Below, one piece after another: positions 1-64,000 of a stretch of 64,000 bases of DNA (within the stretch, counting starts at the first letter, position 1; each line of letters opens with the position of its first letter). The stretch covers positions 3,478,501-3,542,500 of the forward strand of contig NZ_OZ038523.1 of the NCBI RefSeq assembly GCF_964036595.1, written 5' to 3'. The position numbers were made by a program, and so were the translations under genes. The notes below the pieces were generated by a model. That model searched no databases and was not told the DNA's origin. It saw only the letters and a program-made list of their open reading frames with translations. This DNA comes from Tenacibaculum sp. 190524A05c (GTDB taxonomy: Bacteria > Bacteroidota > Bacteroidia > Flavobacteriales > Flavobacteriaceae).

Positions 1-48
1 AATATATCCTCCTGGGCCAGAACCTATAACGATAATATCGTATTTCAT
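1..48 (-). CDS. Dihydrolipoyl dehydrogenase-like flavoprotein, N-terminal 16 codons only
   Basis: The reverse strand starts with ATG at 46-48 and reads MKYDIIVIGSGPGGYI before leaving the window. This is the beta-alpha-beta FAD-binding start (GxGxxG, here GSGPGG) of pyridine-nucleotide disulfide oxidoreductases; the GPGGY form is typical of lipoamide dehydrogenase (E3 of the 2-oxoacid dehydrogenase complexes). Only the first strand and glycine loop are visible, so the redox-active cysteines cannot be checked and another flavoprotein of the same superfamily is possible. The fold class is well supported; the exact enzyme is inferred. Confidence 0.7.
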   Translation of the reverse strand, partial: MKYDIIVIGSGPGGYI

Positions 49-69
49 GAGATGTTTTTATTTTGGATA

Positions 70-77
70 CAAAATTA
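70..77 (-). promoter_or_regulatory. -7 box upstream of the lipoamide dehydrogenase-like gene
   Basis: Reading the minus strand, TAATTTTG matches the Bacteroidota -7 consensus TAnnTTTG exactly and lies 21 bases before the ATG. No TTG/TTTG element is present at the usual distance, so support is moderate. Confidence 0.4.
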
Positions 78-147
78 CAATTATTTACCAATAAAAACCC
101 AGTATTAGTTATTATTGCTATTTTTAAACGAATAAGTTAATTACTGT

Positions 148-615
148 ATGAAATTATTAAAGAAAATAGGTTGGGTAGCAATAGGTTTATTACTGGTTAT
201 TCAATTTATTCCAACAGAAAAAAATGAAGGTCAACTAAGTTCTTTAGATGCTTTTAAAAATGAGACAAAACCTTCGAAAGAAGTAGAGAAAATATTATCA
301 AAAGCTTGTTATGATTGCCATAGTAATGTAACTAACTATCCTTGGTATCATAGTATTGCTCCAATTAACTTTTGGATGAATCATCATGTTGAAGAAGGAA
401 AAGAACATTTTAATTTATCTGAATGGAATAACTATTCTTTAAAGAGGAAAGAGCATAAAATGGAAGAGTTCTGGGAAGAAGTTGAAGAAAAACATATGCC
501 TCTTGATTCTTATACTTGGACTCATGGTGATGCAAAGCTATCTGATGAAGAGATAACTATGGTTGTGTCTTGGGCTAAAACTGTACAAGAAAATTATAAG
601 GCTCAAATAAAGTAG
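148..615 (+). CDS. Haem-binding domain-containing protein (c-type CxxCH), membrane-anchored
   Basis: A 155-residue exported or anchored protein. Residues 5-21 form a hydrophobic segment (signal anchor), followed by a soluble domain with a single c-type haem site C54-Y-D-C57-H58. The sequence after it (NYPWYHSIAP, then a His/Glu-rich helix and a C-terminal helix with the LSDEEI pattern of mono-haem cytochromes) fits the Bacteroidota haem-binding domain family (PF14376). The haem would be attached in the periplasm; an electron-transfer or haem-sensing role is inferred, not shown. The glycosyltransferase gene starts 3 bases downstream, so the two are probably co-transcribed although their functions are not obviously linked. 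Confidence 0.85.
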   Translation: MKLLKKIGWVAIGLLLVIQFIPTEKNEGQLSSLDAFKNETKPSKEVEKILSKACYDCHSNVTNYPWYHSIAPINFWMNHHVEEGKEHFNLSEWNNYSLKRKEHKMEEFWEEVEEKHMPLDSYTWTHGDAKLSDEEITMVVSWAKTVQENYKAQIK

Positions 616-618
616 TAA

Positions 619-1863
619 TTGAATAGAACTGTTCTTATCATTGGATATGTTTGGGTTGAACCCAATTCTTCGGCAGCAGGAAGTAGAATGCTGCAACTCA
701 TCCAAACATTTATAAAATCAAAGTTTAATGTCGTTTTTGCTAGTCCTGCTGTAAAAGGTGAAAAAGCAATTAACCTCAGTGATTTAGAAGTAAAAGAAGT
801 TGCTATTGAATTGAATTCACCGAGTTTTGATACATTCATTTCAGAACTACAACCTGAGATTGTCATGTTCGATCGATTTATGATGGAAGAACAGTTTGGT
901 TGGCGAGTAGCGGAACATTGTCCTAGTGCATTACGAATTTTAGATACAGAAGATTTGCATTTCCTTAGAAAAGTAAGACATCAATTACTTAAAAAAGATA
1001 TTCCATTTTCTACAAAAGCTTTGCTGAAATCGAATGAGGCAAAACGAGAAATAGCTTCAATTCTAAGGTGTGATTTAAGTTTAATCATTTCTACGTTTGA
1101 AGTTCAATTGTTGAAAGAAGTTTTTAAAGTAGATAAAAGTATTTTATTACATCTACCTTTTATGCTAGAGGAACTTTCTGAGGAAAAAATTGATACTTGG
1201 AAATCATTTGAGGAAAGAGATCATTTTGTTTTTGTAGGTAATTTTTTCCATCAACCCAATGTTGATGCAGTTCTGGAATTGAAGAGAATTTGGCCATACA
1301 TTAGAAAGCGATTACCAAAGGCAGAAGTTCATATTTATGGCGCTTATGTACATCAACAAATTCAACAGTTACATAAACCTAATAATGGTTTTGTTGTGAA
1401 AGGATTTGCTGAAAATGCAATGCAAGTTGTAAGTGAAGCGAAGGTTGTACTGGCACCAATACGATTTGGAGCAGGAATTAAAGGAAAACTTACAGAAGCA
1501 ATGTTATGTGGAACTCCAAGTGTAACTACAGCAATTGGAGCAGAAGGGATGCATGACAATTTACCATGGAATGGTTTTGTTTCTGAGAATTCTGATGATT
1601 TTATTGAAAAAGCTATTGAGTTATATACCAGCGAAGAACAGTGGAGTAATGCTCAGAAAAATGGAATTTCAATTATCAATTCTATATATAAGAAAGAAAC
1701 TCTTGAACAGAACTTTATAAAGGCTACAAATGATTTAATTTCAAATTTAGAAAACCATAGAACTAATAATTTCTTAGGTTCTTTATTGCAACATCAAACG
1801 CTACAATCCACAAAATATATGAGTAAGTGGATTGAGGAGAAAAACAGGAAAACAGAAAATTAA
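619..1863 (+). CDS. Glycosyltransferase, GT-B fold (GT4-like)
   Basis: A 414-residue cytosolic GT-B-type glycosyltransferase. The C-terminal half carries the donor-nucleotide-binding features of group 1 transferases: FVFVGNFFHQPNVDAV near residue 200, VHIYGAY near 235, and APIRFGAGIKGKLTEAMLCG around 280-300 with the conserved Glu of the E-x7-E region. The N-terminal half is the acceptor domain. The start is TTG (619-621), chosen because the residues after it give the family-like start VLIIGYVWVEPNSSAAG and the preceding codon is an in-frame stop. It probably acts on a surface polysaccharide or glycolipid; donor and acceptor cannot be read. It is convergent with the cyclase gene, with only 6 bases between stops. 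Confidence 0.85.
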   Translation: MNRTVLIIGYVWVEPNSSAAGSRMLQLIQTFIKSKFNVVFASPAVKGEKAINLSDLEVKEVAIELNSPSFDTFISELQPEIVMFDRFMMEEQFGWRVAEHCPSALRILDTEDLHFLRKVRHQLLKKDIPFSTKALLKSNEAKREIASILRCDLSLIISTFEVQLLKEVFKVDKSILLHLPFMLEELSEEKIDTWKSFEERDHFVFVGNFFHQPNVDAVLELKRIWPYIRKRLPKAEVHIYGAYVHQQIQQLHKPNNGFVVKGFAENAMQVVSEAKVVLAPIRFGAGIKGKLTEAMLCGTPSVTTAIGAEGMHDNLPWNGFVSENSDDFIEKAIELYTSEEQWSNAQKNGISIINSIYKKETLEQNFIKATNDLISNLENHRTNNFLGSLLQHQTLQSTKYMSKWIEEKNRKTEN

Positions 1864-1869
1864 TTATTA

Positions 1870-2631
1870 TCAATCTAGCATTGCAACAATTCTTGCAGGC
1901 GCAGCAGAAGCACCAACAATTTTTAAAGGAAATACAGCTACTTTAAATCCTGAATAAGGTAAAGCGTCTAAATTTACTAATTGCTCCATATGCCAGTATT
2001 CTTGATCTTGTCCTACTAAATGTGCTTCCCAAAACAGTTCTGAATTTTTTGTTTCTTTAGCTTTTTTAAGCATGTAAGGTAGCGGTAAATCCCAACCCCA
2101 AGAATCAATTCCCATTACTTTTATTCCTTTATCGATAAGCCAAGAAGTTGCTTCGGCACTCATTCCTGTTCCTATTTTATGGAAATCTTTGGTTCCGTTA
2201 AATTTATCTCTACCGGTTTTAATCAGAACAATCATTCCTGGATTCAATGCTAAGTTTTCATTTTGCAGAAATTGTTCAATATCATTTATAGTTATAGGAT
2301 CGAAATCTTTTTTGTGTTTCATATCAATTACCAAACCATCTGCATAACAAATATCTAAAGGTATTTGATCTATAGTTTTTGATTTTTCTCCATTGGTAGT
2401 TGGTGAATAATGCCAAGGAGCGTCTATATGAGTCGTAGAATGTACTCCCATTTTTTGAATAACATCATCTGCCCATCCATCAAAGTTCTTTGGAAAAAGT
2501 TTAAAAGGAAGTCCTAAAAAACGAATTAACCATTTGGCTTTTTTATGAGGTTTATGTTTTATTTTAACTTTCATAAACCATGGATCATTTTTATTGTATT
2601 GAATTGGCTTTGATAAGTCAATAATTTTCAT
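1870..2631 (-). CDS. Cyclase-family metal-dependent hydrolase (kynurenine formamidase-like)
   Basis: A 253-residue soluble protein of the cyclase/kynurenine formamidase family (PF04199). The family metal-site motif HxGTHxDxPxH is seen as H64-STT-H68-I-D70-APW-H74; the glycine is replaced by serine but all metal-binding positions are kept. Further family features are IDQIPLDICYADGLVID and GIKVMGIDSWGWD. Members hydrolyse N-formylkynurenine, cyclic amides or related substrates with Zn or Mn. No tryptophan-catabolic genes are nearby, so the substrate is unknown. The ATG at 2629-2631 is preceded by CTCCTTCGATG on this strand. It is probably monocistronic or at the end of the minus-strand series from 5835. 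Confidence 0.85.
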   Translation of the reverse strand: MKIIDLSKPIQYNKNDPWFMKVKIKHKPHKKAKWLIRFLGLPFKLFPKNFDGWADDVIQKMGVHSTTHIDAPWHYSPTTNGEKSKTIDQIPLDICYADGLVIDMKHKKDFDPITINDIEQFLQNENLALNPGMIVLIKTGRDKFNGTKDFHKIGTGMSAEATSWLIDKGIKVMGIDSWGWDLPLPYMLKKAKETKNSELFWEAHLVGQDQEYWHMEQLVNLDALPYSGFKVAVFPLKIVGASAAPARIVAMLD

Positions 2632-2674
2632 CGAAGGAGGTTTTTTTAGATTTTGATGGCTCTAAAATAACCTA

Positions 2675-3739
2675 TTATTTCATGGGTTGATAATCTGTAG
2701 GTAATAAATCAGCAATTTTTTCAAAAGCCCAATATTGTTCTGTAAAAGTGGCCAGAGGATTTACCAATTTCCCAGAAGGTAAAATCTCAATCGGTTTTTC
2801 TACTAATTGGATTATAGATTCTTGTTGGTTTAATCGTTTACCAAAACCACGATAATTCAACTCTTCTTTTTCTTTTTTGTAAATAACTTCAAGCCAAAAA
2901 TTAAAATTTAAAAAGGTTTTTCCATTCATCCTAAAAACCACATCATGATAGTTAAGATTTTCTTTTAAAGGGACTTCTTTAAATTTTTCACCATTTTTTA
3001 GAACAATCTTTTGTCTTTTAAATTGATTGATAACAAATCCTTCTTCTTGAACATTTGCCATGTATAAACTTCTAAAGAAATGGAGTAGAGAGCCATTGTA
3101 GGCTTTTAACCTATTCTTTTCCCAACGCTTTTGCTGTCTTTTTTTACCTTTTAATTTGACGTATCGAGCGTAACCATGAAAAGACGTTGTTTTATGATCA
3201 ATAGTAAACTTAACCAAATCATAATAAATTTTATACCCGAGCTTTCGGTTCAAAATTTCGATTGGCTTTTTTGCTCTAACCGTAAGTTTACTGGTTCGTG
3301 AATTCAAGTAATAGCGAAGTACTTCTGGATTTAATATTTCACAGCCTTTTGCAAAATGTGTATTACCAATAAATGCAAGTCTAAATCGTTTAAAATCTTT
3401 AAAATTACTTTTAGGATTAATATCAATCTCAACTTCATTTAATAATTCATTATCTTCTTCAAGTTGAATAGTGAAAAACTCATTTTCTGTTACCGAAATT
3501 TGTTTTTGAACAGTTTTAAATCCCATAAAATACACAACAAGAGTATAATTGTCTTCTGTAGTTTTGAGTTCAAATTCTCCGTTTTCATTTGAAATAGTTC
3601 CAACAGTAGTATTGTTTAAAAATACAGATGCTCCTTCCAGAGGAGTATTAGTGTTATCTATTACTTTTCCCTTAATTACCATTTGTGCTGTAATGGTTAG
3701 CGTAAAGAAATAAAACAGAAGTAAAACAGGATTTTTCAT
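2675..3739 (-). CDS. CarboxypepD_reg-like domain protein, paralogue 1 (exported, unknown function)
   Basis: A 354-residue exported protein. Residues 1-18 are a signal peptide; residues about 20-95 are the beta-sandwich found at the start of many Bacteroidota surface proteins (KGKVIDNTNTPLEGASVFLNN, then TISNENGEFEL and YTLVVYFMGFKTVQKQI). The rest (100-354) has no recognised catalytic motif; it is rich in Lys/Arg and aromatic residues and contains LKAYNGSLLHFFRSL and a C-terminal PTDYQP. The neighbouring 3803-5023 product shares the same architecture and these sequence blocks, so the two are tandem duplicates. A beta-rich outer-surface or periplasmic protein is likely; it is not itself a TonB receptor, since plug and barrel are missing. 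Confidence 0.75.
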   Translation of the reverse strand: MKNPVLLLFYFFTLTITAQMVIKGKVIDNTNTPLEGASVFLNNTTVGTISNENGEFELKTTEDNYTLVVYFMGFKTVQKQISVTENEFFTIQLEEDNELLNEVEIDINPKSNFKDFKRFRLAFIGNTHFAKGCEILNPEVLRYYLNSRTSKLTVRAKKPIEILNRKLGYKIYYDLVKFTIDHKTTSFHGYARYVKLKGKKRQQKRWEKNRLKAYNGSLLHFFRSLYMANVQEEGFVINQFKRQKIVLKNGEKFKEVPLKENLNYHDVVFRMNGKTFLNFNFWLEVIYKKEKEELNYRGFGKRLNQQESIIQLVEKPIEILPSGKLVNPLATFTEQYWAFEKIADLLPTDYQPMK

Positions 3740-3802
3740 AATGCATATTTTACTTCTAAAATAAGCATTTTACTATAAAATTGAAAGAAATAGCTTTTCG
3801 AG

Positions 3803-5023
3803 TTATTCTTTAATGGGTTGATAATCTAATGGTAACATATTCGCGAAAGCTTCAAAACCCCAATACTCTTCTTGAAAGGCAGCATTTGGATCTAAAAGAA
3901 TTCCAGATGGATCAATTTGTGCTTTACCTTTGAGTAAAACTAAGTTTGAAGTTTGAACATTTTGAGCTTTTCTTTTATTCTTACCAAACATACCTTTAAC
4001 GAAGTTTTCTTCTTCAGGTTCTTTGGTATAAACAACCATCAAATAATCTTTAAAATCTAAGTAAGGAATGTCTTTTTCATATGAAATCATCTCTTCATAA
4101 GGAACATTACTCTTATATAAATAATCACGGAATTTTGGTAATTCTCGTGCTTTTCTTAAGGTGATATAAGCACTATCTAATTTAGTTTTTGGAGTAGCAT
4201 TTCGATTGCTAAAACGCACAACTCCACCTTGAAGTTTTATATATTCTCTTGCAAATTGAATTTCTTTCTCGGTTGGTCTGGCTTCATTTCTAACACGTCT
4301 AAACTGATTTACCACAAATCCATCTTCTTCTAAATTTTTATCCATTAAGCATCTTAAATAGTGCATTTGGGAACCATTATAAGCTTTAAGCCTGTTTTCT
4401 TTCCATTTCTTACGAATTGATTTTCTTAGGTTTTTGTATTGAGCAAAACCACTAAAAAACACTTTTTGATGATCTAAAGAAAAGTCGACTAAGTCGTAGG
4501 TTATTAAATACCCTAATCCTTTATGTTTTATTTGAAGTGGTTTTCTAGCAATTGCGGTTAACGTATTTGTTTTGGCATCGTAATCGAAATGCAAATCTTT
4601 TTCATTTTGTATTATACATTCTTCTGCCAGTTTGGTTCTTCCTAAAAAGACCTTTTTAAAGCGAGCAAGATTGTATTTCCATTCATCATCATACTTCGTT
4701 TTTGGGATTTCAACTTCATCAAGTAATTCATTGTCTTCATCTAATTGAATGGTCAAATACTCTGTATTTACAGTATTAATTTGTTTTTGATATGTTTTAT
4801 ATCCTAAATAAGATACAACTAACGTATAGGTGTTATTGTTTCGTACTGGAAGCTCGAATTCTCCTTTATCATTAGTTAACGCTCCAATTGTCGTATTATT
4901 GAAAAATACCGAAGCTCCTTCTAATGGAATATTCGTTTTAGAACTCACCTTTCCTTTAATGAGTTGCTGAGAAAAAGTTTGTATGGTAAATAGGATACAA
5001 GCAATATAAAGTCCCTTTTTCAT
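3803..5023 (-). CDS. CarboxypepD_reg-like domain protein, paralogue 2 (exported, unknown function)
   Basis: A 406-residue exported protein with a signal peptide (1-18), a CarboxypepD_reg-like beta-sandwich (about 20-95, KGKVSSKTNIPLEGASVFFNN) and a long C-terminal part of unknown function. It shares LKAYNGSQMHYLRCLM, EEDGFVVNQFRR and the closing LPLDYQP with the product of 2675-3739 but has about 50 extra residues near 225-310. The two genes lie 63 bases apart in the same direction, pointing to tandem duplication followed by divergence. The family often sits beside envelope genes; a role as a surface scaffold or in ligand binding is a guess. Confidence 0.75.
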   Translation of the reverse strand: MKKGLYIACILFTIQTFSQQLIKGKVSSKTNIPLEGASVFFNNTTIGALTNDKGEFELPVRNNNTYTLVVSYLGYKTYQKQINTVNTEYLTIQLDEDNELLDEVEIPKTKYDDEWKYNLARFKKVFLGRTKLAEECIIQNEKDLHFDYDAKTNTLTAIARKPLQIKHKGLGYLITYDLVDFSLDHQKVFFSGFAQYKNLRKSIRKKWKENRLKAYNGSQMHYLRCLMDKNLEEDGFVVNQFRRVRNEARPTEKEIQFAREYIKLQGGVVRFSNRNATPKTKLDSAYITLRKARELPKFRDYLYKSNVPYEEMISYEKDIPYLDFKDYLMVVYTKEPEEENFVKGMFGKNKRKAQNVQTSNLVLLKGKAQIDPSGILLDPNAAFQEEYWGFEAFANMLPLDYQPIKE

Positions 5024-5070
5024 AAAATGTTGATTTCGATAAAAATAAGGACTTCATATCACTCAGATTC

Positions 5071-5835
5071 TTAAAAATCTATTAATTCTCCATCTTCTGG
5101 AATGAAAGTTTTATCTAGGAGGTTTTTTCGTTCTAAAGTTTGTTTTAAATTTTCACGAGTAGTAGGACAATGATTTACTGCTTCCATGTGATTTGCAATT
5201 ACTTTGTTTGGAGCATTTTCAACAAACTTTATAATGTCATCAACTGTCATTAATAATGGTTTAAAAATATCAAACTGAGCAGATCCAGCGGCTACAATAC
5301 TAATGTCGGGTTTGTATTCTTTTAAAACTTTATCAACGTGTACCGTATAAATAGTATCTGAACTCAGATAAATGCTAGGTTGATTAGGAAGTTCAATATA
5401 AAAGCCCATAACATTTCCTGCGGGTTTAGCAACGAAGCCATAACCATGTTTAGCAGGAATTCCTTCAATTTTTCCATTTAGAAAAGAAGAAGATTCCCAA
5501 TACTTCACAGTTTGAACAACATTGAGTTCTTTTTTACGGAATGTTTTTTCATCTAGTACACTACAGATTACAGGAATGTTTTTTGATTTTAAAAACTTTT
5601 CTGCTGCTACATCAATATGATCTGGATGATTATGAGTGATAATACAGTGGGTTACCTTTTCTAATATAGAACTAGAGTTCTCTGGAAGTTCAACTGTTGG
5701 ATTTCTCCTCATTTTGAAACGAAAGAAAGAAAAGGGTGGAAGTGAACCTTTTTTACCAAGCATAGGATCAACTAAAATTACTTGATCTTTGGTTTCAATT
5801 ACTAAAGTTGCATTTCTAAGATGATGAATTTTCAT
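5071..5835 (-). CDS. MBL-fold metallohydrolase (UlaG-like)
   Basis: A 254-residue cytosolic metallo-beta-lactamase-fold protein. The metal motif HxHxDH is seen at H68-N-H70-P-D72-H73, with the preceding beta-strand core TLVIETKDQVILVDPM typical of UlaG-type lactonases and RNase-Z-like hydrolases. Further ligands are probably the Asp in LSSDTIY (about 180) and the His in ANHMEAVNHC (about 217-223). No signal peptide is present. The substrate is not known. It is followed on the same strand, after 47 bases, by the CarboxypepD_reg pair, and preceded by a Crp/Fnr regulator 59 bases upstream. Confidence 0.85.
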   Translation of the reverse strand: MKIHHLRNATLVIETKDQVILVDPMLGKKGSLPPFSFFRFKMRRNPTVELPENSSSILEKVTHCIITHNHPDHIDVAAEKFLKSKNIPVICSVLDEKTFRKKELNVVQTVKYWESSSFLNGKIEGIPAKHGYGFVAKPAGNVMGFYIELPNQPSIYLSSDTIYTVHVDKVLKEYKPDISIVAAGSAQFDIFKPLLMTVDDIIKFVENAPNKVIANHMEAVNHCPTTRENLKQTLERKNLLDKTFIPEDGELIDF

Positions 5836-5894
5836 GGGTATTACTATTTTATTACAAAGTAAATTGCTTCTAAAACGATTCCCATTGATTCAAA

Positions 5895-6464
5895 TCAAGA
5901 AATACGTTTTCGTATTCTACTTAAGGTTTCTGGAGTAATATTTAAATAAGATGCAATATGATACTGCGGAATTTTCTCCAACCAATGTGATTTGTAAATA
6001 AATAACTCTTGGTATAATTCTTCCGGTGATTTCGTAACTCTGTTGTATTCTAAAAGCTCCTTTTGCTTTAGTAGTTTTTGAAAGGATAAATCGATAAATG
6101 ATTTCCCGCATTCATATTTTAAAAGCAATGTCCTAAAAGGTGCCTTTTCGATAGTTAATATTTCGATGTCGCTTAATGCTTCTTGATTTCTGTTGGTAAT
6201 ACTATCGTTGCTAAAAGAAAATAAATCTGAAACAAACTGAGGTTTGGTATAAAAGTTAATATTGGTCTCTTTCTCTGAATTGGCGTAATATTCTCTAACA
6301 ATTCCAGAATTTAAAAAACGTAGTTGTTTTTCGGTGGTATTTGCTTTTAGAAGCAGTTCTCCTTTTTTAAATTTCTTTTTTTGAAATAAGGATAAGAGTT
6401 CATCAATCCCATGTTGATTTAATGGATATTCTGTCTCAAAAAACTTAGAAATCTTATCGTACAC
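5895..6464 (-). CDS. Crp/Fnr-family transcriptional regulator
   Basis: A 189-residue regulator: an N-terminal cyclic-nucleotide-binding-type beta-roll (about 20-115, with KKGELLLKANTTEKQLRFLNSG) followed by a helical dimer interface and a short C-terminal helix-turn-helix (QYHIASYLNITPETLSRIRKR, about 165-187). It lacks the RxAL cAMP-binding pattern of true CRP and the cysteine cluster of FNR, as is common for Bacteroidota members, so the effector is unknown. The start is GTG (6462-6464). Likely target is the neighbouring hydrolase gene, but this is inference from position only. Confidence 0.85.
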   Translation of the reverse strand: MYDKISKFFETEYPLNQHGIDELLSLFQKKKFKKGELLLKANTTEKQLRFLNSGIVREYYANSEKETNINFYTKPQFVSDLFSFSNDSITNRNQEALSDIEILTIEKAPFRTLLLKYECGKSFIDLSFQKLLKQKELLEYNRVTKSPEELYQELFIYKSHWLEKIPQYHIASYLNITPETLSRIRKRIS

Positions 6465-6527
6465 TTGAATTATGTTTATTCAGGAGTTTCAAATGCAATC
6501 ACAAAAGAAACTCCTGAAGTACTATAT

Positions 6528-8552
6528 TTAATTTAATAAACCTGCACGTTTTAAAAGTGCTTCTGGTTTTGGCTCTTGTCCACGGAATCGTTTGTATAAT
6601 TCCATTGGTTTTTCTGTTCCTCCTTTTGAAAGTACGTGGTCTTGAAATTTCCCAGCAATCTCTTTATTGAAAATTCCTTCTTCTTTAAAATATTCAAAAG
6701 CATCGGCATCTAAAACTTCGGCCCACTTATAAGAATAATAGCCAGCAGAATATCCGCCTTGAAAAATATGAGAGAACGCAGTACTCATACAGTTTTCAGC
6801 TACATCTGGATATAATTTGGTATTGCTAAAGGCTTTTAATTCAAAATCTTTTACAGTTGTTCCTTCTGCTGGTTTTCCAGAATGCCAGCTCATATCTAAT
6901 AATCCGAAACTCAATTGACGAAGTGTTTGCATTCCTTCGTGAAATGTTGCCGATTCTTTTATTTTCTGAACGTATTCCATTGGAATCGTTTCTCCAGTTT
7001 CATAATGTTTAGCAAATAACTCCAGAGCTTCTTTTTCGTAACACCAGTTTTCTAAAACCTGACTTGGTAATTCTACAAAATCCCAAGACACAGAAGTTCC
7101 AGATAAACTCTTGTAAGTTGTGTTTGCCAACATTCCATGCAACGCATGACCAAATTCATGGAATAATGTGGTTACCTCATTAAAAGTTAATAAAGAAGGT
7201 TTAGTTTCTGTTGGTTTGGTGAAATTACAAACTATAGAAACTTGAGGTCTGTCATTTACTTTATTTTTTATTTGTTGAGACTTATATGAAGTCATCCAAG
7301 CTCCATTTCTTTTTCCAGCTCTTGGATGAAAATCTGCATAAAAATGTGAAACAAAATTACCATTAGCATCAGTAACATTATATGTTTTTACATCTTCATG
7401 ATACTTGTCGATAGAATCAATTTCTTCAAAATTTAAATTGAAAAGTCTATTCGCAATTTCAAAAACACCATCAATTACATTTTCCAACTTGAAATATGGT
7501 TTCAATAATTCTTGGTCTAAATCGAATAATTCTTTCTTTAATTTTTCAGAATAATATGCTCCATCCCATTTCTCTAACTGATCAATATTATCAAGCTTCT
7601 TTGCATAATTTTCTAAGTTTTTGAACTCACGTTCTGCAGCAGGTTTTGCTTTTTCTAATAAATCATTTAAAAATGAAAGTACTTTTTCAGGAGCTTCTGC
7701 CATACGATCTTCTAATACAAAATGAGCGTGAGAATCATATCCTAAAAGTTGAGCTCTTTGATGACGAAGATTTACAATATTAAGAACGATTTCTTCATTG
7801 TTATTGTCATTATTTTGAAACCCTTTTTTTCCCATAGCAATAGATAATTGTTTTCTCAATTCTCTATTTTCTGCATAAGTCATAAACGGAATATAGCTAG
7901 GATAATCTAATGTAATTAGCCATCCTTCTTTTTCCTTTTGTTGAGCTAATAATTTAGCTGCTTCTTTGGCTCCTTCTGGCAATCCTTTTAAATCATCTTC
8001 GTTGGTTAAGACTAACTCAAATGCGTTGGTGTCGGCTAAAACATTTTCTCCAAATTGAAGTGATAATTTAGAAAGTTCAGCATCTAACTTTCGTAATTCT
8101 GATTTTTTGTCGTCATCGAGATTAGCTCCATTTCTTGAAAAACCTTTGTATTGTTTTTCTAGTAACATGTCTTCTTCTGGAGTTAATGTAAGTGACTCTT
8201 TTTGATCATAAACTGCTTTTACTCTTTTAAATAAATCAGCATTTAAAATCATGTCGTTTTTAAATTCACTTAACCAAGGAGAAATTTCTTTGGCTATTTT
8301 TTGAATTTCTTCATTGGTTTCAGCTGAATTCAAGTTGAAGAAAATTGATGTAATTCTATCCAGTTTTTCACCAGTACTATCTAAAGCAACTGTTGTGTTT
8401 TGAAAACTAGGAGTTTCAGAATTTTCTACAATTTGATTAATCTCTTTTTTAGCTATTGCAATTGCTTCTTCAATTGCTGTTTTATAATGTTCCTCTTTTA
8501 TAACTGTAAAAGGAGGTGTGTTAAAATCTTGAAGTAGTGGATTTTTTGTCAT
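6528..8552 (-). CDS. M3-family oligopeptidase (oligopeptidase A / Dcp-like)
   Basis: A 674-residue cytosolic zinc oligopeptidase. The catalytic motif HExxH is seen as H465-E466-F-G-H469 (VTTLFHEFGHALHGML), and the third zinc ligand Glu lies about 25 residues on in ELPSQVLENW. Length and the closing RAGLLN fit oligopeptidase A/peptidyl-dipeptidase Dcp of family M3. No signal peptide is present, so it probably degrades short peptides in the cytosol. The gene stands alone: the upstream purE ends in its own terminator at 8573-8609, and a 10-bp hairpin (arms 6480-6489 and 6508-6517) follows the stop codon. Confidence 0.92.
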   Translation of the reverse strand: MTKNPLLQDFNTPPFTVIKEEHYKTAIEEAIAIAKKEINQIVENSETPSFQNTTVALDSTGEKLDRITSIFFNLNSAETNEEIQKIAKEISPWLSEFKNDMILNADLFKRVKAVYDQKESLTLTPEEDMLLEKQYKGFSRNGANLDDDKKSELRKLDAELSKLSLQFGENVLADTNAFELVLTNEDDLKGLPEGAKEAAKLLAQQKEKEGWLITLDYPSYIPFMTYAENRELRKQLSIAMGKKGFQNNDNNNEEIVLNIVNLRHQRAQLLGYDSHAHFVLEDRMAEAPEKVLSFLNDLLEKAKPAAEREFKNLENYAKKLDNIDQLEKWDGAYYSEKLKKELFDLDQELLKPYFKLENVIDGVFEIANRLFNLNFEEIDSIDKYHEDVKTYNVTDANGNFVSHFYADFHPRAGKRNGAWMTSYKSQQIKNKVNDRPQVSIVCNFTKPTETKPSLLTFNEVTTLFHEFGHALHGMLANTTYKSLSGTSVSWDFVELPSQVLENWCYEKEALELFAKHYETGETIPMEYVQKIKESATFHEGMQTLRQLSFGLLDMSWHSGKPAEGTTVKDFELKAFSNTKLYPDVAENCMSTAFSHIFQGGYSAGYYSYKWAEVLDADAFEYFKEEGIFNKEIAGKFQDHVLSKGGTEKPMELYKRFRGQEPKPEALLKRAGLLN

Positions 8553-8572
8553 TTCAATTTAGATTTAAACTT

Positions 8573-8609
8573 ATAAAACCTCACAAATAAAAAATCTGTG
8601 AGGTTTTAT
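8573..8609 (-). terminator. Intrinsic terminator of purK-purE
   Basis: A perfect 13-bp stem (8573-8585 with 8597-8609, arm ATAAAACCTCACA) and an 11-base loop directly after the purE stop codon on the minus strand. Confidence 0.7.
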
Positions 8610-8630
8610 GTTTGTCTTGTACTAATATAC

Positions 8631-9110
8631 TTATTTCTTAACTCTTTCTGAAGCTTTTTCAACTTTTAATTTAAGTCCTTCTTTGTAAGCGATAATTTTA
8701 TCTAAAACACATTTATCTGAAGCTCCAATGATTTGAGCGGCTAAAATTCCTGCATTTTTTGCTCCGTCTAAAGCTACAGTTGCCACAGGAACACCTCCTG
8801 GCATTTGTAAAATGGATAATACAGAATCCCATCCATCAATAGAATTTCTACTTTTAACTGGCACACCAATTACAGGTAATGGACTCATACTTGCGACCAT
8901 ACCAGGTAAATGAGCTGCTCCACCAGCACCAGCAATAATTACTTGAACACCTCTTTTATGTGCATTATTAGCATAGTCAAAAAGTTTTTCTGGAGTTCTA
9001 TGAGCAGATACAATATCTACTTCAATTTGAATATCCATACTTTCTAATACATCTATAGCTTCTTGCATGATTGGAAGATCTGAATCACTTCCCATTATAA
9101 TTCCTACCAT
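8631..9110 (-). CDS. purE: N5-carboxyaminoimidazole ribonucleotide mutase PurE (class I)
   Basis: A 159-residue cytosolic enzyme that converts N5-CAIR to CAIR in de novo purine synthesis. The family signatures are all present: GSDSDLPIMQEA near residue 7 (phosphate-binding loop), SAHRTPEK near 40 (catalytic His), AGAGGAAHLPGMVAS near 70, and GVPV followed by the glycine-rich GWDSVLSILQMPGGVPVATVA. Length is normal. It lies 10 bases downstream of purK and is translated with it, so the two-step PurK/PurE route is intact here. A strong hairpin follows. Confidence 0.97.
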   Translation of the reverse strand: MVGIIMGSDSDLPIMQEAIDVLESMDIQIEVDIVSAHRTPEKLFDYANNAHKRGVQVIIAGAGGAAHLPGMVASMSPLPVIGVPVKSRNSIDGWDSVLSILQMPGGVPVATVALDGAKNAGILAAQIIGASDKCVLDKIIAYKEGLKLKVEKASERVKK

Positions 9111-9120
9111 AATTGTTTGC

Positions 9121-10278
9121 TTATTTCGAAATAACTTTAACCGTTTCTTTTACTTGCTGAGCTAATGCTCTTGCTTTGTTTATATCTTCATTTACAATGG
9201 TTACATGGCCCATTTTACGAAATGGTTTTGTGTGTTTTTTTCCATAAATATGTGGAGTTACACCTTCTATTTCTAGAATATTTTCCATGTTTTCATAAAT
9301 AACATCACCTGTATGTCCTTCTGCGCCAACTAAATTCACCATAATACCAGCAACTTTACTGTCTGTATTTCCTAATGGAAGATTTAAAATACTACGAACA
9401 TGTTGCTCAAACTGACTTGTATAACTTGCTTCAATAGTGTAATGACCAGAATTATGGGTTCTTGGTGCTGCTTCATTTACTAAAATTTCGTCTTCTTGAG
9501 TTTGGAACATCTCAACGGCTAGTAAACCAATAAAGCCAAATTCATCGGCCACTTTTAAAGCAACTTCTCTTGCTTTTTTAGCTACTGCATCATCTATTCT
9601 AGCAGGACAAATAACATATTCTACCTGATTTGCTTCCGGATGAAATTCCATTTCCACTACAGGATATGTTTTTATTTCTCCTTTTTGATTTCTAGCAACA
9701 ATTACAGCTAATTCATTTTTAAAAGGAACTAATTTTTCTGCAATACATTCTCCTTCAGGTAATCCTTCTAAATCAGCGTAATTTTTTACAACTTTTACTC
9801 CGTTACCGTCATATCCAAATCTAGCAGATTTCCATACAAAAGGGAACTCTACAAGTCCGTTTTCATAAGAATGTTTTAATTCTTCTAAGTAAGCGAAGTG
9901 AGTAAAGTCTGCAGTTGGAATATTATGATCTTTGTAAAACTTTTTTTGTTGTGCTTTATTTTGAATTACTCTTAGATTTTCCGGTTTAGGGTAAATTGGT
10001 AATCCTTCTTTTTGAAGCTGATCTAAAGCATCAATATTTACATTTTCTATTTCAATAGTTAGTAAATCTACTGTTTTTCCGAAGTTATATACGGTATCGT
10101 AGTCTAATAAATCTCCTAGGTGAAATTCATTACAAATTTGAGCACAAGGAGCATCTTCAGATTTATCTAAAATAGATGTATAGATATCTAACTTTTGTGT
10201 TTCGGTAAGTAACATTTTTCCTAATTGTCCTCCACCTAGTACACCAAGTTTAAAGTTTGAAGAGAAATAATTTTTCAC
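9121..10278 (-). CDS. purK: 5-(carboxyamino)imidazole ribonucleotide synthase PurK
   Basis: A 385-residue ATP-grasp enzyme that carboxylates AIR with ATP and bicarbonate, feeding PurE. It shows the N-terminal GVLGGGQLGKML loop (biotin-carboxylase-like fold), the ATP-grasp segment FPFVWKSARFGYDGNGVKVV, the acidic ECIAEKLVPF strand and the C-terminal NEAAPRTHNSGHYTIEA motif typical of PurK. The start codon is GTG (10276-10278); no in-frame ATG lies near. A TAnnTTTG box at 10307-10314 fits a promoter about 30 bases upstream. Confidence 0.96.
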   Translation of the reverse strand: MKNYFSSNFKLGVLGGGQLGKMLLTETQKLDIYTSILDKSEDAPCAQICNEFHLGDLLDYDTVYNFGKTVDLLTIEIENVNIDALDQLQKEGLPIYPKPENLRVIQNKAQQKKFYKDHNIPTADFTHFAYLEELKHSYENGLVEFPFVWKSARFGYDGNGVKVVKNYADLEGLPEGECIAEKLVPFKNELAVIVARNQKGEIKTYPVVEMEFHPEANQVEYVICPARIDDAVAKKAREVALKVADEFGFIGLLAVEMFQTQEDEILVNEAAPRTHNSGHYTIEASYTSQFEQHVRSILNLPLGNTDSKVAGIMVNLVGAEGHTGDVIYENMENILEIEGVTPHIYGKKHTKPFRKMGHVTIVNEDINKARALAQQVKETVKVISK

Positions 10279-10306
10279 TTTAATAATTCAATTTGTGTTG
10301 TGCACA

Positions 10307-10314
10307 CAAAAGTA
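10307..10314 (-). promoter_or_regulatory. -7 box of the purK-purE operon
   Basis: TACTTTTG on the minus strand matches TAnnTTTG exactly, 28 bases before the purK GTG. No clear -33 element is seen. Confidence 0.45.
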
Positions 10315-10341
10315 ATAATCTTATTGATGTAGAAGAATTAT

Positions 10342-10749
10342 TTAACGGCTAATTTGCAGTGCAGTACTACTAATTTGTTGTACGTTATATTCTAAAGCGA
10401 AGCATCCATTACCATCAATTGGAGAACCGTTTAATGAATTGTATTCTTTCTGAGTACAAGGGCAAATCATTTTTAAACCGTCAAAAGTCATAAAAGAATT
10501 ACAATCTCGCTCAGGACATTCCATATCGTATGCCTTAAATGCAGTAGAAGTTCGTCTGATGATTAAAACTCGTCTCCCTCCTAAATTAATAATTGTACTT
10601 CCTCCTGGTACTTGAATGTCGATGAATTGAGGGTTAGATAAGTTTATGGTTTCATTTAATGTAATTCCAAAAAAACAATTGTTGATGTTAGTACTGTCAG
10701 AACAATTAAACATCAGTAAACCAATAAATAGAATTAGAATCTTTTTCAT
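10342..10749 (-). CDS. Rieske-like lipoprotein lacking the histidine ligands
   Basis: A 135-residue predicted lipoprotein: signal peptide with lipobox ending at C16 (LLMFNC). The C-terminal part resembles a Rieske ferredoxin fold, with ECPERDC (C78, C83) and ICPCTQKEYNSLNGSPI (C96, C98) at the places where Rieske proteins have CxH and CPCH. The two His ligands are replaced by Glu80 and Thr99, so a normal Rieske [2Fe-2S] cluster is not expected. The four remaining cysteines could form disulfides or an all-cysteine metal site. It lies alone, divergent from greA. Similarity to Rieske proteins is my reading of the motif spacing; function is unknown. Confidence 0.6.
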   Translation of the reverse strand: MKKILILFIGLLMFNCSDSTNINNCFFGITLNETINLSNPQFIDIQVPGGSTIINLGGRRVLIIRRTSTAFKAYDMECPERDCNSFMTFDGLKMICPCTQKEYNSLNGSPIDGNGCFALEYNVQQISSTALQISR

Positions 10750-10884
10750 TTTAAGAAACCTTTATGTATAGTTAAGAGGCGCTAATTTACAAATATTTTG
10801 TACATTTGTTAGACAATCTCATTCCTTACGGACTGGGATTTTTAATTTTATGACCCCTGATGGTAGATCGTCGTAAATAAGTGC

Positions 10885-10914
10885 TTCGCGTTATTATATG
10901 ATTTAAAACGCGAA
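10885..10914 (+). repeat. Inverted repeat upstream of greA
   Basis: Perfect 8-bp arms TTCGCGTT (10885-10892) and AACGCGAA (10907-10914) with a 14-base AT-rich centre, 32 bases before the greA ATG. No T-run follows, so it reads as an operator or leader hairpin and not as a terminator. Confidence 0.5.
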
Positions 10915-10946
10915 CAAATCAAATTAATTATTTAAATCTAGAAGAA

Positions 10947-11420
10947 ATGAGTCAAGTATCATATTATACAGAAGAAGGATTAAAGAAACTTAAAGACGAG
11001 TTAGCTCAATTAGAGCAAGTGGAAAGACCAAGAGTTTCTCAAGAAATAGCCGATGCAAGAGATAAAGGAGATTTAAGTGAGAATGCAGAATATCATGCAG
11101 CAAAAGAAGAGCAATCGTTATTAGAAACTAAAATAGCGAAACTTAAGAATGTTGTTGCAAGTGCTAGAATTATTGATGAAAGTCAATTAGATACTTCTAA
11201 AATTTTAATTCATTCTATCGTAAAACTTAAAAATCCTGCTAATGGAATGGAGTTTACTTACACGTTAGTTGCAGATAGTGAAAGTGATGTAAGAAATGGA
11301 AAACTTTCTGTTAACTCTCCAATTGGTAAAGGATTACTAGGAAAGAAAGTAGGAGAGATCGCAGAAATTCAAGTTCCGAACGGTTTAATGAAATTCGAAA
11401 TCCTCGAGATTTCTAGATAA
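10947..11420 (+). CDS. greA: Transcription elongation factor GreA
   Basis: A 157-residue factor that binds the secondary channel of RNA polymerase and stimulates cleavage of backtracked transcripts. The N-terminal coiled coil (about 10-75) has the tip motif DARDKGDLSENAEYHAAKEE with the acidic residues needed for cleavage, and the C-terminal FKBP-like domain ends with SPIGKGLLGKKVGEIAEIQVPNG split over two family blocks. The length is standard. It is followed 14 bases later by a strong terminator at 11435-11462, so it is monocistronic. Confidence 0.97.
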   Translation: MSQVSYYTEEGLKKLKDELAQLEQVERPRVSQEIADARDKGDLSENAEYHAAKEEQSLLETKIAKLKNVVASARIIDESQLDTSKILIHSIVKLKNPANGMEFTYTLVADSESDVRNGKLSVNSPIGKGLLGKKVGEIAEIQVPNGLMKFEILEISR

Positions 11421-11434
11421 AAAAAGAATCTTGG

Positions 11435-11462
11435 CGCGTTGTTTGTACAACGCGTTTTTTAT
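11435..11462 (+). terminator. Intrinsic terminator of greA
   Basis: An 8-bp GC-rich stem (CGCGTTGT 11435-11442 with ACAACGCG 11447-11454), TTGT loop and a run of T residues from 11455. It lies between greA and the HIT gene and fixes the HIT start downstream of it. Confidence 0.9.
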
Positions 11463-11487
11463 TACATTTACCTTCAAAATAAATATA

Positions 11488-11880
11488 ATGGCAAGCATTT
11501 TTACTAAAATAGTTAATGGAGAAATTCCATCTTATAAAATAGCAGAGAACGATGATTTTTATGCGTTTTTAGATATAAACCCTAATTCTGCTGGTCATAC
11601 ATTAGTTATTCCAAAAAAGGAAGAGAATAAAATCTTCGATTTATCTAAAGAAGAATACTCTGGACTAATGGATTTTAGTTATCGCGTAGCTAAAGCTTTG
11701 GAAAAGGCAGTACCTTGTGAACGAATTGGTATGAGTGTTATTGGTTTAGAAGTTCCACATGTACATGTTCATTTGATTCCTATTAATACTATGGCAGATA
11801 TGCAGTTTGTAAAAAAGGAAAAATTATCAAATGATGAATTTGTAGCCTTAGCCAATAAAATTGCGGAAAACTTTCAATAG
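11488..11880 (+). CDS. HIT-family hydrolase (HINT-like)
   Basis: A 130-residue cytosolic histidine-triad protein. It begins MASIFTKIVNGEIPSYKI, the standard start of bacterial HinT-type proteins, and carries the triad H91-V-H93-V-H95 followed by LIPI. Such enzymes hydrolyse nucleoside phosphoramidates and acyl-adenylates. The reading frame stays open back to a TTG at 11431, but that stretch is the greA terminator hairpin, so the ATG at 11488 is the correct start. The small membrane-protein gene begins 2 bases after its stop. Confidence 0.93.
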   Translation: MASIFTKIVNGEIPSYKIAENDDFYAFLDINPNSAGHTLVIPKKEENKIFDLSKEEYSGLMDFSYRVAKALEKAVPCERIGMSVIGLEVPHVHVHLIPINTMADMQFVKKEKLSNDEFVALANKIAENFQ

Positions 11881-11882
11881 TC

Positions 11883-12065
11883 ATGAAAAAGTGGCTTAAA
11901 GCTGGACTTGTCTGGGGACTTTTAATGTTCGTTATAATGACCTTTATTTATCCATATTACAACAATGAAGAAATTACACTTAAAAAAGTTGTAATTGGAT
12001 TTGTTGTTTGGACCTTAGGTGGAATTTTATTCGGAAGAACTCTAAAAAGAAATTACAAAGAATAA
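11883..12065 (+). CDS. Small two-TM membrane protein, unknown function
   Basis: A 60-residue basic protein with two hydrophobic segments (about 5-24 and 37-52) separated by a short polar loop, ending KRNYKE. It follows the HIT gene by 2 bases and is convergent with the histidine kinase gene (4 bases between stops), so it is most likely co-transcribed with the HIT gene. The tight packing and coherent two-helix topology support a real gene. No family is recognised. Confidence 0.65.
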   Translation: MKKWLKAGLVWGLLMFVIMTFIYPYYNNEEITLKKVVIGFVVWTLGGILFGRTLKRNYKE

Positions 12066-12069
12066 CTTG

Positions 12070-13218
12070 TTAAGCTTTATCTAATTGAATTTCAAAAGTG
12101 GTTCCTTTATTTATTTCAGATTTTTTAACGAATATTTTCCCTTTATGGTAATCTTCTATAATTCGTTTTGATAAAGATAATCCTAATCCCCAACCTCGTT
12201 TTTTAGTCGTAAATCCTGGTCTAAAAACCTGACTAAACTTCGATTTAGGTATTCCTTTTCCAGTATCTGAAATTAAGACTATTATGCGATAGTTGTCTTC
12301 ATTGATATCTACGGATACTGCACCTTTACCTTGCATTGCATCTATAGCATTCTTAATTAGGTTTTCAATTACCCAACCATATAATTCGGTATTTATGTTT
12401 ACTAAAATCTCATCCGTTGAACTTTGAAACGTAAATTCAACCTGTTTAGAACTTCTCGATTTTAAGTAGTTAAAAATATTACTAGTTACTGCAACAACGT
12501 TGTTTTCTTCAAGACTTGGCAGCGAACCTATTTTAGAAAAACGATTGGCGATAATATTTAATCGATCAACATCTTTTTCTATTTCTGTAACATATTCTTG
12601 ATTAATGTTTTCGGTTTTTAGAATAGTCACCCAACCTAAAAGAGATGAAAGAGGAGTTCCTATTTGATGAGCTGTTTCCTTAGCCATTCCAGTCCAAAGT
12701 TTATTCTGATCGGCAATTTTACTCGAGTTAAAGAATAGATATATTACGCCTAAAAATAAACCTAAAATCAAAATGAGAGCAACAGGGTAATAGGTCAATT
12801 TTTGTAGAAGATCTGAATCCCTGTAATAAATGAATTCTTTTTTACCCAAGTAATTGATCTCAATAGGATCATTTTGGTTTTTCATGATCTCAAGTTGCTC
12901 TTGTAAGTATAAAGGATCGCTAGTTCTATTGCTATCTAAATTATGATCTTCTCCGATGGTACCATTTTCACTTACGGAGATACAAGGAGTATCATTATTT
13001 TCAAGAACTTTAAGTTCTAAGTTCATGTCTGCATCTAAATTCGGGTTGTTTCCAAATTCTTGAATTGCAGTAGCAAACAATTCCATTTTTACCCTTTCTT
13101 CATGTTTGAATTTTTTAAAAAACACGTAAGTATTCCACAGAATTAGTGATACTATCACAACAGAGATAAGAATAATTAGCCTTTTCCCTAAAAACAGTTT
13201 CTTTAAAGAGTTGATCAT
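12070..13218 (-). CDS. Membrane sensor histidine kinase
   Basis: A 382-residue inner-membrane kinase. One TM lies at about 13-33, a periplasmic region of about 110 residues follows, and a second TM lies at about 140-162. The dimerisation/phospho-acceptor box is AHQIGTPLSSLLGW with the His near residue 184, and the GHKL ATPase domain has the N-box NLIKNAIDAM, G1 DTGKGIPKSKF and G2 GWGLGLSLSKRIIEDYHKG. No receiver domain or neighbouring response-regulator gene is visible, so it is an orphan kinase. The input signal is unknown. Confidence 0.9.
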   Translation of the reverse strand: MINSLKKLFLGKRLIILISVVIVSLILWNTYVFFKKFKHEERVKMELFATAIQEFGNNPNLDADMNLELKVLENNDTPCISVSENGTIGEDHNLDSNRTSDPLYLQEQLEIMKNQNDPIEINYLGKKEFIYYRDSDLLQKLTYYPVALILILGLFLGVIYLFFNSSKIADQNKLWTGMAKETAHQIGTPLSSLLGWVTILKTENINQEYVTEIEKDVDRLNIIANRFSKIGSLPSLEENNVVAVTSNIFNYLKSRSSKQVEFTFQSSTDEILVNINTELYGWVIENLIKNAIDAMQGKGAVSVDINEDNYRIIVLISDTGKGIPKSKFSQVFRPGFTTKKRGWGLGLSLSKRIIEDYHKGKIFVKKSEINKGTTFEIQLDKA

Positions 13219-13302
13219 AATTCAAATATAAACTATTCTTAAGTATAACTTTATTGTTAAATCCATAGTATATTTACAGTACAAAAATCTAAACAACAAC
13301 TC

Positions 13303-14163
13303 ATGTTAACAATTGATCCTAAAGAAGTATCTACAGGAAAATTACATCAATATTTACTAGGAGCAATAGCACCTAGGCCAATTGCTTTTGCAAGTACCAT
13401 AGATGAAGACGGAAATCCGAATTTATCACCTTTTAGTTTTTTTAATGTATTTGGAGCGAATCCTCCAATTATGATTTTTTCTCCAGCGAGAAGCGTAAGA
13501 AATAACACGACAAAACATACTTTAGATAATGCTGAAATCACTAAAGAGGTTGTAATTAATGTTGTGAATTATGATATTGTACAACAAATGTCTTTAAGTA
13601 GTACAATGTATCCTAAAGGTGTAAACGAGTTTGAGAAAGCAGGTTTAACTATGTTGCCTTCAGAAGTAGTAAAACCATTTAGAGTAGCAGAATCACCAGC
13701 TCAATTTGAGTGTAAAGTTATAGATATTATTTACACAGGAAAAGAGGGAGGAGCAGGCAATTTAATCGTTTGTGAAGTTGTAAAAGTTCATGTCAAAGAA
13801 GAAGTGCTTGATGATGATGGATTAATCGACCAACATAAAATAGATTTAGTTGCTCGTGCAGGAGGAAGTTACTATTCAAGAGCAAGGGATGGATTTTTTG
13901 AAATTCCAAAACCATTATCAACTTTAGGAATAGGTGTAGATCAAATTCCTGCTGAAATTAGAAATAGCAATGTCTTAACCGGAAATAATTTGGGAGTTCT
14001 AGGTAATGTTGAAGAAATGCCAAGTCAAGCTGTTGTTGATAACTTTGCTAAAGAACATCCTGAGTATGTTGGAGTATCAGAAGAAAAAAAGCATACATTT
14101 GCACAAGAATATTTATTAAAGAATGACGTTGAAAGTGCATGGAAAGTACTTTTAATTAAATAA
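13303..14163 (+). CDS. Flavin reductase-like FMN-binding protein
   Basis: A 286-residue cytosolic protein of the flavin reductase-like split-barrel family. The FMN-binding start PRPIAFASTIDEDGNPNLSP (about 26-45) and SFFNVFGANPPIMIFSPARS (about 46-65) are characteristic, as is EFEKAGLTMLPSEVVKP. The C-terminal third (200-286) is an extension common in Bacteroidota members. It likely binds FMN and reduces flavin or acts as an oxygenase partner; no monooxygenase gene is adjacent. The DUF3127 gene starts 7 bases later, so the pair forms an operon. Confidence 0.88.
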   Translation: MLTIDPKEVSTGKLHQYLLGAIAPRPIAFASTIDEDGNPNLSPFSFFNVFGANPPIMIFSPARSVRNNTTKHTLDNAEITKEVVINVVNYDIVQQMSLSSTMYPKGVNEFEKAGLTMLPSEVVKPFRVAESPAQFECKVIDIIYTGKEGGAGNLIVCEVVKVHVKEEVLDDDGLIDQHKIDLVARAGGSYYSRARDGFFEIPKPLSTLGIGVDQIPAEIRNSNVLTGNNLGVLGNVEEMPSQAVVDNFAKEHPEYVGVSEEKKHTFAQEYLLKNDVESAWKVLLIK

Positions 14164-14170
14164 GAAGATT

Positions 14171-14539
14171 ATGGAAGTTATAGGGAAGATTAAAATTATT
14201 AACGAAACACAGACTTTTGGAAGTAACGGATTCAGAAAAAGAGAAGTAGTAGTAACTACTGATGAGCAGTATCCTCAAATGTTGATGATTGAGTTTGTTC
14301 AGGACAAGTGTGATTTATTAAATAATTTCCAAGTTGGACAAGATGTTAAAGTTTCAATTAACTTAAGAGGTAGAGAGTGGATTAATCCAGAAGGAAAGGC
14401 GATGTATTTCAACTCTATTCAAGGATGGAGAATTGAGAACTTACAACAAGCATCTGCTCCACAGAACATGCCACCAGTTGATCAATTTCAACCAGCTCCA
14501 GATTTAACTGATAATGAGCCAGATGATTTACCTTTCTAA
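14171..14539 (+). CDS. DUF3127 protein with SSB-like acidic C-terminal tip
   Basis: A 122-residue soluble protein. Residues 1-95 match the DUF3127 family (EVIGKIKIINETQTFGSNGF, then REVVVTT and NLRGREWINPEGKAMYFNS), a small beta-barrel family thought to be OB-fold-like. A flexible Pro/Gln-rich linker leads to the last residues DNEPDDLPF, which copy the conserved acidic-hydrophobic tip of bacterial single-stranded DNA-binding proteins that recruits repair and replication partners. A nucleic-acid-related role is therefore plausible but unproven. It is the last gene of the flavin reductase operon, ended by the hairpin at 14566-14593. Confidence 0.85.
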   Translation: MEVIGKIKIINETQTFGSNGFRKREVVVTTDEQYPQMLMIEFVQDKCDLLNNFQVGQDVKVSINLRGREWINPEGKAMYFNSIQGWRIENLQQASAPQNMPPVDQFQPAPDLTDNEPDDLPF

Positions 14540-14565
14540 GGAAAAGTAAATTAGATATAAAAATA

Positions 14566-14593
14566 AAAAAGAGTACAGAAATGTACTCTTTTT
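14566..14593. terminator. Bidirectional terminator with GAAA tetraloop
   Basis: A 12-bp stem (14566-14577 with 14582-14593) closed by a GAAA loop, with A-rich left and T-rich right flanks, so it works in both directions. It ends the flavin reductase-DUF3127 operon and the convergent DUF1456 gene, whose stop codon it touches. Confidence 0.9.
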
Positions 14594-14838
14594 TATTTTT
14601 TATTGTCTCTTGGAGGCATTGGACCTCGTAGATGTATTATTAAACCGTTTAAAAAGTTTCGTAAGATTTGATCCCCACACTCCATGTATTTAGGATGATC
14701 TTCTTTTCTAAAAAACGCTCCTAATTCTGCCTTTGAAACTTTAAAGTCTACCAATGCACAAATCTCAATAATATCAGTATCTCTTAATTTATGAGCTACT
14801 CTTAATTTTTTAAAAATATCGTTATTCGTTAATGCCAT
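14593..14838 (-). CDS. DUF1456 family protein (YehS-like, single repeat)
   Basis: An 81-residue soluble protein. It starts MALTNNDIFKKLRVAHKL and contains ALVDFKVSKAELGAFFRKED and QILRNFLNGLIIHLRG, the signature of DUF1456. Enterobacterial YehS is about 156 residues with two such units; this protein has one unit plus a short tail PMPPRDNKK. Function is unknown in the whole family. It lies 22 bases downstream of the VTT-family gene and probably shares its promoter. Confidence 0.85.
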   Translation of the reverse strand: MALTNNDIFKKLRVAHKLRDTDIIEICALVDFKVSKAELGAFFRKEDHPKYMECGDQILRNFLNGLIIHLRGPMPPRDNKK

Positions 14839-14860
14839 ACTACAAAAATAGAATTAGTTA

Positions 14861-15484
14861 TTAATTTACAACAGAGAATATTGCCCATGCGTAAATTGCA
14901 AAACGTAAAAAACGGAATAGCCCGAATAGAATAACATTCTTTACTGGGTATTTTATCATTCCAGCAGTTAAACAACTAATAGCAAAAGGTAATGGTAATA
15001 ATGCACCAACTAAAATTAAGAATCCTCCCCACTTTTTAGTATTTTTTAGGTGCTTAGCCATTTTAACTTCTAAATACTCTTTAACGGCTCCAATTTTTAA
15101 AGAAGCTTTACCAATATAATACGCTAAAATTCCACCTAGATAAGATAAAGTAGCAAGTATAACTAAATTTAAGATCGGATCAGAAGTCTTTTTAGACCAT
15201 GCAATAAAAATTTCTGGAGGTATCAATCCTAATATAGTTTCGGAAGCAAAAAATGTAATCAGTAAACTAGTTCTAGAGAACGTTTCTGTCATTTTTTGCA
15301 GCCCGTCATTTATATTATAAACGTAGTTGTTAAATAAGAATAAAGCAATAACCACTAGTACCAGTGGTAAAAATGCCTTCTTTAAACTTTCCCATATAAA
15401 CATGTAAAATCCAGTACGCTGATAATAGTTATGCAGGCGTTTTACATGTGCATCTTTATTCTTCTTTTTTTTATTTTTTGTCAT
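14861..15484 (-). CDS. VTT (SNARE-associated/DedA-like) membrane protein, YqaA family
   Basis: A 207-residue inner-membrane protein with a basic N-terminus (MTKNKKKKNK) and about five hydrophobic segments; the core includes LIPPEIFIAWSKK, GGILAYYIGKAS and GALLPLPFAISCLTAGMIKYP, typical of the VTT/YqaA group that is linked to lipid scrambling and envelope homeostasis. The frame stays open to a TTG at 15514 and has another ATG at 15496. The TTG lies inside the -7 box (15512-15519), so it cannot be translated from that promoter; ATG 15484 gives the family-like basic start, while 15496 remains possible. Confidence 0.85.
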   Translation of the reverse strand: MTKNKKKKNKDAHVKRLHNYYQRTGFYMFIWESLKKAFLPLVLVVIALFLFNNYVYNINDGLQKMTETFSRTSLLITFFASETILGLIPPEIFIAWSKKTSDPILNLVILATLSYLGGILAYYIGKASLKIGAVKEYLEVKMAKHLKNTKKWGGFLILVGALLPLPFAISCLTAGMIKYPVKNVILFGLFRFLRFAIYAWAIFSVVN

Positions 15485-15511
15485 TATCGTCGCCATCAAA
15501 CAATTAGGGCG

Positions 15512-15541
15512 CAAAAATAGAGAGGAATTTAGTATTACAAA
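15512..15541 (-). promoter_or_regulatory. Full Bacteroidota-type promoter of the VTT-family gene
   Basis: On the minus strand TTTG (15541-15538) is followed by an 18-base spacer and TATTTTTG (15519-15512), close to the consensus TTTG-N19-TAnnTTTG. The expected transcript start near 15506 leaves a leader of about 22 bases. Confidence 0.65.
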
Positions 15542-15580
15542 AATTAAATCTTATTATTTTTAAACGCTAATTAAACTATT

Positions 15581-16963
15581 ATGAAGATTACAAAAATCAT
15601 AGAGAATCTTTTTAAGAAATACATTCCTTCACCTTTTACAATAGCGGTACTATTGACATTGGTAACTCTGGCACTGGCTTTAGGATTTACAAGACCGGAA
15701 AATCAATCACTTTTGAATTATAGTGTTGATATTTTAAAGTTTTGGGAGCAGGGGATTTGGAATAATGGACTGCTTGTTTTTGCTTATCAAATGATGCTGA
15801 TTTTGGTATTAGGACATGTATTGGTTTTGAGTAAACCGATGAGCAATTTAATATTGAAACTCACAAAATATTGTACAACAACAGCTAATAGTGCTATGTT
15901 GGTAAGTACGGTTACCATGCTTGTTGCTTTTTTCAATTGGGGATTAGGTTTAATTTTTGGAGCCTTATTAGCACGAAAAGTTGCAGAAGATGCACAACGT
16001 AGAGGTCTAAAACTCAATTATCCAATTATAGGAGCTTCAGGTTATGTTGGTTTAATGGTTTGGCATGGTGGGATTTCAGGATCCGCGCCAATAAAAATTA
16101 ATGAAAAAGGACATATAAAGTCTTTAATGGATTCGGTTTCCTCTGATGCTACACTGGCAAAAATACCAGAGTTGATAGATTATAGTCAAACAGTTTTTAG
16201 TTGGTGGAATTTATTAATATTCGCAATTGTAGTTATTGCCGTTGCTTCTACATTTTATGTAATGGGAAAAAAAGCGGACCCAACAGAAATCAATTTATTG
16301 GAATACAATTTGGATGATTCTTCAGAGGTTCCTCAAGATAAAGCAGAGAAACTTGACAGCTCATCAATCTTGGGTTATATAATTGGAGGAATTATTTTAA
16401 TTACTTTCTTTTTACGTTATCAAAAAGATTTGGCATCGTTAAAAATTACTCCAAACCTTATTAACTTTTTTATGTTTGGTTTAGCGATTATTCTTCATAA
16501 GAATGTTAAAAATTTTACTAATGCCGTTGGAAAATCAATATCTGATGTTTCTGGGATTTTGATTCAATTCCCACTGTACTTTGGTATTATGGGAATTATG
16601 AAATCTACAGGAATGGTTGCTTTAATTTCTGGATTTTTTGTCTCTATTTCAAATGCTACAACATTACCAATTTTTACTTTTTTTAGTGCTGGTTTAGTGA
16701 ATATTTTTGTTCCTAGTGGAGGTGGTCAATGGGTAGTGCAAGGTCCAGTAGTAGTAGAATCTGCTTTACAATTAGGAGTTCCATTGCCTAAGGCAATTAT
16801 GGCGCTAGCCTATGGAGACCAGGTTACAAATATGTTGCAACCTTTTTGGGCGTTACCGTTATTGGGAATTACTAAATTGAAGGCAAAAGAAATTCTTCCA
16901 TATACATTAATTGCGATGTTCGTTGGAAGCGCTATTTACTTATTAGGATTACTTATTTTTTAA
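15581..16963 (+). CDS. Short-chain fatty acid transporter family (AtoE/TIGR00366)
   Basis: A 460-residue polytopic inner-membrane protein with about 11-12 hydrophobic helices. Conserved family stretches include FNWGLGLIFGALLARKVAED, MVWHGGISGSAPI, FPLYFGIMGIMKSTG and FVPSGGGQWVVQGPVV, which match the AtoE/short-chain fatty acid uptake family. The substrate is predicted to be acetoacetate, butyrate or a related acid; no acetoacetate-degradation genes are beside it, so this is family knowledge. Its stop overlaps the start of aat by one base (TAATG), indicating translational coupling. Confidence 0.88.
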   Translation: MKITKIIENLFKKYIPSPFTIAVLLTLVTLALALGFTRPENQSLLNYSVDILKFWEQGIWNNGLLVFAYQMMLILVLGHVLVLSKPMSNLILKLTKYCTTTANSAMLVSTVTMLVAFFNWGLGLIFGALLARKVAEDAQRRGLKLNYPIIGASGYVGLMVWHGGISGSAPIKINEKGHIKSLMDSVSSDATLAKIPELIDYSQTVFSWWNLLIFAIVVIAVASTFYVMGKKADPTEINLLEYNLDDSSEVPQDKAEKLDSSSILGYIIGGIILITFFLRYQKDLASLKITPNLINFFMFGLAIILHKNVKNFTNAVGKSISDVSGILIQFPLYFGIMGIMKSTGMVALISGFFVSISNATTLPIFTFFSAGLVNIFVPSGGGQWVVQGPVVVESALQLGVPLPKAIMALAYGDQVTNMLQPFWALPLLGITKLKAKEILPYTLIAMFVGSAIYLLGLLIF

Positions 16964-17592
16964 TGTATTACTGGTTAGGAGAACATATTGAATTCCCGTC
17001 GCATGAATATGCTTCAAAAGAAGGGATTATAGCTTTAGGAGGTGATCTTTCCTCTGAACGGTTAATTTTTGCGTATCAAAACGGAATTTTTCCCTGGTTT
17101 AATGAAGGAGAGCCAATAGTTTGGTATTCTCCAGAAGAAAGAATGGTTTTATTTCCTAATGATTTAAAAGTTTCTAAATCTATGAGGCAAGTGTTACGAA
17201 AAAGCGACTTTCAAATTACTCAGAATAAAGCTTTTGAAGAAGTAATTTTGGCATGTAAGAAAATTGATAGAAAAGATCAGGATGGAACTTGGATTACAGA
17301 TGATATGTTTCTGGCTTATATGGAACTACATCGTTTAGGTTATGCTAAATCAATTGAAGTGTGGAAGGAAAATAAACTTGTAGGAGGGTTATATGGAGTT
17401 GATTTAGGAAATGGTGTTTTTTGTGGAGAAAGTATGTTTAGTAAAGCAAGTAATATGAGTAAAGTTGCATTCATTCATTTGGTTAAAAGTTGTGGTTATA
17501 AATTAATTGATTGCCAAGTTCATAATGATCATTTAGAAAGCCTAGGGGCAAATGAGATAAGTAGAGCTGAGTTTTTGGCGTTTTTGAGATAG
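16963..17592 (+). CDS. aat: Leucyl/phenylalanyl-tRNA-protein transferase
   Basis: A 209-residue cytosolic enzyme that adds Leu or Phe from aminoacyl-tRNA to N-terminal Lys/Arg of proteins, making them substrates for ClpS/ClpAP in the N-end rule pathway. Family blocks visible are EGIIALGGDLSSERLIFAYQ, GIFPWFNEGEPIVWYSPEER, DGTWITDDM, and GGLYGVDLGNGVFCGESMFS. The length is near the usual 210-230. Start ATG overlaps the transporter stop by one base. No typical plus-strand terminator follows; the hairpins downstream point the other way. Confidence 0.95.
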   Translation: MYYWLGEHIEFPSHEYASKEGIIALGGDLSSERLIFAYQNGIFPWFNEGEPIVWYSPEERMVLFPNDLKVSKSMRQVLRKSDFQITQNKAFEEVILACKKIDRKDQDGTWITDDMFLAYMELHRLGYAKSIEVWKENKLVGGLYGVDLGNGVFCGESMFSKASNMSKVAFIHLVKSCGYKLIDCQVHNDHLESLGANEISRAEFLAFLR

Positions 17593-17596
17593 AAAT

Positions 17597-17628
17597 AAAA
17601 AAGGTGTCTCGTTTACAAACAAGACACC
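17597..17628 (-). terminator. Orphan intrinsic terminator on the minus strand
   Basis: Read on the minus strand, GGTGTCT (17628-17622) pairs with AGACACC (17609-17603), extended inside by a G-U and further pairs to about 11 bp with a TGTA loop, then runs into TTTTTTATTT. On the plus strand the same site has a C-A mismatch and no T-run. No known minus-strand gene lies upstream of it. Confidence 0.6.
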
Positions 17629-17670
17629 ATATAATCCCCATAAAGTTTCACCTTAACGCGTGAATACACT

Positions 17671-17739
17671 TTAAAATTTGAAGAAAGGTGCCTTTTTACA
17701 GACACCTTTGATTAATTCATTCACTTTGGTTTTAAACAT
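17671..17739 (-). CDS. Possible 22-residue basic peptide ORF
   Basis: An ATG at 17737-17739 opens a 22-codon frame that closes at 17671-17673. The peptide starts MFKTKVNELIKG and ends APFFKF; it has six lysines, one cysteine and an amphipathic look. It lies upstream of the orphan terminator and its codons contain a second hairpin (arms 17684-17692 and 17701-17709). It may instead be part of a non-coding RNA or chance. No ribosome-binding site or clear promoter was found. Confidence 0.25.
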   Translation of the reverse strand: MFKTKVNELIKGVCKKAPFFKF

Positions 17740-18008
17740 ATTTAGATGAAAACTCAAAAGCCCTGAGCGTCAAGAAATTCTCCCAATACTTGACGTAATT
17801 ATTTGTGAATGAATGTAATAGAACATATATAGGTTTGAGAGGAATGTTTATTACAAAGGTCTTTTAAAAAGCTTTTGTTGAGGTTCTTTTTTTTAACCTA
17901 TAGAAGTTTTTTTAAGAATAAAGGTGTTCTTTTTTTACTTTTTTGTTCTTTTTTTTTCGGATATGACAGAATAGAGTAAATCGTATTAAATTTTGACGAT
18001 ATTTGTGC

Positions 18009-20822
18009 ATGTCTAAAAAACTACTATTACTTATCATTTTAATGATAAGTGCCCCCCTAAAATCTCAGGTCAAAGAGTCAAAAAAAAGACAGCCAATTGA
18101 ATCTCTTTGTAACCTAATGCTTAGTGAGGCCAATACGGTAAGCCTAACTAAAACATATACCAGAGCCCATAAACTTCTTAAATCCATTCAAAACAATCAG
18201 CAAATCTTGCATAATAAAGTAATCGAAAATGTAAGAAGCCAGTCGTATTTGAATATTATGAATTATCATGTCGCGAATCATGATTTTGATTCGGTTATTC
18301 ACTACCAAAATTTAATTAAGAATAGTAGTCATGATCTTTCTGTTTTAGGAAAAACGGAAATGCATTTAGCAAAAATTTATGCTAAGAAAAGTGATTACTA
18401 CAAATCACTAGATAGTTTTTACAAAGCAATCGACTTTTTTGAAAGAAACGATGATGTGGAAAGTCAAATTGAAAGTTACATCGCTGTAGGAATGTTCTAC
18501 CGAAAAATAAACAGTATTGACTTGTCAACTGAGATTGACTCCATTTTAATGAATAAATATCTGTTTAAATCGAAGGATGATTATTACAATAAAAGAATTT
18601 ACATCAATCATGCTTCTCATTTAGCTTCTTTAGGATTAGAGAAACAATCTATTGGAGTATTACAGAATATCAATCCAAATTCTTTAAAAAGTAATGTTGT
18701 TAAGAAGTATTATTATAAAGAATTATTTGAGATGTTCTCAATAACTAATCAACTTGATTCTGCTCGAAAATACATTCATAAAGCATATGCTAATCCAGAA
18801 TTTAAATTACCATGTGATAATGCCAATAAAACTATTGGACTTGCATTTTTAGCTTTTAAAGCTCAAGATTATCCAACAACTTTAATGCACTTAGATAAAG
18901 TAAAGGAAAGTGAGTTTTTTACCAGAGTAAGCGATTTTACAAAGCTAAAAATGTTTAAAGTGGAATATCTTTCTCATAAAACTCTAGGCAATTATCAAAA
19001 ATCTTTGAAAGCTTACGAAGATTATTTCAAAGTACGTAATTCTTTAAAAAGTTTTCATATCAATGCCAGAGCATCCATTTTAAATTTTAAACTCAATTAC
19101 GATGAAAAAATTCTAGAATTAAAGGAGATTAATAGAGTAAGTGATTTATTCCTTCAACAACGAAAGAAATTCTACATTCTCTACACGTTTTTAATTACAT
19201 TTTCAGTTCTTGCATTTATCTTTTTCATCTTTCATTCTAAAAGAAAAAAAGAGCGTTTACAGTTGTTTTATGAGTATGAGAAAATAAAAGCCGTAACCGA
19301 TTATAAAAATCGATTTATAGAGAATTTATCACATGAAATTAGTACACCAATTACTATTATTATTGGTTATTTGAGGTTAATTGCTAATAATCCGATGGAA
19401 TATTCGAAGGTGATAAAATATACGAATTTGGCTAAACGAAGTACTGAAAATATTGCGAATTCACTTACTAATTTCTTGACACTTTCTAAACTAGAGAAAG
19501 AACATGTAAATTATAAAACGTTGTCTTTGCCTCTTGGGAAATTTATTGAAGATTGCGTATTGTCATTTCAAGGTGTTGCTGAAATTAAGAACATAGCGTT
19601 GTATTATAAATCTAACATTAATGTTAGTGAAGATTTAGAGTACGATTATGATAGCTTAAAGAAGATAATTAACAATTTAGTTTCAAATGCTATTAAATAT
19701 ACTCCACCACAAAAATCAATTTATTTTACTGCAGAACTTTTAGAGAAAGAGATTTATATCACTGTAAAAGATGAAGGAATTGGAATAGATAAAAAGGAAC
19801 AAGAATTTATTTTTGACCGATTCTATCAATCAAAACAAAATCAAATTTATGGAGGTTTTGGAATTGGGTTATCTTTAGTAAACGAATTGATTTCAAAATT
19901 GAAAGGAAGTATTTCCTTAGATAGCGAAAAAGGAATTGGAAGTGTTTTTAAGGTGAATTTACCAGTGACTTTAAAGAATTACAAATCTTATTTGAAAGAT
20001 GAGAAATTTGTCTTTAAGAACATTACAACAGAAACTCAAATTGAAGTTGAAGATCCAGATGATGCACCATCTATTTTAGTGGTAGATGATAATATTGAAA
20101 TTATTAATTATATCAATGAATTATTATCTCCTAAATTCAATTGTACGTTTGCTTTCGATGGAGTAGAGGCCTTAGGTAAGATTTTAGAATTACATTTTGA
20201 TGTGATTTTATGCGATTTAAGAATTCCAATTTTAAATGGTTATGATTTAAAAGCGCAATTAAATAAACATGAGCGTACTAGAGATATTCCATATCTGTTA
20301 ATGACAACATCAATAAAAGATTTTGCAGAAGGGAAGCAGAATAAACTTGGAATAAAAGATTATTTGGTTAAGCCTTTTAAAGATACAGAGCTATTAACTA
20401 GAATTAACATTTTAATAGAAAAGGAACAGTATCAAAAACAATTGCAAAGTCTTGATAAAAGTGCTGTAAATTATAGTGGAGCTTATGCAGATTTAATGAA
20501 AAAAGTGAATACTATAGTTATCGAGAATATTAACGATAAAGATTTTAGTGTGAATAAACTTGCGAAGTTGTGTGGATATAGTCACAAACAGTTCTCACAA
20601 ATTATCAAAGAAAAGTCAGGTTTATCTCCAGTAAAGTTAGTACTCGAAATACGATTATTAATGGCTTATGACTTAATTATTAATAACACCTATCAATCTA
20701 TAAATGAAGTTATTTTTGCGGTTGGATTAAATAGCCGATCGTATTTCAATAAAGTATTTACAAATAGATTTGGTGTGAAGCCGGGTAAACTTGTAAAAAA
20801 GATAAAAGTAGAAGATTTATAA
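18009..20822 (+). CDS. Hybrid two-component sensor with TPR sensor region and AraC output
   Basis: A 937-residue one-protein signalling system. Order: signal peptide (1-19), periplasmic TPR-like helical repeats (about 30-370), one TM (about 386-408), HisKA with SHEISTPITIIIGY (phospho-His near 440), GHKL ATPase with NNLVSNAIKYTPP and GFGIGLSLV, receiver domain (about 687-800; VVDDN, phospho-Asp in LCDLRIPILNG near 735, Lys in YLVKPF), and a C-terminal AraC-type DNA-binding domain (about 830-937). It differs from the usual polysaccharide HTCS proteins by having TPRs in place of the beta-propeller sensor. The start is ATG 18009; an in-frame TTG lies two codons earlier. It is convergent with the TonB receptor gene, 1 base apart. 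Confidence 0.92.
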   Translation: MSKKLLLLIILMISAPLKSQVKESKKRQPIESLCNLMLSEANTVSLTKTYTRAHKLLKSIQNNQQILHNKVIENVRSQSYLNIMNYHVANHDFDSVIHYQNLIKNSSHDLSVLGKTEMHLAKIYAKKSDYYKSLDSFYKAIDFFERNDDVESQIESYIAVGMFYRKINSIDLSTEIDSILMNKYLFKSKDDYYNKRIYINHASHLASLGLEKQSIGVLQNINPNSLKSNVVKKYYYKELFEMFSITNQLDSARKYIHKAYANPEFKLPCDNANKTIGLAFLAFKAQDYPTTLMHLDKVKESEFFTRVSDFTKLKMFKVEYLSHKTLGNYQKSLKAYEDYFKVRNSLKSFHINARASILNFKLNYDEKILELKEINRVSDLFLQQRKKFYILYTFLITFSVLAFIFFIFHSKRKKERLQLFYEYEKIKAVTDYKNRFIENLSHEISTPITIIIGYLRLIANNPMEYSKVIKYTNLAKRSTENIANSLTNFLTLSKLEKEHVNYKTLSLPLGKFIEDCVLSFQGVAEIKNIALYYKSNINVSEDLEYDYDSLKKIINNLVSNAIKYTPPQKSIYFTAELLEKEIYITVKDEGIGIDKKEQEFIFDRFYQSKQNQIYGGFGIGLSLVNELISKLKGSISLDSEKGIGSVFKVNLPVTLKNYKSYLKDEKFVFKNITTETQIEVEDPDDAPSILVVDDNIEIINYINELLSPKFNCTFAFDGVEALGKILELHFDVILCDLRIPILNGYDLKAQLNKHERTRDIPYLLMTTSIKDFAEGKQNKLGIKDYLVKPFKDTELLTRINILIEKEQYQKQLQSLDKSAVNYSGAYADLMKKVNTIVIENINDKDFSVNKLAKLCGYSHKQFSQIIKEKSGLSPVKLVLEIRLLMAYDLIINNTYQSINEVIFAVGLNSRSYFNKVFTNRFGVKPGKLVKKIKVEDL

Positions 20823-20823
20823 C

Positions 20824-23163
20824 TTAAAAAGTTACTCTAAACACTACGTTCGGAGTAGTTCGAAGTCCTATAATACGTTCTTCTGAAATTTCAGAATTGT
20901 CACTATTAATATTGAAAAATCGATCAATTTGATTGGTATGGTTGTAGATATTCAAAAAAGAAACACCAATTCTTGCTTTTGTGTTTTTACGTTTTCCTAA
21001 TTTAAAATCATAAAGTATACTTCCATCTAATTTATGATAGCTTACTAAACGCGTATTGTTTTGAGAACCATATTCTAAAAAGGATTCGGTTTCATTGTTT
21101 TCATTGGTAAATGTGCCAATTCCAGAAGGAGTAGAAAAAGGTTTTCCTGTGGCAAAATGCCAGCCTAAAGAAAACTGAAATCGTTTTAATTTATAGGTGT
21201 TGGAAAAGCTAATAACATGTCTTTGATCAAAATTCCCAGCGAAGTTTCCGTTTTGTAAATCTCCAAAATTAAACAACGTTTTACTTAAAGAATAACTCAA
21301 CCAAGTTCTAAAACGTTTAATCCTTTTTTTAATTAAAATGTCAATTCCATAAGCCGAGCTTTTACCAGAAAAATAACTATCAGTAATAGCGTTTGAATTG
21401 AATCCTCGTGTTGAGGTGGTTAATCCTTCTGTGTATCTGTAATATCCTTCGATATCTAGTTTCCAGTTGTTTTTATCAAATAAAAATCCAGTTGTGAGTT
21501 GGTAATTACTAAGAATAGGAATGTCGTCATTATCGGCCAAAGCCCAAACATTATTATGTAATCCTAATTCATTAAACTCAAACGTAATTAATTGGCTAAT
21601 AGCTTGATTTTTTATTTCTCCTGAACTTTTGAATTTGAAATGTGGATTAATATTATAATTCATATAAAATCTTGGTTCGAAGAATGTTTTATTCAATTTT
21701 CCATATCTACTAACACGCAATCCAGAATTCACAAACCATTTTTTAGAAGTATATCTATATTCACCAAAAATATTTATAGCATTTAAAGAGTTGTTTTCTA
21801 TTTCATCTTCTAAACTTCCTTCAGGAAAGTCGATTAAAGAATTCACATTATAATCATTGTATTCAAGACCTAGAAGAAGTTTTTTAGAAGGAGTAAAACG
21901 GATTTCTGATTGAAAAGAAATACCAAAATCTTTTACCGAATTAGTTCTATTATAACTTTCACTATCAACAGTTGTTGTTTCAATTAAACTATTATCAGAT
22001 TGATAATCTGAATAATTAATGTTACTACTCAGTTTTAGATTTTGAGAAACAGAATGATCAGTTTGAAGGCTAAATCCACTATTTTTTAAATCTAGTTTAT
22101 CATTAGAAGTTTCACCTTCGAAAGTTGAATTTGCATAATCTAATTCATTTCTAACAAATAAACTACTGAAGTTAATTCTGTTTTTATCATTAATCTTCCA
22201 CGTTGTTTTTGCGTTAAAGTCAACAAAATAAAATTGATCTTTTAAAACGGTTAATTCTTCTTCTCTAGTTTGCGTATTAATATCTTCTATTTTGGTATTC
22301 TGGAACACTTTATTCCCCAGTTGTTGATAGGTAATTGAGTTGAAAACATCTGTTAAAGATCTTCTAGAAGATACAACAAGTCCTAATTTATCTTTGATAA
22401 TTGGAAGTTTAATATAAGCGTCCGCATTTAAAAGGTTACTTCCAACTCCAACTGAAGTTTTCTCTAAAATATCATCCGAGGAATGCATGTCTATAATTCC
22501 CGAAATTCGATTTCCGTACTTCGCACTTGCACCACTTCTATAGATATTGACTCTGTCGGTTATATATGGATTGAAAGCTGAAATCATTCCGAATAAATGA
22601 CCTTGATGGTACATTTTAATTCCATCCCAGAGCACTAAATTTTGATCAGGAGTTCCACCTCTAATATGAAGATTCGTAGCAGATTCTGTTGGACTCGAAA
22701 CTCCAGGTAACAATTGCAAACTCTGTAAAACATCCGGTTCAACCAAACCTGGTAAAACGCCCATTTGAGTTGGATTTAAGATTATTGATCCATCCTCTTT
22801 ATTCTGATCAAAACCAGAAGTTAAATATTCAGAAACGATTTGAACTTCGTCTAATATATAAGACGGATTGGTTTTGTCTTTACCTTTTAAAATAATATTT
22901 TTTCTATCAATATATTCAGAAGCTATACGATTTTGAATTTCTATTTCTAGCAAAAAAAGATCTACATCGATTGTTCCAGAATAACTAAATTTTTGATGTT
23001 CTAGTATCGAATTGTTATAAGAAAAACGAACCTCAAAGTGTTGTTCAATCTCTTGAATAACTACTTTCAAATCCTTTTTATCGTAAGAAACTTTTAGTTC
23101 TTGTGCGTTGATATCAAAGAAACTAAAGCAGAATAAAAATAGAATCGCAAATAAGGGCTTCAC
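20824..23163 (-). CDS. TonB-dependent receptor with N-terminal signalling (STN) domain
   Basis: A 779-residue outer-membrane receptor. Signal peptide 1-20; STN domain about 21-90 (LKVSYDKKDLKVVIQEIEQH), which in FecA-type proteins contacts the anti-sigma factor; plug domain about 115-235 with LQLLPGVSSPTESATNLHIR and GGTPDQNLVLWDGIKMY; then a beta-barrel ending in RTTPNVVFRVTF. The start is GTG and overlaps the FecR stop by one base (TAGTG). With the upstream anti-sigma and sigma genes it forms a cell-surface signalling trio. No SusD-like partner is present, which argues against a polysaccharide utilisation locus. The ligand is unknown. Confidence 0.92.
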   Translation of the reverse strand: MKPLFAILFLFCFSFFDINAQELKVSYDKKDLKVVIQEIEQHFEVRFSYNNSILEHQKFSYSGTIDVDLFLLEIEIQNRIASEYIDRKNIILKGKDKTNPSYILDEVQIVSEYLTSGFDQNKEDGSIILNPTQMGVLPGLVEPDVLQSLQLLPGVSSPTESATNLHIRGGTPDQNLVLWDGIKMYHQGHLFGMISAFNPYITDRVNIYRSGASAKYGNRISGIIDMHSSDDILEKTSVGVGSNLLNADAYIKLPIIKDKLGLVVSSRRSLTDVFNSITYQQLGNKVFQNTKIEDINTQTREEELTVLKDQFYFVDFNAKTTWKINDKNRINFSSLFVRNELDYANSTFEGETSNDKLDLKNSGFSLQTDHSVSQNLKLSSNINYSDYQSDNSLIETTTVDSESYNRTNSVKDFGISFQSEIRFTPSKKLLLGLEYNDYNVNSLIDFPEGSLEDEIENNSLNAINIFGEYRYTSKKWFVNSGLRVSRYGKLNKTFFEPRFYMNYNINPHFKFKSSGEIKNQAISQLITFEFNELGLHNNVWALADNDDIPILSNYQLTTGFLFDKNNWKLDIEGYYRYTEGLTTSTRGFNSNAITDSYFSGKSSAYGIDILIKKRIKRFRTWLSYSLSKTLFNFGDLQNGNFAGNFDQRHVISFSNTYKLKRFQFSLGWHFATGKPFSTPSGIGTFTNENNETESFLEYGSQNNTRLVSYHKLDGSILYDFKLGKRKNTKARIGVSFLNIYNHTNQIDRFFNINSDNSEISEERIIGLRTTPNVVFRVTF

Positions 23164-24077
23164 TAATATTTTTGAATTTTAACTTTGTTATCCTCAAAGC
23201 TAAAAGGAATATTCATAGAAACAAAAATTGTTTTTAAAGCAGTTTCTAAATTATCATGAGAAAATCTTCCTGTAAAGTTTCCTGGTTTTACATTGGCCTT
23301 ACCATCAATCTTAATATTAAACTGACGTTCCAATTCGTTAATAACTTCAATAATTGGTGCGTTGTAAAAACTACTTTGTTTATTTAACCAACTTGGTTTT
23401 TCAATTTCTAAAGTATATGCTGACGTTATATTGTTTTTGAAACTAAGCGCTTTTCCCTTGGTTAAAATTACCTCTTTTTGATTTGGTATTTCAACTTTCA
23501 CCTTACCCTCATAACAAATCACATTAAAGAAATTCTCTCTTGAATTGACTGTGAACTGAGTTCCTAAAACACTTACAATTCCTTGAGCTGTTTTTACCTC
23601 GAATTTCTGTCCTTTCTCAACTTTAAAATAGGCTTCACCTGTTAAATCAACCACTCGATTATCTTTCCAACCGAAGCGTTTGTGAGAAACTTTAGAATCA
23701 GCATTTAAAGTAACTTGAGAGTTATCAGGTAAATTAAAATCAAGTTGTTCGGCTAATTGTGTAGTATAGGTGATGTTTTGAAAGAACAGCAAATAGCTAA
23801 ATACTAATACTAACGAGGCTGCAATTCCGCTCAGCCAATATGGATTTAATGATCTACTTTTATTAGACTCTTTAGCTTTTTCAATCTCAATTTTTGAAAG
23901 TGTTTTTGCAAAATTAGAGTCGATATCAATTTCAGGGTATTCTGCAGAATTTAGAGTGTTTATAATATGTTCATATTGCTCGTAATCTTCAGATTCCTGA
24001 AAGTTTTTAAGTTCATTTTCTGAAAGCTCATTCGCAAGCCATCGGGCTAAAAAGGTATCATCGTATTTTTGTGCCAT
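23163..24077 (-). CDS. FecR-family anti-sigma factor
   Basis: A 304-residue inner-membrane regulator. The N-terminal cytosolic part (1-80) has the anti-sigma motif FLARWLANELSENELKNF, one TM lies at about 82-102, and the periplasmic FecR domain follows (about 112-205, KFEVKTAQGIVSVLGTQFTV), then a DUF4974-type C-terminal domain (about 235-304, NAPIIEVINELERQFNIKI and TGRFSHDNLETALK). It should hold the sigma factor until the receptor's STN domain reports ligand. It overlaps the receptor start by one base and lies 54 bases after the sigma gene. Confidence 0.93.
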   Translation of the reverse strand: MAQKYDDTFLARWLANELSENELKNFQESEDYEQYEHIINTLNSAEYPEIDIDSNFAKTLSKIEIEKAKESNKSRSLNPYWLSGIAASLVLVFSYLLFFQNITYTTQLAEQLDFNLPDNSQVTLNADSKVSHKRFGWKDNRVVDLTGEAYFKVEKGQKFEVKTAQGIVSVLGTQFTVNSRENFFNVICYEGKVKVEIPNQKEVILTKGKALSFKNNITSAYTLEIEKPSWLNKQSSFYNAPIIEVINELERQFNIKIDGKANVKPGNFTGRFSHDNLETALKTIFVSMNIPFSFEDNKVKIQKY

Positions 24078-24131
24078 AAAACTTATTATGAGTTGTTTAT
24101 GTGTACAACCGGTTTGTTTTAAAAAACCCTA

Positions 24132-24650
24132 TTATATTTTATAATTTTTAATATCCTTACGTAAACTGGTAAGTGCCGCATGCATTCGTTTTTCAACTGT
24201 TTTAATTGAAATATCTAGCATTTCGGCAATTTCTTTATATTTCTTTTTCTCAATTCTGTTCAATAAAAAAACTTCTCTATCTTTTTCTGTGAGCTTATTA
24301 ATTGCGTTATTCAATTCTTGTTGAAATTCTTTTTGACGAAATAGAAATTCTGGATCTTCATTATTTACAGAACCAGACTTCACAGTTTTGTATTTTAAGA
24401 CAACTTTTTGATGTTCATATTCGTTAAAAAAAGCATTCTTAGTAAGTGTAAAAAGATAAGATTTAGCTTTGTCGAAGGGAACTTTAGCACAGTTTTTCCA
24501 AAGTTTTACAAATGCATCCTGACATAAATCTTGAGCTTGTTCCATGTTTCCACATTTGGAATAAATAAAATTACAAACCACTTTAAAGTATTGATTAAAT
24601 ACTTTTTGAAAGATGCGTTCTTCGCAAATTGAACCTAATGATTTCGCCAT
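24132..24650 (-). CDS. ECF RNA polymerase sigma factor (FecI-like)
   Basis: A 172-residue sigma-70 family factor. Region 2 is seen around 15-80 (FNQYFKVVCNFIYSK, QAQDLCQDAFVKLWK), and region 4 around 120-170 (LTEKDREVFLLNRIEKKKYK, EIAEMLDISIKTVEKRMH). It should direct polymerase to the promoter of this locus and perhaps to distant targets when released by the FecR protein downstream. A TAnnTTTG box lies 20 bases before the ATG, so basal expression probably uses the housekeeping sigma factor. Confidence 0.95.
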   Translation of the reverse strand: MAKSLGSICEERIFQKVFNQYFKVVCNFIYSKCGNMEQAQDLCQDAFVKLWKNCAKVPFDKAKSYLFTLTKNAFFNEYEHQKVVLKYKTVKSGSVNNEDPEFLFRQKEFQQELNNAINKLTEKDREVFLLNRIEKKKYKEIAEMLDISIKTVEKRMHAALTSLRKDIKNYKI

Positions 24651-24669
24651 ACATTTTTAAAAGTTGAAA

Positions 24670-24677
24670 CAAATATA
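24670..24677 (-). promoter_or_regulatory. -7 box of the sigma/anti-sigma/receptor operon
   Basis: TATATTTG on the minus strand matches TAnnTTTG exactly, 19 bases before the sigma factor ATG; no good -33 element is visible. Confidence 0.45.
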
Positions 24678-24744
24678 AAAATTTCTATAGGGTAATTTTT
24701 GGAATTCCTGTTAGGCTGGTATAAAAACAAAAACGCCCTAAAAT

Positions 24745-26310
24745 ATGACCCAAAGTTTTAATACAACGATGAAAGTTTTAATTGTATTGGCTCTGATATC
24801 AATGAGTTTTAAAATTAAACCAATTAAAGAGTCATTTGAAACTTTTTTGCCGAGTAAAGTGTATCAAGTGAATTATAATTTTTTCACGAAATCTAAAGAC
24901 AAGAAGATTTTTGTAAAAACATATTTGCCAAGTAATAATGAACGACAACGAATAGAAAAAAGAGAAGAAAAGTCTAACAAAATGGACTTTAAAGTGAAAC
25001 GTGAAGGTGAAAATAAAAGAGGTATTTGGAGATCTACTACCAAGAGTAAATTTTACACAATTAAATATAGTTTCATCTTTAAAGGAAAAGCAACAAAATA
25101 CAAAATAGCAGATAATTTATCGATTCCTGTTACCTACAGTCGTAATAAGTTTACGTATTTAAAAGAGGAGGAACATATTGAAGTACACCATCCGAAAATA
25201 GATTCACTAGCTAATTCTTTAACAAAAGATAAGAATGATTTAAAATCCTTAATAAAATGTCTTTACGATTATGTACATGAGATTCCATCTGCGCCAATTC
25301 GAGATTTAACAAGTGCATTAAGAGCATTTGAACAAAATCAAGCTTCGTGTAATGGTAAAGCAAGATTATTTGTTGCGTTATGCAGAAATAAAGGAATTCC
25401 TGCCAGATTAAAAGGAGGACTAATTTTAGAAGAAACTAAAAAGAGAACATCTCATTTATGGAGCGAAGTTTATGTTCAAGGAAAATGGATTCCTTTTGAT
25501 GTTTTGAATAATCATTTTGCATATTTACCCGCTCATTATCTTGAGATTTATACTGGAGATCATTTTTTAATTACACATACTCCAAATATTTTATTCGATT
25601 ATAATTACGAGATTAAAAAAGGAAATCATATTCCATTTATAGATGCAACTACTACCAACGGATTATCAAACCATCCTGTTTCTTTTATTGGACTTTTGCA
25701 TAGCAACTTAATATCTAAACACATTTTAGATTTTTTATTGCTACTTCCACTTGGCGGATTACTAATTGCTTTGTTGAAGAATGTTATTGGGTTAAAAACT
25801 TATGGAATATTCCTGCCAATTTTAATCTCATTTACATTCACAACTACAGGTCTTTTTACGGGGTTGTTTCTATTTCTACTAATCACGGTTTTAGTGGTGT
25901 TAATATCAGTTCCATTGCATAAATGGGGATTGCTACATACTCCGAAAATGGTTGTTGTTTTATCAACTTCAGTGATTATGATTTTAGCCTTAATATCAAT
26001 CGGATTACAATATAAAATACACTGGTTACAATCGCTTTCTTTTTTTCCAATCATTGTCACTGCTATTACCGCAGAAAGATTTACAAGAGCAATTGAAGAA
26101 GATGGATATGATAGTGCCTTAAGAAAAATGGGACAAACATTGATTGCAATTTTATTGTGTTATTTAGTTTTCTCATCAGACACTATAAAAATCACGCTGT
26201 TAGTATTGCCGGAATTATTTTTAATCATTATCGTAATGTCTTTAATGTTAGGGAAATGGATTGGGTTAAGATTGTTCGAATATCAAAGATTTAACGCAAT
26301 AATACCTTAA
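24745..26310 (+). CDS. Transglutaminase-like domain fused to seven TM helices (UUP1/7TM family)
   Basis: A 521-residue membrane protein. An N-terminal hydrophobic helix (about 9-24) anchors an extracytoplasmic region; residues about 165-275 form a transglutaminase-like domain, followed by about seven hydrophobic segments (about 310-510) beginning with KHILDFLLLLPLGGLLIALL and the family block LKTYGIFLPILISFTFTTTG. In related proteins this first domain is described as inactive, yet here Cys (QASCNGKARLF, about 201), His (RTSHLWSEVYV, about 233) and Asp (WIPFDVLNN, about 248) occur at the triad positions. The next gene, an ATP-grasp ligase, starts 4 bases later. A second in-frame ATG at 24769 is an alternative start. 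Confidence 0.85.
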   Translation: MTQSFNTTMKVLIVLALISMSFKIKPIKESFETFLPSKVYQVNYNFFTKSKDKKIFVKTYLPSNNERQRIEKREEKSNKMDFKVKREGENKRGIWRSTTKSKFYTIKYSFIFKGKATKYKIADNLSIPVTYSRNKFTYLKEEEHIEVHHPKIDSLANSLTKDKNDLKSLIKCLYDYVHEIPSAPIRDLTSALRAFEQNQASCNGKARLFVALCRNKGIPARLKGGLILEETKKRTSHLWSEVYVQGKWIPFDVLNNHFAYLPAHYLEIYTGDHFLITHTPNILFDYNYEIKKGNHIPFIDATTTNGLSNHPVSFIGLLHSNLISKHILDFLLLLPLGGLLIALLKNVIGLKTYGIFLPILISFTFTTTGLFTGLFLFLLITVLVVLISVPLHKWGLLHTPKMVVVLSTSVIMILALISIGLQYKIHWLQSLSFFPIIVTAITAERFTRAIEEDGYDSALRKMGQTLIAILLCYLVFSSDTIKITLLVLPELFLIIIVMSLMLGKWIGLRLFEYQRFNAIIP

Positions 26311-26314
26311 TGTT

Positions 26315-27187
26315 ATGATGAATTTATTTAAGAAAAGTTTGAATAATAGTTTCGAGGCAATGGGAATTAACGAACGTAATGTGTCTTTAATTTATCCTAA
26401 TAACAATAGAAAATATTACAAGTTAGCAGATGATAAAGTTCTTGCGAAAGAAATTCTAGATGAAAACGCCATTCCCTGTGCTGATACTTATGCGGTTATT
26501 GAAAAGATTAGCGGAATTCAAAAAGGTTGGGAACTGGTTAAAAAGTATGATAAACTAGCTATAAAACCTGCCAACGGAAGTGGAGGAGGAGGTATCAAAA
26601 TTTTGAAAAAAGACAATAAAGAGAATTGGATAAGTAGTGGAAAGATAATTCATGAAGAAGAGATTTTCCTCCATATGGCATCAATTATAATGGGTCAATA
26701 TTCCTTGGGATCTGATGATCGTGTGCTCATTGAAAAATGTATAGAATCTCATTCTTTCTTTCACGAGATTTATCCAGCAGGAGTTCCAGATTTTAGAGTA
26801 ATTCTATTGAATAAAAAACCAGTGATGTCCATGTTACGAGTTCCAACAGATAAATCGGATGGAAAAGCGAATTTACATCAAGGTGGTTTAGGAATTGGAA
26901 TTAACATGGAAGACGGAACCTTGACTTATGCCTATGATGGTAAAAACTACTTTGAAGTTCATCCGGATAATATGAATCAAATCTTTGGCAAGAAAATTCC
27001 GTATTGGGATGAAATTTTAGAAATCTCCGTTCAAACAGCTGCAAGTTTTCCGCTGAATTATTTAGGTGTTGATATTGTTATAGATCAGCAGTTAGGACCA
27101 TTAATAATGGAAGTAAATGTTCGTCCAGGTTTGGGTATACAACTCGCTAATAAAACCGGCATGAAAAAAGTTTTAAAAAATCTATAG
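26315..27187 (+). CDS. Alpha-L-glutamate ligase-like ATP-grasp protein
   Basis: A 290-residue cytosolic ATP-grasp protein related to RimK-type amino-acid ligases. It shows the ATP loop LAIKPANGSGGGGIKIL (about 85-100), the substrate-side RVPTDKSDGKANLHQGGLGI (about 188-207), and the metal-binding strand LGVDIVIDQQLGPLIMEVN followed by VRPGLGIQLAN. Partnership with a 7TM-transglutaminase gene is the recognised arrangement of this family, thought to form and process peptide-like bonds on an unknown substrate. It lies 4 bases after the 7TM gene and 42 bases before a small membrane-peptide gene. Confidence 0.88.
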   Translation: MMNLFKKSLNNSFEAMGINERNVSLIYPNNNRKYYKLADDKVLAKEILDENAIPCADTYAVIEKISGIQKGWELVKKYDKLAIKPANGSGGGGIKILKKDNKENWISSGKIIHEEEIFLHMASIIMGQYSLGSDDRVLIEKCIESHSFFHEIYPAGVPDFRVILLNKKPVMSMLRVPTDKSDGKANLHQGGLGIGINMEDGTLTYAYDGKNYFEVHPDNMNQIFGKKIPYWDEILEISVQTAASFPLNYLGVDIVIDQQLGPLIMEVNVRPGLGIQLANKTGMKKVLKNL

Positions 27188-27229
27188 GGTTTTATTTAAA
27201 GAACCTGTTTACCAATCAAAGCACAAAAT

Positions 27230-27433
27230 ATGAAGTATCAAAAATCACCATTCCCATACGTATTCCTTCTTGTAGGGATTTTATCCATCTCAGTTTATTC
27301 TAATCTGGTAACCGATAAACAAATTAATGCACCAATTGTGCATACCATAAAAGCAAATGAATTGCCTGAAAAAACAATTGTTAAGGTAAAAGAAGTTCCA
27401 AATAAAGAGCTAGAACTTGTTGCAGTAAAATAA
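27230..27433 (+). CDS. Small membrane-anchored peptide of the 7TM/ATP-grasp operon
   Basis: A 67-residue protein with one hydrophobic segment (about 9-25, YVFLLVGILSISVYSNL) and a polar Lys/Glu/Val-rich tail of about 40 residues (VKVKEVPNKELELVAVK). The orientation is probably tail-out. It lies between the ATP-grasp gene and the outer-membrane barrel gene with short gaps (42 and 30 bases), so it is likely part of the operon. The Lys/Glu-rich tail could be the substrate of the ligase/transglutaminase pair, which is speculation. No family recognised. Confidence 0.65.
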   Translation: MKYQKSPFPYVFLLVGILSISVYSNLVTDKQINAPIVHTIKANELPEKTIVKVKEVPNKELELVAVK

Positions 27434-27463
27434 AAATCATTCAATTTTTTAAGAATAAAATAT

Positions 27464-28570
27464 ATGAAGTACACAATAGTATTTATTAGTGTTCTAGTAA
27501 CCCTTTGTGCCCATTCTCAAGTAAAAGTTTCATTTTCTTCACTAAGCGGATACGAAACAAACATTTATAAATCACCAAGCTCATTTGTTTCAGAGGACGA
27601 ATTACTAGATAGGAATGATTTGTTTGCAAGCAGTGCATATCAAGATGGTATCATTCAATTTAAGTATGGTAAAAACTGGAAGAACAGTAATTTAAAAATC
27701 AGTTTTACTCCAGAGATTCGCTATTACTTTTCACAAGAAGATGCACGAAGAATTGTATTAAATGGACGAGTAAAGTATGGTTATAATTTTTCTCGAACTA
27801 CAAAATGGGAAAACTCATTTAGTTTCAAAAATAAAAATCAAAAAGGACAAGATTTAGATGCTAATGAATTGAGTACACCTTTAGGGTATAATAGAATAAA
27901 CCTAGAGTCTAAAGTATCTTTTCGATTGTCAAAGAAGAATCGAACAGCTATCAGTTTGAGTTATGGAAATAAAAGTTTTGATGCTTCGGAAAGCAGACAA
28001 GTTTCATATGATATTTATGGATTAAACTTAAGTACGAAGCAAGTTCGTTGGAAAAATCACTTACTACATTCTTACGGAGTAAATATTGGTTTTTTCGGAA
28101 GAAAATACACTTTGTTTAGTTTGGAAGATGAAACGAATTCATTCCGAACATGGAACTATTTTAATGCAGAACTATTCTACAAGTTTCCATTTCATAAAAA
28201 GTTAAGTGTTCAACCTGAATTTGGTTTTGAGAAGAGAATGGATGAAACAAGTAATCAGTTTGGATATAACGAGTTTTCTGCAGGTTTCAAATTGAAATAC
28301 TCGTCAGACAAGTTTCTTTTAAACCTTACTCCAAATTTCTCATTTAGATCTTTTGACCAGCTAAATACATCTGGTAGTTCAACTCAAAAATTGAATTACA
28401 AGTATATAAGAGCAAACATGAATTTAGAATATAAGTTGAATAAAAGATTTTCGATTACTTCAAGAGCATATGTAATTGATAGAAATTCAAACAACAACAA
28501 TATAAATACGACTGCATATCGCTCGTATCACAATAATTATTTCGGATTGGGTTTAAAGTTTATTTTTTAA
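27464..28570 (+). CDS. Outer-membrane beta-barrel protein of the 7TM/ATP-grasp operon
   Basis: A 368-residue exported protein: signal peptide 1-18 (ends CAHSQ), then many alternating aromatic/polar strands (for example LKISFTPEIRYYF, WENSFSFKNK, FLLNLTPNFSFRSF) and a last strand ending in GLGLKFIF with C-terminal Phe, typical of outer-membrane barrels assembled by BamA. About 16-18 strands can be guessed. No plug domain is present. It is the last gene before the strong terminator at 28683-28710. Its ligand or partner is unknown; the genetic link suggests it serves the same process as the inner-membrane 7TM protein. Confidence 0.75.
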   Translation: MKYTIVFISVLVTLCAHSQVKVSFSSLSGYETNIYKSPSSFVSEDELLDRNDLFASSAYQDGIIQFKYGKNWKNSNLKISFTPEIRYYFSQEDARRIVLNGRVKYGYNFSRTTKWENSFSFKNKNQKGQDLDANELSTPLGYNRINLESKVSFRLSKKNRTAISLSYGNKSFDASESRQVSYDIYGLNLSTKQVRWKNHLLHSYGVNIGFFGRKYTLFSLEDETNSFRTWNYFNAELFYKFPFHKKLSVQPEFGFEKRMDETSNQFGYNEFSAGFKLKYSSDKFLLNLTPNFSFRSFDQLNTSGSSTQKLNYKYIRANMNLEYKLNKRFSITSRAYVIDRNSNNNNINTTAYRSYHNNYFGLGLKFIF

Positions 28571-28682
28571 GGGGATAGGTTTTTGATAAACGTCATTTAA
28601 GCCCAATCAACGAAATAACTTAAAGTTTTAGTAATTTATTAGTAGTTTAATTGTTAAATGGTTTTCTGATTTTTCAGAAAGA

Positions 28683-28710
28683 AAAAGAGGTCTCAATTGA
28701 GACCTCTTTT
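28683..28710. terminator. Perfect 28-bp palindromic terminator
   Basis: Arms AAAAGAGGTCTCAA (28683-28696) and TTGAGACCTCTTTT (28697-28710) are exact complements. It lies between the convergent barrel gene and metalloprotease gene and can end both transcripts. Confidence 0.9.
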
Positions 28711-28730
28711 AATATATAAACTAATTTTAA

Positions 28731-31244
28731 TTATTTTGGATCAAGAATATCATTAATTCTATCCACAGCATCTTGGAAATGATAACGAGTAATCGTATTT
28801 CTAGCAGCAGCAATATTTCTTTGAAGATCACGCTTTAAACGTTTTAATTCTCCTCTTACTACTGGTTTAATATCAGACTGACTCACATTCACTCCAGTTT
28901 GTTTAAAGTAACCACCATTATTTGTAGCTCTTTGATTTTTTGCTTTATTTAATAAGAAATCCATTCGATCTAAATATGCTCTTTGTAAATTTCTTTTATA
29001 AGCATCAACAGATTTGTTTGCTGAATATAATTCTTTCCAAACTCCTCTACGTAAATCATTCATCATTTCTAATAAAGTATACGCCTTAGCACCATTTGAA
29101 GTCTCGTTTTCAACTAAACGAACCATTCTTCCTGGTTTTAAAATACGATTTAACGTACGAACTTGTAAAGAACGAATTCTTTCTCCAGTTCCTGAGAATT
29201 GAGTTTTCTCCGCAATGTTTTTATCAATTAACCATGTTGGTGTTGTGAATAATTCCTTATTGATAAAACGTAAAGCATTTTTTTGATGAGATTTAGAAAC
29301 AGGAGTATACACAGCACCCTCTTGTCCAACTGCTTTGTAATGTTCGTAAACACCACCAATATTAGAACTTACATGTCCCATATATCTATTGAATTGACCT
29401 AAAAGTTGTCCGTACATTGTGTTTAATTCCTCATACGTTTCACCTTCTTCGGTTGTCCATTCTTCTAAACGAGGTAAAATTCTTTTTAAGTTTTTAATCC
29501 CGTAAGTACTCGCTTTAATAGCATCATCACCAATATCCTCAGTTTGAGAACTAGGATCAATAATATTTACTACTTGTTGGTGACCAAATCTATACACTGG
29601 ATTTCCAGCTCTTTTTCTAATCCAAGAATTTAAAATTGGCTTTTCTTCCTTTGCAGTTTTATCTAAGATTGGTCTGTACCCCCAATTAATAGAATACTTA
29701 TCATAAGGACCAATATTTGGCATCATTGCCACTCCTTTATCTTCTGGTTGTGCTACATAATTAAAACGTGCGTAATCCATGATAGATGGTGCAGTTCCAA
29801 ATTTCTTAGTAAATGAAGCAGAACGTAAAGAATCAACAGGATATGCAACAGAACTTCCCATGTTATGAGGTAACCCTAAAGTATGACCAACTTCATGAGC
29901 AGAAACAAAACGAATTAATCGTCCCATGATTTCATCTTTAAATTTATTCGAACGAGCTTCTGGATTGATAGCAGCTGTTTGAATAAAATACCAATTATGT
30001 AATAAGGTCATTACATTATGATACCAGTTAATATCTGATTCTAAAATCTCTCCTGATCTTGGATCACTTACGTGAGGTCCGTTTGCATTTGGTATTGGAG
30101 AAGCTAAATAGCGCACAACTGAATAACGTACATCTTCTGGACTCCATTCTGGATCTTCTTCTTTTGTTGGAGGATCTTTCGCTAAAATTGCGTTTTTGAA
30201 TCCTGCTTCTTCAAAAGCGACTTGCCAATCTTCAATTCCTTGTTTGATGTATTTACGCCAAACTTTTGGAGTTGCTCTATCAATATAATATACAATTGGT
30301 TTCTTAGGTTCTACTAATTCACCACGCTTGAATTTTTCAATGTCTTCATCTTTTACCTCTAATCTCCAACGATCTAAATAGGTTAAAGATTTACTTTTTT
30401 GTGCATCTAAACCATAATCTGTTTGAGATCTTGCAAACCAACCTACACGACGATCGAAATATCTACGTTTCATAGGTTTTTCTGGAAGTAAAATCATAGA
30501 GTTACTTAACTCAATAGAAATAGATCCAACACTTCTATTTGAAGGTGGCTGATTCGATAAATATGTCTTTACATGACGAATTTCAATGTTCTTCGGATAA
30601 CTACTAATACGATCAATATAAGAACGCTCTTTATCCATACGAGTTACTTTGTATTGTTTTCTTCTGAATTGAGGAAAACCGATAGCTTTTACGTCTTTTG
30701 AAAATAACGGAGTAGCATCAATTACAGTAGCTGAAGAATCTTTACTAAATGCTTTAATTGGAAAAGAAAATAATATCGGTTCGAAGTTTGAGTTAACCAC
30801 TGCTTCATGAACAGGTAAAATACTATCTGCAACTACAGAATGAGAAACTACACGTAATAAGATTTTTTTATGTTTCTTTTGCCATCTAAGAACTTGTGTA
30901 TTTTGTTTTCCTCCACCAAAACCAATTCCGCTTGCAGTTTTTGCGATTCTAGTTACCATTAACATTTCTTTTCCTAATAAAGAATCAGGGATTTCGAAAA
31001 GATAACTTTGGTCTTTGGTATGTACTTTAAAAAGACCTTCATCTGTTTTATGTTTTTTAGTAACAACCTTTTCATACGGTTGTATTGCTCCTTTTTTAGG
31101 TTTTGGTTTCGGAGCTTTTGCGGCAACCTCTTTACCTTTTTTGTCATTTTTCTTGTTTCTCTTTCTTCTTTGAGCTTCAATATCTAAAGTAGCTCCAAAA
31201 ACAAAAAGTAAGGCCAAGAACCTTGTAAGTAATTTTGTATTCAT
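28731..31244 (-). CDS. Exported zinc metalloprotease (DUF4953/DUF5117-type metzincin)
   Basis: An 837-residue exported protease. Signal peptide 1-24 (ends IEAQ), then a basic Lys/Arg-rich linker (about 25-60), N-terminal domains of the DUF5118/DUF5117 type, and the catalytic domain with the metzincin zinc motif HEVGHTLGLPH near residue 449 and the Met-turn SIMDYARF about 40 residues on. The C-terminal 200 residues are helical. Related Bacteroidota proteins are cell-envelope or secreted proteases of largely unknown substrate. No type IX sorting domain is visible at the C-terminus, so it is probably periplasmic or outer-membrane-bound. Monocistronic. Confidence 0.9.
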   Translation of the reverse strand: MNTKLLTRFLALLFVFGATLDIEAQRRKRNKKNDKKGKEVAAKAPKPKPKKGAIQPYEKVVTKKHKTDEGLFKVHTKDQSYLFEIPDSLLGKEMLMVTRIAKTASGIGFGGGKQNTQVLRWQKKHKKILLRVVSHSVVADSILPVHEAVVNSNFEPILFSFPIKAFSKDSSATVIDATPLFSKDVKAIGFPQFRRKQYKVTRMDKERSYIDRISSYPKNIEIRHVKTYLSNQPPSNRSVGSISIELSNSMILLPEKPMKRRYFDRRVGWFARSQTDYGLDAQKSKSLTYLDRWRLEVKDEDIEKFKRGELVEPKKPIVYYIDRATPKVWRKYIKQGIEDWQVAFEEAGFKNAILAKDPPTKEEDPEWSPEDVRYSVVRYLASPIPNANGPHVSDPRSGEILESDINWYHNVMTLLHNWYFIQTAAINPEARSNKFKDEIMGRLIRFVSAHEVGHTLGLPHNMGSSVAYPVDSLRSASFTKKFGTAPSIMDYARFNYVAQPEDKGVAMMPNIGPYDKYSINWGYRPILDKTAKEEKPILNSWIRKRAGNPVYRFGHQQVVNIIDPSSQTEDIGDDAIKASTYGIKNLKRILPRLEEWTTEEGETYEELNTMYGQLLGQFNRYMGHVSSNIGGVYEHYKAVGQEGAVYTPVSKSHQKNALRFINKELFTTPTWLIDKNIAEKTQFSGTGERIRSLQVRTLNRILKPGRMVRLVENETSNGAKAYTLLEMMNDLRRGVWKELYSANKSVDAYKRNLQRAYLDRMDFLLNKAKNQRATNNGGYFKQTGVNVSQSDIKPVVRGELKRLKRDLQRNIAAARNTITRYHFQDAVDRINDILDPK

Positions 31245-31387
31245 GGATTTTTTATTGAAAAATTAGTCGAAATTAAGAAACGCTATATCATATAATCTTA
31301 ATTATATGTTAAAGAGATTTTGGTTTTCTTAATAAAAACAAAACGAAAAGATTTCTTTATTTTTAAACATTCTTAAAAGCCGATTAA

Positions 31388-32146
31388 ATGAAGAAATATA
31401 TTTTGCTAAATCTTTTATTGCTAGCATTTACAAGCTGTGTTGTGAGTAGTTCTAAAGATAATAATGAAAAAGAAGAAGAAGTTAAAAAGGAATCAACAAA
31501 GCTTTTTCCGGAGTTAAAGCCGGATAGGTATAATGTTGCTTTTTTAATTATGGATGGTACGTATAATACCGAATTAACAGCACCGTTTGATATTTTTCAA
31601 CATACCATTTTTAGAAAAGGAATCAAGGCTATGAATGTATTTACGGTAGCAGATACAGATGAAGCAGTAACTACATTCGAAGGTATGAGAATTATGCCTG
31701 ATTTTAATTACAAAAAAGACAGTCTGCCTAAAATTGATATTCTTGTAGTGCCAAGTGCGGAGCATCATTTAGATTCTGATTTGGAGAATAAAGACATGAT
31801 TCGTTTTGTTCAAAAAGTTGATAAAGAAGCAGAGTTTATTACTTCACATTGTGATGGAGCATTTGTTTTAGCAAAAGCTGGTGTTTTAAAAGACAAAGTA
31901 TCTACAACCTTTCCTTCTGATATTGATAAAATGAGAACAATGTTTCCTGAATTAGATATTCGTAAAGAAGTGCTTTTTGTTCATGATGGAAAATATATTA
32001 CTTCTGCTGGTGGAGCTAAATCTTTTGAAGCAGCTTTATATTTATGCGAGTATTTATATGGTAAAAAGATTGCTCAATCTTTAGCTGGAGGATTAGTTAT
32101 AGATTGGAATAAGGATGACGTACCTCATTTAATCGTCAAAAAATAG
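31388..32146 (+). CDS. DJ-1/PfpI-superfamily lipoprotein
   Basis: A 252-residue predicted lipoprotein (lipobox LLAFTSC, Cys17). The rest is a DJ-1/PfpI domain resembling the GATase1-like part of AraC-type GlxA regulators: YNVAFLIMDGTYNTELTAPFDIF, KIDILVVPSAEHH, the nucleophile elbow ITSHCDGAFVLA (Cys near 160), and ITSAGGAKSFEAALYLCEYL. No DNA-binding domain is present. The export signal is unusual for a family that is mostly cytosolic. Function may be small-aldehyde detoxification or sensing in the envelope. It ends directly against the convergent DUF3667 gene with no bases between stop codons. Confidence 0.85.
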   Translation: MKKYILLNLLLLAFTSCVVSSSKDNNEKEEEVKKESTKLFPELKPDRYNVAFLIMDGTYNTELTAPFDIFQHTIFRKGIKAMNVFTVADTDEAVTTFEGMRIMPDFNYKKDSLPKIDILVVPSAEHHLDSDLENKDMIRFVQKVDKEAEFITSHCDGAFVLAKAGVLKDKVSTTFPSDIDKMRTMFPELDIRKEVLFVHDGKYITSAGGAKSFEAALYLCEYLYGKKIAQSLAGGLVIDWNKDDVPHLIVKK

Positions 32147-33016
32147 TTATTTCAAAATTTCGGGATTTTTATAACCTGTAAAAAATCCAATTGCATATGA
32201 GATTACAGTAATAAATATTGCGATAATCAGTATTGTAATTAATGAAACCACACAAAATCTTAAAAATTTAAGAATATATTGTTTTGTTGTTAAATCATAC
32301 ATTTTACCGAATGTATACAAGTAATAAGCAATAAAACCAATGGTGCCAAAAGGATATATCTTTGGTGAAATTAACATCGCGACTAAAAAGAAAACAATAG
32401 ATATATACATTGTTGTACCTTGTATATAGGAGTTTATTATAATATGTTCCCCGTAATTATTAGGTTTTCTAAAAGTCATGTAACTAATAAAAGCATAAAA
32501 CGGAAGAAATAAGAATGAAATGATATTGAAATATCTAACGAAGATATCATAGTATGTATCTCCGAGTTTTAGTGCTAGTTCTGCCTCTTGTTGTTGTCGT
32601 TTTAGTTTAGCAATTTCTTTTTCAGATAAATGAGTTAATTTAGAAAGATCGATGTTTGCTTTTTCTTTAAGTGTCTCGGTTCTATTTTGATTAAAAGAGT
32701 TATTTACATCAATAAATTCTTTGGAATAAAAATTAAATACAATTAGAGATAATGCTGCTCCTACAGCCAAATAGGCGAATGGATTCACATATTTTTTTCG
32801 AGCACCATCAAGATAGTCTTTTAGTACTTCATGTGGTTTGGAAAACATTTTACGTAATGTATTCGCGTATAGACTATCTAAACCAAAACTTGCGAAAAGT
32901 TCACTTAGCAATAACTTAAAAGTAATCCTGTTTTTTACAACTTTAGCACCACACTTATCACAGAAAGAAGCATCATGTTCAAGCTTATGCCCACAGTTTT
33001 TACAAGTCATTTTCAA
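32147..33016 (-). CDS. Zinc-ribbon membrane protein (DUF3667)
   Basis: A 289-residue inner-membrane protein. The N-terminus has a zinc ribbon (CKNCGHKLEHDASFCDKCG, Cys pairs at about 5/8 and 19/22). A conserved block RITFKLLLSELFASFGLDS and TLRKMFSKPHEVLKDYLDGA typical of DUF3667 follows, then about five hydrophobic helices and a short coiled-coil stretch (about 120-150) between the first two. Function is unknown in the family. Start ATG is shared by the divergent YgiQ gene region 67 bases away. Confidence 0.85.
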   Translation of the reverse strand: MKMTCKNCGHKLEHDASFCDKCGAKVVKNRITFKLLLSELFASFGLDSLYANTLRKMFSKPHEVLKDYLDGARKKYVNPFAYLAVGAALSLIVFNFYSKEFIDVNNSFNQNRTETLKEKANIDLSKLTHLSEKEIAKLKRQQQEAELALKLGDTYYDIFVRYFNIISFLFLPFYAFISYMTFRKPNNYGEHIIINSYIQGTTMYISIVFFLVAMLISPKIYPFGTIGFIAYYLYTFGKMYDLTTKQYILKFLRFCVVSLITILIIAIFITVISYAIGFFTGYKNPEILK

Positions 33017-33069
33017 TAGAATTTTGGTTAATCAACTCCAAATATATGTGATTTAGTTAATATTTGCCG

Positions 33070-33077
33070 TATTTTTG
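33070..33077 (+). promoter_or_regulatory. -7 box immediately before the YgiQ-family start
   Basis: TATTTTTG matches TAnnTTTG exactly and ends only 6 bases before the ATG at 33084. The predicted transcript start therefore falls at or beside the start codon. The -33 element is weak. Confidence 0.45.
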
Positions 33078-33083
33078 CACTCT

Positions 33084-35033
33084 ATGAGAATAAGACGATT
33101 ATCTGATTGGTTACCAACTACTAATAAGGAAGTTAAGTTGAGAGGTTGGGAAGAACTAGATGTAATTTTGTTCAGTGGAGATGCTTATGTTGATCATCCA
33201 TCGTTTGGACCTGCAGTAATAGGTCGTATCTTAGAAAGTTACGGCTTACGTGTAGCAATTGTACCGCAGCCTAATGTTAACGATAATTTACAAGATTTTA
33301 CAAAGTTAGGAACACCTAATTTATTCTTTGCTGTTACTGGTGGATGTATGGATCCAATGGTAAGTAATTATACCGCTAGTAAAAGAAAGAGAGATAAAGA
33401 TGCCTATACTCCAAATGGAGATATTGGTTTTAGACCCGATTATGCTACATCTGCGTATACCAAAATTTTAAAAGAAAAGTTCCCAGACGTTCCTGTATTA
33501 ATTGGAGGAATTGAAGCTTCCTTACGAAGAGTAACGCATTATGATTATTGGTCAGATAAGTTATTACCAACTATTTTAGAAACTTCTAAAGCGGATATGT
33601 TGGTATACGGGATGGGAGAACAACCCTTACGTGAAATTGTAGAATTACTACAAAAAGGAGTTCCGTTTTCAAGCTTAAGAACAATCAAGCAAACGGCATT
33701 TTTGGTAAATGAAGATGAAAAAACTCCAAAGAACAAGAACTGGGAAGATGTAGAAATTGCTTCTCATGAAGATTGTTTATCAGATAAGAAAACTTTTGCT
33801 TCTAACTTTAAGGTTATTGAGCAAGAATCAAATAAATTAATTGCTCGACGAATTTTTCAGAAAGTAGGGAATAAGCAATTAGTTATCAATCCACCTTATC
33901 CAACAATGACGGAAAAAGAGATTGATGCCTCATTTGATTTACCATATACAAGATTACCACATCCTAAGTATAATAAGCGTGGACCAATTCCTGCTTTTGA
34001 GATGATTAAATTCTCAATTAATATTCACAGAGGTTGTTTTGGAGGATGTAGTTTCTGTACTATCTCTGCACACCAAGGTAAATTTATTGCAAGTAGAAGT
34101 CAAGAATCAGTTTTAAAAGAAGTTGATAAAGTGGCTCAAATGGATGACTTTAAAGGGTATTTATCTGATATTGGTGGTCCTTCTGCAAACATGTATAAAA
34201 TGAAAGGAAAAGTACAGTCAATTTGTGACAAATGTGTTGCACCTTCTTGTATTTCACCTGTAATTTGTAGTAATCTTGATACATCTCATAAACCTTTAAC
34301 GGAATTATATAAAGCGGTAGACAAGCATCCAAAAGTAAAGAAATCATTTATTGGAAGTGGAATTAGACATGATATGTTGGTTCCTGAGTTTAATAAAAAT
34401 GCTGATCCAGAAGAGTTAGATGCGTATACAGAAGAGGTAATGACGAATCATGTTTCTGGAAGATTGAAAGTTGCACCGGAACATACTTCTGATCCTGTTT
34501 TAAAATTAATGCGAAAACCATCTTTCAAGTACTTCCATAAGTTTAAAGATCGTTTCGATAAAATCAATAAAAAGAGTAAGTTAAATTTACAATTGATTCC
34601 ATATTTTATTTCTAGTCACCCAGCTTGTGAACCAGAAGATATGGCAAATCTTGCCGCTGAGACTAAAGATATGGGATTCCAATTGGAACAAGTACAAGGA
34701 TTTACTCCAACTCCAATGACAGTAGCAACTGTAATTTATTATAGTGGTTATCATCCATACACATTAAAGCCTGTTAAAACGGCTAAAACTCGACAAGAAA
34801 AGTTAGATCAACATAAGTTTTTCTTTTGGTACAAAAAGGAAAACAGAAAGTGGATTAAAGATACGCTGAGTAAAGTAGGTAGAAATGACTTAGTTCAGAA
34901 GTTGCTTCCTAACGACAGTTCTTGGAGAAAGAATAAACCAGGAAAAACTAAAAACACATTTGATGATACGGTTACTTCGGTAAAGGAATCACGAAGAAAA
35001 AATAAAGGATTTAAGAAGAAACGAAGAAGATAA
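33084..35033 (+). CDS. YgiQ-family radical SAM protein
   Basis: A 649-residue cytosolic radical SAM enzyme. The N-terminal part (1-280) is the YgiQ-specific domain (WEELDVILFSGDAYVDHPSF, IGGIEASLRRVTHYDYWSD), and the [4Fe-4S]/SAM motif CxxxCxxC is seen in HRGCFGGCSFCTISAHQGK (first Cys about 318). More cysteines at about 385-400 (CDKCVAPSCISPVIC) may bind a second cluster. The C-terminus is basic (KKRRR). The reaction is unknown. The frame stays open to a TTG at 33075, but that codon lies in the -7 box, so ATG 33084 is preferred. Confidence 0.93.
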   Translation: MRIRRLSDWLPTTNKEVKLRGWEELDVILFSGDAYVDHPSFGPAVIGRILESYGLRVAIVPQPNVNDNLQDFTKLGTPNLFFAVTGGCMDPMVSNYTASKRKRDKDAYTPNGDIGFRPDYATSAYTKILKEKFPDVPVLIGGIEASLRRVTHYDYWSDKLLPTILETSKADMLVYGMGEQPLREIVELLQKGVPFSSLRTIKQTAFLVNEDEKTPKNKNWEDVEIASHEDCLSDKKTFASNFKVIEQESNKLIARRIFQKVGNKQLVINPPYPTMTEKEIDASFDLPYTRLPHPKYNKRGPIPAFEMIKFSINIHRGCFGGCSFCTISAHQGKFIASRSQESVLKEVDKVAQMDDFKGYLSDIGGPSANMYKMKGKVQSICDKCVAPSCISPVICSNLDTSHKPLTELYKAVDKHPKVKKSFIGSGIRHDMLVPEFNKNADPEELDAYTEEVMTNHVSGRLKVAPEHTSDPVLKLMRKPSFKYFHKFKDRFDKINKKSKLNLQLIPYFISSHPACEPEDMANLAAETKDMGFQLEQVQGFTPTPMTVATVIYYSGYHPYTLKPVKTAKTRQEKLDQHKFFFWYKKENRKWIKDTLSKVGRNDLVQKLLPNDSSWRKNKPGKTKNTFDDTVTSVKESRRKNKGFKKKRRR

Positions 35034-35053
35034 ACTTAAATCTAATCAATAAA

Positions 35054-35082
35054 AAAAGGCACACTTTTAAAGTGTGCCTTTT
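35054..35082. terminator. Bidirectional terminator between YgiQ-family and YceI genes
   Basis: A 13-bp stem (35054-35066 with 35070-35082, arm AAAAGGCACACTT) with a 3-base loop, A-rich before and T-rich after. It serves both convergent genes. Confidence 0.88.
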
Positions 35083-35101
35083 CTATTTTATTTAAGAAGA
35101 A

Positions 35102-35683
35102 TTAGTTCAATTCTAATTCAGCAACTAAATCAAATTCGTCGTAAATAGCTTTGTCTTTTAAGTTATCAAAGAAGCTTGAAGATCCGTACTTAATCCCAAA
35201 CTTTGTTCTATCTACTTTTAAAGAAGCAGTAGCTTTAGTACCATTAATTGAAATTAAAAAGTTTACTTTTTTAGTAATTCCTTTGATGGTAAGATTAGCT
35301 GTTACTTCATAAGCATTACTTCCTGTTGATTTAACTTTTGTGAAGTTTAATGCAGAAGTTTGGTGTTTTTCAACTCCAAAAAAATCAGGAGATTTTAAGT
35401 GTCCGTCTAAACCTTTTTTAGCCTTTCCAGATAAGTCCGTTGTGTTAATAGTTGTCATGTCTATTGTAATTGAACCACCTGATAATTGGTTATCATCAAA
35501 ATTTAAATAACCCGACTTAACAGTTACCGTTCCGTTATGAGAACCTGTAACTTTATAAGCTTTCCATTCGATTTTACTTTTACTAGTGTTGATTTGCTTT
35601 GTTTCTCTTTTACTAGTTGTGAAAGAGAGTGTGAATAAAGAAATTAGAGCGATACCTAATCCTTTTTTTATTGAATTTCTCAT
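35102..35683 (-). CDS. YceI-family periplasmic protein
   Basis: A 193-residue exported protein with signal peptide (1-24) and a YceI lipocalin-like domain: SKIEWKAYKVTGSHNGTV, SGGSITIDMTTINTTDLS, and KSPDFFGVEKHQTSALNFTK followed by LTIKGITKKVNF. The family binds polyisoprenoids or similar long-chain amphiphiles and is often tied to stress or quinone metabolism. It stands alone in its transcription unit. Upstream on the same strand, 94 bases away, lies a Crp/Fnr gene, a candidate regulator by position. Confidence 0.93.
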   Translation of the reverse strand: MRNSIKKGLGIALISLFTLSFTTSKRETKQINTSKSKIEWKAYKVTGSHNGTVTVKSGYLNFDDNQLSGGSITIDMTTINTTDLSGKAKKGLDGHLKSPDFFGVEKHQTSALNFTKVKSTGSNAYEVTANLTIKGITKKVNFLISINGTKATASLKVDRTKFGIKYGSSSFFDNLKDKAIYDEFDLVAELELN

Positions 35684-35777
35684 TGTACTAATTTTTGTAT
35701 TAAAATGTATACAACAAAGTTCTTGAAGATTAATGGTTTGGAAAATGATCTATCTTATAAAATAATGTTAAACTAGT

Positions 35778-36368
35778 TTAACTTTTATCCTCTTTTGCAA
35801 TCTGACTTTTAATTCTACTTAAAAATTCTTTAGTAATTCCAAGATAAGAAGCTAACATGTATTGTGGAATTCTACTTTCAATTGTAGGATAATTCTCTTT
35901 AAAAAAGAGATAACGTTCTTTAGCCGTTTTACTAAAATTTCGAACAATCCTTTTTTGAGAAGCAACTAATGAACGTTCCGTTATTTTTCTGAAACAACGT
36001 TCGAGCTTTGGGATTTTTAGAAATAATTCTTCTAAATCAATATGATTTAACTGAATTAATTCTGTTTGTTCAATACATTGAACATTATAATCAGCCGGTG
36101 TTTGAGTTATAAAGCTCCCCATATCGGAAGCCCACCAATCTTCTATTGCAAACATTAATATGTGTTCCAAACCATCAGGGCTCGCATAAAACTGTTTTGC
36201 ACAACCTTTTACAATGAAGCTTATATGTTTACAAACATCACCTTGTTGAACCAAATACTGATCTTTTAAATATCTACGATAGGTAACCTTTTCACAAATT
36301 AATGTTTCTTCTTCTTCGGTTAAAGAAACAATTCTATTAAAATAATCGATAATTGGAGTAACATTCAT
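35778..36368 (-). CDS. Crp/Fnr-family transcriptional regulator
   Basis: A 196-residue regulator with the cyclic-nucleotide-binding-type domain (about 20-120, LVQQGDVCKHISFIVKGCAK) and a short C-terminal helix-turn-helix (QYMLASYLGITKEFLSRIKS, about 165-185). It has close sequence ties to the regulator at 37738-38334 (shared AKERYL and ASYLGIT blocks). No CRP cAMP-binding pattern is visible. It follows the SLATT-like gene by 28 bases and may be co-transcribed with it. Confidence 0.88.
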   Translation of the reverse strand: MNVTPIIDYFNRIVSLTEEEETLICEKVTYRRYLKDQYLVQQGDVCKHISFIVKGCAKQFYASPDGLEHILMFAIEDWWASDMGSFITQTPADYNVQCIEQTELIQLNHIDLEELFLKIPKLERCFRKITERSLVASQKRIVRNFSKTAKERYLFFKENYPTIESRIPQYMLASYLGITKEFLSRIKSQIAKEDKS

Positions 36369-36396
36369 AGTTTAAAATAGGAACTTAGTTTTTCAA

Positions 36397-36846
36397 TTAA
36401 TCGTTATCATCCATTCGTAACTCTTTCCACTTAAAATTACCTTTACTTACTATAGATTGGTATTCTTTATGAAGTTTATTTACATATTCAGGATTGTTTT
36501 TGTCGCTTTCACTTGCTAGTCTAGTTTTTAGATATAATTCTTTAAGATAGTGACGTGTTTCTCCATAGATAACCCAAAGTTCTTTATGATTATAAAAGCC
36601 ATCCCAAGCGGCCAAAATGGTGCTAAGCGCACTAAAAAATAAGGTTAACATTTTTATAACTTCCTTCCAAACAGGGAAGTCATCTCCAATAGCAACTAAA
36701 AACGTAATGAGAGCAGAAGAAATTGCTACTGAAATATAAATGTAAAATGATTTTCTTTTATTTTTTGAACTCTTTCTAGAGCTATAGTCTATCATTTTTT
36801 GAATCTCATCTTGTAAGATTTCAAAGTTAGAATTATTCTGACTCAT
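36397..36846 (-). CDS. SLATT/DUF4231-like two-TM protein
   Basis: A 149-residue protein with a Lys/Ser-rich cytosolic N-terminus, two TM helices (about 34-54 and 63-85) with a short loop, and a C-terminal helical region (about 90-149) including the block WVIYGETRHYLKELYLKTRL. This topology and block fit the DUF4231/SLATT family, predicted pore-forming effectors that often sit beside nucleotide-signalling or SLOG genes. None of those partners is seen here; the neighbour is a Crp/Fnr gene. Family assignment is from pattern recognition and moderately sure. Confidence 0.6.
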   Translation of the reverse strand: MSQNNSNFEILQDEIQKMIDYSSRKSSKNKRKSFYIYISVAISSALITFLVAIGDDFPVWKEVIKMLTLFFSALSTILAAWDGFYNHKELWVIYGETRHYLKELYLKTRLASESDKNNPEYVNKLHKEYQSIVSKGNFKWKELRMDDND

Positions 36847-36931
36847 ACTATTTGGTTGGTTATTTTGACCAAACTAATAAAAAAATCAGAATAAATTAAA
36901 TCGAATCTGAATCGAGTAGTTGTATGAAGAC

Positions 36932-36963
36932 AAAAAAATAAACCCTCTTTTTAAAAGAAGGTT
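36932..36963 (-). terminator. Terminator of the DJ-1/PfpI gene
   Basis: On the minus strand an imperfect stem (36963-36953 with 36949-36941, one mismatch) is followed by TTTATTTTTTT, 31 bases after the stop at 36995. Confidence 0.55.
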
Positions 36964-36994
36964 CATCTCGTATATGTTTATCTGTCGAAGTCTC

Positions 36995-37672
36995 TTAAGA
37001 TAATTGTTTGTACAATAAATCAGCAACTAATTCAGATGAAGCTGGGTTTTGTCCTGTGATTAAATGTCCATCTTCAATTGCATAAGGATGCCAATCGTCT
37101 CTTTTACTGTAGTTTCCTCCATTTTCTTGTAACATATCTTCAACTAAGAATGGAACAATATCAGTTAATTGCACAGCATCTTCTTCAGTATTACTGAATC
37201 CAGTCACATTTTTTCCGTTAACTAATGCTTTACCTTCGATTTTTGTATTCTTAAAAATTGCAGGAGCATGACAAACAGCACCAACAGGTTTGTTATTACT
37301 GTAAAAAGCTTCAATTAATTCTATTGAGTTTTTATCTTCAGCTAAATCCCATAAAGGCCCGTGTCCTCCAGGATAGAATACTGCATCAAAATCACTTTCT
37401 TTTATCTCAGATAGTGGAGTGGTATTTGCCATATTTTTTAATAACTCGCTGTCTTTAAAGTAGCGTTCTGTAGCAGGAGTTTGAAAATCTGGTAATTCAC
37501 TTTTTGGATCAATTGGAGGCTGACCTCCTTTTGGAGAAGCAATGGTAATTGATACATTTTTATCTGCTAAATGGTAGTATGGACTAGCAAATTCTTCTAC
37601 CCAAAATCCAGTTTTTTCGCCTGTATTTCCTAATTGGTCATGACTAGTTAATACGAATAATACTTTTTTCAT
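36995..37672 (-). CDS. Type 1 glutamine amidotransferase-like protein (DJ-1/PfpI, Hsp31-like)
   Basis: A 225-residue cytosolic protein of the DJ-1/PfpI superfamily in the Hsp31/glyoxalase III-like branch: KKVLFVLTSHDQLGNTGEKT, the HEAxFYPGGHGPLWDL-type block (DAVFYPGGHGPLWDLAED), and the nucleophile elbow GAVCHAPAIF (Cys near 137, His next to it). Members detoxify methylglyoxal or act as holdases. The start is ATG 37672; a longer frame to a TTG at 37696 adds eight residues that do not fit the family. It lies 65 bases downstream of a Crp/Fnr gene on the same strand. Confidence 0.9.
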   Translation of the reverse strand: MKKVLFVLTSHDQLGNTGEKTGFWVEEFASPYYHLADKNVSITIASPKGGQPPIDPKSELPDFQTPATERYFKDSELLKNMANTTPLSEIKESDFDAVFYPGGHGPLWDLAEDKNSIELIEAFYSNNKPVGAVCHAPAIFKNTKIEGKALVNGKNVTGFSNTEEDAVQLTDIVPFLVEDMLQENGGNYSKRDDWHPYAIEDGHLITGQNPASSELVADLLYKQLS

Positions 37673-37737
37673 AAGAGTTGATTTTATTTGAAACAAAATT
37701 ACATTCCAACGTTCTTATAAAAATTGATGTATGGTAA

Positions 37738-38334
37738 TTAATGACTTTTAGCGATATCTTTTCGAACTCTACTTAAACTTTCAGTAGTTATGCCAAGGTA
37801 TGATGCGATGTGATAATTTTTAATATGCTTTTCAATATCTGGATACTTATTAAGAAATGCTAAATATCTTTCTTTAGCAGTATTGGTTAAGTTGGCCAAT
37901 ATTCTTTTTTCATGGCGTACTAGAGCTTTTTCTAGTTTTCGGCGAAATAAATGTTCAATCTTCGGACTGAATTTATAAATAGCCTCAAAGTTTTCTTTCG
38001 ATATTTTGAACAACTGAGCTTTCTTAATACATTCAGTATTCAAAACCGCTTTGTTATCTCCAAAATAGGCTATGTAATCACTAATCCACCAATGTTTAAT
38101 TGCAAATTGTAACGTATGTTCTTTTCCGTTTTCGTCAATGTGATATGTTCTTAAACAACCATCATAAACGTAATACTGATGATTGATAATATCACCTTGT
38201 TTGAATAGAATATCATCTTTATCAACTGAAATGAGTTCAATTTTCTCAGTAATCATATTTTTCTCCTCCTCGGATAAATCAATTCCGTGAAAAATTTCAT
38301 CAAAAGGAATAGGAATTGGCAATTTGGCTTTCAA
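37738..38334 (-). CDS. Crp/Fnr-family transcriptional regulator of the sigZ operon
   Basis: A 198-residue regulator: sensor beta-roll (about 25-120, ILFKQGDIINHQYYVYDGCL), dimer helix, and a C-terminal HTH (NYHIASYLGITTESLSRVRKD, about 168-190). It lies 4 bases after sigZ, so it is translated from the same mRNA. The pairing of SigZ with this regulator suggests that both respond to one stress. The effector is unknown; no FNR-type cysteine cluster is present. Confidence 0.9.
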   Translation of the reverse strand: MKAKLPIPIPFDEIFHGIDLSEEEKNMITEKIELISVDKDDILFKQGDIINHQYYVYDGCLRTYHIDENGKEHTLQFAIKHWWISDYIAYFGDNKAVLNTECIKKAQLFKISKENFEAIYKFSPKIEHLFRRKLEKALVRHEKRILANLTNTAKERYLAFLNKYPDIEKHIKNYHIASYLGITTESLSRVRKDIAKSH

Positions 38335-38338
38335 TAGA

Positions 38339-38881
38339 TTAAGAATTACAAATTTTACAGTCTTCTTTAGGTTGTATTTCGCCTACTAATTTACCGTTCT
38401 CATTTAATTTAAACCCACAACAATCCATAAATCCTTGAACAATCATTTTTCGAGCTCTTTGAATTTGAGATTTTACTGTTGGTAGTGGAAGATTCAGTTG
38501 ACTCGCAATTTCTTGTTGTTTTAAACCTTTTATATCGGCTAAAAATAAAGGAGTTCTGTATTTTTTTGGAAGATTTGTTACAATTCCTCTTAAACAGTCT
38601 TTTTCTGTATGAATGTGATCTTCAATTTCCACGGGAATATCGGAGTTGTCGAATGTGATATTTTTCCCTTGAGATTTAAAATGGTCATAAATTGCATTTC
38701 TAGTAATCGTAAAAATCCACGATTTTAATTTTGAAGCATCTTTTAATGTATCTAGTTTATTGTGTATTCTAATAAAAGCATCTTGTAAAATATCATCTGC
38801 AATAACTTCATCTTTGGTTTTGCTAATGATAAAACGCTTTAAATCTTTATGATATGTAGTCCAAACTTCTTGGGTAGTCAT
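38339..38881 (-). CDS. sigZ: RNA polymerase sigma factor SigZ
   Basis: A 180-residue ECF-type sigma factor. Region 2 (about 8-75) has DEVIADDILQDAFIRIHNKL and SKLKSWIFTITRNAIYDHF; region 4 (about 100-150) has LKQQEIASQLNLPLPTVKSQ. The C-terminal tail is cysteine-rich, with CCGFKL followed by EDCKICNS, a mark of the SigZ group that may sense metal or redox. No anti-sigma gene is near. Upstream on the same strand is a Cys-rich micro-ORF ended by the 38899-38939 hairpin, so sigZ probably has its own promoter between that hairpin and its ATG (only a 7-of-8 box TAAATTTA is visible). Confidence 0.9.
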   Translation of the reverse strand: MTTQEVWTTYHKDLKRFIISKTKDEVIADDILQDAFIRIHNKLDTLKDASKLKSWIFTITRNAIYDHFKSQGKNITFDNSDIPVEIEDHIHTEKDCLRGIVTNLPKKYRTPLFLADIKGLKQQEIASQLNLPLPTVKSQIQRARKMIVQGFMDCCGFKLNENGKLVGEIQPKEDCKICNS

Positions 38882-38898
38882 CTTAGTAAATTTACAAA

Positions 38899-38939
38899 AA
38901 ATGTCGCTTTGAATATATAATGTATTCAGAGCGACATTT
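38899..38939 (-). terminator. Long-stem terminator between the Cys-rich micro-ORF and sigZ
   Basis: A 16-bp stem (38899-38914 with 38924-38939), fully paired except one G-U, with a 9-base loop. On the minus strand it runs into TTTTTTG, so it is a terminator for the transcript carrying the Cys-rich ORF. Confidence 0.8.
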
Positions 38940-38945
38940 ATTTAA

Positions 38946-39050
38946 TTAACAATTGCAATTTGTACAGGTACAGTTTTCACAAGAACAGTTTTTACAGTCA
39001 TCTGTTGAGCAGCTTGTACAATTGCAAGTACATTGATTTTTATATTCCAT
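38946..39050 (-). CDS. Cys-rich 34-residue peptide, metallothionein-like
   Basis: An ATG at 39048-39050 opens a 34-codon frame ending in TAA at 38946-38948. The peptide has 11 cysteines (positions 7, 9, 11, 14, 19, 22, 24, 27, 29, 32, 34), that is one third of all residues, arranged as CxC and CxxC, separated mainly by Asn, Thr, Ser and Asp; aromatic residues are absent after Tyr3. This is the composition of a metal-thiolate cluster protein. It would be cytosolic (no signal peptide). It lies 66 bases downstream of the amidohydrolase operon on the same strand, has an inverted repeat directly before its ATG, and is followed by a strong terminator and then sigZ. Cys-rich sequence by chance in such AT-rich DNA is very unlikely. 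No known metallothionein family is matched by eye. Confidence 0.7.
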   Translation of the reverse strand: MEYKNQCTCNCTSCSTDDCKNCSCENCTCTNCNC

Positions 39051-39080
39051 GTCTATTATTTTTAAATTCACCTAATAGAC
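39051..39080 (-). promoter_or_regulatory. Inverted repeat directly upstream of the Cys-rich micro-ORF
   Basis: Perfect 8-bp arms GTCTATTA (39051-39058) and TAATAGAC (39073-39080) with a 14-base centre; one arm abuts the ATG. It could be a repressor operator or an mRNA hairpin masking the start codon. No T-run follows. Confidence 0.55.
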
Positions 39081-39116
39081 TCAGGAACTTTAAAAAAGAT
39101 GCATTTTATTTCAAGT

Positions 39117-39596
39117 TTATTTTTGAACTGGTTTTAAAATATCTTCAAAGTATTTTTCCCATTTACCATTTTTAAGATTTTCACCAAATTCATGGAAGTA
39201 ACCTTCTTTAGTTAACGTGAATGTAAGTCTTCTTTCTGAATTGAAATACACTCTAAAAACATTGTTTTCAAAATTACTTTTATACTTATCTCTTAATCCT
39301 TTTTTTGAGAACGGATGATAATAGTAACACTGATCTTTTACACTATAACTTATTATGGTGTGTAATTCAATCCAAGGTGATTTAACATCAAGAACAACTA
39401 AATTTCCATCCATTTTGTAGGCTACATCTTCCGTAACTGCGGTAGATTTTGTTCCTTTTTCTGAAAAAGAAAATGAAGTTCCTTTCCAATTTCCTATCAT
39501 AAAAGATAATTTACTTAAAGCCTCTTTTTCGGTTTGTCCTTGTAAGGAAAAAGCGGTAATTAAAAAGCAAAGAATTAAGCTATATTTTAGTTTCAT
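39117..39596 (-). CDS. Exported protein, DUF1579-like beta-barrel, unknown function
   Basis: A 159-residue exported protein with signal peptide (1-20, ends LQGQ). The remainder resembles the small lipocalin/nitrobindin-like group often annotated DUF1579: LSFMIGNWKGTSFSFSEKGT, DVAYKMDGNLVVLDVKS, HTIISYSVKDQCYYYHPFS and RRLTFTLTKEGYFHEFGE. Such domains form a beta-barrel around a small hydrophobic ligand. It begins 2 bases after the amidohydrolase stop and is the last clear gene of that operon. Confidence 0.7.
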   Translation of the reverse strand: MKLKYSLILCFLITAFSLQGQTEKEALSKLSFMIGNWKGTSFSFSEKGTKSTAVTEDVAYKMDGNLVVLDVKSPWIELHTIISYSVKDQCYYYHPFSKKGLRDKYKSNFENNVFRVYFNSERRLTFTLTKEGYFHEFGENLKNGKWEKYFEDILKPVQK

Positions 39597-39598
39597 AA

Positions 39599-41212
39599 TT
39601 AGTGAACTTTTTCTCCGTTTACGTAAGTCGATATAACTTTTGTATTCGGAACATTTTTAATGTCAACTGTCATAATATCTTGATCAAGAATAACGAAATC
39701 TGCCATTTTACCAACTTCAATACTTCCTTTTTCATTTTCTTCGAAGTTTGCATAGGCATTCCAGATCGTCATTCCTTTTAAGGTTTCTTCTCGAGTTAAC
39801 GCGTTTTCCATTTGGTATCCATTTTCAGGATAATTGTTTAAATCTTTTCTAGCAACCGCAGCATAGAAAGTCAAAAACGGACTTACCTTTTCAACAGGAT
39901 AATCTGTACCTAAGGCAACCTTTCCATATGTGTTTAATAAAGTCTTAAATGCATATCCACCTTTAATTCTTTCTTGTCCAACTCTATCTTCAGCCCAGTA
40001 CATATCAGAAGTAGCGTGTGTAGGTTGTATTGAAGGAACTACATTTTTGAATAAATCAAAATCAGCTTTGTCTACAATTTGAGCATGTTCAATTCTCCAA
40101 CGTCTATCGGTTTGACCTTTTAAAACATCTTGATAAGTTTTTAACATTAAATAATTCGCAGAATCTCCAATGGCATGAGTATTCATTTGGTATTCTGAAG
40201 CTGCAATTTGTTTTGCAATTTCTCTGTAGCGTTCAGGAGAATATATTAAAGCTCCAAAATGATTGTGCCTGTCACTATATGGTTCTTTCATCGCGGCACC
40301 TCTTGAACCTAATGCTCCATCACCATAAACTTTAAATGATCGAACATTTAAACGATCTGTTTTAATAATACCTTTTTTGATGTAGTAATCTAATTGTGGT
40401 TGAGTTGCAGAAACCATAGCATAGATTCTTATTTTTAATGCTCCAGCCTGTTGTAAACTGTCAATTAACTCAATGTTTTCTTTCTCTAAACCTGCATCAA
40501 CTACAGTTGTTAAACCATAAGAGAAATTTATTTTTTCCGCTTCTTTTAATGCTTCAATTTGTTCTTTTTTTGATGCAGCAGGAACTTTAACAAAATCCAT
40601 TGCATTGTCAATTAGAACTCCAGTTAGTCTTCCGTTTTCTCGTATGAATTCTCCACCTTCTACAGTTGAGTTTTCTGTTATTCCTGAAATATCAAGTGCT
40701 TTTTGATTTACCAACATTGCATGTCCATCAACACGTGTAATTGCAACTGGAGTATCTGGGAAAAGCTGATCTAATTTTTCTTTAGTTGGAAATTTCTTTA
40801 CTTCCCAATCATTTTGATCCCATCCGCGTCCTGTGATAAAAGGAAGATTTTTTTCTTTTTGGAATGCCGCAATCTTTTCAAGGACTTCATCGTAACTGTT
40901 AGTTCCAGTAACATCTACTTTTTGAAGTTGTAAACCAAATCTGAAAAAGTGACAATGTCCGTCGATTAAACCAGGATAAACAGCTTTTCCATCTGCATCT
41001 ACTGTATTCGAAGAATTATATTTTTGATCGATTTCTTCATTTGTTCCAACAGCTAAAAACTTCCCATCTTTAATGGCAAAACTTTCTACTGAAGCAAAGT
41101 CATTATTTACGGTATAAACTTTAGCGTTTTTTACAATAATATCAGCCTCTTGTTTTTGATTACAAGAGAATATAGTAACACTTAAAAGTGCTAATGTGAT
41201 TAGTTTTTTCAT
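39599..41212 (-). CDS. Amidohydrolase lipoprotein (YtcJ-like, amidohydrolase family 3)
   Basis: A 537-residue predicted lipoprotein (lipobox VTIFSC, Cys17). It carries the amidohydrolase metal motif GLIDGHCHFFRFG (HxH, about 85-90), the family-3 block TGRGWDQNDWE, further candidate ligands in RIEHAQIVDKADFD and ALGTDYPVEKVSPF, and the closing MADFVILDQDIM of the small beta-sandwich domain. Members hydrolyse amides or N-formyl groups; the substrate here is unknown, but an envelope location is clear. It begins at the base next to the DoxX-like gene's stop and is followed by the 39117 gene after 2 bases. Confidence 0.9.
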   Translation of the reverse strand: MKKLITLALLSVTIFSCNQKQEADIIVKNAKVYTVNNDFASVESFAIKDGKFLAVGTNEEIDQKYNSSNTVDADGKAVYPGLIDGHCHFFRFGLQLQKVDVTGTNSYDEVLEKIAAFQKEKNLPFITGRGWDQNDWEVKKFPTKEKLDQLFPDTPVAITRVDGHAMLVNQKALDISGITENSTVEGGEFIRENGRLTGVLIDNAMDFVKVPAASKKEQIEALKEAEKINFSYGLTTVVDAGLEKENIELIDSLQQAGALKIRIYAMVSATQPQLDYYIKKGIIKTDRLNVRSFKVYGDGALGSRGAAMKEPYSDRHNHFGALIYSPERYREIAKQIAASEYQMNTHAIGDSANYLMLKTYQDVLKGQTDRRWRIEHAQIVDKADFDLFKNVVPSIQPTHATSDMYWAEDRVGQERIKGGYAFKTLLNTYGKVALGTDYPVEKVSPFLTFYAAVARKDLNNYPENGYQMENALTREETLKGMTIWNAYANFEENEKGSIEVGKMADFVILDQDIMTVDIKNVPNTKVISTYVNGEKVH

Positions 41213-41581
41213 TTAGGTTAATTCGTTTTGATATAGATACCAAGCCCAAGCAATAAGAAGGAATTGGATTAAAATTCGGATGTATGCGATTTTTTTAGTT
41301 TTCATCGCAGGTTTTTCTCTAGTTGCATCCCAAATATGAATGGGAAGAAAAACCAGCATAAGAATAAATATTCCGTAGGCTGAAATACGTTCAGAACCTT
41401 TTATAAATAGTCCAATTCCTAAAACAAGTTCTACAATACCAGAAACATAAGTCACTAGTTTTTTAGGTAAGAAATCTGGAATTATTGGATTGTAAAAATT
41501 CGGTTTATAAAAGTGATAAAATCCTGCGAAAATCATTAGTATCGCCATTAAAACTTTCAGTCCTAAGAATACGTATTCCAT
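41213..41581 (-). CDS. DoxX-like small membrane protein
   Basis: A 122-residue protein with four hydrophobic helices (about 4-22, 45-62, 67-83, 100-117) and the short motif AGFYHFYKPNFYNPIIPDFL, similar to DoxX/MauE-type four-helix proteins. These are linked to thiol or quinone redox chemistry, but no partner proves this here. Gap to the upstream M28 peptidase gene is 9 bases and to the amidohydrolase gene none, so the genes form one operon. Confidence 0.78.
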   Translation of the reverse strand: MEYVFLGLKVLMAILMIFAGFYHFYKPNFYNPIIPDFLPKKLVTYVSGIVELVLGIGLFIKGSERISAYGIFILMLVFLPIHIWDATREKPAMKTKKIAYIRILIQFLLIAWAWYLYQNELT

Positions 41582-41590
41582 GCTAAATGA

Positions 41591-43042
41591 TTAAGGTTTT
41601 ACTTTGTCTTCTGTATACAAATATTTATCCATTAAATAGACTAAGCTAGCCATAGAAGCACTACCTAATTCCAGTTCACGTTTATTTACTTTGTCAAAAG
41701 TATCAATGCTTGTATGGTGATAATCAAAATAACGTTGGCTATCTGGTCTATATCCAACTAAAGTAATTTCATCATTTTTTAATGGACTAATATCAGCACC
41801 GCTTCCACCTTTTAATAAATCATGTAATCCATAAGGAGCTAATAATTTTTTCCAACTCTTTAAAAGCTGTGTGTTGTTTTCATTTGCGTCTATAGAAAAA
41901 CCTCTAGGAGTATGTCCACCAGCATCACTTTCTAATCCTGCTACATGAATTTCATTGTTTTGTTTTGCTTGTTTTGCATATTCTTTAGCTCCGCGAGTTC
42001 CGTTTTCCTCGTTCATAAAGAATACAATTCGAATTGTGTTTTTCGGTTTTATATTATTCTTTTTGAATAAGTATGCTACTTCTAAAGATTGAACAACACC
42101 TGTTCCATCATCATGAGCACCTTCACCTAAATCCCAAGAATCTAAATGTCCACCAACAACAATAATTTTTTCAAGTTCTTCAGTTCCTTTAATTTCACCA
42201 ATCACATTATGAGATGGAGCATCTGGTAACGTTTCACAACTTTGTTTGAAGTAGAATTTTAAATTCGGATTTTCTTTTAAATCTTTACTTAAAATTTCAG
42301 CAGCTCTTGAACTTATAGCGGCAGCTGGAATGTATTGGTCTTTAGGAATATCTCCATATCCCATTGATCCCGTGTGCGGATAATCATCTATACCATTGGT
42401 CATAGATCTGACAATTACACCTTTTGCACCAAATTCACTACACACTCTTGCTCCTGAAAAACGTTGTCCAACGCATCCTCCATAAGCATGGAAGGTGTTT
42501 ATTAAAGTATTATCAAAAGCTCCATTGAAGAATACAATTTTGTCTTTTAATTTATTTCCCATTTCTTTTGCTTCATCCAAGCTTTTTACTTCGATAACTT
42601 CAGCAGTTAATCCATTTGAAGGTGTTGCAATTGAAAAACCTAAAGCGCAGATTGGTACATTTTTTTGTTCTCCATTTACGGTATAGTTAGCTTCCTCTTT
42701 TTCTCCACGAACCCAGTGAGGAACCATTACAGGTTGTAACCAAACAGAATCTAACCCAATATCTTTCATAAGCTTTTCTCCCCAAAGAACAGCTTTTGCG
42801 GCTTCCGGAGAACCAGATAAACGACCGCCAATGTTTTGTGTTAAATCGCGTAACCATTCGTATGATTTTCCTTCGGTTAACGCTGAGTTGAAAAAATGTT
42901 TAATGTTGGTACTGTCTTTCTTTTCATCAGTACTCAATACAGTTGAATTGGTATTATCACTACCGTTTTTAGATTCTTTAGTATTAGAACAACTAAAGTT
43001 TACTATTGCAGACAATGATAAAAGAAGTATGGTTTTTTTCAT
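41591..43042 (-). CDS. M28-family metallopeptidase lipoprotein
   Basis: A 483-residue predicted lipoprotein (lipobox VNFSC, Cys18). It has a PA-type insert (about 130-240) and the M28 catalytic core: GGHLDSWDLGEGAHDDGTGV (His and bridging Asp), FMNEENGTRGAKEYAKQ (catalytic Glu pair), ESDAGGHTPRGF, and a late His in DYHHTSIDTFDKVNKREL. It matches carboxypeptidase Q/aminopeptidase-like enzymes that act on small peptides in the envelope. It is the first gene of the operon that continues with the DoxX-like, amidohydrolase and DUF1579-like genes, suggesting joint processing of peptide or acylated amino-acid substrates. Confidence 0.92.
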   Translation of the reverse strand: MKKTILLLSLSAIVNFSCSNTKESKNGSDNTNSTVLSTDEKKDSTNIKHFFNSALTEGKSYEWLRDLTQNIGGRLSGSPEAAKAVLWGEKLMKDIGLDSVWLQPVMVPHWVRGEKEEANYTVNGEQKNVPICALGFSIATPSNGLTAEVIEVKSLDEAKEMGNKLKDKIVFFNGAFDNTLINTFHAYGGCVGQRFSGARVCSEFGAKGVIVRSMTNGIDDYPHTGSMGYGDIPKDQYIPAAAISSRAAEILSKDLKENPNLKFYFKQSCETLPDAPSHNVIGEIKGTEELEKIIVVGGHLDSWDLGEGAHDDGTGVVQSLEVAYLFKKNNIKPKNTIRIVFFMNEENGTRGAKEYAKQAKQNNEIHVAGLESDAGGHTPRGFSIDANENNTQLLKSWKKLLAPYGLHDLLKGGSGADISPLKNDEITLVGYRPDSQRYFDYHHTSIDTFDKVNKRELELGSASMASLVYLMDKYLYTEDKVKP

Positions 43043-43127
43043 TTTATTGATTGCATTATGAGGTATTAAAATTACGGTTTTATTTTTTCTTGTATTGAGT
43101 TTAATGGTATTATAAACACATTAACGC

Positions 43128-44642
43128 TTATTGTTGATTTTGAATAATCTTACTTTTATATTTCTTAAGTTCTACAACAACTTTTGGAGCCAAAACAACT
43201 AATCCAATCATATTTGGGACCATCATTGAAAATACCATAGCATCTGAAAAATCAGTCACAGCGTTTAGTGTTGCTGCAGCTCCAATTACGGTAAATACAC
43301 AAAAGATTATTTTATAAATATTTCCAGTTACTTTATCGCGACCAAATAAAAATGTCCAGGCTTGATAACCGTAGTAGGACCAAGAAATCATTGATGAAAA
43401 TGCAAACAGAATAACAGCAATAGTTAAAACGTAAGGAAACCAAGAAATACTGCTTTCTAGAGCTTTGGAAGTTAATATTGCGCCTTGTTCAAATGAAACT
43501 GTATTACCAGGAGTAATTTGTCCAGTTATTATTAAAGCTAAAGCTGTCATAGTACAAACAATTACAGTATCAATAAAAGGTTCTAGCAAAGCAACAAGTC
43601 CTTCGCTAGCGGGGTAATTTGTCTTTACAGCTGAGTGGGCAATTGATGATGAACCAATTCCAGCTTCATTTGAGAAAGCTCCTCTTCTAAACCCTTGAAT
43701 CATAACTCCGATAAATCCACCAGCAATTCCAGTTGGGTTGAATGCTCCTTCAATAATTTGAGAGAATGCATTCGGAAGTAAATTAAGGTTACTTATTAAA
43801 ACTGTAATAACGGCAAGGACATAAACTACTACCATAATAGGAACAATTTTATCTGTAACGTTTGCAATTTTTTTGATTCCACCAATGATTACAATTCCAG
43901 CAAAAAGGGCCATGATTAATCCGAAAAGCCATCCTTTTCCGTAAATAAAACTTTGCGCTCCTCCAGTAACGTATTCAAACAGTTTAAAAGCTTGATTTAC
44001 TTGAAACATGTTTCCACCGCCAAAAGATCCTCCAACACACATAATCGCAAAAAGTACAGCCATTATTTTTCCTATTTTTCCAAAACCAATTTCTGCGAAG
44101 CCTTTTGTCAAGTAATACATTGGTCCACCATAAACAGTTCCGTTATTGTCCATTTCGCGATACTTAACACCTAATGTACACTCAACAAATTTTGAAGCCA
44201 TTCCGAGTAACCCGATTATAATCATCCAAAAAGTGGCTCCAGGTCCACCAATAGAAAGCGCAATAGCAACTCCCGCGATATTTCCTAAACCAACAGTCGC
44301 AGATAGTGCCGCAGTTAAAGCTTGGAAGTGAGAAACTTCACCGTTACCTTCAACTTTAATAGTTTCTTTAATGTCTTCTTCATTCTGATTTGCGTCTAAA
44401 GCGTCATATTTACCTCTGATAATATTTATGGAGGTCATAAAACTGCGAATATTTATTCCTTTGAAGTAAATAGTAAAATACAAAGCTCCAAGAGTTAGAA
44501 CAATTAATACCCAAGGAATTTGAATTGAATCTGTTATTGGAATTTGATAAAGAATTGCATCCGTAAACCATGAAGTAGCATTATGAAAAGATTGATTAAT
44601 TCGTTCATCTAAAGTAGAATTTTGAAGTATAAGTAGTTTCAT
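43128..44642 (-). CDS. Sodium:alanine (amino acid) symporter, AGCS family
   Basis: A 504-residue inner-membrane transporter with about 11 helices. Family signatures are FQALTAALSATVGLGNIAGV, GPGATFWMIIIGLLGMASKF, and GFRRGAFSNEAGIGSSSIAH. It should import alanine, glycine or similar with Na+ or H+. It lies 85 bases upstream of the M28 peptidase gene in the same direction; import of amino acids next to an exported peptidase is a sensible pairing. An inverted repeat (TTTTTGTGT at 44642-44650 with ACACAAAAA at 44665-44673) lies at its start codon. Confidence 0.93.
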   Translation of the reverse strand: MKLLILQNSTLDERINQSFHNATSWFTDAILYQIPITDSIQIPWVLIVLTLGALYFTIYFKGINIRSFMTSINIIRGKYDALDANQNEEDIKETIKVEGNGEVSHFQALTAALSATVGLGNIAGVAIALSIGGPGATFWMIIIGLLGMASKFVECTLGVKYREMDNNGTVYGGPMYYLTKGFAEIGFGKIGKIMAVLFAIMCVGGSFGGGNMFQVNQAFKLFEYVTGGAQSFIYGKGWLFGLIMALFAGIVIIGGIKKIANVTDKIVPIMVVVYVLAVITVLISNLNLLPNAFSQIIEGAFNPTGIAGGFIGVMIQGFRRGAFSNEAGIGSSSIAHSAVKTNYPASEGLVALLEPFIDTVIVCTMTALALIITGQITPGNTVSFEQGAILTSKALESSISWFPYVLTIAVILFAFSSMISWSYYGYQAWTFLFGRDKVTGNIYKIIFCVFTVIGAAATLNAVTDFSDAMVFSMMVPNMIGLVVLAPKVVVELKKYKSKIIQNQQ

Positions 44643-44744
44643 TTTTGTGTGTATTAAAATTGTTACACAAAAATGTTTTTAAACGGAAAACGATAAAAGG
44701 TTGGCTTATGCTGTTTTTTAGTTTAACTCTGGTTACGTATATAC

Positions 44745-45890
44745 TTAATCATGCTGAATCGTAGCAAATTCAAGGAGTTGGTTCTTTTTTGCGTAGGTGA
44801 TTAATTGCTCTTTACCATCTGAACCTGATATGTTAAGTACTTTTTTAATTTGATAAATATGAGTTTGAAATCCATCTACACTTATATTCATAGCTTCTGC
44901 AATTTCTGTATACGACTTTCGCTCTCCACAAATTCCTAGGTTAGCTAATACTTCTTTTTGACGATCTGATAATTCAATTTTAGAAGCAGATTTAAGTTCG
45001 TTATTTTTCTTTTTGAGAGATGAGATTTCCTTTTTTAAGAGCTTTATAGTATTCAAATGACTCTCATTGGCCACAGTTAAGGTTTCGTTTTCTGATTCCA
45101 ATTTATGATGTGCAAAAATAGTTTCTTGAAGTTCTGATTGTTTTTCTTCTTTTTCAGCTAATAGTTTCCAGCTGTACAGTAGAATTATAAATAGCAGAAC
45201 GAAAAGGAATTTAAATGAAATACTAGTAGTAACTCCAATAGCATTCCATAGTTCAATGTTTATCCATCTAGCAGTAGTTTCAATAGGGAAAATACGATGT
45301 GTTACTGCTACTACAATCAACAAGAATAATGCAAATGTTGGTAAATACATAAATCGCATTCCACGATTTTTAAAAGCTTTATTCAATTCTTGTAATAAAG
45401 CAAAAGCAACCACTAATGAAATAGGAATATCAATTAACCAAATAACGTTGTTACTTGAATTGCCATTTGTTCTTGTGAAAAAGGAAATTAAGAATACAGA
45501 AGCAATCATAACTAAAATTCCACCGAAAATTATAAATACCTCTTTATTCGAAAAGCGTTCTATGATTCTAATTACAATGTTTCTCTTTTCCCTGTGTTGA
45601 ATTGAAGGAATTGATAAGAGGATGAATAAAGAATTCGCTAGAGAAAAGAAAACGCCAATGCTAATAACTACACTTGATGTTTGAGGGAAATTAAAAACTT
45701 GAGTAAATACAATGTTCAAAGTAGCTCCAACTCCCCATGAAAGAATGGCCAAAGCAAACCACTTAATTCCTTCTACAGAATTGGCAGTATAAACACTTTT
45801 TAATTTCTCTTTATGATAAATACGCTGGATTACAAAAAACGCAATCAAACAAACAATAGCTGTTATGTAATTCGAAATATGACTAAGCAT
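44745..45890 (-). CDS. Membrane-bound LuxR-type (HTH) regulator
   Basis: A 381-residue protein with seven hydrophobic helices in the first 240 residues, a coiled-coil stretch (about 245-300, ESENETLTVANESHLNTIKL and KKEISSLKKKNNELK), and a C-terminal LuxR-like DNA-binding domain (about 312-372: LSDRQKEVLANLGICGERKS, YTEIAEAMNISVDGFQTHIY). The architecture suggests a one-component regulator whose 7TM part senses a membrane signal. It is not a quorum-sensing LuxR. The gene ends 103 bases before the symporter start and lies 20 bases downstream of the barrel gene's stop region on the same strand... no shared operon is proven. Confidence 0.85.
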   Translation of the reverse strand: MLSHISNYITAIVCLIAFFVIQRIYHKEKLKSVYTANSVEGIKWFALAILSWGVGATLNIVFTQVFNFPQTSSVVISIGVFFSLANSLFILLSIPSIQHREKRNIVIRIIERFSNKEVFIIFGGILVMIASVFLISFFTRTNGNSSNNVIWLIDIPISLVVAFALLQELNKAFKNRGMRFMYLPTFALFLLIVVAVTHRIFPIETTARWINIELWNAIGVTTSISFKFLFVLLFIILLYSWKLLAEKEEKQSELQETIFAHHKLESENETLTVANESHLNTIKLLKKEISSLKKKNNELKSASKIELSDRQKEVLANLGICGERKSYTEIAEAMNISVDGFQTHIYQIKKVLNISGSDGKEQLITYAKKNQLLEFATIQHD

Positions 45891-45910
45891 ACCTCAAGGT
45901 ACGTTTTTTC

Positions 45911-47686
45911 TTAAAACAATGCGTCGAATTTATAAATTATACCTCCAATAACTTGAATTCCTTGTGCGTTGAAATTATTGAATATCTGGTAATTGCTATT
46001 GGTAATATTATTCGCTCTTAAGAACACCGAAAATAAATCGTTAATGTGGTAACCACCATCTAAATTCAAATCAATATATGCGTCTAAATCAACTACGCTA
46101 GGAACACCAGAAGTATAAGTTGCACCTTTTCTACCGCCAACAAAATATAAATTAGCACTAGCGTACCATTTTTTCTCTTTATAAGTAGCGAAAATATCAC
46201 TTTTTAATTGCGGTAAATTCCAAGCTTCAGTTTGTGTATTTAAGTCATAAGAATTAAACTCTAAGTTCAAACCAAGATTTAAATGTCTTGAATAATCATA
46301 AGTAATTCCTCCAGCAAAATAAACGGTATTTACATCGTCATAAACTACATTGAAAGAATTTCCATAATCATATCCTTTGAAGAAAATTCCTCCAGCAAAA
46401 CCTGTTGTAATTCCATTCGAGTTAGAAGGATTAGCAACAAATAAGGCTTTGTTTTCTTCCTTTTTGAAACCAGCTTTAACATCATAATTAATATTTCCAC
46501 TTAAAATTCCTCTAAATCCACCATATGCATTCAAAGCTTCACTACTTTGAATAATATTTAAAGTAGGAGAGACGTATGGATTACGTGAAGTGAAACTTTG
46601 GAATGAGTTAACAGTTAAATCTCCCGTAACTCCAGAATAAATATTAGCATATCTTTTTATAATCGGATAGTTTACTTCTACATCTGGATAAGCAAAGAAT
46701 TTTCCTTCTGTGTTTTCTAAATCAAAAGAGTAATATGCTTTAGCTCCTAGTTTAACATCGAATTTTTTATATGAAAAAGCATAACTCGGATTAATTCCGG
46801 CTGTAGCAAAACTGTAATCGATAGCTACTAATGGATCCGCATAAGATCTAGCGAATCCTCCATTTATAAAATTAACTGAGGTTTCCAGTTTCAGGTCATC
46901 AAGATTTAAACCAAAACGACCTAAAGGGAAAGCAAATTCAGCGTCGATATCTGCATGGATTTCATCCGTTTCATAAACATCAGAAAAATATGCTATAGAT
47001 CCTTTTACTTCTTGTAAATCTCTATCCGGAAAATGAATAGAACCATAAATGTTATAGAATTTATGCGTTTGCTCCGGGTCAATACTATTTACAGTTGGAT
47101 CTAAAAAAGTAATATTAGATGGTAAACCATAATAATTGTATTTGTTTCTGTAGGCATTGAAACCTGCTTTCCAGTCGAAATAGCGCATTTCTTGCTTTAA
47201 AAATAAATCTACACTTGCGTTGTAATAACTACTGCTTAATCGAGTGTCTGAAACTGGATCCGATGATGCTATAAAGTTTACTTTTCCTCCATATTCATAT
47301 TCAAAAGCACTATTGTTATGAAAATAACCTTCTACGAACGGAGTCGTATTATTACCAAAACCTAAGGCTACATAGTTGTTGAATAGTCTTTCACGATCTC
47401 CGACATCAATTCCTTTTAAAACTCCACTCTTTGGAATATATGTAGAGACTACTGGAACCGATATGATTTTATAATCTAAAGGTTTTCTTTGAACTTTTTT
47501 AGAAAGTTCAATAACTGGTTTTCTTTTTATTTTAAAAGCATCTGTTACTTTAGGAGCATAAGAAGTAATTACCTCTACAACTTCTGTTTTAACAGTGTCT
47601 TTGGCTTTCTCAGTATTTGGCTTGGTTTGAGCAAAAACAGAACCACAAGCCAACGCTAATATTGTTGTAACTATATATCTTTTCAT
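45911..47686 (-). CDS. Outer-membrane beta-barrel protein, TonB-receptor-like, no plug
   Basis: A 591-residue exported protein with signal peptide (1-19). After a polar N-terminal stretch (VEVITSYAPKVTDAFKIKRK) it is made of alternating beta-strands to the end (IQVIGGIIYKFDALF), as in TonB-dependent receptors, but the plug motifs (LRG, RGG, DGIP-type) are not seen. It starts 6 bases after the 999-residue TPR gene ends, so the two are co-expressed and may work together at the outer membrane. Confidence 0.8.
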   Translation of the reverse strand: MKRYIVTTILALACGSVFAQTKPNTEKAKDTVKTEVVEVITSYAPKVTDAFKIKRKPVIELSKKVQRKPLDYKIISVPVVSTYIPKSGVLKGIDVGDRERLFNNYVALGFGNNTTPFVEGYFHNNSAFEYEYGGKVNFIASSDPVSDTRLSSSYYNASVDLFLKQEMRYFDWKAGFNAYRNKYNYYGLPSNITFLDPTVNSIDPEQTHKFYNIYGSIHFPDRDLQEVKGSIAYFSDVYETDEIHADIDAEFAFPLGRFGLNLDDLKLETSVNFINGGFARSYADPLVAIDYSFATAGINPSYAFSYKKFDVKLGAKAYYSFDLENTEGKFFAYPDVEVNYPIIKRYANIYSGVTGDLTVNSFQSFTSRNPYVSPTLNIIQSSEALNAYGGFRGILSGNINYDVKAGFKKEENKALFVANPSNSNGITTGFAGGIFFKGYDYGNSFNVVYDDVNTVYFAGGITYDYSRHLNLGLNLEFNSYDLNTQTEAWNLPQLKSDIFATYKEKKWYASANLYFVGGRKGATYTSGVPSVVDLDAYIDLNLDGGYHINDLFSVFLRANNITNSNYQIFNNFNAQGIQVIGGIIYKFDALF

Positions 47687-47692
47687 TAATTT

Positions 47693-50692
47693 TTAGTTTT
47701 GGGAATTGATAGATTCGTTTGTTTTTGCTTCTTTACTTTTAATTGTACTCAACTCGTTTTTAGCTTCTTCAACTAAATCTTTAAATTGTGTAAAGTTTTT
47801 AACGATGTTATCTAAAATATATGTGGCTTGATATGCATCTTTAAGTGCATAATAATTCTTTGCCATTACGATATAACTCTTAACTCCCCAATATTTGTAA
47901 GTGGAATAGTTAGCTATTAAATTTTGTACTTCAATATTTGAATCTTCATAAGCTTCTGCCTCATTTAAAAAGAAAGCTTTGTAGTATAAAGTTTCAGCTT
48001 TTAATTCTCCGGTAGCAGTATTATTTAAAACCGAATAATATTCTTCCGCAGTAACATAATCTTCAGTTTTAATTGCAGATCGAGCAATATAGATACGTGC
48101 ATCTTCTGCTACAATTTGATCTATTTTTCCATTACTCAATACTTTTTCAGCGTACTGAACTGCTTTGTTATACTCTTTTTTATTGTAGAAACCTTTCATT
48201 AAGTTACTCTCAGCAAAAATTCTGTTCTGAGGAATATTTGCTTCTTTTTCAAGTCTTTCTAACAAAGGGATTGCAGCATCCCATTTTTCTTTCTGTAAAT
48301 ACAATAAGCTTAATTTCGATAAAGCCTCTTCAGAAAACTCATTCTTTTCTTGTTGTGTTACAAATTGATAATTTGGAATAGCTTCATCTTTTCTATTCGC
48401 ATTAAAAAGTAATTGACCTAGATAGAAGTTTGCTTTTAAAGCATGAATCCCATTTGGAAAATCTTTTAGATACCTCTGGAATCCTTCAATAGCTCTGACT
48501 GTATTATTTTCTAAGAACTTGTTTTCAGCAGACTCGTAAGTTGTATTATCAATATCACTATTACTTACATTAACAAAGTCGATATTTTTAACCCAGTTGG
48601 CGTATTCGTTCACGTTTCCTTGGTCAACATAAACATTACGTGCGTTAGATACAGCTTGTCTAGCTTCACCAGAATTCGGGAATTTGGCAACAACATCTTT
48701 AAACTTTACTAAAGCATTTTTGTTATCACCTTCATTGTAAAATAATAATCCCTGACGTAATAAAACACTTGGTGTATAACTACTTCCTGGATGTTCAGAT
48801 AATATTTGTTTATAAGCACTCTTTGCTTTACTTGATTTGCCTTTAGATGTATACATACTCGCTAATTGAAATAAAGCATCATCTTTTAAATTCGAATCGT
48901 TAAATGTTTTAATTAGCTCATTTAAAGCAGCGACTTTTCCAGAGTCATCTCCAGCTAAACCAGTACTCATTGCTTTTTGATATTGAGCATAATCTGATCC
49001 TACACCACCCTCATTAATTACTTTTTCGTAAGCTTTAATGGCTTCAGAATATCTTTTAGAGGCATAGTAAGAATCTCCTAGTCGGTTTGATGCATCATCA
49101 TTTAAATCATTATCATTGATTTGCTGATCTAAGAAATCTTGGAAGTATTTTGATGAATTTGAATAATCTTTCAATTTAAAATAAGTATATCCTAAGTTGT
49201 AATTTAAAGTTTGTGCATCTTTAAATTCTAGATTATCTATTGATATAAATGCATCTAAAGCATTTTTATAATTTCCTAATTGATAATTAGTTTCTCCTAA
49301 CCAATAACGAGCTTTATTGCTAATTGTATCATTTTTTGCTTCGGTTGCGGCTAAGAATTTTGGTAATGCAGAGGTTGGTTTTTGTTCATTAAATAACTGA
49401 ATACCTCTGTACAGAGAAACTTCATTTGCTAAGTCGTTATTTTCTGAACTTTTATTACTGTTTAAATAATCGATTGCTCCTTGGTAATCTTGCTGATGTA
49501 GATACGAAGTAACCAATAAACTTTCAATTTCAGGACGATGTTCTGATTCAGGATATTTTAAAATAAAAGCTCTTAAAACTTCAGGAACACTTTGATAAGG
49601 ATTTCCTTCTTCGTAACTTAATTTAGCATAATTTAAATCAGCATCTTTAGCAATAATAGGATCAAAATCCATTTCACCTGCATTTCTAAATGCATTTAAA
49701 GCTTCATTCTTTTTGTCAGCTTTTAAATAACAAACTCCTAAGTGATAATAAGCGTTTTGAGCAACACTATTTTGACCATTTATAATTTTATTGAACTGTC
49801 CAATTGCACTTTCATAATCCTCAAGTTTGTAATAAGAATATCCTAAATAGTAATAATCGGTATTTGTCCATTTTCCTTTTTTCCCTTCATATTGATTTAA
49901 AAATGGAACAGCCTTTTCATATTTTTCAAGGTTGAAATAACTTTCACCAATGATCTTAGAAATATCAGATTTTTGCTTCTTTTCTGCTTTAGGTAAGATT
50001 TTCTCTCCAATTTGAACTGCCTTCTCAAATTTACCTCCTTTAAAAGCCATGTCTAAAAGATAATAGTTGGCTTTTGATTTATAAGTTTCGTTATCTGCTA
50101 ACTGACTTAAATTATCTTCAGCTTCGCCAAAATTTTGTTGTTTGTATGAAATATAACCATAGAAATATCGTGCGTCAGTACCATATCTTGGATCTCCTAA
50201 TAAAGGAGCAAATCTAGCTTTTGCGTCTTTAAGGTAATTAGATACTAAAAGTGCATATCCCATTTTATAGTTTAGTTCTTTTTGCTCTTCCTTATTTAGT
50301 AGTTTTTCATCAACGCGTTGATACCACTTTAAAGAATGAGAAGCTTTTCTGTTTGCAAAATAGTAGTTACCAACATTTAAGAATGCTTTCTCTTTTTTAC
50401 TGCTATAAGGATGTTTTCTAACAAAATTAAGAACGCGTTGATCTGCATCTGTCTGATTTAACTTAATTGCACACATGGCATCGTAAAAATCAGCATCAGT
50501 TCTAACGTTAACTTTAGAAGTGTTCTCAGATACTTCTTTAAATATTCTTTGAGCTCCAGAATAAGCTTTGTTATTATACAAAGTTATAGCTCGATGATAC
50601 TGAGCATCAGTATTCGTTTGAAATTCAGTTTTTTGCGCCCAAGTATTTGAAATACTCAAAAAGCAACAAAAGATGATGAATATATATTTCAT
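47693..50692 (-). CDS. Large exported TPR protein
   Basis: A 999-residue exported protein: signal peptide 1-19 (ends TWAQ) and then tetratricopeptide/SEL-like repeats over nearly the whole length (for example YYLGYSYYKLEDYESAIGQF, YHLGVCYLKADKKNEALNAF, ARYWLGETNYQLGNYKNALD). About 20 repeats can be counted roughly. Long periplasmic TPR proteins act as scaffolds for envelope assembly; the adjacent barrel gene is the likely partner. It is divergent from the ftsE-type gene, 138 bases apart. Confidence 0.9.
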   Translation of the reverse strand: MKYIFIIFCCFLSISNTWAQKTEFQTNTDAQYHRAITLYNNKAYSGAQRIFKEVSENTSKVNVRTDADFYDAMCAIKLNQTDADQRVLNFVRKHPYSSKKEKAFLNVGNYYFANRKASHSLKWYQRVDEKLLNKEEQKELNYKMGYALLVSNYLKDAKARFAPLLGDPRYGTDARYFYGYISYKQQNFGEAEDNLSQLADNETYKSKANYYLLDMAFKGGKFEKAVQIGEKILPKAEKKQKSDISKIIGESYFNLEKYEKAVPFLNQYEGKKGKWTNTDYYYLGYSYYKLEDYESAIGQFNKIINGQNSVAQNAYYHLGVCYLKADKKNEALNAFRNAGEMDFDPIIAKDADLNYAKLSYEEGNPYQSVPEVLRAFILKYPESEHRPEIESLLVTSYLHQQDYQGAIDYLNSNKSSENNDLANEVSLYRGIQLFNEQKPTSALPKFLAATEAKNDTISNKARYWLGETNYQLGNYKNALDAFISIDNLEFKDAQTLNYNLGYTYFKLKDYSNSSKYFQDFLDQQINDNDLNDDASNRLGDSYYASKRYSEAIKAYEKVINEGGVGSDYAQYQKAMSTGLAGDDSGKVAALNELIKTFNDSNLKDDALFQLASMYTSKGKSSKAKSAYKQILSEHPGSSYTPSVLLRQGLLFYNEGDNKNALVKFKDVVAKFPNSGEARQAVSNARNVYVDQGNVNEYANWVKNIDFVNVSNSDIDNTTYESAENKFLENNTVRAIEGFQRYLKDFPNGIHALKANFYLGQLLFNANRKDEAIPNYQFVTQQEKNEFSEEALSKLSLLYLQKEKWDAAIPLLERLEKEANIPQNRIFAESNLMKGFYNKKEYNKAVQYAEKVLSNGKIDQIVAEDARIYIARSAIKTEDYVTAEEYYSVLNNTATGELKAETLYYKAFFLNEAEAYEDSNIEVQNLIANYSTYKYWGVKSYIVMAKNYYALKDAYQATYILDNIVKNFTQFKDLVEEAKNELSTIKSKEAKTNESINSQN

Positions 50693-50806
50693 ACGTTAAA
50701 TTTACCTTTAGACGTTGTTCCCATGAGAAATAACGTCTTTTTTTTTGAATTGTTTGATAATTTCAGGTCAAAAATAAAAAAAGTGGTTAAAATGGATAAT
50801 AAATAA

Positions 50807-50814
50807 TAGATTTG
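50807..50814 (+). promoter_or_regulatory. -7 box of the ftsE-glycosyltransferase operon
   Basis: TAGATTTG matches TAnnTTTG exactly, 16 bases before the ftsE ATG. No strong -33 element is visible. Confidence 0.4.
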
Positions 50815-50830
50815 TAAAAACGTACTTTTT

Positions 50831-51532
50831 ATGAAGCAACCTATACTGCATCTTGAAAATGCAGATATTTATCAGAGAGATATTTTAGTATTGTCTAAGA
50901 TAAACTTTACTTTACGCAAAGGAGAGTTTTACTATTTAATTGGTAAAACGGGTAGTGGGAAAAGTAGCTTGCTTAAAACCTTGTATGGAGATCTAAGACT
51001 TCAAAGAGGTTTGGGAAGTATTGTTGGTTTTGATCTTAAAAAAATGAAAGAGAAAGATATTCCGTTTTTGAGAAGAAAAATTGGAATTGTTTTTCAGGAT
51101 TTTAAACTACTGAATGATCGAAACGTATTTGATAACCTAGAATTTGTTTTAAAAGCTACAGGTTGGAAAGATAAAGATGAAAGAAAAGATAAGATTTACG
51201 AAGTTTTGGATAAAGTAGGAATGAAAGAAAAGTACTATAAAAAAACTTTCGAATTATCTGGTGGAGAGCAACAAAGAGTTGCAATAGCTAGAGCTTTATT
51301 AAATGATCCTGAATTAATTTTAGCAGATGAGCCAACTGGGAATCTTGACCCTAGAACTTCACTAGAAGTTATGGAATTATTGAATGAAATTCATCAAAGT
51401 GGAAAAACCATTTTAATGGCGACTCATGATTATCAGTTGATTGTTAAGTTCAAACAAAAAACGGTAAAGTGTGAAGGTGGGAAATTGTTTGAAGTAGTAC
51501 AACAGCAGCCTCAAGCCAATCAAAATTCATAA
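50831..51532 (+). CDS. ftsE: Cell-division ATP-binding protein FtsE-type ABC ATPase
   Basis: A 233-residue ABC ATPase. Walker [17 protein letters not shown] (about 38-52), Q-loop IVFQDFKLL, signature [16 protein letters not shown], Walker [15 protein letters not shown] and the H-loop ATHDYQL are all intact. The [15 protein letters not shown] block is typical of FtsE, the ATPase of the FtsEX complex that controls septal peptidoglycan hydrolases. No ftsX is adjacent; instead two glycosyltransferase genes follow. A LolD-like lipoprotein or MacB-like role cannot be excluded. Confidence 0.88.
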
Positions 51533-51535
51533 AAC

Positions 51536-52642
51536 TTGCAGAATAAGAAACGTGTTTTTGTTGCTGTAACCAATGATGTTTCTACAGATCAAAGAGTGCA
51601 TAAAGTTTGTACTTATTTAATCAATAAAGGATTTGATGTTATTGTTTACGGAAGAGTGCTTCCAAATACCATTGATGTTGATAGAGCCTATACAATCCAT
51701 AGAACAAAACATTGGTTTAATCATAATTTTCTGTTTTATGCGGAGTATAATTTACGATTGTTTTTCTTCCTTCTTTTTAAGAAATACGATTACATCTTAT
51801 CAAATGATTTAGATACATTAGCTGCATGTTTTGTTTCGAGTAAGTTGAAATCTAAAACGTCTCTTGTTTATGATAGTCACGAATTATTTTCAGAGGGCCC
51901 AGAATTACAAGGGAGAAACTTCGTTAAAGGATTTTGGAAAAAGTTGGAAGATCTATTACTACCCAGAATTAAAAGGTCTTACACAGTAAGTCAATCCATT
52001 GTCGACTTTTACAATGATCGATATAAAAACAATATGGGGTTAATTAGAAATTTACCCTTATCAGATAGAAAAATTAAAATAGAGGATGTAAGTTTTCCTA
52101 CTCAAAATAAAGTAGTTCTATATCAAGGTGTTCTAAACCCGGGTAGAGGAATAAAGCCTATGATTAAAGCTTTACACCTTTTAGAAGGTGTAGATTTAGT
52201 AATAATCGGATATGGGAAAGTAGAGGAAGAATTAAGAGGTTTTGTCAGTACTGAACAACTAGAAGATAGAGTTCACTTTTTAGGTAGAATCGCACATGAG
52301 ATATTACCGAATTATACGGTAAAAGCGGATGTGGGAATGGTACTAGAGGAACCTTTAGGAAAGAGTTTTGAATTTTCACTTCCAAATAAATTATTTGATT
52401 ATATTCATGCTGAATTACCTATTGTTTCTGGTAATTTGATAGAAATAAATAGGATTGTAAAAACATATAAAGTTGGTGTGGCTGTAGAAAGTTATAATCC
52501 TGAAGATATAGCGAATGCTGTTAGAAATGTACTTGAAAATGATACTTTAAGAAAAGAAATAAAAGAGAATCAAAGAATTGCTAAAGCAGAATTGTGCTGG
52601 GAGAAAGAAGAGAAAAAATTAGATAATTACTTTTTAAACTAA
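51536..52642 (+). CDS. Glycosyltransferase, GT4-like
   Basis: A 368-residue GT-B glycosyltransferase. It starts at TTG 51536-51538 and reads KKRVFVAVTNDVSTDQRVHK, a common start in Bacteroidota GT4 proteins; no ATG is near. The donor domain shows VVLYQGVLNPGRGIKPM, VDLVIIGYGK, VHFLGRIAHEIL and the E-x7-E region with FSLPNKLFDYIHAELPIV. It lies 3 bases after ftsE and probably makes a surface glycan; donor unknown. Confidence 0.88.
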   Translation: MQNKKRVFVAVTNDVSTDQRVHKVCTYLINKGFDVIVYGRVLPNTIDVDRAYTIHRTKHWFNHNFLFYAEYNLRLFFFLLFKKYDYILSNDLDTLAACFVSSKLKSKTSLVYDSHELFSEGPELQGRNFVKGFWKKLEDLLLPRIKRSYTVSQSIVDFYNDRYKNNMGLIRNLPLSDRKIKIEDVSFPTQNKVVLYQGVLNPGRGIKPMIKALHLLEGVDLVIIGYGKVEEELRGFVSTEQLEDRVHFLGRIAHEILPNYTVKADVGMVLEEPLGKSFEFSLPNKLFDYIHAELPIVSGNLIEINRIVKTYKVGVAVESYNPEDIANAVRNVLENDTLRKEIKENQRIAKAELCWEKEEKKLDNYFLN

Positions 52643-52648
52643 TAGCAT

Positions 52649-53359
52649 ATTCAACCTAAAGTTTCCATAATAATTCCATCGTTTAATAATCTTGATCAAT
52701 TAAAAAATTGTTTGAAGAGTATACATAATCAAAACTTTGAGAATTTTGAAGTTTGGATTATTGATGGAGCTTCCACTGATGGGACACAAGAATATTTGAA
52801 AACATTAGGTCCACGTTTTAATTACATCTCTGAAAAAGACTCTGGAATCTATGATGCCATGAATACTGGCATTAAAAAATCAGTAGGTGAGTGGTTATAC
52901 TTTTTAGGCTCTGATGATCAGTTTTCCAATGATTCTGTGTTGGAAGAGGTTTTTTCAACTAAAACCGATGAAGAAATACAGATGTTGATCGGAAATATTG
53001 AGTATACAAAGGGGTTAAGGTTTCAATCTGAGTTTAGTTCTAAACTTTGGTTTAAAAATACCGTACATCATCAATCAGTGTTTTATAAAAAAGAGCTTTT
53101 TCAGGAATTGAAATATAATCTGAATTATAATGTTTTGGCAGATTATGATGTGAACCTAAAACTGTTCAGACAAAAAGTATCTTTCAGGAAAATTGAAACT
53201 ACAATTGCAATTTGTGGAGAAGACGGGGTTTCGAAAAAATACAACTGGAATTTATACAAGGAAGAGATCAATTTGAAAGTGTCTCAGGCTGGTCTATTAT
53301 CTATTCCAGTTTTCTCTTTATTAGGAGTTGCAAAATATTGTTTTAGAAGGATATTTTAA
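52649..53359 (+). CDS. Glycosyltransferase family 2, apparent ATT start
   Basis: A GT-A-fold glycosyltransferase. In-frame sequence from 52649 reads QPKVSIIIPSFNNLDQLKNC, the universal first strand and nucleotide-binding loop of GT2 enzymes, then FEVWIIDGASTDGTQEY, ISEKDSGIYDAMNTGI and the metal-binding region LGSDDQF. The first standard start codon in frame is TTG at 52712, which would delete the first beta-strand. Upstream the frame meets a stop at 52643-52645, so the start must be ATT (52649), ATA (52667 or 52670) or another non-standard codon; the ATT gives a normal-length protein of 236 residues. It follows the preceding gene by 6 bases. It may be translated by coupling or be a damaged gene. 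Confidence 0.75.
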   Translation: MQPKVSIIIPSFNNLDQLKNCLKSIHNQNFENFEVWIIDGASTDGTQEYLKTLGPRFNYISEKDSGIYDAMNTGIKKSVGEWLYFLGSDDQFSNDSVLEEVFSTKTDEEIQMLIGNIEYTKGLRFQSEFSSKLWFKNTVHHQSVFYKKELFQELKYNLNYNVLADYDVNLKLFRQKVSFRKIETTIAICGEDGVSKKYNWNLYKEEINLKVSQAGLLSIPVFSLLGVAKYCFRRIF

Positions 53360-53367
53360 AAAAGAAA

Positions 53368-53388
53368 CCCGCTTCGTAAAGAAGCGGG
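53368..53388 (+). terminator. GC-rich hairpin after the glycosyltransferase operon
   Basis: A perfect 8-bp stem CCCGCTTC (53368-53375) and GAAGCGGG (53381-53388) with loop GTAAA, 9 bases after the stop. It lacks a T-run on the plus strand, so termination may be incomplete. Confidence 0.5.
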
Positions 53389-53495
53389 AAATTGCTATGA
53401 AAAACTATGAAAAAGAAACTTTAAATACGTCTCTTTATCTATAGACGAGCGATATCCAAAAGACTTACACTAATTGGGAATATTTTAACATTTCC

Positions 53496-53525
53496 TTGCT
53501 CTTTTTTAAGAAAATTATAAATTTG
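53496..53525 (+). promoter_or_regulatory. Full Bacteroidota-type promoter of the M48 peptidase gene
   Basis: TTG (53496-53498), a 19-base spacer, then TAAATTTG (53518-53525). The -7 box ends 6 bases before the ATG at 53532, so the leader is absent or only a few bases long. Confidence 0.65.
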
Positions 53526-53531
53526 TAGCGT

Positions 53532-54863
53532 ATGGAAAAAATTGGCTTGAAAATTACAATATTGCTATGTGTAATTTCTCTTAATCTTAACGCTCAGGTG
53601 TTTATACCTGTGAACAAAGAGCAGATTCTTCAAAAAATAGAGCAAAACTACGATTCTCAGGTAGATTTGTTAAAAGGGAAGTATAGATCAAAAATTAAGA
53701 AAGAATACAAAAAAAGAAGAGAGTTAATTCGAGAAACTTTCTTAGATAGCACTTTTGTTTTTGATAATACCTACAAAAACTTTGTTTCTTCAATTATAAA
53801 AGAAGTAAAAACTAAAAATCCGTCTTTAGATCAAAGAGAAGATTTAGTTTTTATCAATAGACATTTAGATCCTAATGCAGCTTGTTTTGGTAACCATACT
53901 TTTATGTTCAATTTAGGCTTGTTTCATTTTCTTGAAAGTGAAGATGAGTTTGCATTTATTGTTTGTCATGAGTTGGCACATCAATATTTAGATCATGTAA
54001 ATGGTAGTGTGAGGAAAAGAGTGGAAAAATTAAATTCTAAAGAGTATAGAAGAAAAATACGAGATGCTAGATTAACGATTTATGGAAGGAATAAGGCCGG
54101 AATGAAGCTTCTAAAAGAATTGAGCTATGGTTTTTTGAAAAAATCTAGATCGAAGGAGTATGAAGCAGATTCACTTGGTTTAGTATTTTTCAAAAAAACA
54201 AAATATAACGCTGCAGCAGCTTCAAAGTCGTTAGGTAGATTAAAAAGATTTGATGACGGTATTTTTAATACAAAAATTAAAGTAGATAGCATTCTTAATT
54301 TTGATGGTTTTAAATTTCGTAAATATTGGCTAGAAGAAGAGGAGACTATGTTTGATATTGAAGAAAAGGCAGATGATTTGCAATGGTGGGATAAAGACTC
54401 GATTAAAACACACCCGGATATTGAAAACAGAGTTAAAAAAATTGAAAGTAAGATTACTCAGAAAGAAGTAAAATCGACTGTTTCATTTGAAGAAATAAAA
54501 GCGTACGCAACTAAAGATCAAATCAATTCTCTAATTTATTTCAATCAATTAGATTTAGTTTTCTATTTATTGCTTGAGAAAATTCAAAAAGGGAATTCTT
54601 CTGATTTTATACTTACTAAGCTTGCGGAAACATTACAGAAGATATATACTACAAAAGTAGATCATGTTTTTGGGAAAAGAATTCCGCAATCAAGTCCTTT
54701 TGCTAAAGAGAAAAACTTAAATAAAATACGTACGCTACTTCATAATTTAGAAGTAAGAGATGTACGAAAAATTGGATATCATTTCTGTAAAAAATATTCA
54801 AATACAATAGCCAGCGAGGAATTCGTGAAAATCAACAACTTTTTTGCTAAACTAAATCAATAA
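53532..54863 (+). CDS. Exported M48-family metallopeptidase
   Basis: A 443-residue exported protease: signal peptide 1-21 (ends NLNAQ), then an M48-type catalytic domain with the zinc motif HELAHQYLDHV (about 145-155) in FAFIVCHELAHQYLDH, and the third ligand in SRSKEYEADSLGL (about 217). The C-terminal half (260-443) is helical with no known motif. It may be a BepA-like periplasmic quality-control protease, although no TPR is obvious. The next gene, of unknown function, starts 7 bases later. Confidence 0.88.
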   Translation: MEKIGLKITILLCVISLNLNAQVFIPVNKEQILQKIEQNYDSQVDLLKGKYRSKIKKEYKKRRELIRETFLDSTFVFDNTYKNFVSSIIKEVKTKNPSLDQREDLVFINRHLDPNAACFGNHTFMFNLGLFHFLESEDEFAFIVCHELAHQYLDHVNGSVRKRVEKLNSKEYRRKIRDARLTIYGRNKAGMKLLKELSYGFLKKSRSKEYEADSLGLVFFKKTKYNAAAASKSLGRLKRFDDGIFNTKIKVDSILNFDGFKFRKYWLEEEETMFDIEEKADDLQWWDKDSIKTHPDIENRVKKIESKITQKEVKSTVSFEEIKAYATKDQINSLIYFNQLDLVFYLLLEKIQKGNSSDFILTKLAETLQKIYTTKVDHVFGKRIPQSSPFAKEKNLNKIRTLLHNLEVRDVRKIGYHFCKKYSNTIASEEFVKINNFFAKLNQ

Positions 54864-54870
54864 AAAAACG

Positions 54871-56442
54871 ATGAGAAAGTTACTTTATGTACTATTATTT
54901 GTTGGAACATATATGGTTTCAGCACAATCTAAGACCATTGAAAATATGGTGAAGTTCAAGGTGAAAGATTCTGGTTCTTTCATTAATGATGCGAATGATG
55001 TGGACGGGTATTATTTCTTTTATGAAGTAGATAAACTTAAAAAAGGTATGCGTGAATACGCTGTGCAAATTCTTGATAAGAATTTAAATGATATAGCTCT
55101 TAAAAAGTTTGTTGCTTCTAAAAGATCAGTTATGGTTGCTAATGCCTTTAACAATGATGCAATTATGTTTGCTTTGTTTAATAAGAAAGAGAAAACTCTT
55201 ACACTAAAAAGTTTTGATAAAAAAGCAAATCCTAGAGAGGATGTAGTTGTTAGTTTGGATAAGAAATTAATTAGAATTTTTGATGCAGGTATTAAGGCGG
55301 GGTCATTAAATACAATTTTACATCCAGTTAAGGGTAAAGGGTTTGTTTTAATTACGTCAAATTTCGAAGGAAAAGGAACAGGTTATTCTTTAAATTTTTA
55401 TCCAACAAATGAGAGTGAAAAAGAATGGGAATTTAAGTTTGTTCCAGAAGAAAAAAGAGGTCATCATAATGTTACTCCTATTGCAATTAACGATAATTTT
55501 ATTGTTTTGATAGATGTGAAATCTAAAAGAATGTCAAAGAAGAAAGAATTTAAAACTATTGTTTTAGATGCTAATACAGGAGTTAAGTTATTTGACAAAC
55601 CTTATGATGAAAATGACCCGAAATTAATAAGTAATGCCTTTATATCGTCTGATGGGAAGATTTCTGTTATGGGGCAATACTACAAGCCAAAGGCTAAAAT
55701 TGCCAAAGCGCAAAGTTTAGGTTTGTATACAGAAAATTATAATGACAAAGGGGAGGTTTTGTTTTCTAAAAGAATTTCTTGGCAAGAAGATGTAAGTAAG
55801 TTTTTACCTGTTAAAGAAAATAATAAATTAGAAGATATTGGTTATATTTTCTTTCATGAAATCATAAAAACTGAGTCGGGAGAGTATTATGCGATTGGAG
55901 AACAGTATAAGAAAACTTTAAGTGCATTTGGTATGGCAACGGCAACACTTTCGGCTTTCGGTGGAGGAGTTCAAACTAGTGGATTTACGCAATTGACTAT
56001 AAAAGATATTTATGTTTTTAAATTTGACAAAGAATTTAATTTGAAGGATGTTGATAAATTTGAAAAAGGTAAGTCCAGAGTGCCAAATTTAGTAGACTTT
56101 GGTAGTCCTCAATTTAACGCCTATCAAGTTGCGGCATTCGGAGGATTTGATTTTGTGTATTCTCAAAGAGATGTAAAAAGAGATCGTTTTTATGCGAACT
56201 TTATTGATTATGAAAGAGGAGGTAAAAAGAAGAAAAAAAACAAAGGAAAAAAGAAAAGTAGGTTCGTTTTTAAAACGATAATTCAAGATGGAGGAGAGTT
56301 ATCTGTTGATAATATAGAGTTGCCAAAACAAACCAGATACTTTAGAGTTTTACCAGCAAAGGTCGGGTATGTATTATTGTTGGAATATGATAGAAAGAAG
56401 AAGAGTTCTTCACTACGTATGGAAAAGTTAAATATTAACTAG
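54871..56442 (+). CDS. Exported protein of unknown function paired with M48 peptidase
   Basis: A 523-residue exported protein with signal peptide 1-18 (ends MVSAQ). The body looks beta-rich with repeated strand-turn units (YFFYEVDKLKKGMREYAVQI, FVLITSNFEGKGTGYSLNF, FIVLIDVKSKRMSKKKEFKT, YVFKFDKEFNLKDVDKF), as in beta-propeller-like proteins. A strongly basic stretch (about 450-464, GKKKKKNKGKKKSRF) lies in the last quarter. No catalytic motif is recognised. It is co-transcribed with the M48 peptidase and may be its partner or substrate-binding protein. Confidence 0.7.
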   Translation: MRKLLYVLLFVGTYMVSAQSKTIENMVKFKVKDSGSFINDANDVDGYYFFYEVDKLKKGMREYAVQILDKNLNDIALKKFVASKRSVMVANAFNNDAIMFALFNKKEKTLTLKSFDKKANPREDVVVSLDKKLIRIFDAGIKAGSLNTILHPVKGKGFVLITSNFEGKGTGYSLNFYPTNESEKEWEFKFVPEEKRGHHNVTPIAINDNFIVLIDVKSKRMSKKKEFKTIVLDANTGVKLFDKPYDENDPKLISNAFISSDGKISVMGQYYKPKAKIAKAQSLGLYTENYNDKGEVLFSKRISWQEDVSKFLPVKENNKLEDIGYIFFHEIIKTESGEYYAIGEQYKKTLSAFGMATATLSAFGGGVQTSGFTQLTIKDIYVFKFDKEFNLKDVDKFEKGKSRVPNLVDFGSPQFNAYQVAAFGGFDFVYSQRDVKRDRFYANFIDYERGGKKKKKNKGKKKSRFVFKTIIQDGGELSVDNIELPKQTRYFRVLPAKVGYVLLLEYDRKKKSSSLRMEKLNIN

Positions 56443-56468
56443 GACATAGAAATAGAAAATAAGAATAA

Positions 56469-56497
56469 AAAAAGCCTGGGTTTTACTCAGGCTTTTT
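56469..56497. terminator. Bidirectional terminator between the 54871 gene and the GNAT gene
   Basis: A 12-bp stem with one G-U (56469-56480 with 56486-56497, arms around AGCCTG and CAGGCT), TTTTA loop, A-rich left and T-rich right flank. Confidence 0.88.
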
Positions 56498-56501
56498 GCT
56501 T

Positions 56502-56984
56502 TTATAATGTTTTTACCATCCAAACATTACAGCTTGAATGTCCTGAATTTCCTAATTGTTTGTCGACAATTTTAAAGTCTGATTCTTCATACATGGCGAT
56601 TGCTTTAGAAAAATGAGGTAGACTTTCAAGGTAAACATGAGAGTATTTCATGTTTCTGGCAGAATCGATACTTTTTAGCATTAATTCTTTTCCAATACCT
56701 TTTCCTCTAGCTTTATCAGAAATATAGAATTTCACCAATTCACAATATCCATTGTCTAATCCTTCGGTAGGAAAAATCCCACAACAACCAATTGCCTTAC
56801 CATTGTATTCTGCTACCCATAAAATTGAATTAGGTTCATGAAATAACTCATAAAGTGCATCGGTAGAAGCGTCAGAATATACTGTTCCTGTTCTAGGCGC
56901 ATCGAACTCTTCAATAACTCCTCGAATCATTTTAGCTAAATGAGGATTGTCTCGTTGTTCGGCTTTTCGGTATACAATATCCAT
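56502..56984 (-). CDS. GNAT-family N-acetyltransferase
   Basis: A 160-residue cytosolic acetyltransferase. The acetyl-CoA site is seen in CELVKFYISDKARGKGIGKE (R/Q-x-x-G-x-G/A as RGKGIGK, about 95-102), preceded by the strand IGCCGIFPTEGLDNGY and followed by MYEESDFKIVDK. Substrate is unknown. It lies downstream of mdh but after its terminator. Confidence 0.9.
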   Translation of the reverse strand: MDIVYRKAEQRDNPHLAKMIRGVIEEFDAPRTGTVYSDASTDALYELFHEPNSILWVAEYNGKAIGCCGIFPTEGLDNGYCELVKFYISDKARGKGIGKELMLKSIDSARNMKYSHVYLESLPHFSKAIAMYEESDFKIVDKQLGNSGHSSCNVWMVKTL

Positions 56985-57017
56985 TAAAGATGATTTTTGA
57001 AACTAAGATAAAAACAA

Positions 57018-57046
57018 AAAAGCAACCTCAAAACGAGATTGCTTTT
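57018..57046 (-). terminator. Intrinsic terminator of malate dehydrogenase
   Basis: On the minus strand AAAAGCAATCTC pairs with GAGGTTGCTTTT (12 bp, one G-U) around a GTTTT loop and is followed by TTTGTTTT. On the plus strand the same site has an A-C mismatch, showing the direction. Confidence 0.85.
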
Positions 57047-57069
57047 TAATTATGTTAAAAGAGTTTTGA

Positions 57070-57996
57070 TTAAAACTCTAAGTTAGCGTTGTTGTTTTTA
57101 ACTGCTTCAGCAGATGCAGCTAAATGCTCTTTTTCAGAGTCGCTTAAGTTAATCTCAACGATCTTTTCAATACCGTTTCTTCCTAATACTACAGGAACTC
57201 CGATACATAAGTCAGATAAACCGTACTCACCATCTAATAAAGCAGAACATGGATAGATTTTCTTCTGATCACAAGCAATTGCTTGAACTAATCCAGATAC
57301 AGCAGCACCAGGAGCATACCAAGCAGAAGTTCCTAATAATCCAGTTAATGTAGCTCCACCAACTTTAGTATCTTGCTTAACTTGCTCTAATCTTTCTTCA
57401 GATAAGAATTCAGATACAGGAACAGAGTTACGAGTAGCTAAACGCGTTAAAGGAACCATTCCTTTATCAGAGTGACCTCCGATTACCATTCCGTCAACAT
57501 CAGAAATTGGAGCTTCTAAAGCCTCAGCTAATCTATATTTGAAACGAGCAGAATCTAAAGCTCCACCCATACCAATAATTCTATTTTTAGGTAAACCAGT
57601 TGTTTTGTGAACTAAATAAGTCATTGTATCCATTGGGTTAGATACAACGATGATAATTGTATTTGGAGAGTGCTCAATTAAACTAGAAGAAACTGATTTT
57701 ACAATTCCAGCGTTAATTCCTAATAACTCATCACGAGACATTCCAGGTTTACGAGCAATTCCAGAAGTAATAACACAGATATCAGAACCAGCAGTTTTGC
57801 TATAATCTCCAGTTGTTCCTACAATTTTAGTATCGAAACCATTTAAAGAAGCAGTTTGCATTAAATCCATTGCTTTACCTTCAGCAAATCCTTCTTTAAT
57901 GTCTACTAAAACAACTTCTGAAGCGAAATTTTTAATAGCAATGTACTCAGCACAACTCGCACCTACAGCACCTGCTCCTACAACTGTTACTTTCAT
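57070..57996 (-). CDS. mdh: Malate dehydrogenase (LDH-like type)
   Basis: A 308-residue NAD-dependent dehydrogenase of the TCA cycle (malate to oxaloacetate). The Rossmann start VTVVGAGAVGASCAEYIA, NAD-adenine Asp in VVLVDIKEGFAEGKA, substrate-binding Arg in ARKPGMSRDELLGIN, and catalytic His in VIGGHSDKGMVPL are present. The MSRDEL loop with Arg pairs with the malate-specific LDH-like group. It has its own promoter box (58035-58042) and terminator. Confidence 0.96.
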   Translation of the reverse strand: MKVTVVGAGAVGASCAEYIAIKNFASEVVLVDIKEGFAEGKAMDLMQTASLNGFDTKIVGTTGDYSKTAGSDICVITSGIARKPGMSRDELLGINAGIVKSVSSSLIEHSPNTIIIVVSNPMDTMTYLVHKTTGLPKNRIIGMGGALDSARFKYRLAEALEAPISDVDGMVIGGHSDKGMVPLTRLATRNSVPVSEFLSEERLEQVKQDTKVGGATLTGLLGTSAWYAPGAAVSGLVQAIACDQKKIYPCSALLDGEYGLSDLCIGVPVVLGRNGIEKIVEINLSDSEKEHLAASAEAVKNNNANLEF

Positions 57997-58034
57997 TTTA
58001 TATATATTTTATTGAAAATTATTAATAAGATGCA

Positions 58035-58042
58035 CAAAAATA
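58035..58042 (-). promoter_or_regulatory. -7 box of mdh
   Basis: TATTTTTG on the minus strand, 38 bases before the mdh ATG; the -33 position has only TTTT. Confidence 0.45.
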
Positions 58043-58069
58043 GCTATTTGCCCACTCATATAAAAGGAA

Positions 58070-58095
58070 AAGCTCTTGGAAATTTCCAAGAGCTT
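58070..58095 (-). terminator. Perfect 26-bp palindromic terminator of the DUF6588 gene
   Basis: Arms AAGCTCTTGGAAA (58070-58082) and TTTCCAAGAGCTT (58083-58095) are exact complements; on the minus strand TTTTCCTTTT follows. It lies 26 bases after the stop at 58121. Confidence 0.82.
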
Positions 58096-58120
58096 AGGTT
58101 TATAACAATTACTTAATTTT

Positions 58121-59137
58121 TTATCTAAAACTAAACGCGAATCCTGCGTTAAAAGAACTGTATTCTTGTGCTGAATAACTTCCGAAAAGTTTAAAGAATC
58201 CTAAACTTAATCGAACTCCAACAGTTGCGTTGAAGCTACCTGCATCACTTGAAATTGATAGAGGGTTTGATACAGTTTCCTGAACTTCTTGAGGAGTTCC
58301 ACGGTTAAAAGTTAATGTGTAGTCACCTAACATGTTAAAATCTGAGTTTCCACTGTTATAACCTACACCACCAAAAATATTTACAACAGGAAAGTTTAAA
58401 GAAGCTAAAGCTTGAAAAGTATAAGCATTCAGGTTAAATTCTGCTGTAGCATCCTGTGCTGTAACGTCACCAGAAATATTTCCAATTTCATAATCGGCAT
58501 TCATGTTCGTGTAAGCTGCAAGAAGAGAAACATGTAGAGGTGTTTTGTCTAATGGTCCAAACCAATCTGTGATTTCTTTCTTTAATCCAATCCCAAATAA
58601 TCCAGCTTTAAAATCATCAGTTCCGATTTTTGGAATGAATCGGGCGATAGCTTCTAGTTTGAATGGTAATCCTAAGCCAACTTGAACCATTGGTGTAGGA
58701 ACTGTACCTGCGATTAAATCATCATTAATTCCAGTAGGCATGTCAAAATTTACAGAAACACTTTGTCCTGAAACAGTTCCGGTATAAGTTATTGTTGCAG
58801 GATTAACATTGTTATCAGCTCCTAAAGTTGGGGTGGTTGGTTGGTTTGCTGTTGTAGAGCTCGATAATCCAACGTCTGCGATATTAAAAATATGCTCTTT
58901 TTCAGGGATTACAGAACCACTAGCACTAACCGTAATGTCGAATCCAAATTTCTTGTGGACTTTTGCGGTGTGATACCATCCGTTATTCATATTGTAAATT
59001 AAAGCTTTTGTTCCTGGTTGAACGTATGCTCCAGTTAGCTTTTCTGCATCTTCTCTAGCTAATAAAATTGTTTCAAGTTCTTGAGAAAATCCTATGAAAC
59101 TTGTAGCTGCAAATAAAATGAGTAATAATTTTTTCAT
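58121..59137 (-). CDS. DUF6588 outer-membrane protein
   Basis: A 338-residue exported protein with signal peptide 1-18. The sequence LARQD/LAREDAEKLTGAYVQPGT and NNGWYHTAKVHKKFGFDITV at the start of the mature part is typical of a Bacteroidota family annotated DUF6588; many alternating strands follow (for example LNAYTFQALASLNFPVVNIF) and it ends SSFNAGFAFSFR with terminal aromatic-Arg. It is probably an outer-membrane barrel of about 12 strands, distantly like FadL/OmpW types. Function is unknown. Monocistronic. Confidence 0.78.
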   Translation of the reverse strand: MKKLLLILFAATSFIGFSQELETILLAREDAEKLTGAYVQPGTKALIYNMNNGWYHTAKVHKKFGFDITVSASGSVIPEKEHIFNIADVGLSSSTTANQPTTPTLGADNNVNPATITYTGTVSGQSVSVNFDMPTGINDDLIAGTVPTPMVQVGLGLPFKLEAIARFIPKIGTDDFKAGLFGIGLKKEITDWFGPLDKTPLHVSLLAAYTNMNADYEIGNISGDVTAQDATAEFNLNAYTFQALASLNFPVVNIFGGVGYNSGNSDFNMLGDYTLTFNRGTPQEVQETVSNPLSISSDAGSFNATVGVRLSLGFFKLFGSYSAQEYSSFNAGFAFSFR

Positions 59138-59215
59138 ACTAAGTTTTTATTGATGAGTCTAGTAAATGTATGAAATTATAAATGAAAAGTAAATTGTGAA
59201 TGTGGGGATTTTAAC

Positions 59216-59244
59216 TAAAAAGCCTCCGTGTTTTCACGGAGGCT
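59216..59244 (-). terminator. Intrinsic terminator of gyrB
   Basis: A 10-bp GC-rich stem AGCCTCCGTG (59221-59230) and CACGGAGGCT (59235-59244) with a TTTT loop; on the minus strand it runs into a T-rich tail (59220-59216), 25 bases after the gyrB stop. Confidence 0.9.
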
Positions 59245-59269
59245 CTATGAACTTTATTTAAAAAATTGA

Positions 59270-61348
<2,079 letters not shown>

Positions 61349-61629
61349 TTAGCTACGAAATATAATTTTTAAGCGTTTTTATATGGAATTTATCAACAAT
61401 TGTTTAAAACTCAAAAGTGTCTTAAAGTGCTTAAAAATGGCTTTAAATTCGATTTTGTGTTTGATTTGTTGTTTGGCCCGTTTGAAGTTGTGAGTTTTCG
61501 TCTTAAATCTTCTAAGAATTAGTTTTAATCTTGTTGTGGAATAACTTTGTTAATTAGTGTTAAAAAAATGATTTTTAATTGTTAAAAAACGATTAAAATT
61601 ATTTTTAATAAATAAAATTAACATTTTTA

Positions 61630-61659
61630 TTGGTTTTAATTGATGTTTTTATATTTTTG
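61630..61659 (+). promoter_or_regulatory. Full Bacteroidota-type promoter of the 61691 lipoprotein gene
   Basis: TTG (61630-61632), a 19-base spacer and TATTTTTG (61652-61659); the leader is about 25 bases. Confidence 0.65.
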
Positions 61660-61690
61660 AGTCAGTTATTAATATTTAAAATTTATAAAA

Positions 61691-62863
61691 ATGAGATTCC
61701 CCCGAATTTTATTAGCAGGTGTTGTTGCATCTGTTGTATTGTCTAGTTGTACAAACTCAGAAGACTTAAATCCTCAACCAGAAAACAGCTTGTTAGATTT
61801 AAATCAACAGGTTGATAAAAAGCAAGTTGCTTTCGATTTGATTGATTTGATGAAAAATCAAAGTTTCAAAACAAATACTCTTCATCTTTTAGAGCATCAA
61901 GAACCTAGTGTTGCTATGTCTAAAGTTCTTGGTGAAAGTGAAGCTTCTGTTGAAAAGATGAAATCTTATCAGGATTTACTTAAAAAGACTACTTATCTAG
62001 AATCTGTTTCAAGTGAAGAAGCTCCGGATAAAATTGAAATTTTGGAGTTGTGGATGATAAATTCCAAAAAATCTAAAGATTTTTCCAATATCCTTTTTTC
62101 TTTTGCACCTGAAGGAGATGAAAGTACTTGGTCGGTAATTGAAGCTTATAATATGAATAAAGAGGTGGTTTATTTAGATGTGAATAAAGCACCAAATCAG
62201 CCTGTAATTGTTATTGAAACAAATGGGTTTGAAACTTTGAAGAGAGAAGTGGAGTTGATGAATGAATATTTAAGAGATGCCGGAGTGCAAAATTCACGTT
62301 TTCAAAAAGTAGAAAAGGATTTGTCATATCAAAGTGCTAAATCTAGTGGTTTGGAAACTACGAAACTGGATAAAATAAGATTAAATGATGATGAAGAACC
62401 ATGGATTAGCGGAGCAGCAGAAGTTTATGCGATTACTTCAGGGATTAAAGATTCTGATAATTCACCAGAAATAAAAGTGATCCCAATGTATTATTTAGAT
62501 CATGATGGAAGAGATTATTATCCTAATCAAATTTTACTTTTTTGGGACGATTACCAATATCAAGCGGCAAATATTCAATTATTTGAAAAAGACGACAACG
62601 TTAATTATAAAGATTTAGTTTCGACTATTGTTAATGGTGTTTTTCAAATTATAGGTACAGTGTCAACTCAACCTTGGGTTAATGTGTTAGGTCAAGTTGC
62701 TGGTGCTATTATTCAAGCAATGCCTAATCAATGGTATACTAATAATGATGATTATGTAGATTCTTTTTATACAATTGAAAAGAATAAATCATATTCAAAT
62801 TACTATGGAGCTAGAGGAAATGCAAAAGTTAATTTATCTCCATTCTTTGTAGCTTCAAATTAA
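61691..62863 (+). CDS. Lipoprotein of unknown function (possibly DUF3103-like)
   Basis: A 390-residue predicted lipoprotein (signal peptide with lipobox VVLSSC, Cys19), followed by a Gln/Asn-rich helical region (about 25-105), a mixed alpha/beta part with VIVIETNGFETLKREVELMN, and a C-terminal region with IKVIPMYYLDHDGRDYYPNQ and a hydrophobic glycine-containing segment (about 320-345). The layout recalls the DUF3103 family, but I am not certain. It has its own promoter and ends at the GAAA-loop terminator at 62907. Confidence 0.65.
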   Translation: MRFPRILLAGVVASVVLSSCTNSEDLNPQPENSLLDLNQQVDKKQVAFDLIDLMKNQSFKTNTLHLLEHQEPSVAMSKVLGESEASVEKMKSYQDLLKKTTYLESVSSEEAPDKIEILELWMINSKKSKDFSNILFSFAPEGDESTWSVIEAYNMNKEVVYLDVNKAPNQPVIVIETNGFETLKREVELMNEYLRDAGVQNSRFQKVEKDLSYQSAKSSGLETTKLDKIRLNDDEEPWISGAAEVYAITSGIKDSDNSPEIKVIPMYYLDHDGRDYYPNQILLFWDDYQYQAANIQLFEKDDNVNYKDLVSTIVNGVFQIIGTVSTQPWVNVLGQVAGAIIQAMPNQWYTNNDDYVDSFYTIEKNKSYSNYYGARGNAKVNLSPFFVASN

Positions 62864-62906
62864 AGTGTCTTTTGAAAAATAAAGATCATTTTGTGTTTTT
62901 ATATCT

Positions 62907-62936
62907 AAATTACCCCTGAGAAATCAGGGGTAATTT
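62907..62936. terminator. Bidirectional terminator with GAAA tetraloop
   Basis: A perfect 13-bp stem AAATTACCCCTGA (62907-62919) and TCAGGGGTAATTT (62924-62936) with loop GAAA, between two convergent genes. Confidence 0.9.
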
Positions 62937-62945
62937 TATGTTATC

Positions 62946-63593
62946 CTAAAAATCCCAATTAATAAAAGGAAAACCTTTCCCGTTAATTTTGTTCCACAAG
63001 CCAATCTGAATTCCGTTGAATCTTTTTGCATTATTGAATAATCCAATTTGAATTCCTGTTCCGTATTCAATAATGTCATTTTGAAAAGAGATTTGTATTC
63101 CATTAAAATCTTTTGCCGTATTAGACCATGGTCCGCCAATCATAATTCCATTTCCTTGTACTACACCGTTTCCTCCAAAAGCAGCAATGATGCCGTTAGC
63201 GTTTTCAATTTGATTTGACAGTATGGATACTGAAATTCCATTCATCTTGTTTAAGTTATTTGTGATAACTGTGCCAGATACACCATGTACATCCATTTTT
63301 ATTAAAGATCCTGTGCTGAAATTTATACCGTAGGTTTTATGAGTAGAGTTTCCTTGTGATGGTTTGCCTCCGAAAATATGCAAAAGGGATATAGGTGAGG
63401 CAGCAATTCTAACACCGAATGTCCTGCTGTAGGTAGTTTGATATTCTAAATCTGACGGGTATAATCCTACAGAAACCCCGTATATATCAGTGTTATCTGA
63501 GTGATGTGTCCATAATAGAGGTCTAATTTTTCTTTTTTGACTATGTGAAATACAGAAGCAAAGTAATGTTGAGATTAAAATTATTCTTTTCAT
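62946..63593 (-). CDS. LA_2272-type surface repeat protein
   Basis: A 215-residue exported protein with signal peptide 1-18 (ends SHSQ). The second half consists of short repeats of the form NGI-x-I/V-x-x-x-x-N (KMNGISVSILSN, NANGIIAAFGGN, GNGIMIGG, FNGIQISFQND, GTGIQIGLFNNAKRFNGIQI), as in the LA_2272 surface-repeat family. Such repeats fold as a beta-solenoid or as strands of a small barrel. Function is unknown; the envelope location is inferred from the signal peptide. Confidence 0.78.
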   Translation of the reverse strand: MKRIILISTLLCFCISHSQKRKIRPLLWTHHSDNTDIYGVSVGLYPSDLEYQTTYSRTFGVRIAASPISLLHIFGGKPSQGNSTHKTYGINFSTGSLIKMDVHGVSGTVITNNLNKMNGISVSILSNQIENANGIIAAFGGNGVVQGNGIMIGGPWSNTAKDFNGIQISFQNDIIEYGTGIQIGLFNNAKRFNGIQIGLWNKINGKGFPFINWDF

Positions 63594-63647
63594 TTTGATT
63601 TTGTTTTTAAATTCAATTCAAAATTATTGTGATAATTGTGTTTTGAC

Positions 63648-63681
63648 TTGTGTAATACACAGTTTTAAATTTTTATTTTTG
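63648..63681 (+). promoter_or_regulatory. Promoter of the truncated HTH gene
   Basis: TTG (63648-63650) and TATTTTTG (63674-63681) separated by 23 bases, at the upper limit of the usual spacing; leader about 15 bases. Confidence 0.5.
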
Positions 63682-63694
63682 TGAAAATCACAAA
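63678..63694. promoter_or_regulatory. 17-bp dyad over the promoter of the HTH gene
   Basis: TTTGTGA (63678-63684), AAA, TCACAAA (63688-63694): a perfect palindrome overlapping the end of the -7 box and the expected transcript start, 8 bases before the ATG. This is the classic place for an autoregulatory operator. Confidence 0.6.
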
Positions 63695-63702
63695 TAAATT
63701 TT

Positions 63703-64000
63703 ATGTTTCAAGAAGTTTTAATTCAGGAAGTTGGGAAAAATATAAAAAAAGAAACTTCAATTATTGAAGCTGTCTCCACTGCCCTTGATATTAGTTATGA
63801 TGCCGCACATCGGCGTACGAGTTTTAAGAGTAAGTTTTCATTAGATGAGAGTGTAAAATTGGCGCAGTATTTTAATATTTCTTTAGATAAGTTATTTGGA
63901 ACGTCAACAGAAAAGTATGTGTCTGTAAGTAGAACAACTAGTATAAAGAATGAGTACGATTTACAGGAATATTTTGAAACTTCATATAATTCTCTTTTGC
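63703..64000 (+). CDS. HTH regulator-like protein, N-terminal 99 codons (truncated by window end)
   Basis: The ATG at 63703 opens a frame that runs off the window. The visible part is helical: VLIQEVGKNIKKETSIIEAV, ALDISYDAAHRRTSFKSKFS, LDESVKLAQYFNISLDKLFG. This resembles an XRE-type helix-turn-helix of about 65 residues (helix, turn, recognition helix with AAHRR, and the FNISLDKLF cap), followed by a linker SVSRTTSIKNEYD into an unknown domain. It is probably a transcriptional regulator controlling itself through the dyad at 63678-63694. The C-terminal sensor part is outside the window. Confidence 0.65.
   Translation, partial: MFQEVLIQEVGKNIKKETSIIEAVSTALDISYDAAHRRTSFKSKFSLDESVKLAQYFNISLDKLFGTSTEKYVSVSRTTSIKNEYDLQEYFETSYNSLL

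Follow-up and report, generated by a model that had tools for sequence, protein, structure and literature searches.

A conserved 34-residue cysteine-rich peptide gene paired with a SigZ-like sigma factor in Flavobacteriaceae, a likely metal-defence operon

Introduction

Few bacterial groups are known to have metallothioneins, and no metallothionein from Bacteroidota is named in the open-access papers that we found. The described bacterial members (SmtA/BmtA of cyanobacteria, PmtA, and MymT) are small, Cys-rich proteins, 56-70 aa long (PMC12193353), with clustered CxC and CxxC motifs and few or no aromatic residues. SmtA is under the control of a repressor, SmtB. Metal can also be read directly by a sigma factor: CorE and CorE2 of Myxococcus xanthus (former ECF44) are extracytoplasmic function (ECF) sigma factors that metal switches through a C-terminal domain rich in Cys and a CxC motif within the linker (PMC8999054 and PMC3107203); in CorE2, whose tail is Cys-rich, the response is to Cd and Zn (PMC8999054). 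A third arrangement relevant here is that of amino-acid leader peptides with attenuation, i.e., a short open reading frame (ORF) rich in one amino acid, a terminator-like hairpin, and a downstream gene.

Here, we analyzed a locus of Tenacibaculum sp. 190524A05c within a 64,000-nt stretch of its genome (the window; all coordinates refer to it unless stated otherwise). A first-pass annotation, made without database searches, had pointed to an unannotated Cys-rich micro-ORF upstream of sigZ and had proposed a metal- or thiol-stress module. We report that the ORF is a conserved gene and suggest that it most likely encodes a metallothionein-like peptide, made from the same operon as a metal-responsive sigma factor of the CorE kind and serving a defence of the Zn/Cd type; its metal binding, the identity of the metal, and induction are inferred. 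A search of the open-access literature returned nothing on the peptide, on DUF3703 (a family that recurs beside it), or on SigZ together with Cys-rich proteins.

Results

Layout of the locus

The features discussed below all lie on the minus strand.

39076..39103, (-): ECF-like promoter, with TGCATC at 39098-39103 (-35-like) and GTCTA at 39076-39080 (-10-like)
38946..39050, (-): Cys-rich metallothionein-like peptide gene, 34 codons plus stop
38900..38938, (-): terminator-like hairpin between the peptide and sigma genes, then a T run at 38894-38899; dG -16.1
38339..38881, (-): gene for a SigZ-like ECF sigma factor of 180 aa
38594..38611, (-): potential ligands H91 and C96 in the sigma factor linker, invariant in 56/56 orthologs
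38342..38422, (-): sigma factor tail with C154, C155, C175, and C178, a putative metal-sensing site whose Cys are invariant in 56/56 orthologs

The Cys-rich ORF is a genuine conserved gene

The first-pass annotation had described a 34-codon minus-strand ORF with 11 cysteines in CxC and CxxC spacing, running from ATG to TAA, and this description held exactly. The ORF, MEYKNQCTCNCTSCSTDDCKNCSCENCTCTNCNC, encodes 34 aa, of which 11 (32 percent) are Cys, and occurs as a single copy in the window's genome (one 4.13-Mb contig). The same annotation had judged such a composition nearly impossible by chance. We simulated 60 sequences of 64 kb under an order-3 Markov model fitted to the window and scanned both strands in all frames; no 34-aa stretch free of stops contained more than 9 Cys, and the best one usually contained 5-6, versus the 11 observed, so that this claim held as well.

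Comparison among loci places selection at the level of the protein. The Cys spacing, C.C.C..C....C..C.C..C.C..C.C, is identical in 69/70 loci, and residues other than Cys are conserved too. Over 69 loci, the Cys codons have zero entropy at their first two positions and 0.80 bits at the third, where TGT and TGC alternate. Invariance at the first two positions combined with third-base variation indicates purifying selection on the protein, a check that the first-pass annotation had proposed and that the ORF passed. The peptide ORF is a genuine conserved gene, as this conservation at the protein level shows. An ORF on the opposite strand was considered and rejected: two antisense frames are open in 48/70 loci, but the substitutions track the minus-strand frame. 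An inverted repeat had also been reported at the start of the ORF. It is present (TGTAC-N8-GTACA), but in the window only (1/70 loci); we regard it for that reason as a by-product of the Cys codons and rejected it as a control element.

By the sequence criteria for the metallothionein class, the peptide qualifies as short, high in Cys arranged in CxC/CxxC clusters, and poor in aromatic residues, with none in the Cys core of 70/70 sequences; it does not meet the criterion of a match to a metallothionein family held in Pfam. A Pfam profile search with 19 members (E<=1) and an NCBIfam profile search with the peptide gave no match, a PDB search found no relative of the peptide, and a search of a plasmid collection was without a match. 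The peptide is like SmtA/BmtA, PmtA, and MymT in its small size, clustered Cys, aromatic-free core, and predicted metal-linked control, but unlike them in being 34 aa long with 32 percent Cys, in mostly having no His, and in matching no Pfam family. Furthermore, whereas SmtA answers to the SmtB repressor, the peptide is paired with an ECF sigma factor.

The peptide and sigma genes occur together in Flavobacteriaceae

Within the window's genus, the peptide is found in 25/36 genomes, and the sigma factor (>=60 percent identity) in exactly those 25; both are absent from the remaining 11. A family-wide sample gave the peptide in 65/397 Flavobacteriaceae genomes, covering 45/237 genera, and a phylum-wide sample of 395 genomes gave five matches, all of them in Flavobacteriaceae. 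In the sampled genomes, the peptide is a gene of this family of mostly marine bacteria, with almost nothing beyond it. One contig labelled as a Saprospiraceae metagenome-assembled genome (L116) bears the peptide, which reflects either wrong binning or transfer outside the family.

When sigma factors of the family sample were counted at E below 1e-41, 51/52 genomes that have the sigma factor also have the peptide. In the 52nd (G245; L143, about 6545-6965), the promoter is intact, but the peptide frame and the sigma gene are each disrupted, a double decay that is the expectation for two genes sharing one job, although this is an inference from sequence alone. Conservation of the Cys pattern beside sigZ in other genomes, which the first-pass annotation had named as support for its reading, was thus confirmed in 25/25 genomes of the genus and 51/52 of the family. 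In 70/70 fully examined loci, the sigma gene is immediately preceded by the peptide gene, with both on one strand. The gap between them is usually 40-130 nt (64 nt from stop to start in the window), and in two of the 70 loci sigZ starts almost at the peptide stop.

The pairing is not strict in the other direction. Of the 65 family genomes with a peptide, 14 (L129-L142) lack both the sigma factor and the operon promoter and carry a more divergent form that keeps the Cys pattern. The role of the peptide is therefore not wholly dependent on the SigZ-like sigma factor, and we infer that orphan peptides can function under other control. Several of the 14 genomes are small (1.3-2.1 Mb), and the neighbours of the orphan gene vary; by eye, those in L129 include carbonic-anhydrase-like and SulP-like genes.

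The sigma factor is SigZ-like and carries six invariant potential metal ligands

The neighbour had been called sigZ and credited with a Cys-rich tail; the tail held, the name only in part. The protein scores well against the NCBIfam models for SigZ (TIGR02959 and PRK09637) but under both cut-offs (172.2 vs 212 and 157.2 vs 168.65 bits), and we accordingly refer to it as SigZ-like. Its similarity to SigZ is nevertheless full-length, and the PRK09637 alignment covers profile positions 1-181 of 181, tail region included. The tail has a CC-x19-CxxC layout, which reads CC...CKIC in the window. Together with the linker pair, it supplies six potential metal ligands (H91, C96, C154, C155, C175, and C178) that are invariant in 56/56 peptide-linked orthologs. 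Four more distant SigZ-like proteins without the peptide keep a C or CC and a later Cys, but the invariant linker pair is missing from all four and the CxxC-type end from at least three. Such paralogs share CC...C with the peptide-linked factor, but not its linker HxxxxC and CxxC. In an AlphaFold model of the sigma factor, the domains are plausible and a short beta-hairpin separates the two pairs of tail Cys; at a pTM of 0.44, the model is no guide to whether the linker and tail ligands meet. A Foldseek search with the model returned ordinary ECF sigma factors.

We compared this protein with CorE and CorE2. The likenesses are a C-terminal extension beyond sigma4 that is rich in Cys, another thiol within the linker, and inferred targets that handle metal. 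No linked anti-sigma gene was seen among the neighbours that were profiled, which were not all of them. The differences are several: CorE has six tail Cys, the SigZ-like factor four (CC-x19-CxxC); the linker motif is CxC in CorE, HxxxxC here; the nearest profile of the SigZ-like factor is SigZ; and its own operon encodes a metallothionein-like peptide. The criterion of a Cys-rich C-terminal extension is met, but that of a linker CxC is not, and for the latter reason we did not file the protein as CorE-like.

The genes around the sigma gene vary, and of the profiled neighbours none recurs except the peptide and, within part of the genus, DUF3703. The first-pass annotation had noted that a Crp/Fnr regulator follows sigZ. 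This is true in the window, but such a gene follows sigZ in only 4/70 loci, and its proposed part in the module is not supported; Crp/Fnr and DJ-1 were both rejected as core members on this count (4/70). Two Crp-type regulators of the window lie near a gene for a SLATT-domain protein (36397-36846; NF033634, 86 bits vs a cut-off of 41) that was not found at the corresponding place in a near relative (G035). In another genome (G004; L062, 9358-9579), a partial second copy of the sigma gene, its 3' half, lies about 1 kb behind the intact one.

A predicted ECF-like promoter with fixed spacing precedes the peptide gene and, in relatives, metal-efflux genes

The sequence TGCATCTTT-N14-GTCTA (equivalent to TGCATC-N17-GTCTA) ends about 25 nt 5' of the peptide start codon. 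It precedes the peptide in 70/70 loci with one spacing; a script pattern recovered 55 of these, and the other 15, some of which differ at one base, were recognized by eye. The window's genome has a single exact match, at 39076-39103. No efflux gene there has the exact promoter and DUF3703 is absent, so the regulon of this genome may be the operon alone. Allowing up to two mismatches gave 37 matches vs 38 for a backwards control, which is uninformative beyond the one exact site.

We then took a census of 40 genomes of the genus with the pattern TGCATCTTTN{12,15}GTCTA. This gave 45 matches, 38 of the canonical 28-nt length and 7 of other lengths. The 38 canonical sites precede the peptide (25), DUF3703 (PF12487) genes just upstream of the peptide (6), CDF genes of the zinc-type transporter family TIGR01297 (4), a ZntA-like P-type ATPase (1), a CusA/CzcA gene (1), and nothing (1). 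None of the 7 non-canonical matches precedes an efflux gene; genes for a CPXCG protein and a desaturase were rejected as targets, because their sites, at 29 nt, are of the wrong length and probably due to chance. A fifth CDF gene behind the promoter was found in another genus. Among 12 genomes of the genus in which no peptide is known (one was not searched for it), the promoter occurs in one, with no gene behind the match.

In 11 genomes of the genus, a DUF3703 gene immediately precedes the peptide gene. In genomes without the SigZ-like sigma factor, it is found, by eye, among heavy-metal ATPase and Fur-type genes; in L280-L282, it has a Fur-type regulator on one side and heavy-metal ATPase or CzcB-like genes on the other. 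From this neighbourhood and the promoter, we infer that DUF3703, a family of unknown function, looks metal-linked. The promoter targets and the context of DUF3703 indicate metal stress of the Zn/Cd/Co type, an indication that again rests on inference from sequence.

A terminator-like hairpin separates peptide and sigma genes in many loci

An intrinsic terminator had been placed directly behind the ORF, and the claim held in the form of a terminator-like hairpin (38900-38938) with its T run. Such a hairpin is present in 34/70 loci by a strict criterion and in 48/70 by a loose one; by the strict criterion, shuffled sequences gave 0/210. Its likely effect would be to yield many peptide transcripts and few sigma transcripts, although control by read-through is inferred and has not been shown.

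Discussion

We propose the following model. Excess metal would load a sensing site formed by the sigma linker (H91 and C96) and the C-terminal tail (CC...CxxC), much as in CorE/CorE2, and the loaded sigma factor with RNA polymerase would act at TGCATC-N17-GTCTA of its own operon; recognition of this promoter by the sigma factor is an inference. As the first gene, the peptide would be represented by abundant mRNA, mostly ending at the hairpin where one is present, and read-through would provide a lesser output of the sigma factor. The peptide may then bind soft or borderline metal ions in the cytoplasm, most likely of the Zn/Cd type, and its 11 Cys would suit an M4Cys11 cluster like the one in the alpha domain of mammalian metallothionein. 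Relatives would use this promoter also to drive CDF, P-type ATPase, and RND metal exporters along with DUF3703; as the peptide buffers metal and the pumps export it, free metal would drop and the sigma factor would go off, a shut-off that is equally inferred. The metal half of the metal- or thiol-stress hypothesis is supported, because the promoter is common to metal-efflux genes in relatives and the ligand set is CorE-like. Against the model stand the absence of any data on metal binding, expression, or induction, the lack of a profile or structural link to known metallothioneins, the single promoter site in the window's own genome, the 14 genomes with an orphan peptide, and a sigma linker without the CxC of CorE.

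Among the alternatives, the one that survives best, unlikely as it is, has the sigma factor as the direct partner of the peptide, which would serve as a small anti-sigma factor or as a metal donor or acceptor that loads or strips the Cys tail, with buffering secondary. In its favour are the near-obligate pairing with one sigma clade, the joint decay in G245, and matching thiol ligands in both partners. However, 14 family genomes have a peptide with this Cys pattern but not the sigma factor, and the pairing is equally expected if the peptide is the main target of the sigma factor. A bolder reading, which we also doubt, is a closed loop in which the peptide is both a detoxifier and a direct reset element that strips metal from the Cys tail of the sigma factor. 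If true, this would be a control principle unlike that described for repressor-controlled metallothioneins, e.g., SmtA.

A second alternative, for which we see very little room, is that the ORF is a Cys-codon attenuator leader: scarce charged Cys-tRNA would stall the ribosome, the terminator would fail, and sigZ would be expressed. The system would then sense cysteine or sulfur shortage, and the peptide would not be a working protein. The layout suits this reading, with a Cys-codon-rich ORF, a terminator-like hairpin, and then a regulatory gene, and so does the excess of hairpins (34/70 loci vs 0/210 shuffles). Four points tell against it. First, stalling needs Cys codons only, yet the CxC/CxxC spacing is exact in 69/70 loci and other residues are conserved. 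Second, about half of the loci have no clear hairpin, and in two sigZ starts almost at the peptide stop. Third, peptides of the same pattern occur with no sigma gene behind them. Fourth, the promoter is common to metal-efflux genes. The locus thus resembles amino-acid leaders in its short ORF rich in one amino acid, hairpin, and downstream gene, but differs from them in exact Cys spacing, partial occurrence of the hairpin, orphan copies, and a promoter shared with metal exporters.

Third, the module might answer thiol or redox stress, with the peptide as a thiol buffer and the sigma Cys site as a zinc-held disulfide switch for oxidants or electrophiles. Cys-based sensors often answer both metal and oxidants, and a few loci (L151, L156, and L173) have an OsmC-type gene upstream. 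This gene is confined to those few loci, however, and the other promoter targets are metal exporters rather than thioredoxin, peroxidase, or thiol-synthesis genes. We rate this reading as very improbable, although thiol stress in place of metal remains possible and is not excluded. Finally, the view that the ORF is no gene but a chance or RNA-level feature can draw on its very short length and on the family profiles, which give no match, but is all but ruled out by the simulation, by codon change at third positions only, and by conservation over 45 genera.

On the preferred reading of a metallothionein-like peptide in a metal-responsive operon, the locus provides a conserved ultra-short family, present in 45/237 sampled Flavobacteriaceae genera, along with a predicted promoter and an inferred, unusual type of regulator. 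It also suggests a function, a zinc/cadmium-type metal response, for a SigZ-like clade that is without one in the sources searched. The locus further illustrates how the leading gene of a conserved operon can go unseen when a gene finder passes over very short ORFs. Elsewhere in the window, at about position 1942 of the minus strand, lies another stop-free stretch with 9 Cys in 34 residues; its spacing is irregular, and it is probably a chance frame.
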